A stretch of 64,000 bases of DNA, taken from Pseudoscardovia radai (GTDB taxonomy: Bacteria > Actinomycetota > Actinomycetes > Actinomycetales > Bifidobacteriaceae). Positions 1-64,000 of this stretch are shown here, in pieces. The stretch lies in contig NZ_MWWR01000006.1 of NCBI RefSeq assembly GCF_002259605.1, positions 62,001-126,000 on the forward strand, written 5' to 3'. Below the pieces are notes generated by a model. It saw only the letters and a program-made list of their open reading frames with translations, had not been told where the DNA came from and did no database searches. The first letter of the stretch is position 1; every line of letters begins with the position of its first letter. The position numbers and the translations under genes are program-made.

Positions 1-1036
1 CGTCAACGAAGCGGATCGTGCCGTCGGCGCGGTGGGCCGTGGCGATGAGCTGGATGCGGTGGCCGCCGGGGGCGAATTCCTTCAGCGCCTGCACGGCAGT
101 GAAGGAATTCACGCCCATACCGCGCGCCAGGGCGTATGCGCACAGCGCGTCGGCGAGCAGATGCGGGTACACGGTGCCGTCGGGCTCGGTCAGGTGGCGG
201 AATTCGCTGACGCGCACGAGGTTCTCATGCGCCTGTTCGCTGCGCAGGGCGGAGCGGTCGCACACCCAGCCGTCGCGGATGCCGATCTGGCCCTCGGCGG
301 GCTCGCCGAGCGTGAAGCCGATCCGCACGCAGCCGTCGGCGGGACTCGCCTCGTGCGCGAGGCGTGTCACGTTCTCATCATCGGCGTTGTACACGAGGAC
401 GCGCTTGACGCCGCGGTAGACCTTCGCCTTGTCATGCGCGTAGTTGGCGAACCCACCGTGCCAGTCGAGGTGGTCGTCGGCGAGGTTCGTGATGGCGGCG
501 CAGTCGAGTTCAAGCGAATCGGTGAAATGCATCTGGAAGGAGCTCAGCTCCACGGCGAGCGCATCGTTGGACGCGTCGACGGCGGCGCGGGAAACGGGCA
601 CGCCGATGTTGCCGACGGCAGGCGCCTTGAGGCGGGCGGCGGTGAGAATGGCGGACACCATCTCGGTGGTGCTCGTCTTGCCGTTGGTGCCGGTGATGCC
701 GATCCACGGGGCCGGGCGGCCGGTCTTCTGGTTGTCGGCGCGCAGGAGCCACGCAAGCTCCACTTCGGAGATGACGGGGATGCCCTTCTCCTGCGCCGTC
801 ACGATGAAGGGGCTGGTGGGACGGAACACCGGGGAGGAGACGACGAGGCCGATCGTATCCCACGGCACGGCGTCGAAGGAGGCGTACGTGGCCTCGGGCT
901 TCCTCTCGTCCACCGTGACGACGCGGTGCCCCGCGGCCTCGAGGACGTCACGGGCGGAGACGCCCGAGACCCCCAGGCCCGCCACGAGGGTGGCCTGGCC
1001 TTGGGCATCCATGCTTGCGAAATCAACCGTGTTCAT
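1..1036 (-). CDS. murD: UDP-N-acetylmuramoyl-L-alanine--D-glutamate ligase, C-terminus cut by window edge
   Basis: MurD adds D-glutamate to UDP-MurNAc-L-Ala in the cytoplasm, the second amino acid step of peptidoglycan precursor synthesis. The visible 345 residues begin MNTVDFASMD and include a nucleotide-binding N-terminal fold (VAGLGVSG) and the Mur ligase P-loop GITGTNGKTSTTEM, followed by the NLADDHLDWHG motif of the family. The remaining roughly 130 residues, mainly the C-terminal domain, lie beyond position 1. The ATG at 1036 is preceded by an AAGGAAGAAC-like ribosome binding site. It is the last visible gene of the dcw cluster, 171 bases downstream of mraY, and is presumably followed by ftsW and murG outside the window. 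Confidence 0.96.
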   Translation of the reverse strand, partial: MNTVDFASMDAQGQATLVAGLGVSGVSARDVLEAAGHRVVTVDERKPEATYASFDAVPWDTIGLVVSSPVFRPTSPFIVTAQEKGIPVISEVELAWLLRADNQKTGRPAPWIGITGTNGKTSTTEMVSAILTAARLKAPAVGNIGVPVSRAAVDASNDALAVELSSFQMHFTDSLELDCAAITNLADDHLDWHGGFANYAHDKAKVYRGVKRVLVYNADDENVTRLAHEASPADGCVRIGFTLGEPAEGQIGIRDGWVCDRSALRSEQAHENLVRVSEFRHLTEPDGTVYPHLLADALCAYALARGMGVNSFTAVQALKEFAPGGHRIQLIATAHRADGTIRFVD

Positions 1037-1207
1037 TGTTCTTCCTTGTTCCCGGTCCGCCGGACGTGCCGCCGGATCCGCGCCGTTATGCGTGTGTGGT
1101 TATGCGTGTGTGCGGGACGTGGCGGTGGCGGCGCGGCCGCCGTCCCGTTCGCGGCCGTGCCCATGTGCTGTGACGCTGTGGCTTCGTGCAGTGGCTTCCG
1201 ACGCCCG

Positions 1208-2317
1208 TCACAGGATGACGTTCGAGTGGATGAGCCAGTCGCTGTAGAAGCACATGACGCCGACCATGGCGAACATGACCTCGATCATCCAGAAGCGGAC
1301 GACGACCTTGCTCTCCGACCACCCGAGCAGCTCGAAATGGTGGTGGATCGGCGCCATCTTGAACACGCGCCGGTGCCTGGTCTTGAACACGCTGATCTGG
1401 ATGACGTCGGAGAGCGCCTCGATGACGAACAGGCCGCCGATGATGACGGCGAGCAGCTCCGTATGCGTGGCGATGGACAGGGCGGCGAACAGGCCGCCGA
1501 GCGCCAGCGAGCCGGTGTCGCCCATGAAGATGAGGGCCGGGTTCGTGTTGTACCACAGGAACCCGAAGCATGCGGCGAACGCGCAGCCGGCGATGATGGC
1601 GAGGTCGCTGGGGTCGGTGATGGCGTACTGCATGCCGTCGGCCGGATGCGAGCCACCGATGAGGTGGTTCGCCTCCCAGAATCCGATGAACGCGTAGGCG
1701 ACGAAGGCGATGGCGGAGTTGCCCGTGCACAAGCCGTCGAGGCCGTCGGTGAGGTTGAACGCGTTCGTCCACGCGGCGAGCAGGAAGTTCACCCACACCA
1801 CGTACAGGATGATCGACAGGATGCGCCCCGCCCCCTCGAAGGAGATGACCGTGGAGCCGATCCATGTGATGCCCGTGCGGGCGGCCGTGGTATCCCCGTG
1901 CTGCGGAAGCACGACGACGAGGATGGCGAACACCGTGGCGATGACGATCTGCCCGATGAGCTTGCCGTGGATCGACAGGCCCTCGTTCTGTTTCTTGCGC
2001 ACCTTGGCGAAATCGTCGATGAAGCCGAGCGCCCCCATGACCAGCATGACGAACAGCACAAGCATCGCCGTCATGGAGTATGGCGCCCCGTAGCTCAGGT
2101 GGCGCCAGATGGCGGAGACGAGCCAGCCGATGAGAATCGACAGGTTGATGACGACGCCGCCCATCGTGGGCGTTCCGCGCTTGACCAGATGCGACTTCGG
2201 GCCGTCCTGGCGGATGTACTGGCCGTAGTGCAGGCGGTGCACGATGCGGATCATGATGGGTGTGCCGACGAGTGTGCACACCAGCGAGGCGATGAAGCCG
2301 ATGATGAATGCAATCAT
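1208..2317 (-). CDS. mraY: phospho-N-acetylmuramoyl-pentapeptide transferase
   Basis: MraY is the integral membrane enzyme that moves phospho-MurNAc-pentapeptide from UDP to undecaprenyl phosphate, making lipid I. The 369-residue protein has the family's polytopic hydrophobic pattern starting MIAFIIGFIASLV. It has the conserved GTPTMGG segment near residue 45, the NAFNLTDGLDGL catalytic aspartates in the middle, and the MAPIHHHFE histidine motif near the C-terminus. The start overlaps the murF stop by ATGA, so translation is probably coupled. Much longer open frames run through this gene in other frames but have no family signature. Confidence 0.97.
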   Translation of the reverse strand: MIAFIIGFIASLVCTLVGTPIMIRIVHRLHYGQYIRQDGPKSHLVKRGTPTMGGVVINLSILIGWLVSAIWRHLSYGAPYSMTAMLVLFVMLVMGALGFIDDFAKVRKKQNEGLSIHGKLIGQIVIATVFAILVVVLPQHGDTTAARTGITWIGSTVISFEGAGRILSIILYVVWVNFLLAAWTNAFNLTDGLDGLCTGNSAIAFVAYAFIGFWEANHLIGGSHPADGMQYAITDPSDLAIIAGCAFAACFGFLWYNTNPALIFMGDTGSLALGGLFAALSIATHTELLAVIIGGLFVIEALSDVIQISVFKTRHRRVFKMAPIHHHFELLGWSESKVVVRFWMIEVMFAMVGVMCFYSDWLIHSNVIL

Positions 2318-3867
2318 GCGTTGTCCCCTTCTGCGCGTGAGGCGGTCGGCGGCTTCTGGGAGCCGGCGGCCTGGGATGTCCAGCGCGTGGCCAGGCCGCT
2401 GAGGCCCGAGGCGTGCGATCCCTTGAGGAGCACGACGGAGCCGGGGTGGTCGGCGGCGAGCGCCGTGACGGAGCGGTCGGCCTCGTCGGCGCCGTGCACG
2501 AGCTCGACGTGCATGCGGCCGGAGGTGTCGGCGGCGCGCGCGCCGTCGGCGAAATCGGCTGCGAGGCGGTCGAGGTTCGGGTCGGTGTCGCTTCCCACGC
2601 ACACGATGGCGTCGATGCCGAGGCGCTGGCAGTAGGCGCCGATGTCGCGGTGCTTGGCGTCGTCATCGTCGCCCAGCTCGAGCATGGAGCCGAGCACGGC
2701 GATGCGGTACGGAGTGTCGGTGCCCTCCGCATGCCACGCGGCGAGGCCGTCGAGGCCTGCCTTCATAGAGTCGGGGTTCGCGTTGAAGGAGTCGTCGATG
2801 AGGGTGAAGCACGCTCCCGCGGACGCGCCGCCGTCACGGGACGCATGGCCGGGCAGGCTCACCGTGGACACGGCCATGCGGTGCGGACTGGCGGCGGTCT
2901 GCGCGTCGAGCACGGAGACGATGTCCTCCAGCGGCACGCCAAGACGGAGGGCGACGGTGGTGGCGGCCAGCGCGTTCATGACGTTGTGGCGGCCGCGCAG
3001 GGCCAGATGCACGTGGGCCTGGCCCTCGGGGGTGACGAGGTCGAATTCGGGGCGGTCGGTGCCGTCGACGGTCACGTTCGTGGCGCGCACGTCGCACGGG
3101 TTGTTGGATTCGGCAATGCCGAACCAGCGCACGGTGGAGGCCGGCGTCATATCGGCCATCGTGGCGACGCGCGGGTCGTCGGCGTTGAGCACCGCCACGC
3201 CGTCGGCAGGCAGCGCCTGCACGATCTCGGCCTTGGCGCGGCGGATGTTCTCGACGGAGCCGAAGCCACCCAGGTGGGCGACGCCCACCTTGAGCACGAC
3301 GGCGATATCCGGCGGGACGAGGGACGCGAGGTAGCGGATCTCGCCGATGGCGGAGGCGCCCATTTCGGCGACGAGGTAGCGCGTGTCGGCGTCGACTTTC
3401 GTGGCGGTCAGGGGCAGGCCGATCTCGTTGTTGAACGATCCGACGGGCGCGACGGTGGGCGCCTGGGTCGACAGGATGCCGCGGATGAGATCCTTCGTGG
3501 TGGTTTTGCCGACGGAGCCGGTGATGCCGATCACCGTGAAGGGCCGCCCCGTGGCGCGGCGCGCGGCGACCGTGGCCTTGGCGACGGCGCCGAGCGCGGC
3601 CACCGTGTCGGGAACCACGATCTGCGGGATGTCGACGTCCTGCTCGCGCGTCACAAGCGCCGCGACGGCGCCCGCCTCCCGTACCTGGCGGACGAAATCA
3701 TGCCCGTCCACATGGTCGCCTGCGATGGCGACGAAAAGGGAGCCGGGGCCGGCCTCGCGCGAATCCGTGCACACGGAGCCGACCGTCGCCGCCGCCCCGT
3801 CGCCGCCGCAATGCGTGAGACGTCCGGCCGTCGCCCGGGCGATCTCAGCCACGCTGAGAGACATCAT
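2314..3867 (-). CDS. murF: UDP-N-acetylmuramoyl-tripeptide--D-alanyl-D-alanine ligase
   Basis: MurF adds D-Ala-D-Ala to the UDP-MurNAc-tripeptide, finishing the soluble peptidoglycan precursor. The 517-residue protein has the N-terminal MurF domain (CTDSREAGPGSLFVAI), the intact P-loop GITGSVGKTTTKD, the VAEMGAS motif and a full C-terminal ligase domain. Two ATGs stand in tandem at 3867 and 3864; the first has AAGGAAGG about ten bases upstream. Open frame exists further upstream but encodes arginine-rich sequence with no similarity to MurF. It follows the MurE-like gene by 156 bases and overlaps mraY by four bases. Confidence 0.97.
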   Translation of the reverse strand: MMSLSVAEIARATAGRLTHCGGDGAAATVGSVCTDSREAGPGSLFVAIAGDHVDGHDFVRQVREAGAVAALVTREQDVDIPQIVVPDTVAALGAVAKATVAARRATGRPFTVIGITGSVGKTTTKDLIRGILSTQAPTVAPVGSFNNEIGLPLTATKVDADTRYLVAEMGASAIGEIRYLASLVPPDIAVVLKVGVAHLGGFGSVENIRRAKAEIVQALPADGVAVLNADDPRVATMADMTPASTVRWFGIAESNNPCDVRATNVTVDGTDRPEFDLVTPEGQAHVHLALRGRHNVMNALAATTVALRLGVPLEDIVSVLDAQTAASPHRMAVSTVSLPGHASRDGGASAGACFTLIDDSFNANPDSMKAGLDGLAAWHAEGTDTPYRIAVLGSMLELGDDDDAKHRDIGAYCQRLGIDAIVCVGSDTDPNLDRLAADFADGARAADTSGRMHVELVHGADEADRSVTALAADHPGSVVLLKGSHASGLSGLATRWTSQAAGSQKPPTASRAEGDNA

Positions 3868-4023
3868 CGAAATACGCCTTCCTTGCTTTTCTTGTTTGCT
3901 GTCTGGTAGTCGTTTACGTCGTTGCCGTCCGGTGCTATCCGGCCGCCGCGCCTGCCGCCGGACCTTCGCCCGGGCGCGCACCGCATTCCGCGGAACCGCA
4001 CCCGCAGGCGCCGGCGCCGCACG

Positions 4024-4914
4024 TCAGGTGAAGTCACGCACCACGCGCAGGGCGTTGCGGATGCCGTTCTTGCGAATGCCGGCCTGCATGACCATGGCGA
4101 TGCCCATGGACAGGTCGCGCTCCCCCGTTCCCGGCAGGTTCTCGTGCGCGATCTCGTCGGAATCCGACGTGCGCCCCGTGGCGTGCGTGTTCTCGGAGAT
4201 CTGCGGCGAATAGCGTTCGAGGGAGGAGACCATGAGGGCGTGCGTGGTGCGGCCGCTTTCACCGCCCATGAGGTTGGTCAGGCCGCACACGTCGATGCTC
4301 ACGCCCGCCAGGGAGCCCGGCAGCAGCGTGTCGTCGCTCGCGTCGATGACGACGGACGTGGCGCCGTCCTCCATGGCGCCGAACAGCATGGATTCCACCT
4401 GCAGGCCTCCGATGGGATACGAGAAGACGAGGTCGCGCTCGAGGGAGTACGAGTTGCCGTTGCTAATCAGGCCCACGGGGTTGCCCAGCACGTGGAGCAG
4501 GTCGGCGAGCGCCTCGGCGGCGCCGGCCGATCCGTTGCCGCAGACGGCGAAGATGGCGAGCTGGTTGGCCGGATAACCGGCCATCTGGGCTGCCAGCGAG
4601 GAGAGGTCCTCGGAGGAGAGGTCTCCGAAAAGAAGAGGGATGTCGGGATCGGACGACCCGAAGCGCGAACGCATGGACGTCGGCAGGAGCACGGCGTAAG
4701 CGCCGCGGTCGGCGGCGGCGGTGATGAGCTCGTCGCTGACATGCACGCCGCGGCCCACGATGAACAGCGCGCCCGGGGTCACCGACTGCAGGTCGTCGGC
4801 CAGCGACGTGATCGTGACCGGGGCGGCCTGGCCAGTTCCGATATCGACGCCGAACCGCTTGTTGAGGTCGCCGATCGTCGTGCGCTCCGTCGTCGATTCG
4901 CTCAGTGAGCCCAT
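4024..4914 (-). CDS. MurE-like protein lacking the ATP-binding loop
   Basis: This 296-residue protein occupies the murE position between the PBP and murF. Residues about 13-78 look like the MurE N-terminal domain (SLADDLQSVTPGALFIVGRG, then an ITAAADRGAYAVLLP stretch). Residues 119-150 align in position with the Mur ligase central domain, but the P-loop GTNGKTTT is replaced by AVCGNGSAGAAEA, with no catalytic lysine. Residues 187-218 (VVIDASDD, then DVCGLTNL) match the place of the family's EVSSHAL and FTNLxxDH motifs, again without the active residues. The protein ends about where the central domain ends, so the usual 150-residue ligase C-terminal domain is absent (MurE is about 480-530 residues). 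The ATG has a strong AGAAAGGAG site. It is probably a non-catalytic scaffold or regulator; a true murE should lie elsewhere in the genome. The MurE relationship is my inference from motif order. Confidence 0.72.
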   Translation of the reverse strand: MGSLSESTTERTTIGDLNKRFGVDIGTGQAAPVTITSLADDLQSVTPGALFIVGRGVHVSDELITAAADRGAYAVLLPTSMRSRFGSSDPDIPLLFGDLSSEDLSSLAAQMAGYPANQLAIFAVCGNGSAGAAEALADLLHVLGNPVGLISNGNSYSLERDLVFSYPIGGLQVESMLFGAMEDGATSVVIDASDDTLLPGSLAGVSIDVCGLTNLMGGESGRTTHALMVSSLERYSPQISENTHATGRTSDSDEIAHENLPGTGERDLSMGIAMVMQAGIRKNGIRNALRVVRDFT

Positions 4915-5038
4915 CGTCCGCTCCTTTCTTCCGTGCCGCCGGGCATGCCGGCCACCGTCTGTATCCTATCGCGTGCCCGCGCCCGGGCCCGCCGTCGCGC
5001 CGCGTTCCTCACGCGGCCGCCACGCCGTTGCGCATGCG

Positions 5039-6850
5039 TCACCACTTGGTGGGGATGGCGTCGGTGCGCGCCGGGGACTGCGGCACCTTGTACTTCTGCA
5101 TGAGGAACTTGCCGATGTTCGCCGTGACGGGGCCCGACGTGAACGCGCCCTCGGTGTCCTTCGGATCCTTCATGAACACGGAGACGACGAACTGCGGGTC
5201 GTTGGCCGGCAGGGCGATGATGTAGTCGGCCACAATGCTCGAAAGCGACCCGTCGTCGCCCGCCACCTGCGCGGTGCCGGATTTGCCGGCCACGCGGTAG
5301 CCGTCGATCTTGTCCCAGTGCGCGTAGTTCTCGGCCACGCTTTCCATGGCGTTGAGCGTGTCGGCGGCCGTCGTGGCGTCCACGACGCGCACGGAATCGT
5401 TCACGCTCGGCGTCATGTCGTTGCCGTCCGCATCCGTGGCGGACTGGATAAGCGACTGGCCCACGCGCACGCCCTTGTTCGCGATCGTGGCGACGACGTT
5501 CGTCATCTGCAGCGCGGTGACGGCGTAGCCCTGGCCGAAGAGCACGACGTTCTGCGTGCGGCCGTCCCACGTGTTGTAGTCATAGAGCAGACCGCTCGTG
5601 GCGCCCGGGAAGTCGATGCCCGAGGACTGGCCGATGCCGAATTTCTTGAGGTATTCGTAGCGCTTGGCGATCGGGTAGTCCGACGAGGCCATGATGGTGC
5701 CCACGTTCGAGGAGTTCTGCAGGATGCCGGCCAGCGTCAGGCGCCACACGCCGTGGTTCTCGGCATCGTGGTAGGTCTCGCCGTCCAGCGTGATCGTGTC
5801 GGGCACGGAGAACTGGTCGGTGGGCTTGTGCAGGCCTTCCTGGATCAGCGCGGCGGTGGTGATGACCTTGCCCGTCGAACCCGGTTCGAAGGTCTGCGTC
5901 ATGGCCAGGGAGGCGGTGGTCTTGGCCTTGTCGCTGCCGGCGGAGACGTTCTGGCTGTCGGCGATGGCGAGGATGCGTCCGGTCGAGACCTCCTGCACGA
6001 CGGCGATGCCCCATTTCGCGTTCTGGCTGCTGACTCCCTCGGACAGCGCCTTCTCGACATACCACTGCACGTCGCTGTCGACGGTGAGCTGCACGGTTCC
6101 ACCGTCCTTGGCCTGCGACGATTCGGTCTGCGTGCCCGGGATCATCTCCCCCGTGCTCGCCTGCTGGTAGGTGGTGGAGCCGTCGCTGCCCTCCAGGGCG
6201 CCGTTCATCATGAGTTCGATGCCCGCCACGCCGGCGTTCGAATCGTCGACGCCGCCCAGCACGTCGCCCAGCAGCGTGTCGTCGGGGTACTGGCGCTGCG
6301 ATGTCTCCTCGAAGCCGATGACGGTCGACAGATGGAGTGCCTCCACCTGCTCCTTGAGCTCCGGGGTGACGTCCTTCTCGATGACGACGTAGGAGCTGTC
6401 TCCGGCGAGCAGGCCGCCGAGCTCCATCTCGCTCATGCCGAGGACCGGTGCGAGCAGCTGGACCACCGCCTCGACGCCCTTGGTCTCGAGGTTCTTGCCG
6501 TCGATCTGGTGGCAGATCGAGGAATTCGTGCCCGTGCATTTGACGGGGACGAAGGCCTTGGCGCCGTTCTGGTCCGCGTACATCGTGTAGCGTTCCACGG
6601 ATTGGGCAAGCACCTGGCCGTTCGTGTCGGTGATCGTGCCGCGCGTGCCGTGGGTGACGACGGTGACCGTGCGGGAATTCGTAGCCTCCTGGGCCACGGC
6701 GGATCCGCCGAGCTGGATGTAGGCGAGGCGTGCGATGCAGATTGCGAAGAAGAAGGCCACGAGCACCGCCATGACCAGAAGGCGCCCGGGGATCGAGCGC
6801 ATGGGCCCCGCCGTGCGGCGCGGCTTCTTCTTCGCCGGTTTCGAACTCAT
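5039..6850 (-). CDS. ftsI: division-specific penicillin-binding protein (FtsI / class B PBP)
   Basis: This class B transpeptidase cross-links septal peptidoglycan on the outer face of the membrane. The 603-residue protein has a basic cytoplasmic tail, one membrane anchor at about residues 22-46, a pedestal domain (RGTITDTNG) and a transpeptidase domain. The three active-site motifs are intact: STGK at 325-328, SSN at 380-382 and KSGT at 523-526. It lies in the dcw cluster after the FtsL-like gene, the normal place for ftsI. The gap to the FtsL-like gene is 110 bases and contains a GC-rich inverted repeat. No C-terminal PASTA domains are present. Confidence 0.95.
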   Translation of the reverse strand: MSSKPAKKKPRRTAGPMRSIPGRLLVMAVLVAFFFAICIARLAYIQLGGSAVAQEATNSRTVTVVTHGTRGTITDTNGQVLAQSVERYTMYADQNGAKAFVPVKCTGTNSSICHQIDGKNLETKGVEAVVQLLAPVLGMSEMELGGLLAGDSSYVVIEKDVTPELKEQVEALHLSTVIGFEETSQRQYPDDTLLGDVLGGVDDSNAGVAGIELMMNGALEGSDGSTTYQQASTGEMIPGTQTESSQAKDGGTVQLTVDSDVQWYVEKALSEGVSSQNAKWGIAVVQEVSTGRILAIADSQNVSAGSDKAKTTASLAMTQTFEPGSTGKVITTAALIQEGLHKPTDQFSVPDTITLDGETYHDAENHGVWRLTLAGILQNSSNVGTIMASSDYPIAKRYEYLKKFGIGQSSGIDFPGATSGLLYDYNTWDGRTQNVVLFGQGYAVTALQMTNVVATIANKGVRVGQSLIQSATDADGNDMTPSVNDSVRVVDATTAADTLNAMESVAENYAHWDKIDGYRVAGKSGTAQVAGDDGSLSSIVADYIIALPANDPQFVVSVFMKDPKDTEGAFTSGPVTANIGKFLMQKYKVPQSPARTDAIPTKW

Positions 6851-6960
6851 CTGACGTGTCCTTCGTTATTGTCTGGGCCGCATTGTGCGGGCAGCCGCTG
6901 TGTGGCGCGAAGCGTGCGAGGCGCGGAGCCCCGCATCGGGGCGGGGCCGTGCGGCGCGGG

Positions 6961-7899
6961 TTACTGCGCCTGCTGGGCCTGGTTCGCGGTCTGTGTCTGA
7001 TCGGTGGCCTGCGTCTGGTCGGTGGCCTGCGTCTGGTCCGCCGACTGCGCCGGCTGCGACTGCATGTCGAGCGTGACGGCGTCGCTTCCCGGCTGCATGC
7101 CCAGCTGCGTGGCCTTGTCGGGAAGGCTCGAATCGAGGCTTTCGAGCTGCAGCTCGTCGCTTTCGACGTCCTGCTGGAGCTTGGAGACGGACTGCTGCGT
7201 CTGGCTGAGCGCGAACGAGTCCTCCACCATCATCGTGCGCAGGGCCAGCGTCGCCGCCATCGACAGCACAAGCACCACCACGGCGATGACGATGCGCAGC
7301 ACGCTGCGGTTGCTTGTCATGACCCACGATTGCACGCGCGAGCCCGTCGACGCGGCCGAGCGGCCGGAGATGGCGCGCAGCACGGGGCGACGGCGCGATG
7401 CCTGCGGCGCCGCGTCGGGGCGGGCCTCGGTGCGCGGCAGGGGCTGCGCGGAGCCGCGGGACACGACGCGCGAGGAGAAGCGGGCGGCGGACAGCCCGGA
7501 GCGCCCCGTCAGGTGCACGGCATGCGAGGAGCCGGCTCCCGAGCCGGAAACGAAGCGCGAGATGGATTCGTCACGGGAGGCGACGGCCGAACGGATCTGC
7601 GAGGCGGAACGGGCGCTCGACACATCGTGGCGTCGTGTTCCGCGCGCCCGCACCGACGGTATGTCGGCGGCGGCGAAAGCCTCGGCGGAGGCCGCCTCGT
7701 CCCTGACGATGCGGCGATGATGCGAGGCGGCGCGTGATGCGGCGGCCTGCGCCTCCTGCCCGTCCAGCGCACGCGCGTCGAAGATCGCATCGTCCTTCGC
7801 GGAGCGTCGTGCCGACGCCACGTGCAGCCCGGCGTCACGACCCTGCGAGGTCTCGTCCTTCCGCGATCGAATGATGCGAGGTTGTGCTGCCGTCGTCAT
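6961..7899 (-). CDS. FtsL-like division protein with long disordered cytoplasmic N-terminus
   Basis: This 312-residue single-pass protein sits between rsmH and ftsI, the conserved ftsL position. Residues 1-200 are basic, alanine/serine/arginine-rich and probably disordered. A membrane segment follows at about 202-222 and then a short coiled coil (SQTQQSVSKLQQDVES) ending with the FtsL/DivIC-like phrase ATQLGMQPG. The C-terminal 40 residues carry a tandem repeat of DQTQAT units (about 287-305). FtsL proteins of this group are usually nearer 100-200 residues, so the cytoplasmic part is unusually long. Its ATG overlaps the rsmH stop (ATGA), suggesting coupling. Sequence identity among FtsL proteins is low, so the call rests mainly on topology and position. 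Confidence 0.8.
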   Translation of the reverse strand: MTTAAQPRIIRSRKDETSQGRDAGLHVASARRSAKDDAIFDARALDGQEAQAAASRAASHHRRIVRDEAASAEAFAAADIPSVRARGTRRHDVSSARSASQIRSAVASRDESISRFVSGSGAGSSHAVHLTGRSGLSAARFSSRVVSRGSAQPLPRTEARPDAAPQASRRRPVLRAISGRSAASTGSRVQSWVMTSNRSVLRIVIAVVVLVLSMAATLALRTMMVEDSFALSQTQQSVSKLQQDVESDELQLESLDSSLPDKATQLGMQPGSDAVTLDMQSQPAQSADQTQATDQTQATDQTQTANQAQQAQ

Positions 7900-9116
7900 C
7901 GTCCCGTTGTCCTTTCATGATGCTGTGTCCTGTGTCCGGCGGAGCGTCCGTGCCCTCCGCCGGGGCGTCCCGCGCGTCGGCGCGCGGTGCCTGGGGTCCG
8001 TGTCCCGTCGGCGCCCGGACCGGCCGCATCGTCGGCCAGCTCGCGCCGGCGCGATGCGGGAATCGGCCGGATCAGCTCCACGGCGCGCAGGCGCACCGAG
8101 GCCGACCGGGGGTTCGACGCGATCTCGGCGTCGTCCGCCTTGATCGCGCCGTGCGTCACATCGTGGAAGAAGGGCTGCGCGTCGTCTGGCACCACCGGAA
8201 GCCCGGCCGGCGCGTCGATCGTCAGTCCCTTCGCCATGAAGCGCTTGACGGTTCTGTCTTCCAGCGAGTGGTACGACTCGACCACGAGTCGGCCGCCGAC
8301 GGCGAGGCGGAGCGCCGCCTGCGGAAGCGTGGACGCGAGCTTGTCGAGCTCGCCGTTGACCTCGATGCGCAGCGCCTGGAACACGCGCTTGGCGGGGTTG
8401 CCGGAGGCGCGGTGGGCGCGCGGGACCGTGCGATCCACGAGGTCGTTGAGTTGCGCGGAGGTCACGATGGGCGCCTCCTGGCGCTCGCGCACGATGCGCT
8501 GCGCGATGGGGCCGGCGAAGCGTTCCTCGCCGTATTCCTTGAAGATGCGGCGCAGGTCGGCCGCGTCATAGGTGGCGAGGATGTCGGCGGCCGTCGTGGG
8601 CTGCGAGGGATCCATGCGCATGTCGAGCGGGGCGTCGTGCGAATACGAGAAGCCGCGGTCGGTTTCGTCGATCTGCAGGCTCGACAGGCCCAGGTCCATG
8701 AACACGGCGTCGACCTGGTGGATGCCGAGTCTCTCGAGAACCGCGCCGAGCTCGTCGAAGGCGGCGTGCACGGGGGTGAAGCGGTCGGCGAATCCGGCCT
8801 GTTCGAGGCGGCGCGTTGCGAGCGCCAGGGCCTCGGCATCGCGGTCGATGCCGATGAGGCGCGCGTCGGGGTTCGCCGCGAGGAAGGCGGAGGAATGCCC
8901 CGCCAGGCCGAGCGTGCAGTCGACGATAACGGGCGTGCCGCCGTGTGTCGCGGCGCTGGCCGCGAGGTTCGAGGTCACGAGGTCCACGCAGTCGTCGAGA
9001 AGGACGGGCTGGTGGATGGAGGTCAGGTCGATGGAATCGTCGGGCGCGGCGGACGGATCCGGCGCGGAGCTGGCGGCGGCCCCTGCGATGTCGCGGTTTT
9101 CGATATCGTCCGTCAT
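7896..9116 (-). CDS. rsmH: 16S rRNA (cytosine(1402)-N(4))-methyltransferase
   Basis: RsmH (MraW) methylates N4 of C1402 in the ribosomal P site using S-adenosylmethionine. The 406-residue protein starts MTDDIENRD, has the family opening SIHQPVLLDDCVD, the SAM-binding VDCTLGLAGHS segment, FMDLGLSSLQID, and the VFQALRIEVNGEL and VESYHSLEDR signatures. N- and C-terminal extensions of about 30 and 60 residues are low complexity. The start was placed at 9116 because its ATG overlaps the mraZ stop as TGATG; the open frame continues upstream through mraZ without coding sense. It is the second gene of the dcw operon. Confidence 0.96.
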   Translation of the reverse strand: MTDDIENRDIAGAAASSAPDPSAAPDDSIDLTSIHQPVLLDDCVDLVTSNLAASAATHGGTPVIVDCTLGLAGHSSAFLAANPDARLIGIDRDAEALALATRRLEQAGFADRFTPVHAAFDELGAVLERLGIHQVDAVFMDLGLSSLQIDETDRGFSYSHDAPLDMRMDPSQPTTAADILATYDAADLRRIFKEYGEERFAGPIAQRIVRERQEAPIVTSAQLNDLVDRTVPRAHRASGNPAKRVFQALRIEVNGELDKLASTLPQAALRLAVGGRLVVESYHSLEDRTVKRFMAKGLTIDAPAGLPVVPDDAQPFFHDVTHGAIKADDAEIASNPRSASVRLRAVELIRPIPASRRRELADDAAGPGADGTRTPGTARRRAGRPGGGHGRSAGHRTQHHERTTGR

Positions 9117-9688
9117 CAGAAGCCTCCCGGAAGGATGTCGTCGGCCATGTCGGAGTAATCGTCTTCCTGCTCGCTCAGGTAGGTCTCCCACGTCTGCTTG
9201 TCCCAGACCTCGGCGCGGGTGCCGACGCCGATCACGACGATGTCGCCGTCGAGCCCCGCGTAGTCGCGCAGCATCTGCGGGACCGTGACACGTCCCTGCT
9301 TGTCGGGCTCCTCGTCGACGGCGCCGGAAAGGAACACGCGCAGGTAGCTGCGCGCACGCTTGTCGGACAGCGACGTGCGCTGGACCTGCTGGGCGATGCG
9401 GCGAAACTCGGGGATGGGAAGGAGGTAGACGCAACGTTCCTGGCCGCGGGCCAGAACACAGCCCGTTCCGAGCTGCGAGCGGAACTTGGCGGGCAGGGCG
9501 ATGCGGCCCTTCGCGTCCATCTTCGGCGTGTAGGTGCCGAGCAGAAGCGCGGGCATTGCCATGGGGTCGGGGGTCGGGGCGGCGCCGGGGACGGGGGCTG
9601 CGGCGGAGGTCGGGGTCGGAGACTGTGCGGACGGATCCGAAGGTGTGGATGATGCGGAGGCCTGTGCCACGATATCGTCGTCGCCCAT
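9116..9688 (-). CDS. mraZ: MraZ, dcw cluster transcriptional regulator
   Basis: MraZ is a ring-forming AbrB-fold DNA-binding protein that represses the dcw promoter in the bacteria studied. The conserved region begins LLLGTYTPKMDAKGRIALPAKFR and contains the second copy of the fold (FLSGAVDEEPDKQGRVTVP). Ahead of it is an alanine/proline/serine-rich extension of about 47 residues. The start at 9688 is preceded by GGGGAGG at five bases' spacing; alternatives are an upstream ATG at 9757 and an internal one at 9562, both with poor sites. Total length is 190 residues against about 145-150 for the family. Direct repeats that fit its own operator lie 44 bases upstream. Confidence 0.94.
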   Translation of the reverse strand: MGDDDIVAQASASSTPSDPSAQSPTPTSAAAPVPGAAPTPDPMAMPALLLGTYTPKMDAKGRIALPAKFRSQLGTGCVLARGQERCVYLLPIPEFRRIAQQVQRTSLSDKRARSYLRVFLSGAVDEEPDKQGRVTVPQMLRDYAGLDGDIVVIGVGTRAEVWDKQTWETYLSEQEDDYSDMADDILPGGF

Positions 9689-9731
9689 ATCCACCTCCCC
9701 ATCCACTTGGAGCCGACCTGTGCATTCGGCT

Positions 9732-9770
9732 CCCCACTCTACCCCACTTTCCACCACCCAACCCCACTTT
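9732..9770 (-). promoter_or_regulatory. MraZ-box direct repeats upstream of mraZ
   Basis: Read on the minus strand, AAAGTGGGG occurs at 9762-9770 and 9742-9750 and AGAGTGGGG at 9732-9740. A degenerate member (TGGGTGGTG) at 9752-9760 completes a strict 10-base period. MraZ is known to bind direct TGGGN repeats spaced by five bases (E. coli) and AAAGTG-type repeats (Mycoplasma). The boxes lie 44 bases before the chosen mraZ start, and a possible -10 (CATAAA, 9769-9774) overlaps the outermost box, consistent with autorepression of the whole cluster. Confidence 0.8.
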
Positions 9771-10003
9771 TATGCAAAAACCTCCACCTCAGCACCCCAT
9801 TCGGCACCGCGCGTGCCGGCGCGGTGATTCCTCTGCTCCGTTGGCCTGGATTGCGACGGAACCCCGAAATCGTTGGAATTGCGGCCCTTTCTTGGAGCCA
9901 CGATTCCCTTCGCCGGCCCCGAGACCTCCTCGCGCGGCCCCGGTGGGGATTCGTGGGGGACGACGCACCTCTCCCCATCAAGCCACCGTTGCCACTCCCC
10001 GCC

Positions 10004-10474
10004 AACAGTCGGTCTCACTGGCGCACGGAGTGCCAGCGAGAGGCACTGTTACCGACCCCGCCCTTGAAAACACTGGCCTCCCCCCCCCTCCAACAGTCGG
10101 TCTCACTGGCAGGCACAGTGCCAGCGAGAGGCACCGTTACCGATCCCGCCCTTGAGAACACTGGCCTCCCCCTCCAACGGTCGCTCTCACTGGCGAGCAC
10201 AGTGTCAGTGAGAGGCACTGATGACTATCCCATCGTTGAAAACACTCAGCCCTCCCGCCAACAGTCGGCCTCGCTGGCGCGTGCAGTGCCAGCGAGAGGC
10301 ACCGTTGGAGAACAACCGACGCATTCCCAACGATTCCCCCGCCGACAGTGGGTCTCACTGGCGAGCACAGTGCCAGTAAGAGGCACCGTCATCGACCCCG
10401 CCCTTGAAAACACTGGCCTCCCCCTCCAACGGTCGCTCTCACTGGCGAGCACAGTGCCAGTGAGAGGCACCGTT
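10004..10474. repeat. tandem array of six hairpin units, about 84-bp period
   Basis: Six units each contain a 47-base imperfect palindrome, at 10004-10050, 10092-10138, 10176-10220, 10260-10306, 10344-10390 and 10428-10474. In unit 6 the arms are AACGGTCGCTCTCACTGGC and GCCAGTGAGAGGCACCGTT around a nine-base loop, pairing at 17 of 19 positions. Units vary at both arms together: unit 4 has CTCGCTGGC with GCCAGCGAG where unit 6 has CTCACTGGC with GCCAGTGAG. Between units lie 37-41-base spacers of three kinds. One kind (ACCGACCCCGCCC start) occurs three times, one (GGAGAACAACCGACGC start) follows units 4 and 6, and one occurs once. A decayed seventh unit starts near 10511. Confidence 0.92.
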
Positions 10475-10698
10475 GGAGAACAACCGACGCATTCCCAACG
10501 ATTCCCTCACCAACAGCCGGTCCCGGTGGCCGCACGCCGAACCCCGGCGTGGGAGGCGGATGGGTCGTGTAAAATGGAAATTCGCGTTTTTCACCCCTCC
10601 GCACCGCCGCCGCCCACGGGCCACTGCGCCCGCGAGCGCGTCCGCGTCGCGGAACCGGCCGGATCGCATTCCGGACGAACCCGAGAATAAGGACATAC

Positions 10699-12975
10699 AT
10701 GTCGGATTACGCTTCCCAGCTCCAGGAGGAGCAACAGCAGGTCGACCGCGCCTACTCCCGCCTCGATGACATCCGCGAGCAGACGAAGGAGCGCCTGCGC
10801 GCCGTCCGCGCCGCCGGGTCGCATGGCTCCCCCACGCAGCGCACCGAGCGCGACTCCTTCGCCACGATGTACGAGGACCGTCTCGCCCAGCTGCGCGCCG
10901 TCGAGGACCGCCTCGTGTTCGGAAGGCTCGACGATGTCAAGGACAACCGCCTGTACATCGGCCGCATCGGACTGTCCGACGAATCCCACGAGCCCATCAT
11001 CACCGACTGGAGGGCCGAGGCCGCCCGCCCGTTCTACGAGGCGACGCCTAAGGAGCACGGTTCGATCGCGATGCGCCGCCATATCACTCTGCGTTTCCGC
11101 AAGGTCGTGAGCATCGAGGACGAGGCGCTCGACCTCGACTCCGCGCAGGTCAGCCACGCCACGAACGAAGGCACGCTGACGGGCGAGGGCGCGCTTATGG
11201 CGTCGCTGTCAAGCCGCCGCACCGGCAAGATGACCGATATCGTCGCCACCATCCAGGCCGAGCAGGACCGCATCATCCGCGCCGACATGCACCAGGCGCT
11301 CGTCGTGCAGGGTGGCCCAGGCACGGGCAAAACCGCGGTCGCGCTCCACCGTGCCGCCTATCTGCTGTACGCGCACCGCCAGCGACTGTCCCATTCGGGC
11401 GTGCTCATCGTGGGCCCGAGCCCCGCGTTCCTGCATTACATCGACCAGGTGCTTCCGTCCCTGGGCGAGACGGGCGTCGTCTCCCGCACGCTCGCCACCC
11501 TCCTGCCCGGCGTCACCGTCAGCTCCGAGGACGCGCCGCGCGTCGCCGCGCTCAAAGGCGACAAGCGCATGGCGCAGGTCATCGCGAACGCCGTGCGCGG
11601 CCGCGAGCGCGTGCCGTCGACGCTGCCGACGATTCGCGTAAACAACATGCAGCTGCCCATGAAGGCCGCCGACATCCAGCAGGCCATCACGGACGCGCGC
11701 CGCACGCGCAAGCCGCATAACCAGGCGCGCGAGACCTTCGTGAAGTCGGTCACCGGCATCATGGTGGCGCGCTACGCCTCGAAGCTGGATTACACGCCCG
11801 AGCAGTCGGAGCTCGATTCGGTGCGCCAGGCGCTGCGCCTCAACGATGATTTCCGCCGCACCGTGAACCTGGCGTGGCTTCCGATGACGGCGCAGTGGAT
11901 GCTCTCGGATATGTTCGCCAAGCCCGCGAAGCTGCGCTCCTACGCGCCGTGGCTCAAGCCGGCGGAGATCGACCTGCTGCGCCGCGCCAAGGACGCGCCG
12001 TTCACGCGCTCCGATATCCCGCTTCTGGACGAGGCGATGGAGCTGCTCGGCCCCGATCCGCATCACGATTCCGACGCCGCGGCGCGCGACAGGCGCCGTC
12101 AGGAGGACGAGGAGATCGCCCGCGAGACGCTGTCGCAGAACGGCATCGGCAACGGAATCGTGGATGCGAAAACCCTTGTCGACAATATGAACGGTCTCGA
12201 CGCGGAGTCGACGGCGGAGCGCGCGGCCGACGACCGCGAGTGGACGTACGGGCATATTGTGGTGGACGAGGCACAGGAGCTCACGCCGATGGACTGGCGC
12301 ATGCTTATCCGCCGCTGCCCCTCGCGCTCGTTCACGATTGTGGGCGACGTGGCGCAGACGAGCGCGCTGGGCGGCACGCGTTCCTGGAAGCGCACGATGG
12401 ACCCGCTGTTCGGCGAAAAGGGCTGGTCGCTCAAGGAGCTGACGGTGGATTACCGCAATCCGCAGGAGGTGTCGGAGCTCGCCACACAGTTCGCGCACGA
12501 CGAGGGGCTGTACGTCTCGACGGTGTCGGCGGTCAGGCATGTGCCGGACGCGGTGCGCCGCATCACGGTCGACGATTCCGCGCTTGTGGAGCAGGCCGCG
12601 GCCTGCGCGATGGATTGCGTGCGCCGTTTCGTTTCGTCCGATGGCACGGGGCGCATTGCGGTGATTGCCGACAAGGAGATTCGCGACGCGGTGCGCAAAG
12701 CCGTGGCGCTGAGCCTCAAACAGACCGTGGACGCCAAGGAGTGGTCGCGCCTGACCTCGCAGAACGCGTGGGACAGCCAGATCGTGATCAGCGGCCCGCA
12801 GGACGTCAAGGGCCTCGAGTTCGACGCGGTGGTGCTGGTGGAGCCGGGGCTCATCGCCATGAACGCCACATCGCGCCTCGTGGCGGCGGCGGACCTGTAT
12901 GTGGCGATGACGCGCCCGACGCAGCGTCTGGCCATCGTGCGCACGACGAAGGACGCCGAGTCCATGCCGCTGTGA
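10699..12975 (+). CDS. helD: HelD-like superfamily 1 helicase / RNA polymerase recycling factor
   Basis: This 758-residue protein has the HelD layout: an N-terminal helical coiled coil (EEQQQVDRAYSRLDDIREQ), a split SF1 helicase core and an inserted helical domain. Walker A is GGPGTGKTA at 205-213, motif II is VVDEAQELT, and the last motif is VAMTRPTQRL near the C-terminus. HelD proteins pry stalled or inactive RNA polymerase off nucleic acid, and in some actinobacteria they protect against rifampicin. The alternative call is a generic UvrD/Rep-like helicase, but the N-terminal coiled coil and the DWRAEAARPFY segment favour HelD. The ATG at 10699 has AAGGACATAC before it. A strong hairpin terminator follows at 13017. 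Confidence 0.88.
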   Translation: MSDYASQLQEEQQQVDRAYSRLDDIREQTKERLRAVRAAGSHGSPTQRTERDSFATMYEDRLAQLRAVEDRLVFGRLDDVKDNRLYIGRIGLSDESHEPIITDWRAEAARPFYEATPKEHGSIAMRRHITLRFRKVVSIEDEALDLDSAQVSHATNEGTLTGEGALMASLSSRRTGKMTDIVATIQAEQDRIIRADMHQALVVQGGPGTGKTAVALHRAAYLLYAHRQRLSHSGVLIVGPSPAFLHYIDQVLPSLGETGVVSRTLATLLPGVTVSSEDAPRVAALKGDKRMAQVIANAVRGRERVPSTLPTIRVNNMQLPMKAADIQQAITDARRTRKPHNQARETFVKSVTGIMVARYASKLDYTPEQSELDSVRQALRLNDDFRRTVNLAWLPMTAQWMLSDMFAKPAKLRSYAPWLKPAEIDLLRRAKDAPFTRSDIPLLDEAMELLGPDPHHDSDAAARDRRRQEDEEIARETLSQNGIGNGIVDAKTLVDNMNGLDAESTAERAADDREWTYGHIVVDEAQELTPMDWRMLIRRCPSRSFTIVGDVAQTSALGGTRSWKRTMDPLFGEKGWSLKELTVDYRNPQEVSELATQFAHDEGLYVSTVSAVRHVPDAVRRITVDDSALVEQAAACAMDCVRRFVSSDGTGRIAVIADKEIRDAVRKAVALSLKQTVDAKEWSRLTSQNAWDSQIVISGPQDVKGLEFDAVVLVEPGLIAMNATSRLVAAADLYVAMTRPTQRLAIVRTTKDAESMPL

Positions 12976-13016
12976 CGCGCAGTGACACGATGCCGCGATG
13001 ACGGCGGCGATTCCTC

Positions 13017-13040
13017 GGGCGGCGGGTTATCCCGCCGCCC
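13017..13040 (+). terminator. hairpin terminator after helD
   Basis: A perfect ten-base stem, GGGCGGCGGG and CCCGCCGCCC, closes on a TTAT loop 41 bases after the helD stop. There is no long T tract, as is common in high-GC genomes. Short direct repeats (GTCGTGTCTCC) follow. Confidence 0.75.
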
Positions 13041-13170
13041 GTCGTGTCTCCGTCGTGTCTCCGTCGCGTCCCAGTCACATCCCAGTCGCATGCCGGGTTC
13101 CCGACCCTCTTGGCAACCGTTCGGCCTGTCCGGAGCTCGTCACAAAGGTGAAATATTGGCCCCCTAGCTG

Positions 13171-13176
13171 TATTGT
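13171..13176 (+). promoter_or_regulatory. serA -10 element, probable leaderless start
   Basis: TATTGT lies six bases before the serA ATG at 13183, which would put the transcription start on or next to the start codon. No proper purine-rich ribosome binding site is present. The -35 region is weak (GTGAAA at 13148-13153). Confidence 0.5.
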
Positions 13177-13182
13177 GGGGAT

Positions 13183-14382
13183 ATGCCTAAAGCTCTACTA
13201 CTCGAAAACATCCACCCGCTCGCCGCGCAGTATCTGCGCGACCGCGGCTTTGAAGTCGTCACCACAACCGGTGCCATGGATGAGGATGAGCTCATCCAGG
13301 CCCTCGATGACGTCGACCTGCTCGGCGTGCGTTCCAAGACGAACGTGACGCGCCGTGTCATCGACGCCCATCCCCAGCTGTCCGCCATCGGTTGCTTCTC
13401 CATCGGCACGAACCAGGTCGACCTGGACTACGCGGCGTCCAAGGGCATCGCGGTGTTCAACGCCCCGTACTCGAACACGCGCTCCGTGGTCGAGCTCGTG
13501 ATTTCCGACATCATCGCGCTCGAGCGTCGCGTGCCGGCCCACACCAAGGCCATCCGCGAGGGTGTGTGGTCGAAAACCGCGAAGCAGTCCCATGAGGTGC
13601 GCGGCAAGACGCTCGGCATCATCGGCTACGGCAACATCGGCACCCAGGTGTCGGTGCTCGCCGAAGCGCTGGGCATGCGCGTCATCTACTTCGACATCGA
13701 GGAGAAGCTCGCGATGGGCAACGCCCGCCGCGTCTTCGACATCGAGGACCTGCTGCACGAGGCCGACGTCATCACCGTGCACGTGGACGGCAGGAAGTCG
13801 AACACCAACTTCATCGACGCGGAGAAGTTCGCGCAGATGAAGCAGGGCGCCCTCTTCATCAACCTGTCGCGCGGCTTCGTGGTCGACGCGGACGCGCTGT
13901 ACGAGAACCTCAAGTCCGGCCATCTGGGCGGCGCGGCGGTGGACGTCTACCCCACCGAGCCGAAGAAGGTCGGCGATCCGTTCCACACCAAGCTCGCCGA
14001 AATCGACAACGTGGTGCTCACGCCGCATATCGGCGGCTCCACGCTCGAGGCGCAGGAGTCCATCGGCCGCTATGTCTCGCACAAGCTCTTCGATTACTGG
14101 GTGCATGGCGAGACGTCGCTGTCGGTGAACATGCCGACGCTGACGATCAAGGAGAACAAGGGCGTCGTGCGCATCACGCACCTGCACGAGAACCTGCCGG
14201 GCGTGCTCGCCAAGCTCAACAACATCCTGAGCGAGGAGAACATCAACGTGGCGGCTCAGTACCTCGCCACCGAAGGCGAGCTGGGCTACGTGGTGACGGA
14301 TGTCTCCACGCATCCGAGCGAGAAGGCGATCGAGGAGATCAAGAACATCAAGGGCACCGTGAGGGTGCATATCCTCGACTAG
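13183..14382 (+). CDS. serA: D-3-phosphoglycerate dehydrogenase
   Basis: SerA oxidises 3-phosphoglycerate to 3-phosphohydroxypyruvate with NAD, the first committed step of serine synthesis. The 399-residue protein is of the E. coli-like type: substrate-binding domain, Rossmann fold with GIIGYGNIGTQ, catalytic Arg and Glu regions (the LFINLSRGFVVD and DVYPTEP segments) and His (TPHIGGST). A C-terminal ACT domain from about residue 328 (VVRITHLHENLPGVLAKLNN) normally mediates serine feedback inhibition. Length matches the 400-410-residue short class. It stands alone between two terminators, so it is probably monocistronic. Confidence 0.97.
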   Translation: MPKALLLENIHPLAAQYLRDRGFEVVTTTGAMDEDELIQALDDVDLLGVRSKTNVTRRVIDAHPQLSAIGCFSIGTNQVDLDYAASKGIAVFNAPYSNTRSVVELVISDIIALERRVPAHTKAIREGVWSKTAKQSHEVRGKTLGIIGYGNIGTQVSVLAEALGMRVIYFDIEEKLAMGNARRVFDIEDLLHEADVITVHVDGRKSNTNFIDAEKFAQMKQGALFINLSRGFVVDADALYENLKSGHLGGAAVDVYPTEPKKVGDPFHTKLAEIDNVVLTPHIGGSTLEAQESIGRYVSHKLFDYWVHGETSLSVNMPTLTIKENKGVVRITHLHENLPGVLAKLNNILSEENINVAAQYLATEGELGYVVTDVSTHPSEKAIEEIKNIKGTVRVHILD

Positions 14383-14415
14383 TCGTTCCCGACCGCGGAC
14401 GCTTTCCGAGATGCC

Positions 14416-14446
14416 AAGGGGCGGAGGCTTCGGCCTCCGCCCCTTT
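14416..14446. terminator. bidirectional terminator between serA and nrdR
   Basis: AAGGGGCGGAGGC and GCCTCCGCCCCTT pair perfectly around a TTCG tetraloop, with a short T run on the plus side and an A-rich flank that gives Ts on the minus side. It ends serA and could also stop the convergent nrdR transcript. Confidence 0.85.
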
Positions 14447-14576
14447 CGTATGCTTCGTATGCGGTGTGCAGTGTCACTATGCAGCGTCGCGATATGCAGC
14501 CTGCGGTAGCGTGTTCGGTTTCTACGATTGCCCGGAGCACGGATTGCCCGGAATGCCCGGATTGCGCTTATTGCGC

Positions 14577-15251
14577 TTATTGCGCAGTGGGTGCGGACAT
14601 GCGGCTTTCGTTATCTTCGGCGGAATCATCGTCGGCGGCGGTGTCGGCAGAGGCATCTGCGGCGGTGCTGTCTGCGGCGGTGCTGTCTGTGACACGGGTA
14701 TCTGAGGCATGTGCCTCTGAGGCAGAAGCGTCTGCGGCAGAAGCATCCGTGCCGGCGGTCTGCGCAGGAGCGCTGTCCGTGTCGGCCTTCCCCTCGCTTT
14801 TCGACTGCTGGTAGGCTTCGAGATCCTCGATAACCTTCTTGAAGTCGTCAAGGGTTTCGAAATCCTGGTACACCGATGCGAAGCGCAAATACGACACGAA
14901 GTCAAGGTCGCGCAGAGGCTCGAGGATGGCCTTGCCGATCTCCGACGACGGAATCTCGGCCTGGCCGGTGGCGCGGAGCTTGCGCTCGACGGCAAGGCCC
15001 AGGGCGCTCATCTGCTCGTTGGAGATAGGACGCCCCTGGCAGGACTTCCTCACCCCGAGGATGACCTTCTGACGGTCGAAGAGCTCCGTTGTTCCGTCAC
15101 GCTTCCTGACGACGAGAGGGAAACTCTCCTCCGTCGTGAAACGCTTGCCGCAGTTCTCGCACATACGGCGGCGCTTGATCAGGAAACCGTCCTCGGATGA
15201 CCGGGTCTCGATAACCTTGGTGTTCTTGTACTTGCAAAACGGACACTGCAT
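14577..15251 (-). CDS. nrdR: NrdR, repressor of ribonucleotide reductase genes, with long acidic tail
   Basis: NrdR senses ATP/dATP through an ATP-cone and represses ribonucleotide reductase operons. The 224-residue protein starts MQCPFCKYKNTKVIETR; the zinc ribbon cysteines are C3, C6, C31 and C34, and the ATP-cone covers about residues 46-136. The usual family length is about 150 residues. Here the last 75 residues are an alanine/serine/aspartate-rich tail with TDSTAADSTAAD repeats. The ATG at 15251 lies six bases after an extended -10 (TGCGATAAT) with no ribosome binding site. It lies downstream of the LysM gene on the same strand, as in mycobacteria. Confidence 0.95.
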   Translation of the reverse strand: MQCPFCKYKNTKVIETRSSEDGFLIKRRRMCENCGKRFTTEESFPLVVRKRDGTTELFDRQKVILGVRKSCQGRPISNEQMSALGLAVERKLRATGQAEIPSSEIGKAILEPLRDLDFVSYLRFASVYQDFETLDDFKKVIEDLEAYQQSKSEGKADTDSAPAQTAGTDASAADASASEAHASDTRVTDSTAADSTAADASADTAADDDSAEDNESRMSAPTAQ

Positions 15252-15257
15252 ATCTGC

Positions 15258-15263
15258 ATTATC
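15258..15263 (-). promoter_or_regulatory. nrdR extended -10 element, probable leaderless start
   Basis: On the minus strand TGCGATAAT is followed by six bases (GCAGAT) and then the nrdR ATG. The TG extension strengthens the match; no convincing -35 is seen. The arrangement predicts that transcription starts at the start codon. Confidence 0.55.
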
Positions 15264-15432
15264 GCACATATCAGGCTTTTGGCCGTTTCCAGGGCTTGGA
15301 GCCAGACAACACGATTGCCGACCGACCGCCGCCCCACGACCACACCGCCCCACGACCACACCGCATTGCGCGACCACGCCGCGCTGGTTCATCCGCATGG
15401 CATCACGTTCATCCGCATGACATTGCGCACGC

Positions 15433-15804
15433 CTACTCATCGACCGGCACAACGAGGCGCTGTCCGGCGTAGAGCGTCGGGGTGTCCATGTCATTGAGCT
15501 TCTGGATCTGGCGCACCGTATCCCTGACATCACCTCCCTCAGGCGTGATCTGCTCGGCGTACCTCCACAGGGTGTCTCCGGGCTGCACTTGGTAGACCTC
15601 GACGCGCTGCGGTTCCTCACGCGAGTAAGCGCTGCGCACCGGCCCCAGAAACCCGGCGAGGGCGGACACCAACGCGGTGACGACAAGCGACACAACGATC
15701 CTGCCACGTCGCGTCAGCCTCAGCGGGCCAGAGTCCAGCGCCACGTCCGTTGCAGCAGTGGCTATTGCGCCAGTGGCTGTTTTTCTTGCGGTTGCCAGTG
15801 TCAT
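15433..15804 (-). CDS. membrane-anchored LysM protein next to lexA (possible SOS cell-division suppressor)
   Basis: This 123-residue protein has a cytoplasmic tail, one membrane segment at about residues 36-54 and a C-terminal LysM peptidoglycan-binding domain (VYQVQPGDTLWRYAEQITPE, then LYAGQRLVVP). The chosen ATG at 15804 has AGAAGGAG eight bases upstream; the longer frame upstream lacks such a site. Small LysM membrane proteins divergent from lexA, such as Rv2719c/ChiZ of M. tuberculosis, DivS of Corynebacterium and YneA of Bacillus, block division during the SOS response. The same lexA / LysM / nrdR order supports the assignment, but a function here is inferred. A hairpin lies in its leader (15844-15866). 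Confidence 0.82.
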   Translation of the reverse strand: MTLATARKTATGAIATAATDVALDSGPLRLTRRGRIVVSLVVTALVSALAGFLGPVRSAYSREEPQRVEVYQVQPGDTLWRYAEQITPEGGDVRDTVRQIQKLNDMDTPTLYAGQRLVVPVDE

Positions 15805-16131
15805 AGCGACTCCTTCTCCTGACGGAGCGTGACTCCGCAGTTCGTCGCCGGGCCGGACCCGGCGACCCCCAACAGGACGCCCGCCTGAAGATAGTTCATG
15901 GAACAGTTCTTCAGGAGGGCCTTGGGATGCCGACGCGCACGCGCAGGCATCGGATGGTTCCCGGGCACGACATGCGGACCGCATGCATTCGTGCATATGC
16001 CCGAGACCTAGGTATACGTTTTTCAGTTATGCGTTCGTTGCCGTCTTACAAAGCCGGTCTTGCGAAACGGGCCTTACGAAGCGGGTATTGCAAAGAGTCG
16101 ATAGGCACGTTCCGGCCAAACGTCCGTTCTA

Positions 16132-16147
16132 TCGAACGTCTGTTTGT
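16132..16147 (+). promoter_or_regulatory. SOS box (LexA operator) of lexA
   Basis: TCGAACGTCTGTTTGT fits the actinobacterial/Bacillus LexA consensus CGAACrnryGTTyG with one deviating arm. It overlaps the -35 of lexA, so LexA binding would block its own promoter. Confidence 0.85.
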
Positions 16148-16172
16148 GGATTTTTCTGAAGCACTGTATAGT
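16144..16172 (+). promoter_or_regulatory. lexA promoter
   Basis: A -35 TTGTGG at 16144-16149 and a -10 TATAGT at 16167-16172 are separated by 17 bases. The lexA ATG is 22 bases beyond the -10. The -35 shares its first four bases with the SOS box. Confidence 0.75.
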
Positions 16173-16194
16173 GGAGTCAAACGAGAGGACGAAT

Positions 16195-17052
16195 ATGACC
16201 ACTACACCCATTCACCATGTTCCGCCGCACCACAACACCGACGGCAGCGGATTCGCCGCAACCGACGAGACGGACGTCCAGGCCATCGTCGAAGCCGACG
16301 CCGAAGCCGATGCCGACGTCACAAGCGCCGGCTCCCCAGACGGCAATGTCTGGCATGTCGGAGACACCGCCGTGACCCTGACCGACCGCCAGAGCCAGAT
16401 TCTCGAGGCCATCACCACGCATATCGCGGAACACGGCTACGCACCGTCCATCCGCGAGATCGGAAAAATCGTGGGACTCAAATCCACGTCCTCGGTCAAG
16501 CACCAGCTGGAGATGCTCGAAGACAAAGGCTGCCTGAAGATCAGCCGCAAGAAGGGCCGTGCCATCGAGATGATCGCCGAGTTCGGCGCCAAGGGCGGCG
16601 AGGAATCAGCGGATGCCGGTTCCCGCACCGCAACCATCATCCCCTTCCCCGGCCAGCAGTCGGAGTCCATCATGAACTCCATCGACGTTCCGCTCGTCGG
16701 GCGCATCGCCGCAGGCACCCCCATCACCGCCGAACAGCATGTGGAGGACGTCATGCGCCTGCCGGAGCGCCTCACCGGAACCGGCAACCTCTTCATGCTC
16801 GAGGTGCATGGCGACTCCATGATCGACGCCGCCATCTGCGACGGCGACTTCGTGGTGGTCCGCGAGCAGAACGATGCGCAGAACGGCGACATCGTGGCGG
16901 CCCTTCTCGACGGCGAGGCCACGGTCAAAACATACTTCAAGCCCGACAGGAACCACCTGTGGCTGATGCCCGCAAACCCGGAATACGACCCCATCAACGG
17001 CGACAGTGCCCGAATCATGGGCAAGGTGGTTACCGTTCTGCGCAAGCTGTAG
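16195..17052 (+). CDS. lexA: LexA repressor
   Basis: LexA represses DNA damage genes and cleaves itself when RecA is activated. The 285-residue protein has a winged helix-turn-helix at about residues 60-125 (TDRQSQILEAI, SIREIGKIVGLKSTSSVKHQ) and an S24 peptidase domain. The cleavage site is Ala173-Gly174 in GRIAAGTP, the catalytic Ser is S208 (GDSM) and the Lys K245 (ATVKTYFK). An acidic N-terminal extension of about 55 residues precedes the DNA-binding domain and is not found in short LexA proteins. The ATG at 16195 is preceded by a modest GAGAGGAC site; an upstream in-frame ATG at 16144 lies inside the promoter. Confidence 0.97.
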   Translation: MTTTPIHHVPPHHNTDGSGFAATDETDVQAIVEADAEADADVTSAGSPDGNVWHVGDTAVTLTDRQSQILEAITTHIAEHGYAPSIREIGKIVGLKSTSSVKHQLEMLEDKGCLKISRKKGRAIEMIAEFGAKGGEESADAGSRTATIIPFPGQQSESIMNSIDVPLVGRIAAGTPITAEQHVEDVMRLPERLTGTGNLFMLEVHGDSMIDAAICDGDFVVVREQNDAQNGDIVAALLDGEATVKTYFKPDRNHLWLMPANPEYDPINGDSARIMGKVVTVLRKL

Positions 17053-17101
17053 CAACGCCACACCCCACTCCCGCACGCATCACGCGCACGGGCGTCCCCT
17101 C

Positions 17102-17155
17102 GACAAGAGGCCCTGCCGGCCCGGAGCATCACTCCCGCCGGCAGGGTCTCTTGTC
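17102..17155. terminator. large hairpin between convergent lexA and cation efflux gene
   Basis: GACAAGAGGCCCTGCCGGC pairs with GCCGGCAGGGTCTCTTGTC with one mismatch in 19 positions, around a 16-base loop. It lies 49 bases after lexA and 138 bases after the convergent gene, so it can serve both. Confidence 0.8.
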
Positions 17156-17293
17156 GTTCGGCCATGTGCTCCCGTGCGCCTTCGAGCTCATGCACCCATA
17201 CTCCCGCGCGTCTGCGCGTCTACGAACTCACGCGCCCGTGCGCCCACACGCCCGCGCATAGCCGCATCGTCACCACATCGCATCGTCACCACA

Positions 17294-18316
17294 TCACATC
17301 GTCCGATGCGTCTCGCATTCCTTCCCATAGTCCGCCGGCTCGAGCTGGAACGTGCAGTGCTCGATCGACACAGGGAAATGCTCGGAGGCGCACGTCGTCA
17401 TGCGCTGAATCAGATCCGCCGACTCGGCCACCGTCATGGAGCCGTCCACCACCACATGCGCGGTGAGGCGCACCAGATCGCTCGACACGGCGCTGACATG
17501 CACGTCGTGGATAGCGACCACACCCTCGACCTTCGACAGGTGCTCCACCACGCAATCCGCATCGACTCCCGCCGGCGCCTCTTCAAGCAGCACGCGCATG
17601 CTGTCGCGCAGCAATTTCAGTGCGCGGGGCACGATCATCAGCGCGATGACGCCGCCGGCTATCGCGTCGAATCCGTCCCACCCCGTGCACAGCAGCACCA
17701 CGGACGACATGATGACGACAACGGACCCCAGCGCGTCGTTGCATACCTCGAGGAAGGCGGCGCGCAGGTTCATGTTGTCGTCATGGCTTCCCACAAGCGT
17801 GACGATGGACGCAAGGTTCGCGAGCAGGCCGACGATGCCGAACGCAAGGAGCAACCTGGGCGAGTTCACGGTGTCGGCCACCGCGCCGGTCAGGCGCATA
17901 ATGGCCTGCACGATGGAGTACAGCCCCACGAAGAACAGCACGACGGCGCCGCCCGCGGCGGTGACGACCTCAAGCCGGCGCCATCCCCAGGTGTGGCGCG
18001 AGTCGGGTTTGCGCTGCATGAGGATGGCGGCGACCAGCGACGCGACGAGCACCGACACATCGGTGAGCATATGGCCCACATCCACGAACAGCGCCAGCGA
18101 CTGGGTGAAGGCCGCGCCGACAATCTCGGCGACGAAGATAATGCCGGTGAACAGGAGCGACAGCTTGAGCTGGCGCACATGCGCGCGCTCCTGACGGCGC
18201 CGATCCTCGCCCGGCGCACCGCCCTGTGCAGTCCGGCTCCGTGCAGTCCGGCTCTGTGCGGTCCGGCTCTGCGTTGTTTCGCCCCGTGCCGGCCGATGCG
18301 GATTCATGGTGCCCAT
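17294..18316 (-). CDS. cation diffusion facilitator family metal efflux protein
   Basis: This 340-residue membrane protein belongs to the CDF (CzcD/ZitB) family, which exports Zn(II), Co(II) or Mn(II) by proton antiport. Six membrane segments span about residues 53-245. The metal-binding HxxxD pairs are visible as VDVGHMLTDV in helix 2 and the NDALGS segment in helix 5 (an ND pair in place of HD). A cytoplasmic C-terminal domain (about 255-330) follows. The first 45 residues carry TAQSRTA repeats. The start at 18316 has AAAGGGGAG upstream. A palindrome upstream of the promoter suggests metal-responsive control. The transported metal cannot be told from sequence. Confidence 0.9.
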   Translation of the reverse strand: MGTMNPHRPARGETTQSRTAQSRTARSRTAQGGAPGEDRRRQERAHVRQLKLSLLFTGIIFVAEIVGAAFTQSLALFVDVGHMLTDVSVLVASLVAAILMQRKPDSRHTWGWRRLEVVTAAGGAVVLFFVGLYSIVQAIMRLTGAVADTVNSPRLLLAFGIVGLLANLASIVTLVGSHDDNMNLRAAFLEVCNDALGSVVVIMSSVVLLCTGWDGFDAIAGGVIALMIVPRALKLLRDSMRVLLEEAPAGVDADCVVEHLSKVEGVVAIHDVHVSAVSSDLVRLTAHVVVDGSMTVAESADLIQRMTTCASEHFPVSIEHCTFQLEPADYGKECETHRTM

Positions 18317-18376
18317 CGCTCCCCTTTCCTTCTGGCTTCCGGAAGACGATGGTATTTTCTCACCGTATCGAGAATT

Positions 18377-18407
18377 CCACAAGGAAACGCAAACGATAAT
18401 CGTTCGC
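18377..18407 (-). promoter_or_regulatory. putative metalloregulator operator and promoter of the cation efflux gene
   Basis: GCAAACGATAATCGTTCGC at 18389-18407 is a 19-base palindrome with one mismatched pair and a core (AACGATAATCGTT) that resembles Fur/Zur-family sites. On the minus strand it is followed by a -35 TTGTGG (18377-18382) and, 17 bases on, a weak -10 GAAAAT. The regulator is not encoded nearby. Confidence 0.55.
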
Positions 18408-18467
18408 AACGCGTCGCACCCCACACCGCAGCCACACCGCAGCCACGCCGCGCCGCCCCACAGACGC

Positions 18468-18503
18468 AGAAGGGGCGCCGCCCCATTGGGTGGCACCCCT
18501 TCT
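18468..18503 (-). terminator. hairpin terminator after ldh
   Basis: AGAAGGGG and CCCCTTCT form the base of a stem extended by GCC/GGC pairs after one mismatch, 40 bases beyond the ldh stop. It separates ldh from the cation efflux gene on the same strand. Confidence 0.75.
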
Positions 18504-18542
18504 TTCGCTTGTGGCTTCGCTTACGCCGGAGTCCGGAATCAA

Positions 18543-21325
<2,783 letters not shown>

Positions 21326-21413
21326 TTACGCCTTTCGCGGATTGCCCTGATATGGGGCTGAAGTGTTTAGTTCTCACATTATTATCAAGTCAGTAGACAG
21401 AGCAAGGAGTGTC

Positions 21414-22838
21414 ATGACCTCAGAGCACAGGTCCTCGGACCGCAGGCACGGCGGCAATAACCACGGCGGCCGCACCAACCCCAACGCCAACACCAACAGC
21501 GCCAACAACCGCGGCAACCGCACCAATAACAGCAACCGCAACCGCACCAACGACCGCGGCAATCGCGACAGGCGCGACAATCGTGACAAGAGCGACAATG
21601 CAACGCGCGACGACGCCATGCGCGAGACGTCTTGGAAGCCGCGCAAGCGCCGCCCGAAGCCCAATCCCTTCGAGCACCATGTGTTCGGAAGCCGTGGGCG
21701 CCGCGTCGAGCAGGAGGCGCGCGAGGAATATCTGCGCCAGTCCGCGGCGCGCCGCGAGGCCATCCGTCGCGGCGAGGACCCCGATGCCGAGGCGAGGAAA
21801 CACGATTCCTCCACCGCGCAGACCGACGCGAAGCCGTCCGCATCACAACCGTCCGGCACGCAGGCCGGCGATACCAGGCATGCCGCCGCGTCGTCCGACG
21901 AGACGACGGTGACGCGCCGCCACACCCGTCCGCGCCACCAGCGCCATGACGCCGACCGCGACGGGTCCCGCCGCGACGGCTCCCCCGCTGGCAACCCGCG
22001 CTATGCGTCGAAGGCGAAGAACACGGCAACGACGGCGAGGGGCACCGCCAGGCCGGCGGATGACGCGCAGCCCGCACACGCAGCCCAGGCCGGAGACATC
22101 GTGGCCGGCGACATCGTGGATACCGCGAGCGCCGCGGAAGCGCAGACCGCCGCCGAGCCGCAGCCTGCGGACGGCCGCGACACGCAGTACTTCTCGGAAA
22201 ACCCGGCCGCCGAGGACCGCCGCCGCATCATCGGGCTCGACCTGCGCGGCCACGAGGCGTCGATGGAGGTATCGGCCGGCGTGTTCTCGTCGAGCAGGCT
22301 TGACCTCGGCACGCGCGTACTGCTGCGCCACGCCCCCGAGCCGCCGAGCGCAGGCACCTTCCTCGACCTTGGCTGCGGCTGGGGTCCGATCGCCGTCGCA
22401 TTGGCCAAGGAATCGCCCGAGGCCGATGTGTGGGCCGTCGACGTCAACGAGCGCGCGCTCGAGCTGACGCGCGAGAACGCGGCGCGCAACGCCTGCCCCT
22501 CCGTGCATGCCGCGAAGGCCGAGGACGTTCCGGCCGGCCTGGCCTTCGACGTCATCTGGTCGAATCCGCCGATCCGCATCGGCAAGGAGGCGTTGCACGC
22601 GCTGCTGATGCAGTGGCTGCCGCGTCTGTCCGTCGGCGGCGCGGCGTATCTCGTCGTGCAGAAGAACCTTGGCGCCGACTCCCTCATCCCCTGGCTGCAA
22701 AGCAGCCTCGATGAGCTGGGCGCAACGCAGCCCGGTTCCGAGCAAAGCCACGATGACGCCGCCGCACCCGCCTTCACGGTGTCGAAATACGCCTCGAGCA
22801 AGGGCTACCGCGTCATCGAGGTGCGCCGGACGGCCTGA
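21414..22838 (+). CDS. RsmC-like class I methyltransferase with long disordered N-terminus
   Basis: The C-terminal domain (about residues 256-474) is a SAM-dependent methyltransferase of the RsmC/RlmG type. It has DLGCGWGPIAVAL at 318-330 and the amino-methylating motif NPPIRIGK near 375, and such enzymes methylate guanine N2 in rRNA. The first 240 residues are unrelated low-complexity sequence: an Asn/Arg/Gly-rich block (residues 10-60), a basic PRKRRPKPNPFEHHVFG segment and an Ala/Thr/Asp-rich linker. The ATG at 21414 has AAGGAGTGTC before it, so this extension is translated if that site is used. RsmC normally has a second, degenerate methyltransferase domain at the N-terminus; here it is replaced. 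The substrate is not known. Confidence 0.85.
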   Translation: MTSEHRSSDRRHGGNNHGGRTNPNANTNSANNRGNRTNNSNRNRTNDRGNRDRRDNRDKSDNATRDDAMRETSWKPRKRRPKPNPFEHHVFGSRGRRVEQEAREEYLRQSAARREAIRRGEDPDAEARKHDSSTAQTDAKPSASQPSGTQAGDTRHAAASSDETTVTRRHTRPRHQRHDADRDGSRRDGSPAGNPRYASKAKNTATTARGTARPADDAQPAHAAQAGDIVAGDIVDTASAAEAQTAAEPQPADGRDTQYFSENPAAEDRRRIIGLDLRGHEASMEVSAGVFSSSRLDLGTRVLLRHAPEPPSAGTFLDLGCGWGPIAVALAKESPEADVWAVDVNERALELTRENAARNACPSVHAAKAEDVPAGLAFDVIWSNPPIRIGKEALHALLMQWLPRLSVGGAAYLVVQKNLGADSLIPWLQSSLDELGATQPGSEQSHDDAAAPAFTVSKYASSKGYRVIEVRRTA

Positions 22839-22916
22839 CGCCCGCGCAACCGCTCGCACCACTCGTCCCATCGTCCATCCATACCCCACCAACTCCGGTC
22901 ATCGACCCGGCATATC

Positions 22917-22955
22917 CACGGGGCCTTCCGAAGCATCCGCCCGGAAGGCCCCGTG
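22917..22955 (+). terminator. hairpin terminator after the methyltransferase gene
   Basis: CACGGGGCCTTCCG pairs perfectly with CGGAAGGCCCCGTG around an eleven-base loop, 78 bases after the stop and 30 bases before hrpA. Confidence 0.8.
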
Positions 22956-22984
22956 CCGCGTCCCGCACGGCCGGGCCTACCATC

Positions 22985-25900
22985 ATGCGATTCACCTATC
23001 CTTCCGAACTCCCGGTGAGCGAGGCGCGCGACAGCATCGCCGCCGCCGTCCGCTCGTCGCAGGTCGTCATCGTCTCGGGCCAGACAGGCTCGGGCAAAAC
23101 CACGCAGATCCCGAAGATCCTCCTGCAGGAGGGCCGCGGCAGCCATGGCAAGAAGATCATGCTCACGCAGCCGCGCCGCATCGCCGCCCGCACCGTGGCC
23201 GAACGCATCGCCGAGGAAACGGGCACGACGCTGGGCCGCGAAATCGGCTTCCGCGTGCGCTTCACCGACGAAAGCTCGCCGTCCACGCGCCTGGTCGTGG
23301 CCACCGACGGCATCCTCCTGGCGCAGATCCAGCGCGACCCGCAGCTGAGCGCCTATGACACGATCATGATCGACGAGGCGCACGAGCGCAGCCTCAACAT
23401 CGACTTCCTGCTCGGCTATCTCACGGCGCTTCTGCCCCGCCGCCGCGACCTCAAGCTCATCATCACCTCCGCCACCATCGATTCGGAGAAGTTCCAGAAG
23501 CATTTCTCCCAGGCGCTGCACCACGATGTCCCCGTCATCGAGGTCTCGGGCCGCACGTACCCGGTGCAAGTGGTGTACGAGCCGCTCGGCGCGCCGCCCG
23601 CGCTGATGCGCTCGGTGCCGGGTTTCGACGACGCGGTGCGCGACCCGGACGACCCGGATTCCTACGATTCCTCCGACACCGACGTGCCCACGGCCGTGGC
23701 GCGCGCCTGCACGGAGCTCGTCATCCGCTCCTCCCACGAGCGCGGCCCGCGCGACATCCTCGTGTTCGCGGCCGGCGAGCGCGACATCCGCGACTACGAG
23801 ACGGCGCTGCGCCGGCATTTCGGCCCGCGCGCCTCAGACATGCGCCGCCCCGACGCCATCGAGATCGTGCCCCTGTTCGCGCGCCTGTCGGCCAAGGAGC
23901 AGCACCGCGTGTTCGAGGCGCATGAGCACCAGCGCATCATCCTCGCCACGAACGTGGCGGAGACGTCGCTGACCGTGCCGTCCATCCGCTATGTGGTGGA
24001 CCCGGGCCTGGCGCGCATCTCGCGCTATTCGAAAACGGCGAAGGTGCAGCGCCTGCCGATCGAGCCGATCTCGCAGGCGAGCGCCGACCAGCGCGCCGGC
24101 CGATGCGGCCGTGTGGCCGACGGCATCGCCATCCGCCTGTATTCGCATGACGATTACGAGGAACGCCCGCATTTCACCGACCCCGAGATCCTGCGCACGT
24201 CGCTGGGCGCCGTGGTGCTGCAGATGCTGGCCGTCGGCGTGGCGAACACCGCCAGGGACGTGACCGACTTCGGGTTCATCGACCCGCCGGATATCAAGGC
24301 GGTGTCCGACGGTTTCAACGAGCTGACCGAGCTGGGCGCGATTTCGCGCGGACGCGGGCACGGGCACGGGCACGGCAGCGCAGACCGTAATGCCGCGCGC
24401 CGGTCGAACGGCTCCGACGTGCGCCTGACGAAAATCGGCCGCCAGCTGGCGCGCCTGCCCATCGACGTGCGCCTGGGCCGCATGGTTATCCAGGCCTCCC
24501 GCACCACCCCCGACACCCTGGCCGCGGTCCTCGTCATCGTGGCGTTCATGAGCCTGCAGGACCCGCGCGAACGCCCCGAGGAGAAGCGCGACGAGGCCGA
24601 CCGCATCCACAACCGCTACGCCGACCCCACCTCCGACTTCCTCACGGCCCTCAACATCTGGGATTCCTTCTGGCAGGCGGACGGCGAGCCATCGAACTCC
24701 CAGCTGCGCCGCCGCTGCCAGGCCGAGTTCATGAACTACCTGCGCATGCGCCAGTGGCGCGACCTGTTCGCGCAGCTGCGCCAGATGTGCGGCGAGCTGC
24801 ATTTCACGGTGGGCTCGCCCCAGCCCGTCGAACGCCCTTCCCAGGACGTGCGGCGCATGCCCATGAACCAGCAGGCCGCGCACAGCCTCGTGTGCTCGTG
24901 GGACTCCGACTCCATCCACCGCTCCATGCTCTCCGGCCTGCTGTCGAATATCGGCATGCAGGTGGTGCGCCAGCCCAAGGCCTCCCAGTTCGCGGGGCTG
25001 ACGGGCGCCGCACGCGCCAGGGCCATGAAGCGCGCGGCCAAGCAGTCGAAGAACGAGTACCAGGGCGCCCGCGGCGTGCATTTCGGCCTCTTCCCCGCCA
25101 GTGCCACGGCGAAGGCCACGCCGCCGTGGGTCATGGCCGGCGAGCTTGTGGAGACGAGCCGCCTGTGGGCGCGCTCCGCCGCGGCCATCGACCCCACGTG
25201 GGCCGAGGACCTTGCGGGGGATCTGGCGCGCACCACGTATTCGGAGCCGCATTGGTCCGGCTCGGCCGGCGCCGCGGTGGCGAGCGCCACGGTGCTGCTC
25301 TACGGCCTGCCGATCGTGCAGGGGCGCACCGTGCAGTGGGCGCGCATCAACCCGGCGCAGGCGAGGATGTTCCTGATCCGCCAGGGCCTGGTGGAAGGCG
25401 ACATCCACGAGCGTTTCCCCTACGATTCCTTCGTCGAGCGCAACCGGCGCGTCGTCGAGGAGGCGGACGAGGAGACGAACCGCACGCGGCGCATCGTGGA
25501 TGCGGTGGACGACGAGGACCTCGTGGAGTTCTACGACGCGCAGCTGCCCGAGTCGGTGACGAGCTTGGCGGCGCTGGGCGCATGGTGGCGTGGACACCAT
25601 GACGAGGACCCGCATCTGCTTGACTTCGACCCGTCGAAGGTGGAGCGCCTGCGCACGACGGACGGCGCGGACCTCGACGCATACCCGGACCGCTGGGTGA
25701 CGCGCGGCACGGACGGCCGGCAGATCGCGCTGCGCCTGACGTATGTGTATGACACGTCGGCGCCAAACGACGGCATCACCGTGCATATCCCCATCGAGAT
25801 GCTCTCGCGTCTGCGCCCTGACGAGTTCACGTGGACGGTGCCCGGCTTCCTCGACGACCTCATCGTGGCGACCATCCGCTCGCTGCCCAAGGCGCTGCGC

Positions 25901-27118
25901 GTGCAGTTCGTGCCGGCGCCGGACACGGCCGCGAAGATCCGCCGGTGGATCGACGACACCTATCCCACGCTTCCCGGAGCGGTGACGCCCCATAACGGCG
26001 ACGAGCTGGACGAGGCGGCGCAGGTGCCCGATTTCGAGCATGTCTTCACGCAGGCTGCGATCGCCGTGGTCGGCGCGCAGCTGCACCCCGAGGTGTGGAC
26101 GGCCGAGCGCCTCGAGCGCATGCCGGCGCATCTGCGGCTGACGTTCAGCGTGGAGGAATCCGCGCGCGGCGGGCGCGGACGCGGACGCGGCAACGGCGGC
26201 AACGGCGGCGGGCACAGGCGCGGCGGCAAGCCGAAGGTGCTCGGCGAGTCCAAAAGCCTCGTGGAGCTGCAAAGGCGTTTCGAACGCGAGGCCGTGGAGT
26301 CGGCCCGCGCCACGATTACGAAGGAGGCCACGAAGGCCGGCGAGCAAGGCAAGGTGGTGGAGCAGGCGAATCTGCTGCACAAGGCCGGCGCCACAAGCGT
26401 GCCGCGCCGCCAGCTGCTGTGGAACGCGGCGCTCGACGCGCTGCGCCTGCCCGCCGAACGCGTGTCGTCGCGATGGCTGGGCTCCGAGGCGCTGATGCTG
26501 GCCTCCGCACCGTATTCGTCGACGCCGGCCTTGGTGGAGGACATCCAGCTGGCCGCGGTCAAACGCCTGTTGCCGATCATCGACTCCTGCGCCGACGACG
26601 AGCAACTGGCCGATGCAGTGGCGGGCGTGCGCGAGATCTACGAAGACACGGTCTATGACGTGGCCCGGGACGTTATCGCCATCCTCAAGCGCTACGCGCA
26701 GGTGGAGAAGGCCGTGTCGGGGCCGGCGTCGCTGCCTCTGCTGTCGGTGCTGCAGTCGATCCGCGAGCATATCTCGACGCTTGTGTTCGACGGATTCGTC
26801 GGCGCCGTTCCCCCGGACGCGCTGCGCGGCATCGAACGATACCTGCACGCCGACCTCATGCGCCTTGAGAAGGCCAAAACGGACAAGGACCGCGACGTGC
26901 GCTGGGCCTGGCAGGCGCAGGAGGCGCATGACATCGTGGATGCCGCGCGCAAGGCGGCGGACGCCACGCCCGCCGGCGCCGGCCATGACGCGGCCCTCGA
27001 CCGCGCCGAGCGCGTGCGGTGGATGTACGAGGAGTTCCTCGTCTCGCTATGGGCGCAGGAGCTGGGCACGCCGCATCCCGTCAGCATCAAGCGTATGAAG
27101 AAGGCGCTCGCCGCCTGA
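22985..27118 (+). CDS. hrpA: ATP-dependent RNA helicase HrpA
   Basis: HrpA is a DEAH-box RNA helicase; in E. coli it acts on stalled translation complexes and mRNA processing. The 1377-residue protein has Walker A GQTGSGKTT near residue 34, DEAH in IDEAHERSL, SAT in ITSATID and motif VI QRAGRCGR, followed by the winged-helix/ratchet HA2 region and the long HrpA-specific C-terminal half. Length agrees with the 1300-residue family. Two low-complexity inserts (GRGHGHGHG at about 455 and GGRGRGRGNGG at about 1060) interrupt the protein. The ATG at 22985 has no clear ribosome binding site; its hydrophilic MRFTYPSELPVSEARD opening matches the family start. Confidence 0.95.
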   Translation: MRFTYPSELPVSEARDSIAAAVRSSQVVIVSGQTGSGKTTQIPKILLQEGRGSHGKKIMLTQPRRIAARTVAERIAEETGTTLGREIGFRVRFTDESSPSTRLVVATDGILLAQIQRDPQLSAYDTIMIDEAHERSLNIDFLLGYLTALLPRRRDLKLIITSATIDSEKFQKHFSQALHHDVPVIEVSGRTYPVQVVYEPLGAPPALMRSVPGFDDAVRDPDDPDSYDSSDTDVPTAVARACTELVIRSSHERGPRDILVFAAGERDIRDYETALRRHFGPRASDMRRPDAIEIVPLFARLSAKEQHRVFEAHEHQRIILATNVAETSLTVPSIRYVVDPGLARISRYSKTAKVQRLPIEPISQASADQRAGRCGRVADGIAIRLYSHDDYEERPHFTDPEILRTSLGAVVLQMLAVGVANTARDVTDFGFIDPPDIKAVSDGFNELTELGAISRGRGHGHGHGSADRNAARRSNGSDVRLTKIGRQLARLPIDVRLGRMVIQASRTTPDTLAAVLVIVAFMSLQDPRERPEEKRDEADRIHNRYADPTSDFLTALNIWDSFWQADGEPSNSQLRRRCQAEFMNYLRMRQWRDLFAQLRQMCGELHFTVGSPQPVERPSQDVRRMPMNQQAAHSLVCSWDSDSIHRSMLSGLLSNIGMQVVRQPKASQFAGLTGAARARAMKRAAKQSKNEYQGARGVHFGLFPASATAKATPPWVMAGELVETSRLWARSAAAIDPTWAEDLAGDLARTTYSEPHWSGSAGAAVASATVLLYGLPIVQGRTVQWARINPAQARMFLIRQGLVEGDIHERFPYDSFVERNRRVVEEADEETNRTRRIVDAVDDEDLVEFYDAQLPESVTSLAALGAWWRGHHDEDPHLLDFDPSKVERLRTTDGADLDAYPDRWVTRGTDGRQIALRLTYVYDTSAPNDGITVHIPIEMLSRLRPDEFTWTVPGFLDDLIVATIRSLPKALRVQFVPAPDTAAKIRRWIDDTYPTLPGAVTPHNGDELDEAAQVPDFEHVFTQAAIAVVGAQLHPEVWTAERLERMPAHLRLTFSVEESARGGRGRGRGNGGNGGGHRRGGKPKVLGESKSLVELQRRFEREAVESARATITKEATKAGEQGKVVEQANLLHKAGATSVPRRQLLWNAALDALRLPAERVSSRWLGSEALMLASAPYSSTPALVEDIQLAAVKRLLPIIDSCADDEQLADAVAGVREIYEDTVYDVARDVIAILKRYAQVEKAVSGPASLPLLSVLQSIREHISTLVFDGFVGAVPPDALRGIERYLHADLMRLEKAKTDKDRDVRWAWQAQEAHDIVDAARKAADATPAGAGHDAALDRAERVRWMYEEFLVSLWAQELGTPHPVSIKRMKKALAA

Positions 27119-27165
27119 CGCGGCGGGCTGCAGATACGGGCGGGCGTTCCGAATCGTACATGCAG

Positions 27166-28356
27166 CTAAACGCGGTTCGCACCGTCACCCGACGCATCGC
27201 CGTCACCCCTGCCATCGCGCCTCACGCCATCGCGTCCCTTGCCATCGTGCGTATGGCGGCCGACGGTGCGGCTGGATGACCTCTCGTCGTAGGCCCGCCA
27301 CCCGCCGGTCGGCGGCGTGGGCACGGAGCCGACGACGTTGATTCCCAGACCGTCGAGCACCGACGACTGCCGCGCCGGCTGCTCCCCCACACTTCCGTGG
27401 GATGGACGCGCCGAATGCAGGCCGGCACCATCGGAGGCGGGCATGGCGTCGGCATCCGCCGAACCGCTCGCGACATCGCCCGGCGTCGTGATTCCCGCGA
27501 TGCCTAGGTCATCTACTCCGCCCGCGTCGCCGGCCCGGCCGCCGCGTATCACATCGTCGAGCAGCGCCTGCCTGAGAATCTCGTCGTCGAGACCCGGGTG
27601 TCCGGTGAATACAAAGGAGGCGGCATCGTCGGCCATCGCGGTGAGGGTGGACGCGCTCACGTCATCGCCGTCGCCCTCTTGCGTTCCGGAATGCCGGCCT
27701 GCGTACAGGTCCACCGTCTCAGGCATCCGGGGCATGGTCGCCAGATCGAGCGGATCGAGCGCCTCAGGCGTGGCCATGTTCAGCCGCTGCAGCTCGGCGT
27801 ACGGCCGCACCATGGCAAGGAAGCGCTGCTCGAACTCATCCCGCGGCACGTCAAGATCGTCCAGAACGGACTGATACATGAGGATGTAGGCAACGAAGAC
27901 GGCGTAATACACCACACGGCGGTCGTGCTCTGACATGGGGTTCTCGGATGTTGAGGCCTCGCCCGCAAAAGACGAGTAGACGCCTCGGATGAACGACATG
28001 ACGATATAGCGCAGGTTCGGTGTGCCGTCGAAGGCCTCGAGCAGAACGTGGTATTCCTCGTGGTGGTCGTAGATGTAGTCGGTGGCGGCGGAGACGAAAT
28101 CCTCAAGATGCTCGGCATCGACCGTGACGTGACGCTGGCGCAGGTAGTCGACGAAGACGTAGCTGTGGCGGAAGTAGGAGGCCCGGAGGTCCTCGATGGA
28201 TGAGAAATATGAGTAGAAGGTGTTGCGCGTCAGATTCGCGCGCTTCGACACATCGGTGACCGTGATCTTGCCGATGGGCTTGACCCTCAGGAGCTGCCCG
28301 AATGCTTCGAGCAGGGCCTTGACGGATCTCTCTGCATTACGCCTCATTGCTTCCAT
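27166..28356 (-). CDS. TetR-family transcriptional regulator with long C-terminal extension
   Basis: Residues about 8-62 form a TetR-type helix-turn-helix (ITVTDVSKRANLTRNTFYSYFSS), followed by an all-helical ligand domain to about residue 200. The remaining 190 residues are acidic, glycine/aspartate-rich and basic at the very end; ordinary TetR proteins have about 200 residues in all. The start at 28356 was preferred to the upstream ATG at 28401 because a -10 (TACAAT) and a 12-bp inverted repeat lie between them. The promoter fits a leaderless transcript with autoregulation. No obvious target gene other than itself is adjacent; glnA lies upstream on the same strand, separated by 355 bases. 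The inducer is unknown. Confidence 0.85.
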   Translation of the reverse strand: MEAMRRNAERSVKALLEAFGQLLRVKPIGKITVTDVSKRANLTRNTFYSYFSSIEDLRASYFRHSYVFVDYLRQRHVTVDAEHLEDFVSAATDYIYDHHEEYHVLLEAFDGTPNLRYIVMSFIRGVYSSFAGEASTSENPMSEHDRRVVYYAVFVAYILMYQSVLDDLDVPRDEFEQRFLAMVRPYAELQRLNMATPEALDPLDLATMPRMPETVDLYAGRHSGTQEGDGDDVSASTLTAMADDAASFVFTGHPGLDDEILRQALLDDVIRGGRAGDAGGVDDLGIAGITTPGDVASGSADADAMPASDGAGLHSARPSHGSVGEQPARQSSVLDGLGINVVGSVPTPPTGGWRAYDERSSSRTVGRHTHDGKGRDGVRRDGRGDGDASGDGANRV

Positions 28357-28362
28357 AGGCCT

Positions 28363-28409
28363 ATTGTAAAACGATGCGTCCGTGGTGTATGGACAATCCA
28401 CGGACGCAT
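28363..28409 (-). promoter_or_regulatory. promoter and inverted-repeat operator of the TetR gene
   Basis: ATGCGTCCGTGG (28374-28385) and CCACGGACGCAT (28398-28409) are perfect 12-base inverted arms with a 12-base gap. The inner arm lies just upstream of the -10 TACAAT (28363-28368, minus strand), itself six bases before the ATG. Arms placed over the promoter spacer fit repression by a dimeric regulator. Confidence 0.7.
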
Positions 28410-28551
28410 TACGCAGACATCACAGAGATATCACACAGCCGCCGGACGCACACACGCCCCTCCACACGCCCCTCCACACGCCTCTCCCCGCGTCCCTGAT
28501 CGTCTCCTCCCCGCAGAACAATCCCCCTTGCGGAACAATCTCCCCCACCTG

Positions 28552-28633
28552 AACAATGTGATGGGTTGCGGACAAAATACGGCGTTTCAAGGGCTGAATC
28601 GTACGGATTCTGTCCGTAAGCCATCACAGTGTT
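28552..28633. repeat. 82-bp imperfect palindromic element, copy 1
   Basis: The left arm AACAATGTGATGGGTTGCGG and the right arm CCGTAAGCCATCACAGTGTT are imperfect inverted copies. Inside them are GGACAAAAT and ATTCTGTCC, also inverted. A second copy of identical length lies at 37522-37603. It resembles a BIME or small non-autonomous element. Confidence 0.8.
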
Positions 28634-28711
28634 GGGGAAGCGGTGGCACCGGTATGAGAAGGAGGGCCAATGCTGGGGTGTGGCCACACTACAGGTTGCG
28701 GGACTTAAGGA

Positions 28712-30049
28712 CTACAGGCGCGGGAGGTACTTCTTCAGCTCGTAGGGCGTCACCTGCAGCTTGTACTCGTCCCACTCCTGGCGCTTGTTGCGCAGGAAGT
28801 ACTCGAAGACATGCTCGCCGAGCACATCGGCCACGAAATCGGATTTCTCCATCACCTTGAGGGCGGTGTCGAGCGAATCCGGCAGCGGTTCGATGCCCAT
28901 CGCCTGGCGTTCCGCGTCGGTGAGCTCCCACACGTCGTCGCTCGTCGGGTCGCCGAGCACCATCTGCTTGTCGATGCCGTCGAGGCCCGCCGCAAGAAGC
29001 AGCGAGAAGGCGAGGTAGGGGTTCGTGACGGGGTCGAGCGCACGGTACTCCATGCGCGCGGAGTTGCCCTTGCCCGGCTTGTACTGCGGGATGCGCAGGA
29101 GCGCGGAGCGGTTGTTGTGGCCCCAGCAGATGTAGCTGGGGGCCTCGGAGCCACCCCACAGGCGCTTGTAGGAGTTGACGTACTGGTCGCACACGGCGGT
29201 GATCTCCGCTGCGTGATACAGGATGCCGGCGGCGAACTGGCGCGCCGTCGTCGACATGTTGAACTCCTGCCCCGCCTCGTAGAACGCGTTCTCGTCGCCT
29301 TCGAACAGCGACATATGCGTGTGCATGCCGGATCCGGGCTGGCCGGTCATGGGCTTGGGCATGAAGGAGGCGCTGATGCCGCGTTCGAGCGAGATCTCCT
29401 TGACCACCGTGCGGAAGGTCATGATGTTGTCGGCCGTCGTCAGGGCGTCGGCGTAGCGCAGGTCGATCTCGTTCTGGCCGGGGCCGCTTTCATGGTGCGA
29501 GTACTCCACGGAGATGCCCATCTGCTCGAGCAGGTTCACGGTGGCGCGGCGGAAGTCCATGCCCGGGCTGCGCGGCACGTGGTCGAAGTAGCTGCCCTGG
29601 TCGATTGGCGTGGGCGGCACCGAATAGTCCGTCTGCTTCTCGAACAGGTAGAACTCGATCTCGGGATGCGTGTAGAAGGTGAATCCCTTCTCCTTGGCCT
29701 TCTCGAGCGTGCGCTTGAGCACGTAGCGCGGATCGCCGAGCGACGGGGAGCCTTCCGGCGTCAGCACGTCGCAGAAGATGCGCGCGGTGCCCTGGGGGCC
29801 GCCGCGCCACGGCAGGATCTGGAACGTGGCGGGGTCGGGCTTGGCGATCATGTCGTCCTCGGACACCCTCGTCAGGCCCTCGACGGCGGATCCGTCAAAG
29901 CCCAGGCCCTCTTCGAAGGCCGATTCCAGCTCCGCCGGTGCGATGGCCACGGACTTCAGCTGGCCGAGGACATCGGTGAACCACAGTCGGATGAAGCGGA
30001 CGTCGCGTTCCTCAACGGTTCGCATGACGAACTCTTGCTGTTTATTCAT
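28712..30049 (-). CDS. glnA: type I glutamine synthetase
   Basis: Glutamine synthetase makes glutamine from glutamate, ammonia and ATP and is the main route of ammonia assimilation. The 445-residue protein has the GSI signatures: FDGSAVEGL, the active-site HPEIEFYLFE, GPGQNEIDLRYAD, MPKPMTGQPGSGMHTHMSL and the Arg-containing SARMEYRALDP. Its length and the absence of the adenylylation segment (NLYDLPP) near the end point to the short GSI-alpha-like type, so control by adenylylation is unlikely. The MNKQQEF start at 30049 follows GAGGAAGATAGG; the open frame extends 14 codons further. It lies 90 bases after priA and may be part of the his transcript or have its own promoter. Confidence 0.95.
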   Translation of the reverse strand: MNKQQEFVMRTVEERDVRFIRLWFTDVLGQLKSVAIAPAELESAFEEGLGFDGSAVEGLTRVSEDDMIAKPDPATFQILPWRGGPQGTARIFCDVLTPEGSPSLGDPRYVLKRTLEKAKEKGFTFYTHPEIEFYLFEKQTDYSVPPTPIDQGSYFDHVPRSPGMDFRRATVNLLEQMGISVEYSHHESGPGQNEIDLRYADALTTADNIMTFRTVVKEISLERGISASFMPKPMTGQPGSGMHTHMSLFEGDENAFYEAGQEFNMSTTARQFAAGILYHAAEITAVCDQYVNSYKRLWGGSEAPSYICWGHNNRSALLRIPQYKPGKGNSARMEYRALDPVTNPYLAFSLLLAAGLDGIDKQMVLGDPTSDDVWELTDAERQAMGIEPLPDSLDTALKVMEKSDFVADVLGEHVFEYFLRNKRQEWDEYKLQVTPYELKKYLPRL

Positions 30050-30139
30050 GGCGCCTATCTTCCTCTGCTTATGTTGCGGATACTTTAACACCAGATCACC
30101 CGAATCCGCACCTCGGGAGGGCGATACGATGCCGCCGCG

Positions 30140-30862
30140 TCAGGCGCGGGCCACCTCGAGCGCCTCCTCAAGCGTGAACGCCTTGGCGTACAGCGACTTG
30201 CCGAGGATCGCCGCGTCCACGTTCGAGCCGATGGCCGCGATGGCGCGGATATCGTCGAGCGAGGAGATGCCGCCGGAGGCCGTCACCTTCGCGTCGGTGC
30301 GCTCGGCAACCTCGCGCAGAAGGTCGCAGTTGGGGCCGCTCATCATGCCGTCGCGGCGCACATCGGTCACCACGTAGCGGCTGCAGCCGGCCTTGTTGAG
30401 CATGTCGATGGTCTCGAACAGATCGCCGCCGTCGCGCGTCCATCCGCGTGCGGACAGCGTGTGGCCGCGCACGTCGAGGCCGACGGCCACGCGGTCGCCG
30501 TACTTCTTGATGACGGAGGCGGTCCACTCGGGGTTCTCGAGGGCGGCGGTGCCGATGTTGACGCGGGCCGCGCCGGCGTCGAGGGCGGCGCTCAGCGAGG
30601 CGTCGTCGCGGATGCCGCCGGACAGTTCGATCTTCACCTTGTCTCCGAGCTCGGCCACGATGGCACCGAGCTGGTCGCGGTTGTCGCCCGTGCCGAAGGC
30701 GGCGTCGAGGTCGACGAGGTGGATCCATTCGGCGCCGGCGTCGACCCAGGTCTGGGCGGCCTCGAGCGGGCTGCCATAGTCGGTTTCCGAACCGGATTCG
30801 CCCTGGCGCAGGCGCACGGCCTTGCCGTAGCGCACGTCGACGGCGGGAAGAAGTGTGATCAT
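30140..30862 (-). CDS. priA: phosphoribosyl isomerase (PriA/HisA)
   Basis: This 240-residue (beta/alpha)8 enzyme converts ProFAR to PRFAR in histidine synthesis; actinobacterial PriA enzymes also perform the TrpF step of tryptophan synthesis. The protein starts [11 protein letters not shown] with the catalytic aspartate at residue 9 and has the [11 protein letters not shown] phosphate/substrate loop, GGIRDD, and the second aspartate in [11 protein letters not shown]. The RQGExGSET loop is of the PriA kind. Whether the TrpF activity is retained depends on whether a separate trpF exists in the genome. It follows hisH by 46 bases with an AAAGGA site. Confidence 0.93.
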
Positions 30863-30908
30863 TGCTGTCCTTTCATTGCTTCTGTCAGATGCGCCGGTGT
30901 AGCCCCGG

Positions 30909-31556
30909 TCAGAACGAGTCGACCCAGTTGCGCAGCAGGCGGGCGCCGGCGTCCGCGGATTTCTCCGGATGGAACTGCGTTCCCGTCAGGGACCCTCGCT
31001 CGATGGCCGCCACGAAGCGGCTCTGGCCGTAGTCGCACCACGTGATGGAAGTCTGCGTGGCGGAATCGGGGAAATACGAGGCGTGTCGCCCGTCGGCAGA
31101 CGGGTTCATGACGCCGTAGGAGTGCACGAAGTAGAAACGCTCCCTTTCCACGCCTCTGAGCACGGCAGTGGTCTCGGGCGCCTCGACGGTGTCCCAGCCC
31201 ATATGCGGCACGACGGGCGCATCCAGACGGTCCACGGTTCCGCCGAACAAGCCCAGGCCTTCGGCGCGAATGCCGCCCTCGAGGCCATCGTCGAAAAGAA
31301 CCTGCATGCCGACGCACACGCCCAGAACCGGCTTGCCGGCGGCCACGCGGTTGTACACCACCTGGTCTCCCCCGGCGCGGCGCAGTCCTTCGGCGCACGC
31401 CTCGAAGGCGCCCACACCGGGAACGACGACGCCGTCTGCCGCCATCGCCGCGTCATAATCCGACGTGAGGCTCACGTCGAGTCCGAGGTTCGCCACGGCG
31501 CGAACCATGGAGCGCACATTGCCGAAGCCATAGTCAAAAACGACGATCGAGGTCAT
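30909..31556 (-). CDS. hisH: imidazole glycerol phosphate synthase, glutaminase subunit
   Basis: HisH supplies ammonia from glutamine to HisF, which makes imidazole glycerol phosphate and AICAR. The 215-residue class I glutamine amidotransferase starts [13 protein letters not shown]. The nucleophile is Cys81 in GVCVGMQ and the His-Glu pair is in TQFHPEKS. The ATG at 31556 has an excellent CCAAGGAGG site; the frame is open upstream but is low complexity. hisF is not beside it and must be elsewhere. Confidence 0.96.
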
Positions 31557-31732
31557 GGTCCTCCTTGGGGTTGGTGAAGATGGTGAGTGTGGCGCCCGCG
31601 CGGCATGCCGCGGGATGCGGCTGGCGGGCTCCACGCGATGTTGTACCACGCGGTTGTTGCCGGCATCGTCCGCCGGCGTGGCGTCCGCTACCACTCTAGC
31701 CTGTCGGCGGGCGCCGCGCGTCGCAGGTGACG

Positions 31733-32701
31733 TCACAGGTCGACGGGGCCGCCCTCGTTCCACGAGTCGGAGCCGGAATTCCCGTCGCCGTCGGTACCGT
31801 TGGCTTTCCCGTTTCCGGCGTCGCCATCGTTAGAATTCCCATCGTGGGAATCGCCATCGTGGGAATTCTTGCGGCGGCGATGCAGGAAGCCGAAGCGGCG
31901 CGGACGGCCCTGGCCGGGCAGATGGCGCACCACCTGCTGGAGCACGCCGAAGGAGGCCGCCTTGGTGTAGTCCTGGGAATCCAGGGGCACGATCGAGGGG
32001 TCGTTGAGGAGTTCGTCCAGCGACACCTGCCCGACGAGAAGATCCTCCACCCAGGCCGGCGCGTTGGCGAAGACGATGGGCGGCGGGAACGATTCGCCCT
32101 GCTGGCCGTTGACCCACTGGTGCGCCTCGATGCGGCCCGCGCGGTTGACCACGAGGATGGCCGACAGACCGGTGACGAGCTTCGTCAGATGCGCGGCGGC
32201 GTCCTCGGGATGCGAGCCGTCGAGGTCCTTGAGGATGGCGACGGCGCCGAAGCGGTCGGCGATGCAGTAGTCGTCGACGTCGGCGAGCACGGATAGCGCC
32301 GCAAGCACATCCGGATCGCGCAGGCGCGTGATGAGCAGCGCGCTGCTGGCCTTCTCCCCCAGCATCTGCATGAGGGACGATTCGAGGTCCTCGACGTCCT
32401 TGAGGTCGCGGTCGAAATCGTCGGAGGCATCGGTCGGGGCGACGTCGGAGGAATCTGCGGTATCGACGGCATCGGCGTCGGAGGCGGACGATTCCGACGT
32501 CTCATTACGCTCCAGCGCTGCGTTCATCTCGTTGATCGCCGAATGGTCGGCGTCGGCGAAATCCTGCTCGAATCCGGCGAAGGCGGCGTCGATGTCGGCG
32601 TCGCTCAGCTCGTCGTTCCGACCGTCGTTCTGCCCGTCGTTCGGGTCATTGTCCGGACCATCAGGTGCGTCGGACGGCGTGTTGTCGGGAAAATCAGTCA
32701 T
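31733..32701 (-). CDS. acidic protein of unknown function in the his operon
   Basis: I do not recognise this 322-residue protein. Residues 1-95 are very acidic (Asp/Asn/Ser rich). Residues about 100-265 look folded, with alternating helices and strands (SLMQMLGEKASSALLITRL, FGAVAILKDLDGSHPEDAA, LSAILVVNRAGRIEAHQWV). A basic stretch (GRPRRFGFLHRRRK) follows, and then a tail of HDGDSHDGNSNDGD repeats encoded by short DNA repeats (GTGGGAATTC). It lies nine bases after hisB and 176 bases before hisH on the same strand, so it is probably co-transcribed. No membrane segment or signal peptide is seen. The central domain could bind a ligand or partner, but no function is claimed. Confidence 0.85.
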   Translation of the reverse strand: MTDFPDNTPSDAPDGPDNDPNDGQNDGRNDELSDADIDAAFAGFEQDFADADHSAINEMNAALERNETSESSASDADAVDTADSSDVAPTDASDDFDRDLKDVEDLESSLMQMLGEKASSALLITRLRDPDVLAALSVLADVDDYCIADRFGAVAILKDLDGSHPEDAAAHLTKLVTGLSAILVVNRAGRIEAHQWVNGQQGESFPPPIVFANAPAWVEDLLVGQVSLDELLNDPSIVPLDSQDYTKAASFGVLQQVVRHLPGQGRPRRFGFLHRRRKNSHDGDSHDGNSNDGDAGNGKANGTDGDGNSGSDSWNEGGPVDL

Positions 32702-32710
32702 GATGCCCTC

Positions 32711-33313
32711 TCAGAGCGCACCCTTGGTGCTCGGGATGATGCCCGCGATGCGCGGGTCGATGGCGACGGCGCTGCGCAGCGCGCGGGCCAGCGCCTTGAA
32801 CTCCGCCTCGGCGATATGGTGCGGGTCGCGGCCGGCAAGCACCTGCATATGCATGCAGATGCCTGCGTGCATGGCGATGGATTCCATCACATGGCGCACC
32901 AGCGAGCCGGTGAAATGACCGCCGATCATGCAGAACTCGAAGCCCTCGGGCTCGCCGGTGCACACGCAGTACGGGCGGCCGGAGATGTCGATGACGCAGC
33001 GGGCCAGCGCCTCGTCGAGCGGAACGGTGGCGTCCGCGAATCGCGTGATGCCGGCCTTGTCCCCCAGCGCCTGCTTGAGGGCCTCGCCGAACACGATGGC
33101 GGTGTCCTCCACGGTGTGGTGCACGTCGATGTCGGTGTCGCCACGGGCGGACACGCTCAGGTCGATGAGCGAATGCTTGCCGAGCGCCGTGAGCATGTGG
33201 TTGTAGAACGGGACGGTGGTCTCGATGTCGGTTTTCCCGGTGCCGTCGAGGTCGAGGCTCAGCTCGATGCTCGATTCGCTGGTGGTGCGGGTGATGGTGG
33301 CTGTACGGGCCAT
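32711..33313 (-). CDS. hisB: imidazoleglycerol-phosphate dehydratase
   Basis: HisB dehydrates imidazole glycerol phosphate to imidazole acetol phosphate. The 200-residue monofunctional enzyme has the manganese-binding repeats [13 protein letters not shown] and [24 protein letters not shown] near residue 36 and [15 protein letters not shown]. The start at 33313 has AGAGGAGCC upstream. It follows hisC by 119 bases, which include a hairpin. Confidence 0.97.
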
Positions 33314-33383
33314 GGCTCCTCTTTTCTTGGCCGGTAAGGCGGCCGGAATCCATAGTACGAGGTTTCGCAAGCTTCATATGCAA

Positions 33384-33418
33384 TCGGCCGCACGGCCGCG
33401 AATGCGGTCTGCGGCCGA
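33384..33418 (-). terminator. hairpin between hisC and hisB
   Basis: TCGGCCGCA and TGCGGCCGA pair perfectly around a 17-base loop 14 bases after the hisC stop. As the his genes continue downstream, it may be a partial terminator or an mRNA-stabilising stem. Confidence 0.5.
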
Positions 33419-33432
33419 TGGGCGGGGGCGCG

Positions 33433-34587
33433 CTAGCGCTGCTCGGCGAGGCGGATCACCTCGAGGAAGGCGGACTTGAACGCCTCCATCTCCTCGTCGG
33501 TTCCCATGCACACGCGCAGCCAGCCCTCGGGGCCGACGTCGCGAATGAGCACGCCGCGGTTGAGCAGTTCGTTGAAAATCCACTCACGGTCGTCGAACAC
33601 GCCGAAGAACACGAAGTTCGAATCGGTGTCGGCCACCTGGATCGGCTGGCCCTTGTACGTCTGCTGGCGGAACCAGTCGACGAGGGCGTCGCGCGTGTCG
33701 CGCAGATGGCCGACCTGCGCCAGCTGCTCGTCCGTGTGGTCGAGGGCGGCGAGGGCCACGGCCTGCGTGACCGCGCTCAGGTGATACGGCATGCGCACGA
33801 TGCGCAGCGAGTCGATGACGCCGGTGTTGGCGGCGATGTAGCCGACGCGGGCGCCGGCGTAGGCGAAGGCCTTCGACATCGTGCGGCTCACCGCGAGGTT
33901 CGGGTGGTCGGCGATCAGCGTCGTGGCGCTCGGCTTGCCGGGGCGTCGGAACTCGATATACGCCTCGTCCACCACGAGCAGCGGATGCGTGCCCTCGGGC
34001 GCGCCATCCACACCGGCTTTCTCGCAGGCGGCGAGAAGGGCCTCGATCTGCTCCATCGTGGCAGGCGTGCCGGTCGGGTTGTTCGGGCTCGTGATGAGCA
34101 CGATGGACGGGCGCGTCTCGAGGATGGCCTTCACGGCCGCGTCCACGTCAAGCGTGAAATCGGCGTTGCGCGGCACGGTCGTCCACGCGGTGAAGGTGTC
34201 GCGCGCGTATTCGGGGTACATCGAGTACGTCGGGGCGAAGCCGAGGGCCGTGCGGCCGGGGCCGCCGAAGGCCTGGAACACCTGGAGCATGATCTCGTTG
34301 GAGCCGTTCGCGGCCCAGATCTGCTCAGGCTCGAGCTCGACCTGGGATTCCTTGCGCAGGTACGCGGCGAGCGCCTTGCGCAGCTCCGCGTGCTCGCGAT
34401 CCGGGTAGCGGTTGAGGGTCGGCGCCACGGCGCGCACGCGCTCGAGAATCGTGTCGATCACGGCCTCGCTCGGCGCGTACGGGTTCTCGTTGACGTTCAG
34501 GCACACCGGCACGTCGAGCTGCGGGGCGCCGTAGGGCTCCTCCCCCGCCAGGTCGTTGCGCAGCGGCAGATTGGAGGGGATGCTCAT
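33433..34587 (-). CDS. hisC: histidinol-phosphate aminotransferase
   Basis: HisC transfers an amino group from glutamate to imidazole acetol phosphate with pyridoxal phosphate. The 384-residue protein has the class II aminotransferase pattern: NVNENPYAPSEAV at the N-terminus, ANGSNEIMLQVFQAFGG, SPNNPTGTP, VVDEAYIEF and the PLP lysine in SRTMSKAFAYAGAR. Its ATG overlaps the hisD stop as ATGA, implying coupled translation. Confidence 0.97.
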   Translation of the reverse strand: MSIPSNLPLRNDLAGEEPYGAPQLDVPVCLNVNENPYAPSEAVIDTILERVRAVAPTLNRYPDREHAELRKALAAYLRKESQVELEPEQIWAANGSNEIMLQVFQAFGGPGRTALGFAPTYSMYPEYARDTFTAWTTVPRNADFTLDVDAAVKAILETRPSIVLITSPNNPTGTPATMEQIEALLAACEKAGVDGAPEGTHPLLVVDEAYIEFRRPGKPSATTLIADHPNLAVSRTMSKAFAYAGARVGYIAANTGVIDSLRIVRMPYHLSAVTQAVALAALDHTDEQLAQVGHLRDTRDALVDWFRQQTYKGQPIQVADTDSNFVFFGVFDDREWIFNELLNRGVLIRDVGPEGWLRVCMGTDEEMEAFKSAFLEVIRLAEQR

Positions 34588-35990
34588 CGAAGGCCGGCCT
34601 CCTGCTCCTGCTCCTCAAGCGTGGCCTTGTCATACGGGTCGCGCACGAAGCGGGTCAGGACGCACTCGCCGTGGCCCGGAAGGTCTTCCTGGACGGCGAA
34701 ATCGTTGATGCGGGCGGCGAGCTCCTTGAGGCCGTTCTCGTCGTATTCGATGACCTCGACCGGCTTCATGAAGGTGTGCACGCCGAGGCCGGAGGCGTAG
34801 CGCGCGGTGCCGCCGGTGGGCAGCACGTGGTTGGAGCCGGACATGTAGTCGCCCAGCGGGACCGGGGAGAACGGGCCGCGGAAGATGGCGCCGGCGTTAT
34901 GGATGCGGGCGATCGTGGAATCCGGGTCGGCCGTCTGGATCTCGAGGTGCTCGGCGGCGTAGGCGTTGGCCACGTCGATGGACTGATCGAGGCCGTCGGT
35001 CATGATGATGCCCGACTGAGAGCCGGAGAGGGACTTCTGGATGCGCTCGGCGTGCTCGGTGCGCGGCACGCGGGCCTGCAGCTCGGCGCGCACGGCGTCG
35101 GCGAGTTCCTGCGAGTCGGTGATGAGCACGGAGCCGGCGAGCTCGTCGTGCTCGGCCTGGCCGATGAGGTCGGCGGCCACGAAGCGCGGGTCGGCTGTGG
35201 AATCGGCGAGGATGGCGATCTCGGTGGGGCCGGCCTCGGCGTCGATGCCGACGGAGCCCGCCACGAGATGCTTGGCGGTGGCCACGAAGATGTTGCCCGG
35301 GCCGGTGATCTTGTCGACCGGCTCGCACAGGATCTCGCCGTCCTGCGGCTCGGAGCCCTTGGCGCCGAACGCGAACATGGCGATGGCCTGGGCGCCGCCC
35401 ACGGCATACACCTCGTCGACGCCGAGGATGGCGCAGGTGGCGAGGATGGACTGGGCGGGCAGGCCGTCCGGATCGGTTTTGCTCGGCGGGGTGGCGATGG
35501 CGAGCGACTCGACGCCCGCGGCCTGCGCCGGAACGGTGTTCATGATGACGGATGACGGATACACGGCCTTGCCGCCGGGCACGTACAGGCCGACGCGCTG
35601 CACCGGGATCCACCTTTCGGCGACGCGGGCACCGGGGGCCAGATCGGTGTGGAAGTCCTGCGGGACCTGGGATTCGCTGACCTTGCGGCAGCGGCGCACG
35701 GATTCCTCGATGGCCGCGCGCACCTTGGGGTCGAGGTTGTCGAGGGCCTTCTGCATGGCCTCGCGGGGAACGCGGAGGTTCTTCGGACGCACGTGGTCGA
35801 ACTTCTCGGCGAAGTCGCGAAGGGCGGCGGCGCCGCGGGCCTTCACATCCTCGAGAATCGGCTTGACGAGCTCCGTGGCCTCGCCCACGCCCATCGTGGC
35901 GCGCGGCATGGCCTCGAGGAGCTCTGCGCGGGTCAGCTTCTGGCCGCGCAGATCGATGGTCCTGATGGTGATGTCTTCCGGTTTTGTCAT
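34584..35990 (-). CDS. hisD: histidinol dehydrogenase
   Basis: HisD oxidises histidinol to histidine in two NAD-dependent steps. The 468-residue zinc enzyme has [16 protein letters not shown], the signature region beginning [15 protein letters not shown], the catalytic segment AAEHLEIQ and the [18 protein letters not shown] metal-binding part. It is the first gene of the his operon. The ATG at 35990 has no ribosome binding site but lies seven bases after a TATACT -10, so translation is probably leaderless. An open frame runs upstream through the intergenic region without family similarity. Confidence 0.97.
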
Positions 35991-35997
35991 ACAGCCG

Positions 35998-36003
35998 AGT
36001 ATA
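35998..36003 (-). promoter_or_regulatory. his operon -10 element, probable leaderless start of hisD
   Basis: TATACT on the minus strand is separated by seven bases from the hisD ATG. The -35 region is poor (GCGTGC at 17 bases). No attenuator-like His-rich leader peptide or T-box was seen upstream. Confidence 0.6.
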
Positions 36004-36130
36004 GGGTCGCAAGCCGACACGCACGCGCCCCGTACGCACTGTGGACATGGTGCATGCACGATGGGCGCGGTGCGGACGGGGCGCTGGGGTTGGGCGGAGT
36101 GCGGCCGCGGGTGGGGCCGCCCATGCGGTA

Positions 36131-37459
36131 TCAGAACTTGTTGCTCATGTCGCCGGCGGAATCGTCCGTGGTGAGCTTCCAGCTGCGGCCGTTCTGATAC
36201 AGGCCGAGGAAGGTGGAGGCGTCGTCGCCGTCTCCGGTCTGGTACAACACGATGGTGATGTCGTCGATGGCGTCGCTGCCCACGCCGGTGAGCGTCCAGG
36301 CGGCGATCGGGGCGCCGCCGAAGTCCGTGCGCTGGCCCGGCGCGAGCGCGTAGTCGGCGTGCACGGCGTGCGCGGTGGCCGACTTCGACGATGACGATGT
36401 GGAAGAGCTGGAGCTCGAGCTTGACGAGGCGGATGCCGAGGGGCTTGACGATGCTGACGGCGACGCGCTGGCCGAGGCGCTGGAGGACGAGCCGGAGGAA
36501 CTCGACGACGCGGTCGAGTTTTCCTTGATGTCGATCGAGGTGGCGGTCATCGTCACGGTCGTCGACGGATCGCCCGCGACCGTCCACGTGGTGCGCAGGC
36601 CCGCGGGAATCCGCTTGGACGAGACCGCGAGCAGCGAGTTGCCGCTCACGCCGCCGGCGTCCTTGGAGTTCTGGAACGCCGCGCTCATGCTGCTCGTCGC
36701 GGCGGACAGCTTGCCGCTGTCGGATTCGAAGGATTGGCGCGACTCGAGCAGCTGGTACGGGGCGGCGCTCGAATCGTAATTATTCAAATCCGTCTGCGCC
36801 TGCGACAGCGCCGCGTTCACCGTGGCGATGTACCCCTCGGTGACCGTGGCCTGGGACGACGCGGTCTGGCTGTTGTACGTGGAGATGAGCTGGTTGGCGG
36901 CATCGACGTTTGTGCGCAGCGTGTTCATGGCGGTCGTTACGCCGGTCTCCACCTCGCCCGAACCGGCGGCTTTCATGGCCTCGTTGACCTGGTTCTCGAG
37001 GTTTACGAGACGGTTCGCGTAGGTCTCCAGCTGGTTGTTCGCGTCGACGTACTGGTTCTGCGTATGCGGCTGGGCCGAGTAATACGTGGGCACATCGTCG
37101 AGCAGACGCTGGGACTGGGTGCGCACGTCGCTGAAGTCGTCGACCGTCGAGGAATTCGACGTGTATTGGTGGAGCAGGTCGAGCGCCGCCTGCGAGCTGT
37201 TGAGCGTGGCGCTCATGGAGGCGCGCGCCTCGGTGACCTTCTCCACATTGTCGGCGTACAGTTCGGCCTGGTTCGTGGAGCTGCCGCCGCGCCAGTTGCG
37301 GAACGCGACCGCGCAGATGGCGACGACGGCTATGACGGTGACGATGATGATGCCGGTGCGCATCACCTTGAACCGGCGCTCGTGGCGCTGCCTGAGCCTG
37401 AGAAGCTCCGCATCGTCGAACGCATCGTCATACTCAGTGCCGTAGTCGTTGCTGCTCAT
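36131..37459 (-). CDS. membrane-anchored coiled-coil protein of unknown function
   Basis: I do not recognise this 442-residue protein. Residues 1-34 are cytoplasmic and acidic then basic (LLRLRQRHERRFK), a membrane helix spans about 35-53, and residues 60-260 are predicted helices rich in Gln/Asn/Ala that should form a coiled coil outside the cell. A block at about 270-310 (AGLRTTWTVAGDPSTTVTMT) looks beta-rich. A Ser/Ala-rich linker with runs of serine (about 315-365) leads to a final domain of about 75 residues (GQRTDFGGAPIAAWTLTGVG). The serine linker is typical of wall-spanning proteins. It is alone between the his promoter and the dnaE region. Confidence 0.82.
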   Translation of the reverse strand: MSSNDYGTEYDDAFDDAELLRLRQRHERRFKVMRTGIIIVTVIAVVAICAVAFRNWRGGSSTNQAELYADNVEKVTEARASMSATLNSSQAALDLLHQYTSNSSTVDDFSDVRTQSQRLLDDVPTYYSAQPHTQNQYVDANNQLETYANRLVNLENQVNEAMKAAGSGEVETGVTTAMNTLRTNVDAANQLISTYNSQTASSQATVTEGYIATVNAALSQAQTDLNNYDSSAAPYQLLESRQSFESDSGKLSAATSSMSAAFQNSKDAGGVSGNSLLAVSSKRIPAGLRTTWTVAGDPSTTVTMTATSIDIKENSTASSSSSGSSSSASASASPSASSSPSASASSSSSSSSSTSSSSKSATAHAVHADYALAPGQRTDFGGAPIAAWTLTGVGSDAIDDITIVLYQTGDGDDASTFLGLYQNGRSWKLTTDDSAGDMSNKF

Positions 37460-37521
37460 AGACCCCTACCCTAGCGCACCGCACGCCCAAAGCCCACCGC
37501 GACCGGATTCCCACTTCCTCT

Positions 37522-37603
37522 AACGATGTGATGGGAAACGGACATAATCGGCGGATTCCAAGGCGAAAACACCGGAATTCTGTCCGCAAGCCATCACATT
37601 GTT
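37522..37603. repeat. 82-bp imperfect palindromic element, copy 2
   Basis: The left arm AACGATGTGATGGGAAACGG and the right arm CCGCAAGCCATCACATTGTT match those of the copy at 28552-28633, with the same total length and the same inner GGACA / TGTCC pair. It lies between the dnaE stop and the upstream membrane protein gene. Confidence 0.8.
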
Positions 37604-37652
37604 ACGGGGAGGGCCGCACGTATCGGGGATCGTGGAATCCAGAATCCTGGAA

Positions 37653-40600
37653 TCAGGAGATGCAGGAGGGACCGAAAAGGGCCTTGAGCTCGCCGAACAT
37701 CGAGGCGTTGCGCGACACGCGGAAGCCGTCGCCGCACACGATATCCACCTGCATGGTTCCGGCTTTCGCGACAGAGCCGCCGGCGGCCGCAGCGCCGTCC
37801 GCACCCGCGGCGCTGATTCCTGCACCAGCCGCGCCAGCGCCGGTCGGAACGCCGAGGATATGCAGCCGCACGGGCGACATGCCGTGATAGCGCCCGAGGA
37901 TCTGCCGCAGCTGCGACATGCTGCGCGTGGTGCACTGGCGCATCGACAGCGTCAGGTCGAGCGGCTCGTTGCCCGAGGCGTCCACGTGCACGGCATCGAG
38001 GCCGTTGGCGCGCATCTCCACCTCGTCTTCGCGCACGTCGAGGAATCCGCGCACGCGCACCACGTTGTCGGCATGCAGCTCCTCCTGGAACTGCTGGTAC
38101 GTGTTGCCGAAGAACAGGCAGTGCATGGAACCGTTGAGATCCTCGATCGTGATGATCGCCCACGGCTTGCCCTTCTTCGACACCTTGCGCTGCACGTCGG
38201 TGATGAGTCCGGCGAGCGTCACCTGCATCTGGTTGGCGCTCTCCCCCATGCTCCGGCCGATGTCGATGGCCTTGGCGATCGACATGTCGCTCAGCTCGCT
38301 GAGCACAGAGGCCATGCCGTTGAGCGGATGGTCCGACACGTACAGGCCGAGCATGTCGCGTTCGAAGGTCAGGCGCGTCTTCTTGTCCCAGTCGGGGATG
38401 TCGGGCACGGAGATCTCGGCGTCGTTAAGCAGGTCGTCGCCGCCATCGTCGCCGTCGCTCATGATGGAGAACAGGTCGAAGACGCCCTGGGCCTCCTTGC
38501 GCTTGATGGGCACGATCTGGTCGATGGCCGAGTCGCAGATCGTGAACAGCGCACGGCGGTTGGGGTCGATGGAGTCGAAGGCGCCGCCCTTGATCAACGA
38601 TTCGACGACGCGCTTGTTGAGCACCGTGATGGGCACTCGCTTGACGAAGTCGAGGAAGTTGGCGTATTTGCCGTTCTCGGTGCGCTCGGCCACGATGTCT
38701 TCGACGACTTTTTCGCCGACGTTGCGGATGGCGCCCATGCCGAAACGCACGACGTCGCCGACGGCGGAGTACTTGGCCACCGATTCGTTGACGTCGGGCT
38801 GAAGCACCTTGATGCCCATGCGGCGCGCCTCCGCCAGGTACAGGGCGGTTTTGTCCTTGTTCGAGGTTTCGTTCTGCAGCAGCGCGGCCATGAACTCCAC
38901 CGGGTAATGCGTCTTGAGATACGCGGTCCAGTACGAGATGAGGCCGTATGCGGCGGAGTGCGCCTTGTTGAACGCGTAGCCGGCGAAGGGCAGGAACACA
39001 TCCCACACGGCCTGCGCCGCCTCGCGGCTGTAGCCGTGGTCCATCATGCCCTGGAAGAACGGTCCCTGCTCCTTGGCCAGTACCTCGGGCTTCTTCTTGC
39101 CCATGGCACGGCGCAGCACGTCGGCTCGGCCGAGCGAGTAGCCGGCGAGGATTCGCGCGGCGGACTGCACCTGCTCCTGGTACACGATGAGACCATACGT
39201 CTCGCCGAGCACGCCTTTGAGCGGCTCGTCCACCTCCGGGTGGATCGGGGTGATCGCCTGCAGGCCGTTCTTTCGTTTGGCGTAGTTGATATGCGAGTTC
39301 ATATCCATCGGGCCCGGTCGGTACAGGGCGATAAGGGCGGAGATATCGTTGAAGTTATCGGGCCGCAGCTGGCGCAGCAGGCCGCGCATGCCGTCGGAAT
39401 CGAGCTGGAAGACGCCGAGCGTGTCTCCTCGCGACAGCAGCTGGTAGGTCTCTTTATCATCCAGCGGAATCTGGCCGAGCTCGACGTGCTCGCCGCGGTT
39501 GGACTCGATGTTCTCCAGCGTGTCCCTCATCACCGTGAGGTTGGCCAGGCCGAGGAAGTCCATCTTGACAAGGCCGAGGGTTTCGCAGGTGTGGTACTCG
39601 AAGGTGGTCGTCACCGTGCCGTCGGTGCGCTGCATCAGCGGCGAGGTGTTCGTGATCGGCTGCGAGGCCATGATCGTGGCGCAGGCGTGCACGCCGGTCT
39701 GACGGATCAGGCCCTCGATGCCGCACGCCTCGTCGTAGATGCGCTTGTTGTCGGCCGTGGACTCGACCACGCCGCGGAACTCGGCGGCCTCGTCGTAACG
39801 CTTGGCCTGCGGATTGAACGCGTCACGCAGCGTGATGTCCTTGCCGCCTTGGGCCGGCGGAAGCGCCTTGCACAGCTGGTCGCCGACGTTGTAGTCGTAC
39901 CCCATGATGCGCGCGGAGTCCTTGATGGCCTGCTTCGTCTTGATGGTGCCGTACGTCACGCACTGCGCCACCTTGTCTCGGCCGTATTTCTCCATCACGT
40001 ATTCGAGCACGCGGGCGCGGCCCTCGGGGTCGAAGTCGACGTCGATATCCGGCAGGCTCACGCGCTCCGGGTTGAGGAAGCGTTCGAAGATCAGGCCGTG
40101 CTTCAGCGGGTCGAGCTCGGTGATGCCCATGGCGTACGACACCATGGAGCCTGCCGCGGAGCCACGGCCCGGCCCCACCATGACGCCGTGGGACTTCGCC
40201 CAGTTGATGTAGTCCGACACCACGAGGAAGTATCCGCAGAACTGCATCTGGCAGATGACGCCGCATTCGTAGTCCGCCTGGCGCGCCACCTCCTCGGGCA
40301 CGCCGTCGGGATATCGCACGCGCAGGCCGTCGTCGACCTTCTTGAGGAACAGCGATGTGGCGTCCCACCCCTCGGGGCAGTCGAACTCCGGCATGAACGC
40401 GCCGTCCTCGTGGTCGTCGAACATGACGTTGCAGCGCTCGGCGATGCGCAGCGTGTTGTCGCACGCCTCGGGGAACTCCTTGAACAGCTCGCGCATCTCC
40501 TGCGCGGTGCGGATGTAGTAGCCGGTGCCGTCGAATTTGAAGCGGTCGGGGTCGTCCTTGTGGGAGCCGGAGTTGATGCACAGCATGTCGTCCTGCGCCA

Positions 40601-41306
40601 CGGCGCCCTCGGGCGTGACGTAGTGCGAATCGTTGGTCACGACGAGCGGCGCGCCGATTTTCTTCGCGATCTCCACGAGTTCGCGACGCACGCGGCGCTC
40701 GATCTCGAGGCCGTGGTCCATGAGCTCGACGTAGTAGTTCTCCTTGCCGAAGATGTCCTGGTACTCCCCCGCCGCGCGCAGGGCCTCGTCGAACTGGCCC
40801 AGGCGCAGCCTCGTCTGCACGATGCCCGAAGGGCAGCCCGTGGTGGCGATGATGCCCTTGTGGTAGGTGTTGAGCACCTCCTTGTCCATTCGCGGCCACT
40901 TGCCGAACAGACCCTCGAGGTTCGCCACCGACGACGCCTTCATGAGGTTGACGAGACCCTCGTCGTTCTCCGCCCACATCGTCATATGCGTGATGGCGCC
41001 ACCGCCGGAGACATCGTCCGACCGCTGCTCCGCCGTGCCCCAGTGCACGCGCGTCTTGTCCTGACGCGCGGTCTCCGGGGTGACGTAGGCCTCGATGCCG
41101 ATGATCGGCTTGACGCCGGCGTCGACCGCGGTGCGCCACAGTTCATAGGCACCGTGCATGTTGCCGTGGTCCGTGATGCCCACGGCGGTCTGCCCCAGCT
41201 CCGCGACATGCACCACCAGCTCGTTGATGCGCGCGGCACCATCGAGGATGGAGTAATGCGTATGCACGTGAAGGTTCACGAACGAATCATCTGTTGTCTC
41301 AGCCAT
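37653..41306 (-). CDS. dnaE: DNA polymerase III subunit alpha
   Basis: DnaE is the catalytic subunit of the replicative polymerase. The 1217-residue protein has the N-terminal PHP domain (FVNLHVHTHYSILDGA, GITDHGNMHG), the palm with catalytic aspartates in PDIDVDFD and the GPGRGSAAGSMVSYAMGIT signature. It also has the tandem helix-hairpin-helix region and a C-terminal OB fold (LAGLITDVQRKVSKKGKPW, then LEDLNGSMH-like sequence). The last 90 residues include a Gly/Ala-rich linker. Start choice: ATG at 41306, seven bases after a TACGAT; an ATG three codons upstream (41315) is the alternative. A SOS box lies 18 bases upstream of the start. Confidence 0.97.
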   Translation of the reverse strand: MAETTDDSFVNLHVHTHYSILDGAARINELVVHVAELGQTAVGITDHGNMHGAYELWRTAVDAGVKPIIGIEAYVTPETARQDKTRVHWGTAEQRSDDVSGGGAITHMTMWAENDEGLVNLMKASSVANLEGLFGKWPRMDKEVLNTYHKGIIATTGCPSGIVQTRLRLGQFDEALRAAGEYQDIFGKENYYVELMDHGLEIERRVRRELVEIAKKIGAPLVVTNDSHYVTPEGAVAQDDMLCINSGSHKDDPDRFKFDGTGYYIRTAQEMRELFKEFPEACDNTLRIAERCNVMFDDHEDGAFMPEFDCPEGWDATSLFLKKVDDGLRVRYPDGVPEEVARQADYECGVICQMQFCGYFLVVSDYINWAKSHGVMVGPGRGSAAGSMVSYAMGITELDPLKHGLIFERFLNPERVSLPDIDVDFDPEGRARVLEYVMEKYGRDKVAQCVTYGTIKTKQAIKDSARIMGYDYNVGDQLCKALPPAQGGKDITLRDAFNPQAKRYDEAAEFRGVVESTADNKRIYDEACGIEGLIRQTGVHACATIMASQPITNTSPLMQRTDGTVTTTFEYHTCETLGLVKMDFLGLANLTVMRDTLENIESNRGEHVELGQIPLDDKETYQLLSRGDTLGVFQLDSDGMRGLLRQLRPDNFNDISALIALYRPGPMDMNSHINYAKRKNGLQAITPIHPEVDEPLKGVLGETYGLIVYQEQVQSAARILAGYSLGRADVLRRAMGKKKPEVLAKEQGPFFQGMMDHGYSREAAQAVWDVFLPFAGYAFNKAHSAAYGLISYWTAYLKTHYPVEFMAALLQNETSNKDKTALYLAEARRMGIKVLQPDVNESVAKYSAVGDVVRFGMGAIRNVGEKVVEDIVAERTENGKYANFLDFVKRVPITVLNKRVVESLIKGGAFDSIDPNRRALFTICDSAIDQIVPIKRKEAQGVFDLFSIMSDGDDGGDDLLNDAEISVPDIPDWDKKTRLTFERDMLGLYVSDHPLNGMASVLSELSDMSIAKAIDIGRSMGESANQMQVTLAGLITDVQRKVSKKGKPWAIITIEDLNGSMHCLFFGNTYQQFQEELHADNVVRVRGFLDVREDEVEMRANGLDAVHVDASGNEPLDLTLSMRQCTTRSMSQLRQILGRYHGMSPVRLHILGVPTGAGAAGAGISAAGADGAAAAGGSVAKAGTMQVDIVCGDGFRVSRNASMFGELKALFGPSCIS

Positions 41307-41323
41307 GTCACCCATCGTACTAG

Positions 41324-41339
41324 TCGAACGTGCGTTCGA
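41324..41339 (-). promoter_or_regulatory. SOS box (LexA operator) upstream of dnaE
   Basis: TCGAACGTGCGTTCGA has both arms identical to the actinobacterial LexA consensus (TCGAAC-N4-GTTCGA) and is better than the lexA site in this window. It lies just upstream of a -10-like TACGAT (41314-41319) of dnaE, where it would cover the -35. Confidence 0.82.
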
Positions 41340-41464
41340 CAAACAAAATCGGAAAATCGTGGAAAATGCCCGCGTGTCGAGCGTGTCGCGCCATGAGGGC
41401 CGCGCCGACCGAATGCCGTGCCAACCGAACGCCAGCCGCGTCGACCGCCGACCGGCGCCATCGT

Positions 41465-42403
41465 CTACCTCTCGGCCTCCGCCTCGCGCGCGGCCTTGCG
41501 CTGGCGCAACACATCAAGCGCATGCCGCAGGTCGGCGGGATACCCGCATTCCACATGCTGCCACACATGCGTGCGCGGGTGCCGGAAGTCAAGCATCGTG
41601 GCGTTGAGCCACTGCCGGTCGAGGCCCAGTTCCCGGGAGAGCTTCGGGTTCGCGCCGTACATGGGGTCTCCCACAAGCGGATGCCCGATGGACGAGAAAT
41701 GCACGCGAATCTGGTGCGTGCGCCCCGTCTCGAGGTTCACGGAGACGAGCGTGGCGTCGCCGAAGCGCTCGATGACGTCCCAGTGCGTCACGGCCGGCTT
41801 GCCCGACGGCGTGACGGTGAAGCGGAAGTCGCTGACCTTGTCACGCCCGATCGGCGCCTCGATCGTGGCCTTGTCCTGCCTGAGATTGCCCTGCACCACG
41901 GCCGTGTATGTTTTCTTCACCTCGTGGTGGGCGAACTGGCGACGCATCTCCTTGTATGCGAGGTCGGACTTGCACACGAGCATAAGGCCCGACGTGCCCA
42001 CGTCGAGGCGTGACACGATTCCCTGGCGCCCCGGCGCGCCGAGGTTCGTGATATGCACACCGCGCGCCAGCAGGCTGCCGAGCACGGTGGGGCCGGTCCA
42101 GCCGGCGGAGGCATGCGCCGCTACGCCGACCGGCTTGTTCACCACCACCACGTCGTCGTCCTCGTACACGATTTCCATCGTGTCGCACACGGGCTCGGGC
42201 GCGTTCTTCTCCTCGCGCAGCTCGATGTCGACCATGTCGCCGACGAGCAGACGCGCGGATTTGTCCATCGTGCGGCCCATGACGCTCACCTCGCCGGACT
42301 CGATGAGGTCCGCGGCCTGGGAACGCGACACGCCGAGCATTTTCGCCACGGCCACGTCGAAACGCTTGCCGATGAGGGCGTCGGGGGCAGGAACGTATGT
42401 CAT
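41465..42403 (-). CDS. RluA/RluD-family 23S rRNA pseudouridine synthase
   Basis: This 312-residue protein has an N-terminal S4 RNA-binding domain (KRFDVAVAKMLGVSRSQAADLIESGEV) and the RluA catalytic domain. The catalytic aspartate is in SRLDVGTSGLMLV (the usual His-Arg-Leu-Asp is Ser-Arg-Leu-Asp here). ETGRTHQIRVH and HPLVGDPMYG are also present. RluD makes pseudouridines in helix 69 of 23S rRNA; which positions this homologue modifies cannot be told. It overlaps lspA by ATGA, the pairing found in many bacteria. Confidence 0.92.
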   Translation of the reverse strand: MTYVPAPDALIGKRFDVAVAKMLGVSRSQAADLIESGEVSVMGRTMDKSARLLVGDMVDIELREEKNAPEPVCDTMEIVYEDDDVVVVNKPVGVAAHASAGWTGPTVLGSLLARGVHITNLGAPGRQGIVSRLDVGTSGLMLVCKSDLAYKEMRRQFAHHEVKKTYTAVVQGNLRQDKATIEAPIGRDKVSDFRFTVTPSGKPAVTHWDVIERFGDATLVSVNLETGRTHQIRVHFSSIGHPLVGDPMYGANPKLSRELGLDRQWLNATMLDFRHPRTHVWQHVECGYPADLRHALDVLRQRKAAREAEAER

Positions 42404-43086
42404 CCCCGCTCCTCCTTCACGCCGGATTCGGCCACGCCGGTTTCGGACGTGCCATCTCCGGAGGCGCCGGCGGACGCACCATCGTCACAAGCCGCGGCCT
42501 CGGGCTTCCGGACGCCAAACGGCACGTCGAATACCACAAGCAACACGATGGCCACTGCCGCCACCGTCAGCTCGATGTCGGCCACATTGCCCACCGACCA
42601 GCCGTAGTCGATGAAATCCACCACGCGGCCGTTGAGGAAGCCGTCGGCGTAGATGACGCGGTCGATGAGGTTGCCGAACGCACCGGCGAAGCAGAACGAA
42701 AGCGCCACGGCCCATCGCATCGACGCGGTGCACCACACGAGGTAGCACAGCACCACGCAGGCGGCGATGGCGAGGATGGAGATCACTCCCGTGGCGCCCG
42801 ACCCCATGCCCAGCGACGCGCCGGGGTTGCGCAGCAGGCGCAGCCCCAGCTGGTTATTCACGAGGCTCACGCGGCGGCCGTTCGACAGATGCGTGAGCGC
42901 GAGGTTCTTCGTCGCCTGGTCGAGCGCAATAAGCACCGCGGCGACGAGAAGGAACACGGTGATGCGCCGTCCGCGGCCGGAGGCGGGGTCGGGCGCCTGT
43001 GATGCCCGCTCAGGCGCGGAAGGCGCCCCGTCCCCGGAATCGCCGTTGTCAGGTATGCGTTCATCCGTCGGTGTCGTCAACGCCAC
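42400..43086 (-). CDS. lspA: lipoprotein signal peptidase (signal peptidase II)
   Basis: LspA cleaves signal peptides of prolipoproteins in the membrane. The 228-residue protein has four membrane segments, the QATKNLAL motif, NPGASLGMGSG, and the two catalytic aspartates in GNLIDRV and VVDFIDYGW. The start chosen is GTG at 43086, which has GGAGG eight bases upstream; an ATG at 43122 without such a site would add 12 residues. A C-terminal tail of about 40 residues (GASAGASGDGTS) is low complexity. Confidence 0.94.
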   Translation of the reverse strand: MALTTPTDERIPDNGDSGDGAPSAPERASQAPDPASGRGRRITVFLLVAAVLIALDQATKNLALTHLSNGRRVSLVNNQLGLRLLRNPGASLGMGSGATGVISILAIAACVVLCYLVWCTASMRWAVALSFCFAGAFGNLIDRVIYADGFLNGRVVDFIDYGWSVGNVADIELTVAAVAIVLLVVFDVPFGVRKPEAAACDDGASAGASGDGTSETGVAESGVKEERG

Positions 43087-43242
43087 GCCGCTTTCCTCCG
43101 TTCCGTGAAATCGTTCTCTCATACGATTGCCGCAGCCGGAGCTCGCCCCGACCGTGCAAAACTGCCACCCATCCTACCCACCACCCTGCTCAACCGCCTC
43201 ATGCGAGCGACACGACGAAAGACACGACGGGCGGGCATAGCA

Positions 43243-43285
43243 AACGGCCGCCGCCGCACTTCAGCAAGCGCGGCCGGCGGCCGTT
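43243..43285 (-). terminator. hairpin terminator after divIVA
   Basis: AACGGCCGCCG and CGGCGGCCGTT form the base of a long GC-rich stem with a few internal mismatches, about 60 bases after the divIVA stop and before lspA. Confidence 0.7.
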
Positions 43286-43346
43286 CGTCATATGCGGGGC
43301 AGTCATCATCGCGACAACCGCCACCTGCCGATTTCAATAACCGATC

Positions 43347-44948
43347 TCAGTTATTGCCGTTCTTGGCCTCGGCGGCCTTCTCGGACGGGGTCTTCTCCTT
43401 ATCAGCAGGGCCGGCCTCGTAGTTGTCGGAATCCGACACCTGCGCGGTGAGCTGCGTGAGGAAGTCGGTCAGGCGAGAGCGGTACTGGTTCTCGAACTGC
43501 TTGAGGCCAGCGATGTTGTTCTCGATGACCTTCGAATCCGAGTACAGCTTCTCCTTGACCTGCTTCGAGTACTCCTCGGCCCCGCGGCGCGTCATGTCGT
43601 CGTACTGATCGGCCTCTTTGTGCTTCTTGTCGGAGTATTGGTCGGCGGCCTGCTGGGTCTGCTTGGAGTACTGGTCCGCGGCAGCGTGCGTCTCGGCGGA
43701 GTACTGGTCGGCGGCCGCGTGCGTGTCCTTGGAGTACTGGTCGGCGGCTTCATGCGTCTTGGCGGAGTAGGAATCCGCGTCGGCATGCGTCTGGTCGGAG
43801 TAGGAATCGGCCTCGCGGCGCACCTGCTGCGAGTAATCCTCGGCCTGCACGCGCACCTTGTTGGAGTAGGCATTGGCCTTGTTCACAAGGTCATCGTGCT
43901 TCGACTGGCCGTCGGCCACGAGCTGGGCCGCGGAGGCCTTGCCCTTGTCGACGTACTGGTCGTGCAGCTGCATGGCCAGCTGGAGCATGGCGGTGGCGCG
44001 CTCCGGCTCGGTCTCGGCCGACTGCGCGGCGGACTTGATCTTCTCGAGGCTTCCGGTCTCGGCGCTCGGCTCGTTCGCCGCCACCTGCTGGCGCAGCGAC
44101 TCCTCGCGCTTCTTGGAATCCTCGAGCTCGCGCTGCACCTGCTCGAGCTGCGTGCGGGCGGCGCGCATCTCGCTCTGGAACTGCGTGGACTGCTGCTGGA
44201 ACTGCGCGGCCTGGGCCTTGGCGGTCTGCACCTGGTTCTGCGACTCCTGCACCTGCTGCTGGAACTGCAGGGCCTGGTTCTTCGCGGACTCCAGCTGCTG
44301 GGTCAGCTCGTTGACCTTGGAGCGGGCGCCGTCGCGATCCTTGGTGATCATCGCGATCTGCTTGTTGAGCGCGTCGGTGTCGCCGGTCGCCTGGGCGACG
44401 GCGGCGGCCTGCTGCGCGGTCAGCTGGTCGATCTGGGAGTTGAGCGTCTCGACCTGCGAGCGCAGCTGCGAATTCTGGTTCGTCAGCGTCTCGAGCTGCT
44501 CGTCCTTGATGGAGGTCTGCTGGCTCTGGTTGGCGGCGTCGTCAAGCTGCTGCTTGGCGGCGTCCAGCTGCTGGCTGGCGGCGTCGAGCTGGGCACGCAG
44601 CTGCTCGTTCTGCGCATTGAGCTGGTCGTTCGCGGAGCTGAGCTTGTTGTTGCGATCGGTGAGCTCGTCGAACGCGGACGTGTCGCCGGCCTGCGAACGC
44701 GCGGCGTTGAGCTGCTCGCGAAGCTGGTTGTTCTCCGTCTGCATCGTGGCGAGCTTGTCGTTGAGCTTCGCCAGCTCCGGACCGTACGACTGCGTGGCGC
44801 CTTCGTGCGCGGCCGCGCTTCCGAGGGCCTCGACGGTCTCGGTCACCTCATCGAGGAAGTCGTCGACTTTCTCGATGTTGTAACCTTCCTTGAACCGCAC
44901 AATCGGAAAGACATGATTTCGAATGTCGTTCGGTGTCAAAAGAGCCAT
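43347..44948 (-). CDS. divIVA: DivIVA (Wag31-like) polar growth protein with tandem 11-residue repeats
   Basis: DivIVA recognises curved membrane at poles and septa and organises cell wall growth in actinobacteria. The 533-residue protein has the N-terminal lipid-binding domain (LLTPNDIRNHVFPIVRFKEGYNIEKVDDFLDEV compressed here to its start and end motifs), then a Gln-rich coiled coil to about residue 290. Residues 355-465 hold ten tandem 11-residue repeats with a tyrosine at 361, 372, 383, 394, 405, 416, 427, 438, 449 and 460, typically DQYSxxTHAAA. The start at 44948 has AAGGGGAG upstream; a frame six codons longer exists. It follows yggT and sepF in the conserved order downstream of ftsZ. 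Confidence 0.94.
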   Translation of the reverse strand: MALLTPNDIRNHVFPIVRFKEGYNIEKVDDFLDEVTETVEALGSAAAHEGATQSYGPELAKLNDKLATMQTENNQLREQLNAARSQAGDTSAFDELTDRNNKLSSANDQLNAQNEQLRAQLDAASQQLDAAKQQLDDAANQSQQTSIKDEQLETLTNQNSQLRSQVETLNSQIDQLTAQQAAAVAQATGDTDALNKQIAMITKDRDGARSKVNELTQQLESAKNQALQFQQQVQESQNQVQTAKAQAAQFQQQSTQFQSEMRAARTQLEQVQRELEDSKKREESLRQQVAANEPSAETGSLEKIKSAAQSAETEPERATAMLQLAMQLHDQYVDKGKASAAQLVADGQSKHDDLVNKANAYSNKVRVQAEDYSQQVRREADSYSDQTHADADSYSAKTHEAADQYSKDTHAAADQYSAETHAAADQYSKQTQQAADQYSDKKHKEADQYDDMTRRGAEEYSKQVKEKLYSDSKVIENNIAGLKQFENQYRSRLTDFLTQLTAQVSDSDNYEAGPADKEKTPSEKAAEAKNGNN

Positions 44949-45204
44949 GCATGCTCCCCTTTGCAAATCCTATTCGTAAGCTACCTTTCCTCCTCGTAGC
45001 GGCGTCGTGACGAGCCACGCCACCGCGATTCAAGGAAGCAGCCAGAAGCTTCAATAATCGAATCGTACCCATGCTAGCACAAGGCAAGACCGCAAGCCGC
45101 GACGGCGCAAGGCCTCGCGTGTGTCCCGCCCAGACGGGCGCGTTCGGCGCGACGGCGGCGCGTGCCGGAGCAAGCGCGGGCGCGGGAGGTCTCAAACGGA
45201 GGCC

Positions 45205-45480
45205 TCAGATGATGACCTCGATCGCGCCGAGGATCAGCCACAGGATGATGAAGCTTGTGTCGAACTGCACCCGGCCCATGGGAATCGGCGGGAACACTTT
45301 GCGCAGCGCGCGCAGCGGCGGCTCGGTCAGCGAATACACGATATCCGCGACCGACGCCACGAAGCCGTGGAACGACCGGCGCGAAAGCAGCTGCACCCAG
45401 TCGAGGACGCAACGCACTACGAGCACGGCACTGTACACGCCGATGAGCCACTGTATGAAACGCAGCAGGGTAATAAGCAT
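45205..45480 (-). CDS. YggT family membrane protein
   Basis: This 91-residue protein has two membrane segments (residues about 5-27 and 70-90) and the YggT motif TEPPLRALRKVFPPIPMGRVQFDTSFIILWL. The molecular function is unsettled; the family is found between sepF and divIVA in many actinobacteria and is linked to division or osmotic stress. Here it is 812 bases from sepF, separated by a repeat-rich gap, and 256 bases upstream of divIVA. Confidence 0.9.
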   Translation of the reverse strand: MLITLLRFIQWLIGVYSAVLVVRCVLDWVQLLSRRSFHGFVASVADIVYSLTEPPLRALRKVFPPIPMGRVQFDTSFIILWLILGAIEVII

Positions 45481-45670
45481 GTCGGACTCTTCTTTTCACA
45501 TCGTCTTGTCGACCGCCGTATGCACTGGGCGCGAGAGGCCTCGGCGGCGGTCGAGGCCTCCGTTGTGTTTCAAGACTATTCCATGGTCCACGATTTTCGG
45601 CTTCAGCGAACGTGACGATCCCTCCCCCACGCCTCGCTCTTCGCTTTCGTCCCGCGACCGACGCGCCCCG

Positions 45671-45927
45671 GCGCCCTTCACCGCACACATCCGCTCACAC
45701 TGAACGGGCCCGCCCCCTCCAAACTCGGCCTAGCCCAGGGTCAAGGGCGTTCACTGCACACATCCGCTCACACTCAAGGCACCCGACCCCCACAACACCC
45801 CTCCCAACCACGGGTCAAAGGCCTTCAGTGTGAGCATTCGCTCACACTGAACGGGCCCGACCCCTCCAAACTCGGCCTAGCCCAGGGTCAAGGGCGTTCA
45901 CTGCACACATCCGCTCACACTGAACGG
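45671..45927. repeat. tandem array of four units, about 73-bp period
   Basis: The word CGCTCACAC recurs at 45692, 45765, 45839 and 45912 (spacings 73, 74, 73). Unit 3 is a perfect hairpin: TTCAGTGTGAGC (45824-45835), four-base loop, GCTCACACTGAA (45840-45851); in the others only the right arm is intact. A stretch of about 82 bases at 45692-45773 is nearly identical to 45839-45920, showing a dimer period of 147 bases. Spacers contain CCAAACTCGGCCTAGCCC. Confidence 0.9.
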
Positions 45928-45985
45928 ATGCGGCGTCCTCCGGATGGCGGCGCGCATAGGGATATGAATCGTTATGGACATTGAC

Positions 45986-46082
45986 GGTGAAAAATCCTCA
46001 CCACGAACGGCCAAAACGACCACCGCACCGCCGCCGACAGGGAAAACCGTGCCCCATGGCGAAAAATCCTCGCCACGAAGGG
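45986..46082. repeat. two 25-base hairpin repeats with compensatory changes
   Basis: GGTGAAAAATCCTCACC at 45986-46002 and GGCGAAAAATCCTCGCC at 46058-46074, each followed by ACGAA, are 72 bases apart. The stem GGTGA/TCACC has become GGCGA/TCGCC, a paired change that keeps the stem while the seven-base loop is unchanged. Confidence 0.75.
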
Positions 46083-46150
46083 CGCGAGGGCGCCGGGCAA
46101 CCGTGCCGGAGGCCACCATCGCCCCATCAACAACCGCGCCGAAACCCAAA

Positions 46151-46177
46151 AGGCCGGCCCTCTGCCAGGACCGGCCT
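46151..46177 (-). terminator. hairpin terminator after sepF
   Basis: AGGCCGG and CCGGCCT form a seven-base stem around a 13-base loop, followed on the minus strand by TTTTGGGTTT. It lies about 115 bases after the sepF stop. Confidence 0.7.
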
Positions 46178-46292
46178 AAAAATCAAACCTCACGTCGCGC
46201 GAAGCCACACGCCGCACGCCGCACTCGCGCCGTCTACCACACGGAGCTACCGCGCGCCGCTCACCGCACGGAACCACCGCCGCGCCACCGCG

Positions 46293-46775
46293 TCAGTTGA
46301 ATGACGGAATTGACGACGCGTCGTCGTCCTCGGGGCCGCTGAGCTCGACCTGCGCGGGGCTGAGAATGTACACACGGGAGGTCACGCGCTCGATGGAGCC
46401 CTGGAGTCCGTACACCACACCGGACGAGAAATCGATGATGCGGTAGGCCTCGGAATCCGGAGCCTCGCTGAGGTTCAGCACAACCGGAACGCCGCTGCGC
46501 AGCGCACGCCCGATCAGCTGCGCCTCGTTGTACGACTTCGGCGAGATAGTCATGATCTGTTTCATCTGGCTCCTGAAAGGTGTGACGGAGGTCGAGCGTG
46601 TGGCGCCGGAAACATCGGACGCGGAGGGCATCGGCTGCGGGGCGAGCGCGGCCCCGGAGTCGAATGCCTCGTCGGAAGCGCTCCGGTCGTCGTCCTCGTA
46701 GTCGTAGACGTCCTCATCGTCCGCAGGGTCCGCCATGCCAAGATAGGTCATGGCGTTCTTCATGAATCCTGCCAT
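46293..46775 (-). CDS. sepF: cell division protein SepF
   Basis: SepF anchors FtsZ to the membrane through an N-terminal amphipathic helix and is essential for division in actinobacteria that lack FtsA. The 160-residue protein starts MAGFMKNAMTYLGM (the helix), has an acidic linker (residues 18-60) and the SepF core (TISPKSYNEAQLIGRALRSG, LNLSEAPDSEAYRIIDFSSG, YILSPAQVEL). The ATG at 46775 has GAAGGAG at five bases' spacing. It follows ftsZ with a terminator between them. Confidence 0.96.
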   Translation of the reverse strand: MAGFMKNAMTYLGMADPADDEDVYDYEDDDRSASDEAFDSGAALAPQPMPSASDVSGATRSTSVTPFRSQMKQIMTISPKSYNEAQLIGRALRSGVPVVLNLSEAPDSEAYRIIDFSSGVVYGLQGSIERVTSRVYILSPAQVELSGPEDDDASSIPSFN

Positions 46776-46944
46776 CACAGCTCCTTCGCGTTCTGGCCTC
46801 GAAAATCTTCAATCCCTCCCATTATGCCACGCCGTCCCGTCATAGCGGCCGCTGGGAAGGACGGGCGGCGCGCAGAGGAAGGGGAATATACACGATTCGA
46901 CCGCCGGCCGGTTCGCGCATGCCGGCGCCTGCCCCGCGCATAAC

Positions 46945-46970
46945 GAAGGCCGCGGAATCCCGCGGCCTTC
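46945..46970 (-). terminator. hairpin terminator after ftsZ
   Basis: GAAGGCCGCGG and CCGCGGCCTTC pair perfectly around AATC, about 50 bases after the ftsZ stop. GTCGAACAGC is directly repeated between the stop and the stem. sepF probably has its own promoter in the following 170 bases. Confidence 0.8.
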
Positions 46971-47018
46971 ATCCCGCACGACGTCACGCGTCGAACAGCG
47001 TCGAACAGCGTCAGACAC

Positions 47019-48278
47019 TCAGCGCATGAAGTCGGGAATCGTCGGCTCGTCGCCGTCGTCGTCATCATCGAAGGTCTCGGTGTACGGCGGCATGGCGTTG
47101 AACTGGCCGGACTGCGACGGGTACACGGCGTGCTCCGCGGTGTCATCCGAGGAGACCGGGCGCTGCGCCACGGACGGCGCGGCAACCGGTGCCGCCGCGG
47201 CCGGCGCGATGACGGGCTTGGTCTGGATCGGGCGCGAGACCGGGGACGTGGTGTCGATCACGGGCGCGGTCTTGTCCTGGGCGTCCTGGTTCGCCGGGTC
47301 GTCCGCCGCGGTGAAGCCGCCGGCCACGATCGTGACGAAGACACCGTCGCCGAAGGAATCGTCGAGCGTGCAGCCCATGGTGATGGCCGCCTCGGGGTGC
47401 ACGGTCTTGGAGATCATGTCCATGGCCTCGCTGACCTCGGTGAGCAGCAGGTCGGCCGGGCCGGCGATGCTGACGAGCACCGAGTGGGCGCCGGAGATGC
47501 CCTGCTCGAGCAGCGGCGACGCGATGGCGAACTCGGCGGCCTGCAGGCACCTCTGGTCGCCCTGCGCGGAGCCGATGCCGAAAAGCGCGGTGCCGGCATC
47601 CTTGAGGGTGCTGCACACGTCGGCGAAGTCCACGTTCATGTACGGGTTCGGGTTCGTGATGAGGTCGGTGATGCCGCGCACGCCGGCCACGAGCGTGCTG
47701 TCGGCGCGCTTGAACGCATCGATGAACGACGTGCTCGGGTCGAGGTCGAGCAGGCGGTCGTTCGGGATGGTGATCATGGCGTCGACTTCCTTGCGCAGGT
47801 TCTCGATGCCGGTTTCCGCGGAGGCGGCGCGGCGCTTGCCCTCGAAGGCGAACGGACGCGTGACGACCGCGATGGTGAGGGCGCCCTGCTGGCGGGCGAT
47901 GCGCGCCACGATAGGCGACGCGCCGGTGCCGGTGCCGCCGCCTTCGCCGCAGGTCACGAACACCATGTCGGAGCCCTTGAGGGCCTCCTCGATGTCGGAC
48001 TGGTGGTCCTCGGCCGCCTTGGCGCCCTTCTCCGGGTCGCCGCCGGCACCCAGGCCACGGCTCGTCTCGTCGGACAGCGTGATCTTGACGTCTGCCTCGC
48101 TGCGTGCGAGATCCTTGGAATCGGTGTTGATGGCGACGAACTCGACCCCCTTGAGGCCTTCGTCAATCATGCGGTTCACGGCATTGCCACCGCCGCCGCC
48201 CACGCCGACGACACGGATGATGGTGCCTGCGGGATCGAATCCAGACTCGGTGTCGGGATTCACATCGTAATCGCTCAT
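47019..48278 (-). CDS. ftsZ: cell division GTPase FtsZ
   Basis: FtsZ is the tubulin-like protein that polymerises into the division ring. The 419-residue protein has VVGVGGGGGNAVNRM, the tubulin signature GGGTGTGASP, the T7 region NVDFADVCS and the C-terminal peptide DEPTIPDFM that binds SepF. The linker (about 325-405) is Pro/Ala rich. The ATG at 48278 has AGGAGC six bases upstream; an in-frame ATG five codons earlier is the alternative. An 18-bp palindrome lies 64-81 bases upstream of the start. Confidence 0.97.
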   Translation of the reverse strand: MSDYDVNPDTESGFDPAGTIIRVVGVGGGGGNAVNRMIDEGLKGVEFVAINTDSKDLARSEADVKITLSDETSRGLGAGGDPEKGAKAAEDHQSDIEEALKGSDMVFVTCGEGGGTGTGASPIVARIARQQGALTIAVVTRPFAFEGKRRAASAETGIENLRKEVDAMITIPNDRLLDLDPSTSFIDAFKRADSTLVAGVRGITDLITNPNPYMNVDFADVCSTLKDAGTALFGIGSAQGDQRCLQAAEFAIASPLLEQGISGAHSVLVSIAGPADLLLTEVSEAMDMISKTVHPEAAITMGCTLDDSFGDGVFVTIVAGGFTAADDPANQDAQDKTAPVIDTTSPVSRPIQTKPVIAPAAAAPVAAPSVAQRPVSSDDTAEHAVYPSQSGQFNAMPPYTETFDDDDDGDEPTIPDFMR

Positions 48279-48330
48279 GATGCTCCTGTTCATTACGCTT
48301 TGCTCAATACTTTAACGCAGACGATGCCAT

Positions 48331-48359
48331 TTCACGACGCGTTCACGACATGTCGTGAA
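48331..48359 (-). promoter_or_regulatory. palindromic putative operator upstream of ftsZ
   Basis: TTCACGACATGTCGTGAA at 48342-48359 is a perfect 18-base palindrome. A further TTCACGAC half-site stands at 48331-48338. A possible ftsZ -10 (TAAAGT, 48309-48314 on the minus strand) places the -35 over the extra half-site. The binding protein is unknown; the motif does not match the LexA boxes seen here. Confidence 0.6.
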
Positions 48360-48452
48360 ATTTTCCGGCGCGTACCCTCCGATGCGCACTCCGATGCACC
48401 CTCCGGCGCGTCCTGTGCGACGTACACCGTCGACGCGCGCCGCCGCCGATCG

Positions 48453-49622
48453 TCAGTACACGTCGTCGAGCGGATCGGACTCGAAAAGGTCCCGCCGCTG
48501 CTCGGGGCTCAGGTCGCGCGACTCGAGCCACCCGTACGGCAGATGCACCTTCTTCGCGTACCTCACGCGCCCGCGCGGCTTGTCGGCGATCGCCTCCGGG
48601 AACGGTATGTCGGGGTCGAGCGAATCCACGGTGCGGCGCACGTCGTCCAGCGTCTCGCATTCCATGAACGCCTTGCGCGTCGACCCTCCCACCGGGAAGC
48701 CCTTGAGATACCACGCGGCGTGTTTGCGCAGGTCGTGCACGGCCATGCGCTCGTCGCCATCGTAGAACTCCACCAGCAGACCCGCGTGGCGCAGGATGAC
48801 CTGCCCCACCTGCCCCAGCGTGGGATTGACGCGCTCGGGCGAGCCGGCGAAGGCGTTCTTGATGTCGGCGAACAGCCACGGGCGGCCCTGGCAGCCGCGT
48901 CCGATGGCGACGCCGGCGCATCCGGTGGTGCGCGCCATCTCCAGCGCGTCCTCGGCGGTCCAGATGTCGCCGTTGCCGAATACGGGGATGTCCAGCGCCT
49001 GCACGAGCTCGGAAATGCGGTTCCAGTCGGAATGCCCGCCGTAGTACTCGGCCGTGGTGCGCGCATGGAGCGTCACCATCGCGCAGCCCTCGTCCTCGGC
49101 TATGCGCCCGGCGTCGAGGAAGGTGGTGTGGGAGTCGTCGATGCCCACGCGGATCTTGGCGGTGACGGGGATGCCGGCGGGGCGGCACACGCGGATCACG
49201 TGGCGCAGGATCTCGCGGAACAGGTCGAGCTTCCACGGCAGCGCGGAGCCGCCGCCCCGCCTCGTGACCTTGGGCACAGGGCAGCCGAAGTTGAGGTCGA
49301 TGTGGTCGGCCATATGGTTGTCCACCACGATGCGCGCGGCCTGCTCGAGGATATGCGGGTCCACGCCGTACAGCTGCAGCGAGCGGAACGATTCGCTCGG
49401 CGCGAAGCGGCACAGGCGCAGCGCCTTGGGGTTGCGCGCCGTCAGCGCGCGGGCCGTGATCATCTCGGCCACGTACAGGCCGTCCGGTCCGTAGCCTTCG
49501 CACAGCACGCGGAACGGCCAGTTCGTCACTCCCGCCATGGGCGAGAGCATCACCGGCGTGGTGACGCGGTGTGACCCGAGCATGAAGGCGCCCGGCAGCC
49601 CCTTCGGGGCGGTTTCGGTCAT
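48453..49622 (-). CDS. dus: tRNA-dihydrouridine synthase
   Basis: Dus enzymes reduce uridine to dihydrouridine in the D loop of tRNA using FMN and NADPH. The 389-residue TIM-barrel protein has SPMAGVTNWPFR near the N-terminus, the catalytic cysteine in NFGCPVPKVTRRGGG, HARTTAEYYGG and the FMN phosphate site GRGCQGRPWLF. It is closest in appearance to DusB. The start at 49622 has GAGGAGA about 12 bases upstream. It lies between glyQS and ftsZ on the same strand. Confidence 0.95.
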   Translation of the reverse strand: MTETAPKGLPGAFMLGSHRVTTPVMLSPMAGVTNWPFRVLCEGYGPDGLYVAEMITARALTARNPKALRLCRFAPSESFRSLQLYGVDPHILEQAARIVVDNHMADHIDLNFGCPVPKVTRRGGGSALPWKLDLFREILRHVIRVCRPAGIPVTAKIRVGIDDSHTTFLDAGRIAEDEGCAMVTLHARTTAEYYGGHSDWNRISELVQALDIPVFGNGDIWTAEDALEMARTTGCAGVAIGRGCQGRPWLFADIKNAFAGSPERVNPTLGQVGQVILRHAGLLVEFYDGDERMAVHDLRKHAAWYLKGFPVGGSTRKAFMECETLDDVRRTVDSLDPDIPFPEAIADKPRGRVRYAKKVHLPYGWLESRDLSPEQRRDLFESDPLDDVY

Positions 49623-49726
49623 ATGGTTCTGTCTCCTCGTTCCTCGTCGCGACGATACACCCGCACGATACACCCGCACATAAAGGCGGCGCACCGACCG
49701 AAGCCGGCGCGCCGCCAACGCGTCAC

Positions 49727-49762
49727 CGGCTGCATCGTCGATGCATATCGTCGATGCAGCCG
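49727..49762 (-). terminator. hairpin terminator after glycyl-tRNA synthetase
   Basis: CGGCTGCATCG and CGATGCAGCCG form the outer stem of a longer imperfect hairpin with ATCG repeats inside, about 20 bases after the stop. A second GC-rich hairpin follows at 49685-49716. Confidence 0.7.
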
Positions 49763-49781
49763 AACGCCTGCCAGATGCGTC

Positions 49782-51299
49782 TCAGGCGTTCTCGCCGCCG
49801 GCCTCCTCGACCTTCACCGGCGCGGACTCGTCCTCGCCGGCCTCGGCGGTGTAGTCCACGGCGCCGTCGGCACCGCGCACGCCCGTGATCTCGGCCGGGC
49901 CGCCGGGGATGCGCACGCGCTTGTCGGACACGCGGTCCGCCACGTACTGCTCCACGTTGGCAAGCGCCACGCGCTCCTGCTTCATCGTGTCGCGCTCGCG
50001 GATGGTCACGGCGTTGTCATCGACCGTGTCGAAGTCCACGGTGATGCACAGCGGGGTGCCGATCTCGTCCTCGCGGCGGTAGCGGCGACCGATGGCGCCG
50101 GCCTCGTCGTAGTCGATCATCCAGCCGTTCTGGCGCAGGTCGGCCTCGAGGTTATGGGCGATGTTCTGCAGCTCGGGCTTCTTCGACAGCGGCAGCACGG
50201 CGGCCTTGACCGGGGCCAGGCGCGGGTCGAGGCGCAGCACCGTGCGCTTGTCCACACCGCCCTTGGCGTTCGGGGCCTCGTCCACGTCGTAGGCGTCCAC
50301 GAGGAAGGCCATGAGGGAGCGGGTCAGGCCGGCCGCGGGCTCGATGACGTACGGCGTGTAGCGCTCGCCGGAGGCCTGGTCGAAGTAGCTCAGGTCCTCG
50401 CCCGAATGCTTGGAATGGGCCGACAGATCATAATCCGTGCGGTTCGCGATGCCCTCGAGCTCGCCCCAGTCGGAGCCCTTGAAGCCGAACTTGTACTCGA
50501 TGTCGACGGTGCGCTTGGAGTAATGCGCGAGCTTGGCCTTCGGATGCTCGTAATGGCGCAGGTTCGCCGGGTTGATGCCCAGGTCGGTGTACCAGCGGGT
50601 GCGCGTGTCGATCCAGTACTGGTGCCATTCCTCGTCGGTGCCGGGCTTGACGAAGAACTCCATCTCCATCTGCTCGAACTCACGCGTGCGGAAGATGAAG
50701 TTGCCGGGCGTGATCTCGTTGCGGAACGACTTGCCCATGTTCGCGATGCCGAACGGCGGCTTGGAACGCGAGGCGGTGAGCACGTTCTTGAAGTCCACGA
50801 AGATGCCCTGCGCGGTCTCGGGGCGCAGGTAGTGCAGGGAGTTCTCGTCCATGACCGGGCCCAGGTGGGTCTGGAGCATCATGTTGAAGTCGCGCGGCTC
50901 GGTCCAGTTGCCGACAGTGCCGCAGTCGGGGCACGGGATGTCCTTGTCGGACTCCGGCGCGTGGCCGTGCTTGTGCTCGTAGGCCTCCTGGAGAGTGTCC
51001 TCACGATGGCGCTTGTGGCAGTTGAGGCATTCGATCAGCGGATCGTTGAAAACGGCCACGTGGCCCGAGGCGATCCACACGTCGGTCGGCAGGATGACGG
51101 ACGTGTCCACGCCCACCACGTCGCCGCGGGTCAGGACCATCGAGCGCCACCACTGGTGCTTGATGTTGTCCTTGAGGGCCACGCCGAGCGGACCGTAGTC
51201 CCACGCCGAGCGCGTGCCGCCGTAGATCTCGCCCGCGGGGAACACAAAGCCACGGCGCTTGGCCAGGGAAACGACTTCATCGAGTTTGGAAACTGCCAC
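49782..51299 (-). CDS. glyS: glycyl-tRNA synthetase (single-chain type)
   Basis: This class II synthetase charges tRNA-Gly. The 505-residue protein is the archaeal/eukaryal-like homodimeric type found in actinobacteria: [20 protein letters not shown], the [11 protein letters not shown] and [10 protein letters not shown] zinc insert, motif 2 [20 protein letters not shown], and the motif 3 region ending [14 protein letters not shown]. The anticodon-binding domain follows, with an acidic tail of about 40 residues. The start is GTG at 51299, with AGAAGGTG upstream. No T-box leader was seen in the 200 bases ahead of it. Confidence 0.95.
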
Positions 51300-51499
51300 T
51301 GTGCACCTTCTGGTTGGTAGGTTGTGTGTGCGTTCGCACCGGCCGGGCCGCGAGCGCCCGCCCTCCCCCGCCTGTGGGCGCTGCCGAGGCGGCGCCGGCG
51401 GCATCGGGGTCGCGCGACGAGCCGATGGACTGCGTTCAGTCTAATGTCTACACCTGACACGGGGCACGCGTCGGGGGCATTGTGGCGTATGCGGCGCAA

Positions 51500-53587
51500 T
51501 CAGAACGTCACATCCACCCTGTCGCCGCTGAGGGTGAACTCGGTGTTCGTGAACACCACGTTCGTATAGCCGTTCGTCACCGTGTCCCAGCGCCCCTCGT
51601 CGGCCGCCATGTCATGACTCGGGTCCCAGCGGCGCTCGAAGGTGAGCGTCACCTCGGCGCTGCTGGTGGAGAACACGCCGCTGGTGAACGGCTGGTCGGT
51701 CATGTCGCCGGTGGCGTAGTTGCTGCGCGAGTACTGCAGCTGCACCTGCCCGGTGGAGACGGTGGGCGTGCGCGTGATGCTGAAGGCGATGTTGCGGTAG
51801 TCGTAATCCTGGGTGTCCCAGTTGTAGTCGTTGTAGTTGATGGGGCACGTGGAATCCTTGGGCTTGCTCTGGTTCGCGGCCTTGACGCAGGCGTCGAGCT
51901 TGGACTGCGCCTGGCTCTGCAGCTCCACGGCGAGGTCGGTGGCGTTGGCAAGCGACTCCTTGAGCTGCAGCGCCTTGGATTCGCCGGTGGCGCCCTGTGC
52001 GTCGCGGCTTCCTTCCACGATGGTGGTTTCGGTGGAGCCGCTGATGTACTTGGAGCCCGTGTCGCTGATGGTAACCGAGTAGTTGGCCGGATACGCGGCG
52101 AGCACGTAGGCGGTGTAACCGTCGACCTTCTGCAGGTTCTGCGACTGCGCCGCCTGGTAGATGTTCCTGTCGGAGACGGCGACGCCGTTGACCTCGATCT
52201 GCGCGCCGTTGGGCACGTAGACGGTGACGGTGTTGAGCAGCGACTTGCTGATCTTCCACGTCGTGGTCAGCGACACGCGCCCGGCGGGCACCACGGAGAG
52301 GGTGTCGCGGATGTGGTCGCCGGCGAAATCGTAGGAGACGGGGATGGAATAGCCGCCGTTGGAGCTGGACTGTGCCTGCCCCACCTGCACGTTCGTGATG
52401 CGGCTCTGCGACTGCGACGCCACCGCGTCGGCGAGCAGCACGCGCTGGTCCTGCGGCAGGTCGGGGTCGCCTTGGTCCGCGGCCTTGGCGTAGGAGCCGG
52501 CGGCGAGCGAGTTCATATAGTCCTGCACGACGTTGCCCGGGTCGTTGCGCTGCTGGAAGACGGTCCATGCCAGGTAGCCGCCGGTTCCCAACACGATGAG
52601 AAGGGCCGCGATCACGGCGAGGATGACGCCACGATGCGACCTGCGGGGCCGGGCGGCCGCGGCGGCCGGTGTCGGCGCGATGGGTACGGGGGCCGGGGCT
52701 GGCGCGGGGGTCGGGGCGACAGGCGCGGGGGTCGGCGCGGGCTGTGGCATGGGCGGCGCGACGGGGCCGGGCTGCGGCGTCATCGGGGCATACGATGCTC
52801 CCTGCCCCGCGCCGTACAGGGAGGCAGGCGCGGCATTGGCAGGGGCGCCGGGAACGGACGGGGCGCCGTTGGCAGGCGACACGCCGTACGGGGCGGCATA
52901 CGGGGCGCCGTTCTGGGCATACGGAGCGACCGGCGCAGGCGTTGCCGCACCGTTTCCGGACATGGAGGCGACACGCCTGTTTTCCGCGGCGCGTCGCGCC
53001 ACGTCGCCCGGAAGCTCGACGTCGTATCCGGCGTTGTATGCGGCGAGGAACTGCTCCTTGGCCGCGCCGGACGTCTGCGCCAGTCGGCTCAGGTCCTGGC
53101 TGATGAATTCCTGCGACGCAATAACCGGCCTCGTCCCCTGCGACACGCCGGGCTGTGGGGCGACGGGAGCGGCCACCGGGGCGGCCATGGAGGGAGGCAC
53201 CGCGGCACCCCCGGTCATTTGCGGCACGAAACCGGCCTGCTGCTGGGCGAAGGCCTGCTGCGGCGCGGGCTGCGGAGCAACAGGCTGCGGAACGACGAAC
53301 TGCGATGGAACGGGTTGCGCGGCGACGGGCTGCGGAGCGATGCCTTGAACCGGAGCGGCATAGGACGCCCCGTATGGCGCCGCATCGGCGACGGGAACGG
53401 CGCCCTGAATCTGCATCGGAGCGGACTGCATCGGAGCGGACTGCACGGGAGCAGACTGCACGGAGGCGCCAATCACGGTGGGACTATCGTCCGACACGCC
53501 GGGACACGCCTCATACGGGGCGCCGTCCGCGGAGGCGCCCATGGCCGCCCCGTTCACCGTCTCGTCGTACTGTCCGGCGTCGTTCAT
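51500..53587 (-). CDS. membrane protein with Pro/Gln/Ala-rich cytoplasmic half and extracellular domain
   Basis: I do not recognise a characterised family. The 695-residue protein has a disordered cytoplasmic part rich in Ala, Pro and Gln (residues 1-315) interrupted by a compact helical segment (about 156-208, SQEFISQDLSRLAQTSGAAK). A membrane helix follows at about 320-342. The extracellular half begins NDPGNVVQDYMNSLAAGSYAKAADQGD, typical of NTF2-like (DUF4878-like) modules, and continues with repeated beta-rich modules (VPNGAQIEVNGVAVSD) resembling TcaA-type proteins. One cysteine pair (CVKAANQSKPKDSTC) could form a disulfide. Start at 53587 with GAAGGGG upstream. It follows the zinc-ribbon gene by 193 bases and may work with it. 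Confidence 0.8.
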   Translation of the reverse strand: MNDAGQYDETVNGAAMGASADGAPYEACPGVSDDSPTVIGASVQSAPVQSAPMQSAPMQIQGAVPVADAAPYGASYAAPVQGIAPQPVAAQPVPSQFVVPQPVAPQPAPQQAFAQQQAGFVPQMTGGAAVPPSMAAPVAAPVAPQPGVSQGTRPVIASQEFISQDLSRLAQTSGAAKEQFLAAYNAGYDVELPGDVARRAAENRRVASMSGNGAATPAPVAPYAQNGAPYAAPYGVSPANGAPSVPGAPANAAPASLYGAGQGASYAPMTPQPGPVAPPMPQPAPTPAPVAPTPAPAPAPVPIAPTPAAAAARPRRSHRGVILAVIAALLIVLGTGGYLAWTVFQQRNDPGNVVQDYMNSLAAGSYAKAADQGDPDLPQDQRVLLADAVASQSQSRITNVQVGQAQSSSNGGYSIPVSYDFAGDHIRDTLSVVPAGRVSLTTTWKISKSLLNTVTVYVPNGAQIEVNGVAVSDRNIYQAAQSQNLQKVDGYTAYVLAAYPANYSVTISDTGSKYISGSTETTIVEGSRDAQGATGESKALQLKESLANATDLAVELQSQAQSKLDACVKAANQSKPKDSTCPINYNDYNWDTQDYDYRNIAFSITRTPTVSTGQVQLQYSRSNYATGDMTDQPFTSGVFSTSSAEVTLTFERRWDPSHDMAADEGRWDTVTNGYTNVVFTNTEFTLSGDRVDVTF

Positions 53588-53780
53588 CCGGTTCCCCTTC
53601 CTTGCACTCCCGGCCGGGGGCCGCATTCCGTCCACGGCCCCTCACCTACTTCACAGAGCATACACACCGCGCACGCCACGCCGCATACGACGGGGCGCCC
53701 GGAGCCGTAGCCCCGGGCGCCCCAAGCCGTCGATATTGCGGTCGTCGGCTGTTACCCGTCATCCGATGTAATCGGACCGA

Positions 53781-55586
53781 TCAGGCGAGGTTCTGTCCCG
53801 TCGTCCCGGTCGCGGCATGACGCGGCGTGGCCTTCAGCGCATCCTCGCGCGCCTTCAGCGACTTGTCCTGCGGACTGTCGGCGGGAACCGCCGCCAGCGT
53901 GTTGGAGTTGATCAGCTGCTCAGGCGTCGACACGGACGGCTCCTCCGGCATGGCGAGGAAGACCTCGCGCTGGAAGGCCGCGGCCGCCGCCGCATCATGG
54001 TTCGGATCGTCATCGTCGAGCGGTTCGGCCTCGAGCACATGCGCGGCCACGAGCTCCTCCGGCGTCCTGACCATCGGCTCCTCGCGGGACTGCGGAACGA
54101 GAGGCTCGGTCCGCACCACGGTTTCCGTGTTATCAGCGAACGGAGACTGGATGGGCTGCGGCTGCGGCTTGGACTGCGGCTGCGGCTGAACCGGCGTCGG
54201 CGTCGGCTGCGGCTGCGGAGTCGGAGTCGGCTGCGGCCTGGGCTGCGGGTTCGGCCGCGGCGTCGGAGCAGGCTGCGGCTGCGACTGCACCGGAGCCGGA
54301 GTCGGCTGAGGCTGCACCGGAGTTGGCTGCGGCATCGGCTGCGGAGTCGGAGCAGGCTGGAACCTAGGCTGTGGCTGCGGCATCGGCTGGGGCTGGGGCG
54401 CCACGTTCGGCTGCGGAGCGGGTCGCACCGGAGCCGGAGCCGGCATCGGCATCGGCTGCGGCTGAGGCTGCGGTTTGGGCTGCGGAGTCGGCTGAACCGG
54501 AGTCGGAGCAGGCTGGAACCTAGGCTGCGGCTGCGGCGCCACGTTCGGCTGCGGGGCGGGACGCACCGGAGCCGGAGTCGGCTGCGTCTGCGTGCTCGGC
54601 CACTGTACGAGCGGGAAAGATCCGTTCGAGACAGGATTCTGCCGCGGCGTCGGCTGCGGGGTCGGAGTCACCGGCTGCGGACGCACCGCCGGGTTCTGCG
54701 GGATCTGACCGGAGCCAGATGTCATGTTCCCCTGCGTCGTGTTCCCCTGCGTCCGTGCCTGCAGCGGATTGAGCGGCTGCACAGGAGGCGTGGTCGGAGG
54801 AACCGGTCGAGCGGAATTCTGGCTCAGGTTCGGCTTCTGGGTCACCGGCGACGCCGGCACCTGCTGCGTTTTCGCCGCAGGGCGATCATTCTGCACCTGC
54901 GGCGCGGGACCGGGCTGGAATCCCTGCTGATTCTGAGGCGCTGCAGGCTGCTGCGTCGGCTGGGACACGCGCTGCTGGTTCGGAACCTGCTGGTTCGCAG
55001 TCGGCTGGTTCACAGTCGGCGGCACGAACCGCGGCTGCGCAATGTTCTGCTGCGCAGGATTTTGCTGCACAGGACGCTGCTGCGCGGCATTGTTCTGCGC
55101 AACCGGCATCTGAACGGGCTGCGGGAACTGCTGCGGCGTGGGAACACGATTCTGCAAAGGCATCGTCTGCCCATTGGTCGGCTTCATCTGCGCCGCGGCA
55201 TTCGCATAACCCGCTGCGTTCGGGGTCTGCGGGGCAACCGCCGGACGACCGTTCTGCGGCGCGCCGTTCTGGGCAGGCGAAGGATTCACGGGCATCGTAT
55301 TAAGAACCGGACGACCACCCGTCTGAGGCTGCGAAACCTTGTTCGGCACCGTCTGGTTCGGCACGGGCTGGTACGCGGTCGGACGACCGGCGGAACCCTG
55401 GCCCGGCACCACCTGGTTCGTCGCGACGGACGGAGCCGTCGTATTCGGAGCAGACGCCGTTCCTTCGGCCGACGTAGCCGAATGAGCGTTCGGCACATCG
55501 CCGGCAGCCGGCACAGGCTTACCGCAATGCCCGCAGAACTTTCCGCGGGGTGTCAATTCTCCATTGCAATACGGGCACTTTGCCAT
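53781..55586 (-). CDS. zinc-ribbon protein with very long Pro/Gln repeat region
   Basis: The 601-residue protein starts MAKCPYCNGELTPRGKFCGHCGKP, a zinc ribbon with cysteines 4, 7, 18 and 21. Residues about 30-480 are low complexity, changing from Asn/Gln/Pro-rich to an almost regular PQPxPxPxP region with repeated blocks (RPAPQPNVAPQPQP occurs twice). The C-terminal 100 residues are conserved-looking and acidic (RTPEELVAAHVLEAEPLDDDD, STPEQLINSNTLAAVPAD) with two related segments RTPEELVAAHVLEAEP and STPEQLINSNTLAAVP. No membrane segment is present. The start at 55586 has AAGGAGAAGGGA. Function unknown; it shares the layout of signalling scaffolds with a zinc ribbon followed by a disordered arm. 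Confidence 0.82.
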   Translation of the reverse strand: MAKCPYCNGELTPRGKFCGHCGKPVPAAGDVPNAHSATSAEGTASAPNTTAPSVATNQVVPGQGSAGRPTAYQPVPNQTVPNKVSQPQTGGRPVLNTMPVNPSPAQNGAPQNGRPAVAPQTPNAAGYANAAAQMKPTNGQTMPLQNRVPTPQQFPQPVQMPVAQNNAAQQRPVQQNPAQQNIAQPRFVPPTVNQPTANQQVPNQQRVSQPTQQPAAPQNQQGFQPGPAPQVQNDRPAAKTQQVPASPVTQKPNLSQNSARPVPPTTPPVQPLNPLQARTQGNTTQGNMTSGSGQIPQNPAVRPQPVTPTPQPTPRQNPVSNGSFPLVQWPSTQTQPTPAPVRPAPQPNVAPQPQPRFQPAPTPVQPTPQPKPQPQPQPMPMPAPAPVRPAPQPNVAPQPQPMPQPQPRFQPAPTPQPMPQPTPVQPQPTPAPVQSQPQPAPTPRPNPQPRPQPTPTPQPQPTPTPVQPQPQSKPQPQPIQSPFADNTETVVRTEPLVPQSREEPMVRTPEELVAAHVLEAEPLDDDDPNHDAAAAAAFQREVFLAMPEEPSVSTPEQLINSNTLAAVPADSPQDKSLKAREDALKATPRHAATGTTGQNLA

Positions 55587-56234
55587 TCCCTTCTCCTTAT
55601 CACGCGCCATGGTGGGAGGATCCGCATCGATCCGTCGAACCGGCCGGCCCACGTTGGGCCAATCACTCGGAAGACCCGCCGCACCCCCATCATGCCGTGC
55701 GAGAACGGGCGGCCATCCCGTAAAACAACGGACAGCCGTACCGTGTCGCAACGGAGCGGCGGACGCGACGTAGCGAATCGTTGCCTTCATACTATTGCGA
55801 TGCCGCGAAAATCGCACATTCACGCCCAACTCAGGCCGGAATCCCCTCCCCAACCGCCCGAAATCGCGTTAGGCGGGTGCCGCCACACCCGCCGAACGCC
55901 ATCCCAGGCGGAAATCCCCCTCCCGGCCAGACGAAACCGCGTTCAACGGGTGCCACCACACCCGCCGAATGCCATCCCAGGCAGAAAACACCGCCCAGGG
56001 CAGACGAAATCGCGTTAGGCGGGTGCCACCACACCCGCCCAAGCCCAACTCAGGCGGGAATTCCCTTCCCGGCCAGACGAAATCGTGTTCAACGGGTGCC
56101 GCCACACCCGCCGACCGCCATCCCATCCCGGGCAGGAGCAAAACGCCACCGCCGCGGCACGGAAAAGGCGGTACCCGCCCCTCGAAAGAGGTGGATACCG
56201 CCCTGATACCGGCCCCGCGCTAACCGCGCCGCCC
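55587..56234. other. intergenic region between pilO and the zinc-ribbon gene
   Basis: This 648-base gap ends the pilus operon and leads to the zinc-ribbon gene. It holds the four-unit array at 55822-56126 and, nearer pilO, an inverted pair GGCGGTA / TACCGCC with CACCTCTTTCGAGGGG-type sequence (about 56170-56205) that may terminate the pilus transcript. The last 230 bases before the zinc-ribbon gene contain its promoter, not identified with confidence. Confidence 0.6.
55822..56126. repeat. tandem array of four hairpin units, exact 73-bp period
   Basis: GGGTGCC begins the hairpin core at 55875, 55948, 56021 and 56094, exactly 73 bases apart. Units 1 and 3 have the stem GGCGGGTG / CACCCGCC with a six-base loop; units 2 and 4 have CGGGTG / CACCCG preceded by GTTCAA. 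The units therefore alternate, giving a 146-base dimer. Spacers contain CCATCCCAGGC and GGCCAGACGAAA. A partial unit precedes the first one from 55822. Confidence 0.92.
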
Positions 56235-56846
56235 TTACTTCGACGACATCGCCGTCGAGGAAGCGGTCGAGCTCGTCAGCATGGACCACATGGTGGCCTG
56301 GATGGTCAGGGTGGATTCGGTGTCGCCCGGACCGTTCTTGCCGAAGCTGTAGCTCACCGAGTTCGGCACGGCGATGCGCTGCATCTTCTGCAGCTGGCTG
56401 ATGAACGCCTGCATCTGGTCATACGACCCCTGCACGGTGATCGACACGGGCACCTGCACCGGAATGCCGATGCTCAGCTTCGACGTGGTGACGGTAGGCA
56501 GCGACGCAAGCGTCGCCTCGCTGAAGGTGACGCTCTGGATCGTGACCTGCGCGCCCGCGGCGACGGTGTTCAGCGAATCGATGAAATCCTGCTGGTTGTA
56601 GGCGCCAGGAATCTCGGTCTGCATCTGGGCGAGTCGGCTCAGCTGGATCGACTGCTGCGGCTGGAGAATCGTGAGGTTCGCGATCTCGTCGCGCAGCTTC
56701 GCGTTCTTCGCCTCCACCGTCGCGGTCTGCTGGTCGGCCGACTCGATGTCGCTTTTCTTCGGCGTCACCACGGCGCCGACGGTGCCCAGAATCAGCAGGA
56801 TGGCCAGCACGACCAGCCCGAGGGCCTGCCACTTGTACTTGTTCAT
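56235..56846 (-). CDS. pilO: PilO-like type IV pilus inner-membrane alignment protein
   Basis: This 203-residue protein has a short cytoplasmic N-terminus, one membrane helix (about residues 6-28), a coiled coil (SADQQTATVEAKNAKLRDEIANL) and a ferredoxin-like external domain (VQVPVSITVQGSYDQMQAFISQLQKMQRI). These are the features of PilO, which pairs with PilN to link the cytoplasmic motor complex to the outside. It is the last gene of the pilus operon, 54 bases after pilN. Sequence conservation in this family is low, so the call depends on topology and neighbours. Confidence 0.82.
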   Translation of the reverse strand: MNKYKWQALGLVVLAILLILGTVGAVVTPKKSDIESADQQTATVEAKNAKLRDEIANLTILQPQQSIQLSRLAQMQTEIPGAYNQQDFIDSLNTVAAGAQVTIQSVTFSEATLASLPTVTTSKLSIGIPVQVPVSITVQGSYDQMQAFISQLQKMQRIAVPNSVSYSFGKNGPGDTESTLTIQATMWSMLTSSTASSTAMSSK

Positions 56847-56900
56847 GTCTCCCCCTAAGAGATAGTGCTACGAAAGACGATGTTTCCTAAGCCTTGAGCG

Positions 56901-57908
56901 TCACTCGCTGTCCGAGGACCCGCTCGTCGACGCCGTCGACGTGGACGTCGTGCTCAGGCCGGCCGCCTCGGATTCGAGCGACTCGCGCATCGTGGCAAGG
57001 AGCTGGCGCTTGCTGTCGTCGGCACCAGCGGAGTTGTCGCTGCGCTCGGTCGTGTTCCTGGACTGGCTGCCGTCGGCGTTGTCCACGATGAGGTGGAGGG
57101 TCACGCTTCCGGTGTAGGTGTAGCCGGCGTCGCTGCCGCCCGTAATGGACGTGAGCGAGCCGTTGATGTAGCCGGTGACTCCCTCGAAGTTGGCGATGAA
57201 ATCGTGGGCCTTGATGAAGTCGGGGTCGGTGACGGTGAAGTCGACGGTGATGACGCCGCCGTTGCTCCACACGGTACCGGCGGTCGATGACGCCGACGAG
57301 CCCTTGCCCGTAGCGGAGGCGAGCTGGTACTCGGAGAAGTCAAGCGACTCGTACTTGCCGTTGGCCGGCAGCGCGGAGTTGAACTCGCCCGCCACCTTGT
57401 TCCAGTCGACCTCGTTGTACAGAACGCCGATCTTGACGAGCTGCTCGTCGTCCACGGAGTTGAGGGTGTCCTCGACGTCCTTGAACTGGGCCTTCTTCTG
57501 CACGAGCTGCGTGTACTGGTCCTGCGCCGCGGTGGTACGCTTGTCAGCCTGGTTCACGAGCACGCTCATGAGCACGATGGCCGCGATGCACAGCGCCGCC
57601 ACCACCATGTCGACCACCACGAGCCCGTTGCGCACCACGCGGTCGTGGTTGCGGCGCACGACGGAGCGCGGGATGAGCTCTGCCCTGAAGTTCCAGTCCT
57701 TCGGATTGGAGGTGGTGGCCACCTTGGCCTTGGCGAAGGGGTGACGGAAGTCGAAGCCCTGCTTCTTGACGGTGGTCTTGCCCTCGCCGGCTCCCTCGGG
57801 ATTCTGCCCTTCCTCGGAATCGACGGGCGGCATCGCCGCGGTCTGGGAGAGCGCGGATCCGTCATGCTCGCCGCGCGGCTTTGCGTTCTTCTTTCCAAAC
57901 AGACTCAT
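56901..57908 (-). CDS. pilN: PilN-like type IV pilus assembly protein
   Basis: This 335-residue bitopic protein has a cytoplasmic N-terminus of about 95 residues that includes the segment WNFRAELIPRSVVRRNHDR (like the PilN motif INLLP that binds PilM). A membrane helix spans about 96-118, with a coiled coil to about 150 and an external domain (ITVDFTVTDPDFIKAHDFIANFEGV). The C-terminal 40 residues are Ser/Thr rich. It overlaps pilM by ATGA, as expected for partners. The cytoplasmic extension is longer than in Gram-negative PilN. Confidence 0.82.
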   Translation of the reverse strand: MSLFGKKNAKPRGEHDGSALSQTAAMPPVDSEEGQNPEGAGEGKTTVKKQGFDFRHPFAKAKVATTSNPKDWNFRAELIPRSVVRRNHDRVVRNGLVVVDMVVAALCIAAIVLMSVLVNQADKRTTAAQDQYTQLVQKKAQFKDVEDTLNSVDDEQLVKIGVLYNEVDWNKVAGEFNSALPANGKYESLDFSEYQLASATGKGSSASSTAGTVWSNGGVITVDFTVTDPDFIKAHDFIANFEGVTGYINGSLTSITGGSDAGYTYTGSVTLHLIVDNADGSQSRNTTERSDNSAGADDSKRQLLATMRESLESEAAGLSTTSTSTASTSGSSDSE

Positions 57909-58957
57909 TGCGGCCTCTTTCCAAGTGCCAGGCCGAGCACGGCCGCGTAATCGGCGGCGTGGGCGGCGATGTTCTGATTCGTGACGTCCTTCGACAGCGA
58001 GAAGTTGCGGAAGGGGTCTCCCAGACGGACGACCTTGTTCGTCGAGCTTGCGAGCACGGCGGGGAAACCGCCGAGCGTGGCGCCGATGCCCGTGAGCAGG
58101 ATGGTCTGCACGGTATCGTCGGGATGCTCGTTGTCGTAGTAGTTGATGGTGTTGCGCACGCCGACGATGAGCTGGGCCACGGTCTCGCGGATCACGGCCT
58201 CGGCCTTCTCGAGCTTCTCGTCGCCGACCACGTTCTGCAGGCCGATGCGGCGCTTGATCTGGATGGCGTTGTCCCTCGGGATGCTCAGCGCATCGACGAT
58301 GGCGTCGATGACATCGTTATCACCGGCGGTTACGGTTCGCACGTACTGCGGATGCGCGTTGTCCATGATGATGACGTCGGTGTTGCTGGAGCCGACGTTC
58401 ACGATGGCCTGCACCCTGTTCACGCTGGAGCTGGCGAACACGCGCGCGAGGCAGAACGGCGCGGCGTCGATGGTCTCGAGCACGAAGCCCGCCTTCTCGA
58501 TCACCTCGGCCATGCTCTCCAGGCCGGCGCGCAGCGTGGCCACGATCAGCCCGTGCAGGATGGTTCCCTGGCTCGTGCGCTCCTTCGACAGCGGCACGAA
58601 GTCGAGGATGGACTGGTCCACCGGAAGCGGAATCAGGCCCTCGGCCTGGAACGGCAGCGTCTCGCGCAGCTCGTCCAGCGCCATGTCGGGGAAGTTCGCC
58701 TCGCGCAGCACCAGACGGCGGCTGGCGTAGGCCAGGGCCGTGTGCTCGGTGGGATACCGGTGGCGCGTGATGAGGTTGCCGATCAGTTTGGTCACGTTTT
58801 CCTTGGCGTCGTCCACGATCTCGCCATCGACCACCGCGCCCGCCGGCAGCGGCACCATATGGAAGTGCTGCACCTTGGGTTTGGAGGAATAAGGGTTTTC
58901 GATGACGGCCGCACGAACGGCATCATTCGACAACATCAATGTCGTGATTTGGCTCAT
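57905..58957 (-). CDS. pilM: PilM, actin-like type IV pilus assembly ATPase
   Basis: PilM is a cytoplasmic actin-fold protein that binds the N-terminus of PilN and connects the pilus motor to the alignment complex. The 350-residue protein has the FtsA/PilM features: DMALDELRETLPFQAEGLIP, IVNVGSSNTDVIIMD (phosphate loop), and ILLTGIGATLGGFPAVL (adenosine motif). Start at 58957 with AAGGGAGTGC upstream. It overlaps pilN. Confidence 0.92.
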   Translation of the reverse strand: MSQITTLMLSNDAVRAAVIENPYSSKPKVQHFHMVPLPAGAVVDGEIVDDAKENVTKLIGNLITRHRYPTEHTALAYASRRLVLREANFPDMALDELRETLPFQAEGLIPLPVDQSILDFVPLSKERTSQGTILHGLIVATLRAGLESMAEVIEKAGFVLETIDAAPFCLARVFASSSVNRVQAIVNVGSSNTDVIIMDNAHPQYVRTVTAGDNDVIDAIVDALSIPRDNAIQIKRRIGLQNVVGDEKLEKAEAVIRETVAQLIVGVRNTINYYDNEHPDDTVQTILLTGIGATLGGFPAVLASSTNKVVRLGDPFRNFSLSKDVTNQNIAAHAADYAAVLGLALGKRPQ

Positions 58958-58993
58958 GAGCACTCCCTTGCTAGTTTCTCTCCCATGCCGGGC

Positions 58994-59806
58994 TCACATG
59001 AGCCCGACGACGTGTAGATACAGGTCGGCGATGACCTGACCGGCGAAAACGCCGATCCAAGACCCCACGACCATGGAGGGACCGAAGGGAATCCCGCCCT
59101 TGGCCGTGACCTTCTTACGTGTTATTTGTACCAGTGCGGCAAGACCTCCGACGACGAAGGCCAGGAACGCGCCGATGATGAACTGCTTCCACCCCAGCCA
59201 TCCGAGGGTCATGCCGAGCAGGAAGGCGAACTTGATGTCGCCGTCGCCCATGCCGCCTGGCCGGATGATGCTGAGGACGAAGTAGAAGGCGAACAGGATG
59301 AGCGCGCCGATGTACGCGCGTCCGTACGCCGGCCAGGCGTCCGTCATGCCGGATGCGAGCGCGAGAAGCACGGCGCTGACGATGACGGAGGGGTACACGA
59401 TGACATTGAGGATCAGATGGTGATCGATGTCGATGTACGCCACGATGATGCTGATCGCCGCGAGGTACAGCAGGTCGGGCAGCATCCACCACGTGTACAG
59501 GCCTCCGACGGCCCCGCCGACGACGCCCGCCATGGCCAGGCCCGTGAGGGCCTCGATAACCGGGTAGCGCACGGAGATATGCTCCTTGCAGTGCCGGCAT
59601 GTGCCTCCGAGCACGGCGTAGGACACAAGCGGGATGTTGTCATACCACGCAATCTGCGCGTTGCAGTTCGGACAAAAGCTGCGCTTGGGGTTGACGATGC
59701 TCATGTGGTTCGGCACGCGCCAGATGACGACGCCGAGGAACGATCCGAGGAAGCAACCCAGTATGAAGGTCACGACCTCGAGAAGAACGATGCTTGTGGT
59801 ATCCAT
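58994..59806 (-). CDS. pilD: prepilin peptidase / N-methyltransferase
   Basis: PilD cleaves the leader of prepilins in the membrane and methylates the new N-terminus. The 270-residue protein has the N-terminal methyltransferase loop with zinc cysteines C45, C48, C70 and C73 (CPNC, CRHC) and eight membrane segments. The aspartyl protease pair lies in AYIDIDHH (about D126/D128) and GMGDGDIKFAF (about D188/D190). The start at 59806 has AAGGTGAGG upstream. Confidence 0.95.
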   Translation of the reverse strand: MDTTSIVLLEVVTFILGCFLGSFLGVVIWRVPNHMSIVNPKRSFCPNCNAQIAWYDNIPLVSYAVLGGTCRHCKEHISVRYPVIEALTGLAMAGVVGGAVGGLYTWWMLPDLLYLAAISIIVAYIDIDHHLILNVIVYPSVIVSAVLLALASGMTDAWPAYGRAYIGALILFAFYFVLSIIRPGGMGDGDIKFAFLLGMTLGWLGWKQFIIGAFLAFVVGGLAALVQITRKKVTAKGGIPFGPSMVVGSWIGVFAGQVIADLYLHVVGLM

Positions 59807-59888
59807 ATCCTCACCTTATGTCACCGGTGCCCGCACACGGGCGGGGCACCGAGGTTGGCTCCTTGCTCCTGATGTTCCCGGCGCGGCG

Positions 59889-62384
59889 TCATCCCTTCGT
59901 GGCGCGCACAAGGGAATAGCCCTTGGACGCCGACACGGAGGTGTCGAGCGCGAAGGACGTCGACGATGTCTCCACGTAGTGCTTGTACTTGCCCTGTTCG
60001 GAAGCCGGGGCGTTCCATGTCTGCTGCGTGGACTTCAGCGTGGTGCGGCCGAAGAGGTCCTTAGAGGACGGCGTGGCGGCCTCGCACTTCTGCAGCGTGA
60101 CGTAGGGGAACATCTGCGGATACTGGCTCACATTGCGGTCGGTGCCGTTTGTGCCGAACTTCCACCCGGTGAAGGTGTCGGTTTCCTCGAGACACAGGGC
60201 GCCGGCGTTCTTCGAGTCGTCCTTCAGGGCCTCGGCCAGACGGTCGGGGTCCGAGGCCACGGTCTGCGTGGCGGAGTCGAGGCTGCTCAGGAGAACGAAC
60301 TTGTAATCGAAGCGGCCCGAGCTGGCGCCGTCGGCGGACAGCTTCTCGGTGCGCACGAACTGGTATGTCGGATCGGACACCGTGGAGCAGCCCCTCGTCG
60401 TGGCCTTGAGCAGCGCGCCCGGGGACGCGGCGTCCACCTTGAGGCAACCCAGCGTCGAGGAGATCTTGGCCTTGTAGGCGAGCTTCGTGGTGTCGATGGT
60501 GCCGTCGGCGTTCGTCGGGCGGTCATACGTCATCATGTCGTACTTGGTGCCGCTCGTATCCGTCTTCGTGCCGCACACGACGTTGGACGTTCCGTCGGAC
60601 GACTGGCCGCTGATCATCTGCTTGTAGCAGAACGAGGTGATGGGCGCGGCGTTGACATAGCACTGCTTCGTCACGACGTTCTGTGTGTTCCACTGGAAGC
60701 TGCTCACGGCACGCGCCTGCATGCAGGCTCCTGTGTTGCTCACGATCTGGCTGGTGGTGTAACCGGCCTCGCCGCCGTTTCCGAGCGACTGGAGGTAGGT
60801 TCGTTCGTTATCCTTGTCAAGCCAGCCGGTGGATGTGACCTGGCCCCACTTGCCGGCCGTGACATAGCATCCGTCGGTCGCGACCGCGGGGTCGAGGTCC
60901 GATCCACAGCCACCGTGGTTGGACCACACGTTGTCCTTGGTCGGATAGAGTCCTTCGAAACGCGTGTCGTGCGCCATGGCACCTGTGGCCAGCGCCTGGC
61001 CGGGGTTGCTGTAGGCGGCGTTGATGAAGCCGAAGTAGAACGACCATTTCTGCAGTTTGTTCAGGGCGCTGTTGGCATCGGCGAGCTCGGCGGCGGTGTC
61101 ATAGCCGTAGTTGCCGGAGGCGATGTCCACCTTGCTGCCGTTCCACGTGCCGGAGAATTCGCTCGGCGAGTAGCTCGTGCCGCATGTTCTCAGCGTCACA
61201 TGGGCCGGAGCCGACGCATCCGGGTCCAGACCCGTGATGCACAGATCGGAGCCGGCCAGCCTGATCGTGTCGTCGGACGCGTAGCTCCACGCATTGTACT
61301 TGGAGTACACCGTGTTATTGGCCTGGCACATCGGGTTGTAGTTGTAGGTCACGGTGTTGCCGTCGCCCTTGACCGAACCGGGTGCGAACCACGCGCGCTT
61401 GAAGATGCGCACTGTCCAGCCCTCGGCGGGCACGGCCGTGCCGGTGGTGTCGACGTTGCCCGACGGGTCGGCCGCCACAAGGCAGGTCTCGTCGGCGGGG
61501 TCGTCGATGTAGTTGCCCTCGCCGTTGGTCAGATGCTCGGACGCGTGTTCGATCCATGTGCCCGTCACGGTGGCGGTGTCACCGTCGGCGGTCAGCGTCG
61601 AGCCAGTCACATGGAGCCATGCGTGCTGCGAGGCGCCCTGCTCGTTGTCATAGAAGGTGAACGAACCGTCGGTGGAGCCGTTTCCCGCCCAACTGCTGGA
61701 TATCCTGGTCGTTTTCCCCAGGCTGGCGAACTGGTACACGCCCTGCTCGGCCAGGATGGGGTCGCCGGTGGTCGTCGAGGAATCGAAGCACTTCGCGGTC
61801 ACGAGGGCATAGCGCGTCTTCGCCATATCCGCCAAGGTTGTCACCTGGTTCGCCGTTCTCGCGCCGGAGGCGTCGGTGGCGGTGGGATCGCCGTCCCAGT
61901 ACGTCACGTCCACACTCACGGTGACGGCGCCGCTGGAGTAATCGTCGGCGGAGGACGCGGTGCCCGTGCCGTTGATGCGCGTGCACGTGTTCGTCTTGTT
62001 ATCGGACTGCGACGAGTACACGCAGGTCAGCAGCACCGAGCCGTCCGACTGCACCACGAAATCGCTTGCGGATGTGGACGACGCCGGCATGTAGGGGTCG
62101 TACGACTTCTTGTCCACGGCCTGGGCGGAGGCGGAGCGCATGAAGCTCAGGCCGAGCTCGAGCCCGCTTTCCGCGGCGTAACGCGACTGCTGCGTGCGGC
62201 GGTCGGAGCTGTAGGGCACGGCCTGCCCCACGAGCACCGAGGTGATGATGGCCAGGGTGAGGATGACCATCGTGGTGAACAGCAGCGCCATGATCATGGC
62301 GGCACCGGTCTCGCCATGCGCCCTTTTGCGGATGCGGGCGCCCCACTGGCGTTCTACATAGGTCCACAACTGTGTGTTCCTCAT
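59889..62384 (-). CDS. PilX-like minor pilin / adhesin with R-type lectin-like repeats
   Basis: This 831-residue protein lies inside the pilus operon between pilC and pilD. The N-terminus (GETGAAMIMALLFTTMVILTL, residues 24-44) is like PilX_N-type minor pilin starts, with one hydrophobic helix that packs into the pilus. The rest is extracellular. Several cysteine pairs have ricin B-like wording: LCITGLDPD to LRTC (382-401), ACMQARAV to TKQC (554-575), GCLKVDAASPG to TRGC (647-666) and LCLEETDTF to LQKC (731-767) followed by QQTW at 787-790. This suggests one or two beta-trefoil lectin domains, i.e. a sugar-binding tip protein. The lectin reading is an inference. The ATG at 62384 follows GGGAGGG by 11 bases. 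Confidence 0.8.
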   Translation of the reverse strand: MRNTQLWTYVERQWGARIRKRAHGETGAAMIMALLFTTMVILTLAIITSVLVGQAVPYSSDRRTQQSRYAAESGLELGLSFMRSASAQAVDKKSYDPYMPASSTSASDFVVQSDGSVLLTCVYSSQSDNKTNTCTRINGTGTASSADDYSSGAVTVSVDVTYWDGDPTATDASGARTANQVTTLADMAKTRYALVTAKCFDSSTTTGDPILAEQGVYQFASLGKTTRISSSWAGNGSTDGSFTFYDNEQGASQHAWLHVTGSTLTADGDTATVTGTWIEHASEHLTNGEGNYIDDPADETCLVAADPSGNVDTTGTAVPAEGWTVRIFKRAWFAPGSVKGDGNTVTYNYNPMCQANNTVYSKYNAWSYASDDTIRLAGSDLCITGLDPDASAPAHVTLRTCGTSYSPSEFSGTWNGSKVDIASGNYGYDTAAELADANSALNKLQKWSFYFGFINAAYSNPGQALATGAMAHDTRFEGLYPTKDNVWSNHGGCGSDLDPAVATDGCYVTAGKWGQVTSTGWLDKDNERTYLQSLGNGGEAGYTTSQIVSNTGACMQARAVSSFQWNTQNVVTKQCYVNAAPITSFCYKQMISGQSSDGTSNVVCGTKTDTSGTKYDMMTYDRPTNADGTIDTTKLAYKAKISSTLGCLKVDAASPGALLKATTRGCSTVSDPTYQFVRTEKLSADGASSGRFDYKFVLLSSLDSATQTVASDPDRLAEALKDDSKNAGALCLEETDTFTGWKFGTNGTDRNVSQYPQMFPYVTLQKCEAATPSSKDLFGRTTLKSTQQTWNAPASEQGKYKHYVETSSTSFALDTSVSASKGYSLVRATKG

Positions 62385-62403
62385 ATCTGTCAGTCCCTCC
62401 CGA

Positions 62404-63645
62404 TCACATGTTGTTGATGGCGTCGTACATGGAGAACATAGGCATGTACAGGGCCAAGACCATGAAGCCGACGACGCAGCCGAGCAGAAGGATCATGATC
62501 GGCTCGAGCAGCGAGGTCAGCGACTTCGCCATGGCCTGCACCTCCTCGTCATACGCCTTGCCGGCGCTGGCGAGCATCTGGTCGATGGCGCCGGCGTCCT
62601 CGCCGATGGCCACCATCTGCACGAGCATGTTCGGGAACACGCTCTGCAGGGCCATGGCGTCGGAGAGCCTGGTGCCCTTCTCCACCTCGCGCGCCACGAA
62701 CTTCGACGCGCTCTCGTACACGATGTTGCCGGACGTGGAGCCGACGATGTCCAGCGCTTCGAGGATCGGCACGCCCGAGGAGAGCATGGACGAGAAGTTA
62801 CGGCAGAAGCGGGCGAGAGCCACCTTGTTGGTCAGCTTGCCGAACACCGGGACCTTGAGCTTGAACGGCTCCCACCACTGGCGGATGTACATCTTGTTGC
62901 TGTGCGAGCGCCAGTAGATGGTGAACGCGACGATGCCCACGATGAGCAACGGGATGGCCACCGGCGCGACGTTACCCATGCTCACAAGCGTCTGGGTGAT
63001 CGCCGGGAGCTTGGCTCCCATGGAATCGTACATGTCCTTGAAGGTCGGGACGATGGTCAGGAGCATGACGCCCACAAGGAGGAAGGCGATGCACAGGACG
63101 ACGATCGGGTAGGCCAGCGCGGACTTGATCTGCTGCTGGAGCCTGACGTCGGCCTCGAAGGAGTCGGCAACGGTGAGAAGGGCGCCGTCAAGGAAGCCGC
63201 CCGCCTCGCCGGCGCGCACCATATGCACCATGATGGGCGGGAAGAGCTCGTCCTCGTTATGCTCCATGGCCTCGGAGAACGACATGCCGTTCTCCACGTC
63301 GGAGACGCATTGGTGCAGGGCGTCGCGCAGGCGCTTGTTCTCCACCTGCTCGGTGACGATGTTCAGGGAGCGCACAAGCGGCACGCCGGCGGCCACCATG
63401 GTGGCGAGCTGGCGGGCCATGACGGCGTAGTCCTTCTTCTTGGGGTATTTGCCGCCGCCGAGGTTGATCTCCATGTCGAGACCGCTGGCATCGGCGGAGT
63501 TCTTGAGATCGGTGGGCAGAATCCCCTGGCGCTTCAGGCGGTCGATCGCCTGGCTGCGGCCGGTGGCCTCGATGTCGCCGCTGACCTTCTGCGAATTCTG
63601 GATGCCCTTGTAATGCCATACGGTGCTTACCGCTTCGTCTGCCAT
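62404..63645 (-). CDS. pilC: PilC, type IV pilus inner-membrane platform protein
   Basis: PilC (GspF family) is the membrane platform that works with the assembly ATPase. The 413-residue protein has an N-terminal cytoplasmic strand region (WHYKGIQNSQKVSGDIEATGRSQAIDRLKRQGI) with the two T2SF domains (ARQLATMVAAGVPLVRSL and ARFCRNFSSMLSSGVPILEAL) and three membrane helices. Length matches the family. A TACAAT -10-like element (63751-63756, minus strand) lies about 105 bases upstream, so a promoter between the pilin and pilC is possible. Confidence 0.95.
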   Translation of the reverse strand: MADEAVSTVWHYKGIQNSQKVSGDIEATGRSQAIDRLKRQGILPTDLKNSADASGLDMEINLGGGKYPKKKDYAVMARQLATMVAAGVPLVRSLNIVTEQVENKRLRDALHQCVSDVENGMSFSEAMEHNEDELFPPIMVHMVRAGEAGGFLDGALLTVADSFEADVRLQQQIKSALAYPIVVLCIAFLLVGVMLLTIVPTFKDMYDSMGAKLPAITQTLVSMGNVAPVAIPLLIVGIVAFTIYWRSHSNKMYIRQWWEPFKLKVPVFGKLTNKVALARFCRNFSSMLSSGVPILEALDIVGSTSGNIVYESASKFVAREVEKGTRLSDAMALQSVFPNMLVQMVAIGEDAGAIDQMLASAGKAYDEEVQAMAKSLTSLLEPIMILLLGCVVGFMVLALYMPMFSMYDAINNM

Positions 63646-63896
63646 GGCCGTTCCTTTTCTCCCGACGGAACAACTCCTCGTCCCATCCGAGCTCGGTTTC
63701 CCTGGACGACGGCAACGACGCTATCGCCGTCTGATCCCTTTCTTGTGCATATTGTAGTCTATATGCTTTTCCCCCGCGCGTCGCCCGCATGATCATGGAC
63801 AGGCGATCGACTGGCGGGCCGGGCCGGGCGCGAGGCGGGCGAGGCCTCCCCCATAACACTGTGATGGAATACGATTCCCCCGCCCCGAAACCACGG

Positions 63897-64000
63897 TCAG
63901 CGGGTGCCGGTCTGGAGGGCGGCGTCGGTGGCGGAGTCGTAGGTGAACTTCTTGACGGTTGTTTTCTGGTTGAAGGCCAGGATGGAGTAGCTCGTGCCGT
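63897..64000 (-). CDS. C-terminal end of a probable pilin (cut by window edge)
   Basis: The last 34 codons before a TGA at 63897-63899 read GTSYSILAFNQKTTVKKFTYDSATDAALQTGTR. The YxILAxNQ and TYDSATD wording is typical of the end of type IV pilin globular domains, and the position upstream of pilC fits a major pilin gene. The rest lies beyond the window, so the identity is tentative. A half copy of the 82-bp palindrome arm (AACACTGTGATGG, 63855) lies 42 bases downstream. Confidence 0.55.
   Translation of the reverse strand, partial: GTSYSILAFNQKTTVKKFTYDSATDAALQTGTR

Follow-up and report, generated by a model that had tools for sequence, protein, structure and literature searches.

The locus described here raises the question of what a large minor pilin with ricin-type cysteine repeats contributes to a type IV pilus, and what it might bind there. 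An earlier note on this DNA had proposed that the protein forms a sugar-binding pilus tip for adhesion to mucin or milk glycans. We have therefore analyzed the pilus locus, the homologues of the protein within the Bifidobacteriaceae, and its relatives in other actinobacteria.

Pilus locus and distribution

The window, by which we mean the whole stretch of 64,000 nucleotides that was analyzed, comes from Pseudoscardovia radai (contig NZ_MWWR01000006.1, positions 62,001 to 126,000 of the forward strand). The protein is encoded, at the length of 831 residues given previously, by one ORF, pilX, whose minus-strand orientation the earlier note did not give. This gene is flanked by pilC and pilD, with pilM, pilN and pilO beyond pilD:

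62404-63645, minus strand: pilC, platform protein (T2SSF, E 5.3e-65)
59889-62384, minus strand: pilX, putative large K-type (PilX/GspK-like) modular pilin, 831 residues (single ORF, ATG start)
58994-59806, minus strand: pilD, prepilin peptidase (A24_N_bact and Peptidase_A24)
57905-58963, minus strand: pilM (PilM_2, E 1.1e-34; TIGR01175 above its cut-off)
56901-57908, minus strand: pilN, assigned by position alone from the conserved order pilM-pilN-pilO (no domain match)
56235-56846, minus strand: pilO (PilO, E 4.5e-11)

A 927-residue ORF antisense to pilX was rejected as a frame artefact, as the conserved frame is that of the minus strand. Upstream, outside the window, are pilB, pilT, two major pilins and three minor pilins; the type IVa pilus (T4aP) locus is thus complete, with pilB, pilT, pilC, pilD, pilM, pilN (by position only), pilO and pilins, and relatives share its gene order.

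A PilX homologue occurs in 16 of 189 Bifidobacteriaceae genomes, and PilM scores above its cut-off in exactly the same 16. One of the relatives is from P. suis, of the same genus. This strict co-occurrence implies that pilX is a regular part of the pilus and not an accessory gene. Together with the complete locus and the prepilin N-terminus described below, it bears out the proposal that the protein is a pilus component. A search of viral contigs and plasmids found no relatives.

A recent study (PMC13091076) annotates a T4aP locus including pilX in 13 Bifidobacterium species, with the same eleven gene names as the P. radai locus, and lists pilX as a pseudopilin gene. That pilX and the P. radai gene, which comes from Pseudoscardovia, very probably belong to the same family; the available text of that study describes the Bifidobacterium pilX without mention of a lectin module. 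One Bifidobacterium relative (genome G062; L018, 1321-3189, and L040) has a decayed pilus locus, in which pilC and the minor pilins were undetected and pilM has an internal TAG. Its lectin ORF opens with the signal peptide of another pilin (GQRGFTLVEVIVAT), as if a deletion had fused two genes. This locus resembles the non-functional, degenerate locus of B. minimum reported in the same study (PMC13091076).

Some other genes of the region have unusual compositions. The pilT-like ATPase (L031, 13409-16753, outside the window) has, from its predicted start, a charged N-terminal extension of about 740 residues ahead of the T2SSE domain, with a high content of Ala, Gln and Glu. Directly downstream of pilO, at 53781-55673 of the window (minus strand), is a gene whose product starts with a zinc-ribbon-like segment and is otherwise extremely rich in Pro and Gln, and at 51500-53635 (minus strand) is a Pro/Ala/Gln-rich membrane protein with a weak C-terminal match of Rv0361 type.

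Domain organization and the N-terminal pilin module

The domain structure of PilX is listed below; repeats are numbered from the N-terminal end of the head.

62304-62384, minus strand: basic leader peptide, residues 1-27, ending in Gly27, the predicted PilD cleavage site (sequence and alignment A1)
61719-62303, minus strand: hydrophobic helix and pilin module, residues 28-222 (hhalign with actinobacterial PilX-like pilins)
60762-61520, minus strand: putative first beta-trefoil, residues 289-541 (sub-threshold Ricin_B_lectin, A1 profile against PDB, hhalign)
61326-61484, minus strand: lectin repeat 1, C301-C353 (invariant cysteines)
61044-61241, minus strand: lectin repeat 2, LCITG C382-C401 and QKW 445-447 (invariant; includes the Pfam stretch 362-404)
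59985-60761, minus strand: putative second beta-trefoil, residues 542-800, repeats 4, 5 and 6, with QQTWNAP near the end (hhalign)
60660-60725, minus strand: lectin repeat 4, ACMQ C554-C575 (invariant cysteines; 0 of 40 shuffles reach its score)
60387-60446, minus strand: lectin repeat 5, the weakest, GCLK C647-C666 (position between repeats 4 and 6)
60084-60194, minus strand: lectin repeat 6, LCLEE C731-C767 (C731 invariant; 0 of 40 shuffles reach its score)
60015-60026, minus strand: QQTW motif 787-790 of repeat 6 (W790 and N791 invariant; WNAP common to the actinobacterial relatives)

Alignment A1 comprises 16 PilX homologues of 26-54% identity. The prepilin motif GETG27/AAMIMALLF, with its predicted cleavage site, is kept in 15 of its 16 rows, the exception being the fused N-terminus of L018. 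At position 5 of the predicted mature protein there is a Met (M32) and not a Glu; Glu5 is absent from all intact PilX homologues and present in the other three minor pilins encoded there. The absence of Glu5 is a trait of PilX and GspK pilins, which are assigned to the tip (PMC7541494). The family models match weakly and below their cut-offs (PilX_N, E 0.8 and 10.2 of 25.5 bits; GspK, E 0.008 and 15.7 of 130 bits), and the K-type assignment therefore rests on the absent Glu5, the location of the gene and its published annotation as pilX. P. radai PilX shares with these minor (pseudo)pilins the N-terminal prepilin region, the missing Glu5 and a place in the pil locus; it differs from them in its weak family scores and in the head of about 500 residues that it carries atop the pilin module. 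The missing Glu5 suggests a tip position, and by analogy we think it likely that P. radai PilX is located there.

Cysteine and QxW pattern of the head

The four cysteine pairs noticed previously are all present, as LC382...C401 (19 residues apart), AC554MQ...C575 (21), GC647LK...C666 (19) and LC731LEE...C767 (36), and so is the QQTW motif, at residues 787-790. To these we can add two features overlooked before, a fifth cysteine pair (C301...C353) and another QxW motif (QKW, 445-447). Across the 16 homologues, C301, C353, C382, C401, C554, C575, C586, C604 and C731 are invariant, as are Q445, W447, W790 and N791, and C767 and Q788 come close to invariance. The weakest pair is C647/C666, of which at least one cysteine is absent in eight Bifidobacterium-type homologues, a ninth being unaligned there. 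Invariant positions consist mainly of cysteines, aromatic residues and glycines; their density is highest in head repeats 1, 2 and 4 and lower in the pilin module. Judged by this conservation, the cysteine/QxW pattern is real and under selection, and not a product of chance.

Relationship to R-type lectins

R-type (ricin-B/CBM13) repeats are about 50 residues long and contain two cysteines and a QxW motif apiece (PMC11212257). In P. radai PilX the Pfam model Ricin_B_lectin matches residues 362-404 with an E value of 0.034 and 14.7 bits, short of the gathering score of 29; it matches 5 of the 16 members of A1, the best of them L017 (E 9.1e-5, 23.1 bits). Searching the PDB by phmmer with P. radai PilX alone gave a sole match, a chance one to a dirigent protein, and when the A1 profile was used R-type lectins made up five of the seven best matches, at E values of just 0.09-0.85.

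The relationship becomes clear through relatives found in a class-level search, which identified PilX-like pilins encoded in the pilus loci of other actinobacteria. Five of these (L041, L042, L043, L029 and L030) make up the set A3. Three class-level homologues that were scanned contain Ricin_B_lectin with E values of 3.2e-15 to 1.6e-11 (44.9-56.8 bits), and the A3 profile matches plant R-type lectins with an E value of 1.9e-6. Twelve lectin cysteines, arranged as six pairs, are present in these relatives and correspond to two beta-trefoils, and the two halves of the lectin pilins are similar to each other. Comparison of the bifidobacterial family with the actinobacterial PilX-like pilins by hhalign gave an E value of 1.2e-26 over residues 10-402, which comprise the pilin module and repeats 1 and 2. 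Repeats 1 and 2 without the pilin module still scored 41.0 against the relatives (shuffled maximum 17.8). The C-terminal half scored 45.6 against the second lectin half of A3 (shuffled maximum 19.7, reversed control 14.6) and 50.8 against 13 relatives (shuffled maximum 19.8). Taken singly, repeats 1, 2, 4 and 6 outscore every shuffle, and repeat 5 lacks significance (9 of 40 shuffles reach its score). Within the bifidobacterial family, a test for internal repeats gave no more than a marginal result (score 22.5, shuffled maximum 22.0).

By these alignments PilX is a modular type IV pilin, consisting of a pilin module and an extra C-terminal domain homologous to the Ricin_B_lectin pilins. The likeness to R-type lectin subdomains suggested by the earlier note is thus upheld as one of ancestry, by way of relatives with significant Ricin_B_lectin domains, and we have very high confidence in the R-type ancestry of the head. 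AlphaFold models, built from three sequences only, were uninformative on the fold and count neither for nor against a trefoil, both for the full-length protein (pLDDT 36.7) and for the second lectin half alone (pLDDT 36.4); the beta-trefoil fold is accordingly derived from homology, and on that basis it is very likely. In the putative first trefoil, repeats 1 and 2 are clear, repeat 3 is diverged and unclear, and an insertion precedes QKW. Compared with Ricin-B/CBM13 domains (PF00652), P. radai PilX is similar in its two-cysteine repeats (five of them with cysteine pairs), in its QxW motifs and in a profile that matches plant R-type lectins. It differs in its sub-gathering score, in having QxW in repeats 2 and 6 only, in the large insertions that set its repeats far apart and in lacking the ligand Asp.

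Actinobacterial relatives and the sugar site

The A3-type pilins are shorter, at about 505-600 residues. Like P. radai PilX they have pilD, pilM and minor pilins as neighbours (where the contig allows), a pilin start without Glu5, the same order of lectin repeats and a WNAP end. They differ in having six complete cysteine pairs and the motif Cys-x-Asp, whereas P. radai PilX is longer, diverged and without that Asp. The Asp two residues past the first Cys is the classical ligand residue of ricin B. Among the actinobacterial relatives, almost every copy of repeats 1 and 4 has this Asp, as do most copies of repeat 2 (CMDA, CLDA, CLDV). The corresponding motifs in repeats 1, 2, 4, 5 and 6 of P. 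radai PilX are CLV, CIT, CMQ, CLK and CLE, with Val, Thr, Gln, Lys and Glu in place of Asp, and the Thr of repeat 2 (Thr384) is invariant in the 16 homologues. Since Asp is lost from every mapped repeat, the canonical sugar site is not conserved in PilX. The head may use another site or another ligand, or it may be structural; that it binds some glycan is, in our rough judgement, a matter of even chances.

Two further PilX-like pilins from other actinobacterial pilus loci (L044, 3430-5583, and L045, 4714-6135) have heads that by eye lack the lectin-type cysteine pattern. The head at the PilX position thus seems exchangeable.

Comparison with known modular pilins

Modular pilins are already known, including one that binds glycans with a concanavalin A-like module (PMC8179133, PMC9934059). 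The latter, S. sanguinis PilC, is, like PilX, a large minor pilin of a monoderm type IV pilus with a C-terminal lectin module, predicted to be at the tip (PMC9934059). Its glycan binding has been demonstrated, and its likeness to P. radai PilX is one of architecture. The two differ in that PilC has a concanavalin A-like module and the typical Glu5, whereas PilX has an R-type-derived module and no Glu5. A full-text literature search of partial coverage found no paper describing an R-type lectin module on a pilin. One apparent hit for a pilin with a beta-trefoil (PMC8325347) was set aside, as it concerns c-di-GMP control in Rubrobacter and mentions the trefoil merely as a folding example.

Possible functions of PilX

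The gene, its locus, the homology of its pilin and lectin parts and the strict linkage to the pilus are direct observations. From the sequence comparisons we propose, as the probable reading, that PilX is the minor pilin at the K position, or tip, of a type IVa pilus able to retract, with a head from two tandem R-type beta-trefoils displayed as a ligand-contacting module. PilD would cleave off the 27-residue leader, and the hydrophobic helix would place PilX in the pilus-initiating complex beside the other minor pilins. Lacking Glu5, PilX would occupy the very tip, and the head of about 500 residues, derived from two tandem R-type (ricin-B/CBM13) trefoils, would be shown there as the ligand-contacting module. 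Any glycan that it bound would be held at a site other than the canonical Cys-x-Asp galactose site of ricin.

The loss of the canonical Asp from all mapped repeats, with the invariant CxT of repeat 2, could instead mean that the trefoil head is folded but has lost sugar binding, and that its role is to cap the initiating complex or to span the cell wall, being needed for assembly and not for adhesion. Such a structural cap would fit the fact that all T4aP loci of the family conserve the head, and also the fold-typical nature of most invariant positions. We nevertheless consider it rather unlikely: these positions are densest in head repeats 1, 2 and 4 and not in the pilin module, the unrelated heads of L044 and L045 imply that a trefoil is unnecessary for assembly in general, and S. 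sanguinis PilC shows that a pilin with a lectin head can bind glycans (PMC9934059). It is highly improbable that the head is an unrelated disulfide-rich pilin domain with an LC...C pattern that arose by chance; the sub-threshold Pfam score and the failed structure predictions would agree with this, but both halves are homologous in register to Ricin_B_lectin pilins, well above the reversed and shuffled controls.

If the head does bind a glycan, the binding of mucin or milk glycans put forward in the earlier note finds some encouragement in its lectin ancestry, in the origin of P. radai DSM 24742 from the digestive tract of a wild pig (PMC5540593), and in the primate, bovine and porcine hosts of T4aP bifidobacteria (PMC13091076). 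The claim is unsupported by our results and we regard it as improbable: the canonical Asp is replaced, there is no evidence of specificity, and the lectin pilin is no optional adhesin, as it occurs in all T4aP loci found in the family. In addition, those relatives that have the canonical site are members of other families, and some have genomes of 8-9 Mb, so that the module is not specific to gut hosts. Dietary polysaccharide is another candidate, whereby the head would hold starch or plant polysaccharide and retraction would pull cells along or towards it. R-type modules are the CBM13 modules of polysaccharide-active enzymes (PMC11212257), and PMC13091076 reports starch-dependent spreading in locus-bearing B. 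adolescentis strains, which gave interstitial halos only with starch, a locus-free strain giving none. Here too the probability seems low to us: starch is the preferred carbon source of B. adolescentis and growth can explain the halos, the phenotype comes from a comparison of strains without single-gene mutants, and starch binding by the head is hypothetical. A fuller scenario, to which we give little credence, is that the Bifidobacteriaceae rebuilt an ancestral actinobacterial lectin pilin: insertions would have enlarged it, its classical sugar site would have disappeared, and it would have come to bind a new ligand (such as starch or another polysaccharide), becoming a tip that couples substrate contact to retraction and movement.

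Implications

Bifidobacteria have long been regarded as non-motile. A 2026 study ties their T4aP locus to twitching-like spreading on starch (PMC13091076). To recognize PilX as a putative lectin-derived tip subunit would offer a tangible lead on what the pilus contacts, and a connection of surface contact, polysaccharide and movement that can be tested. It would also extend the idea of the modular pilin to an R-type lectin head common to several actinobacterial families.
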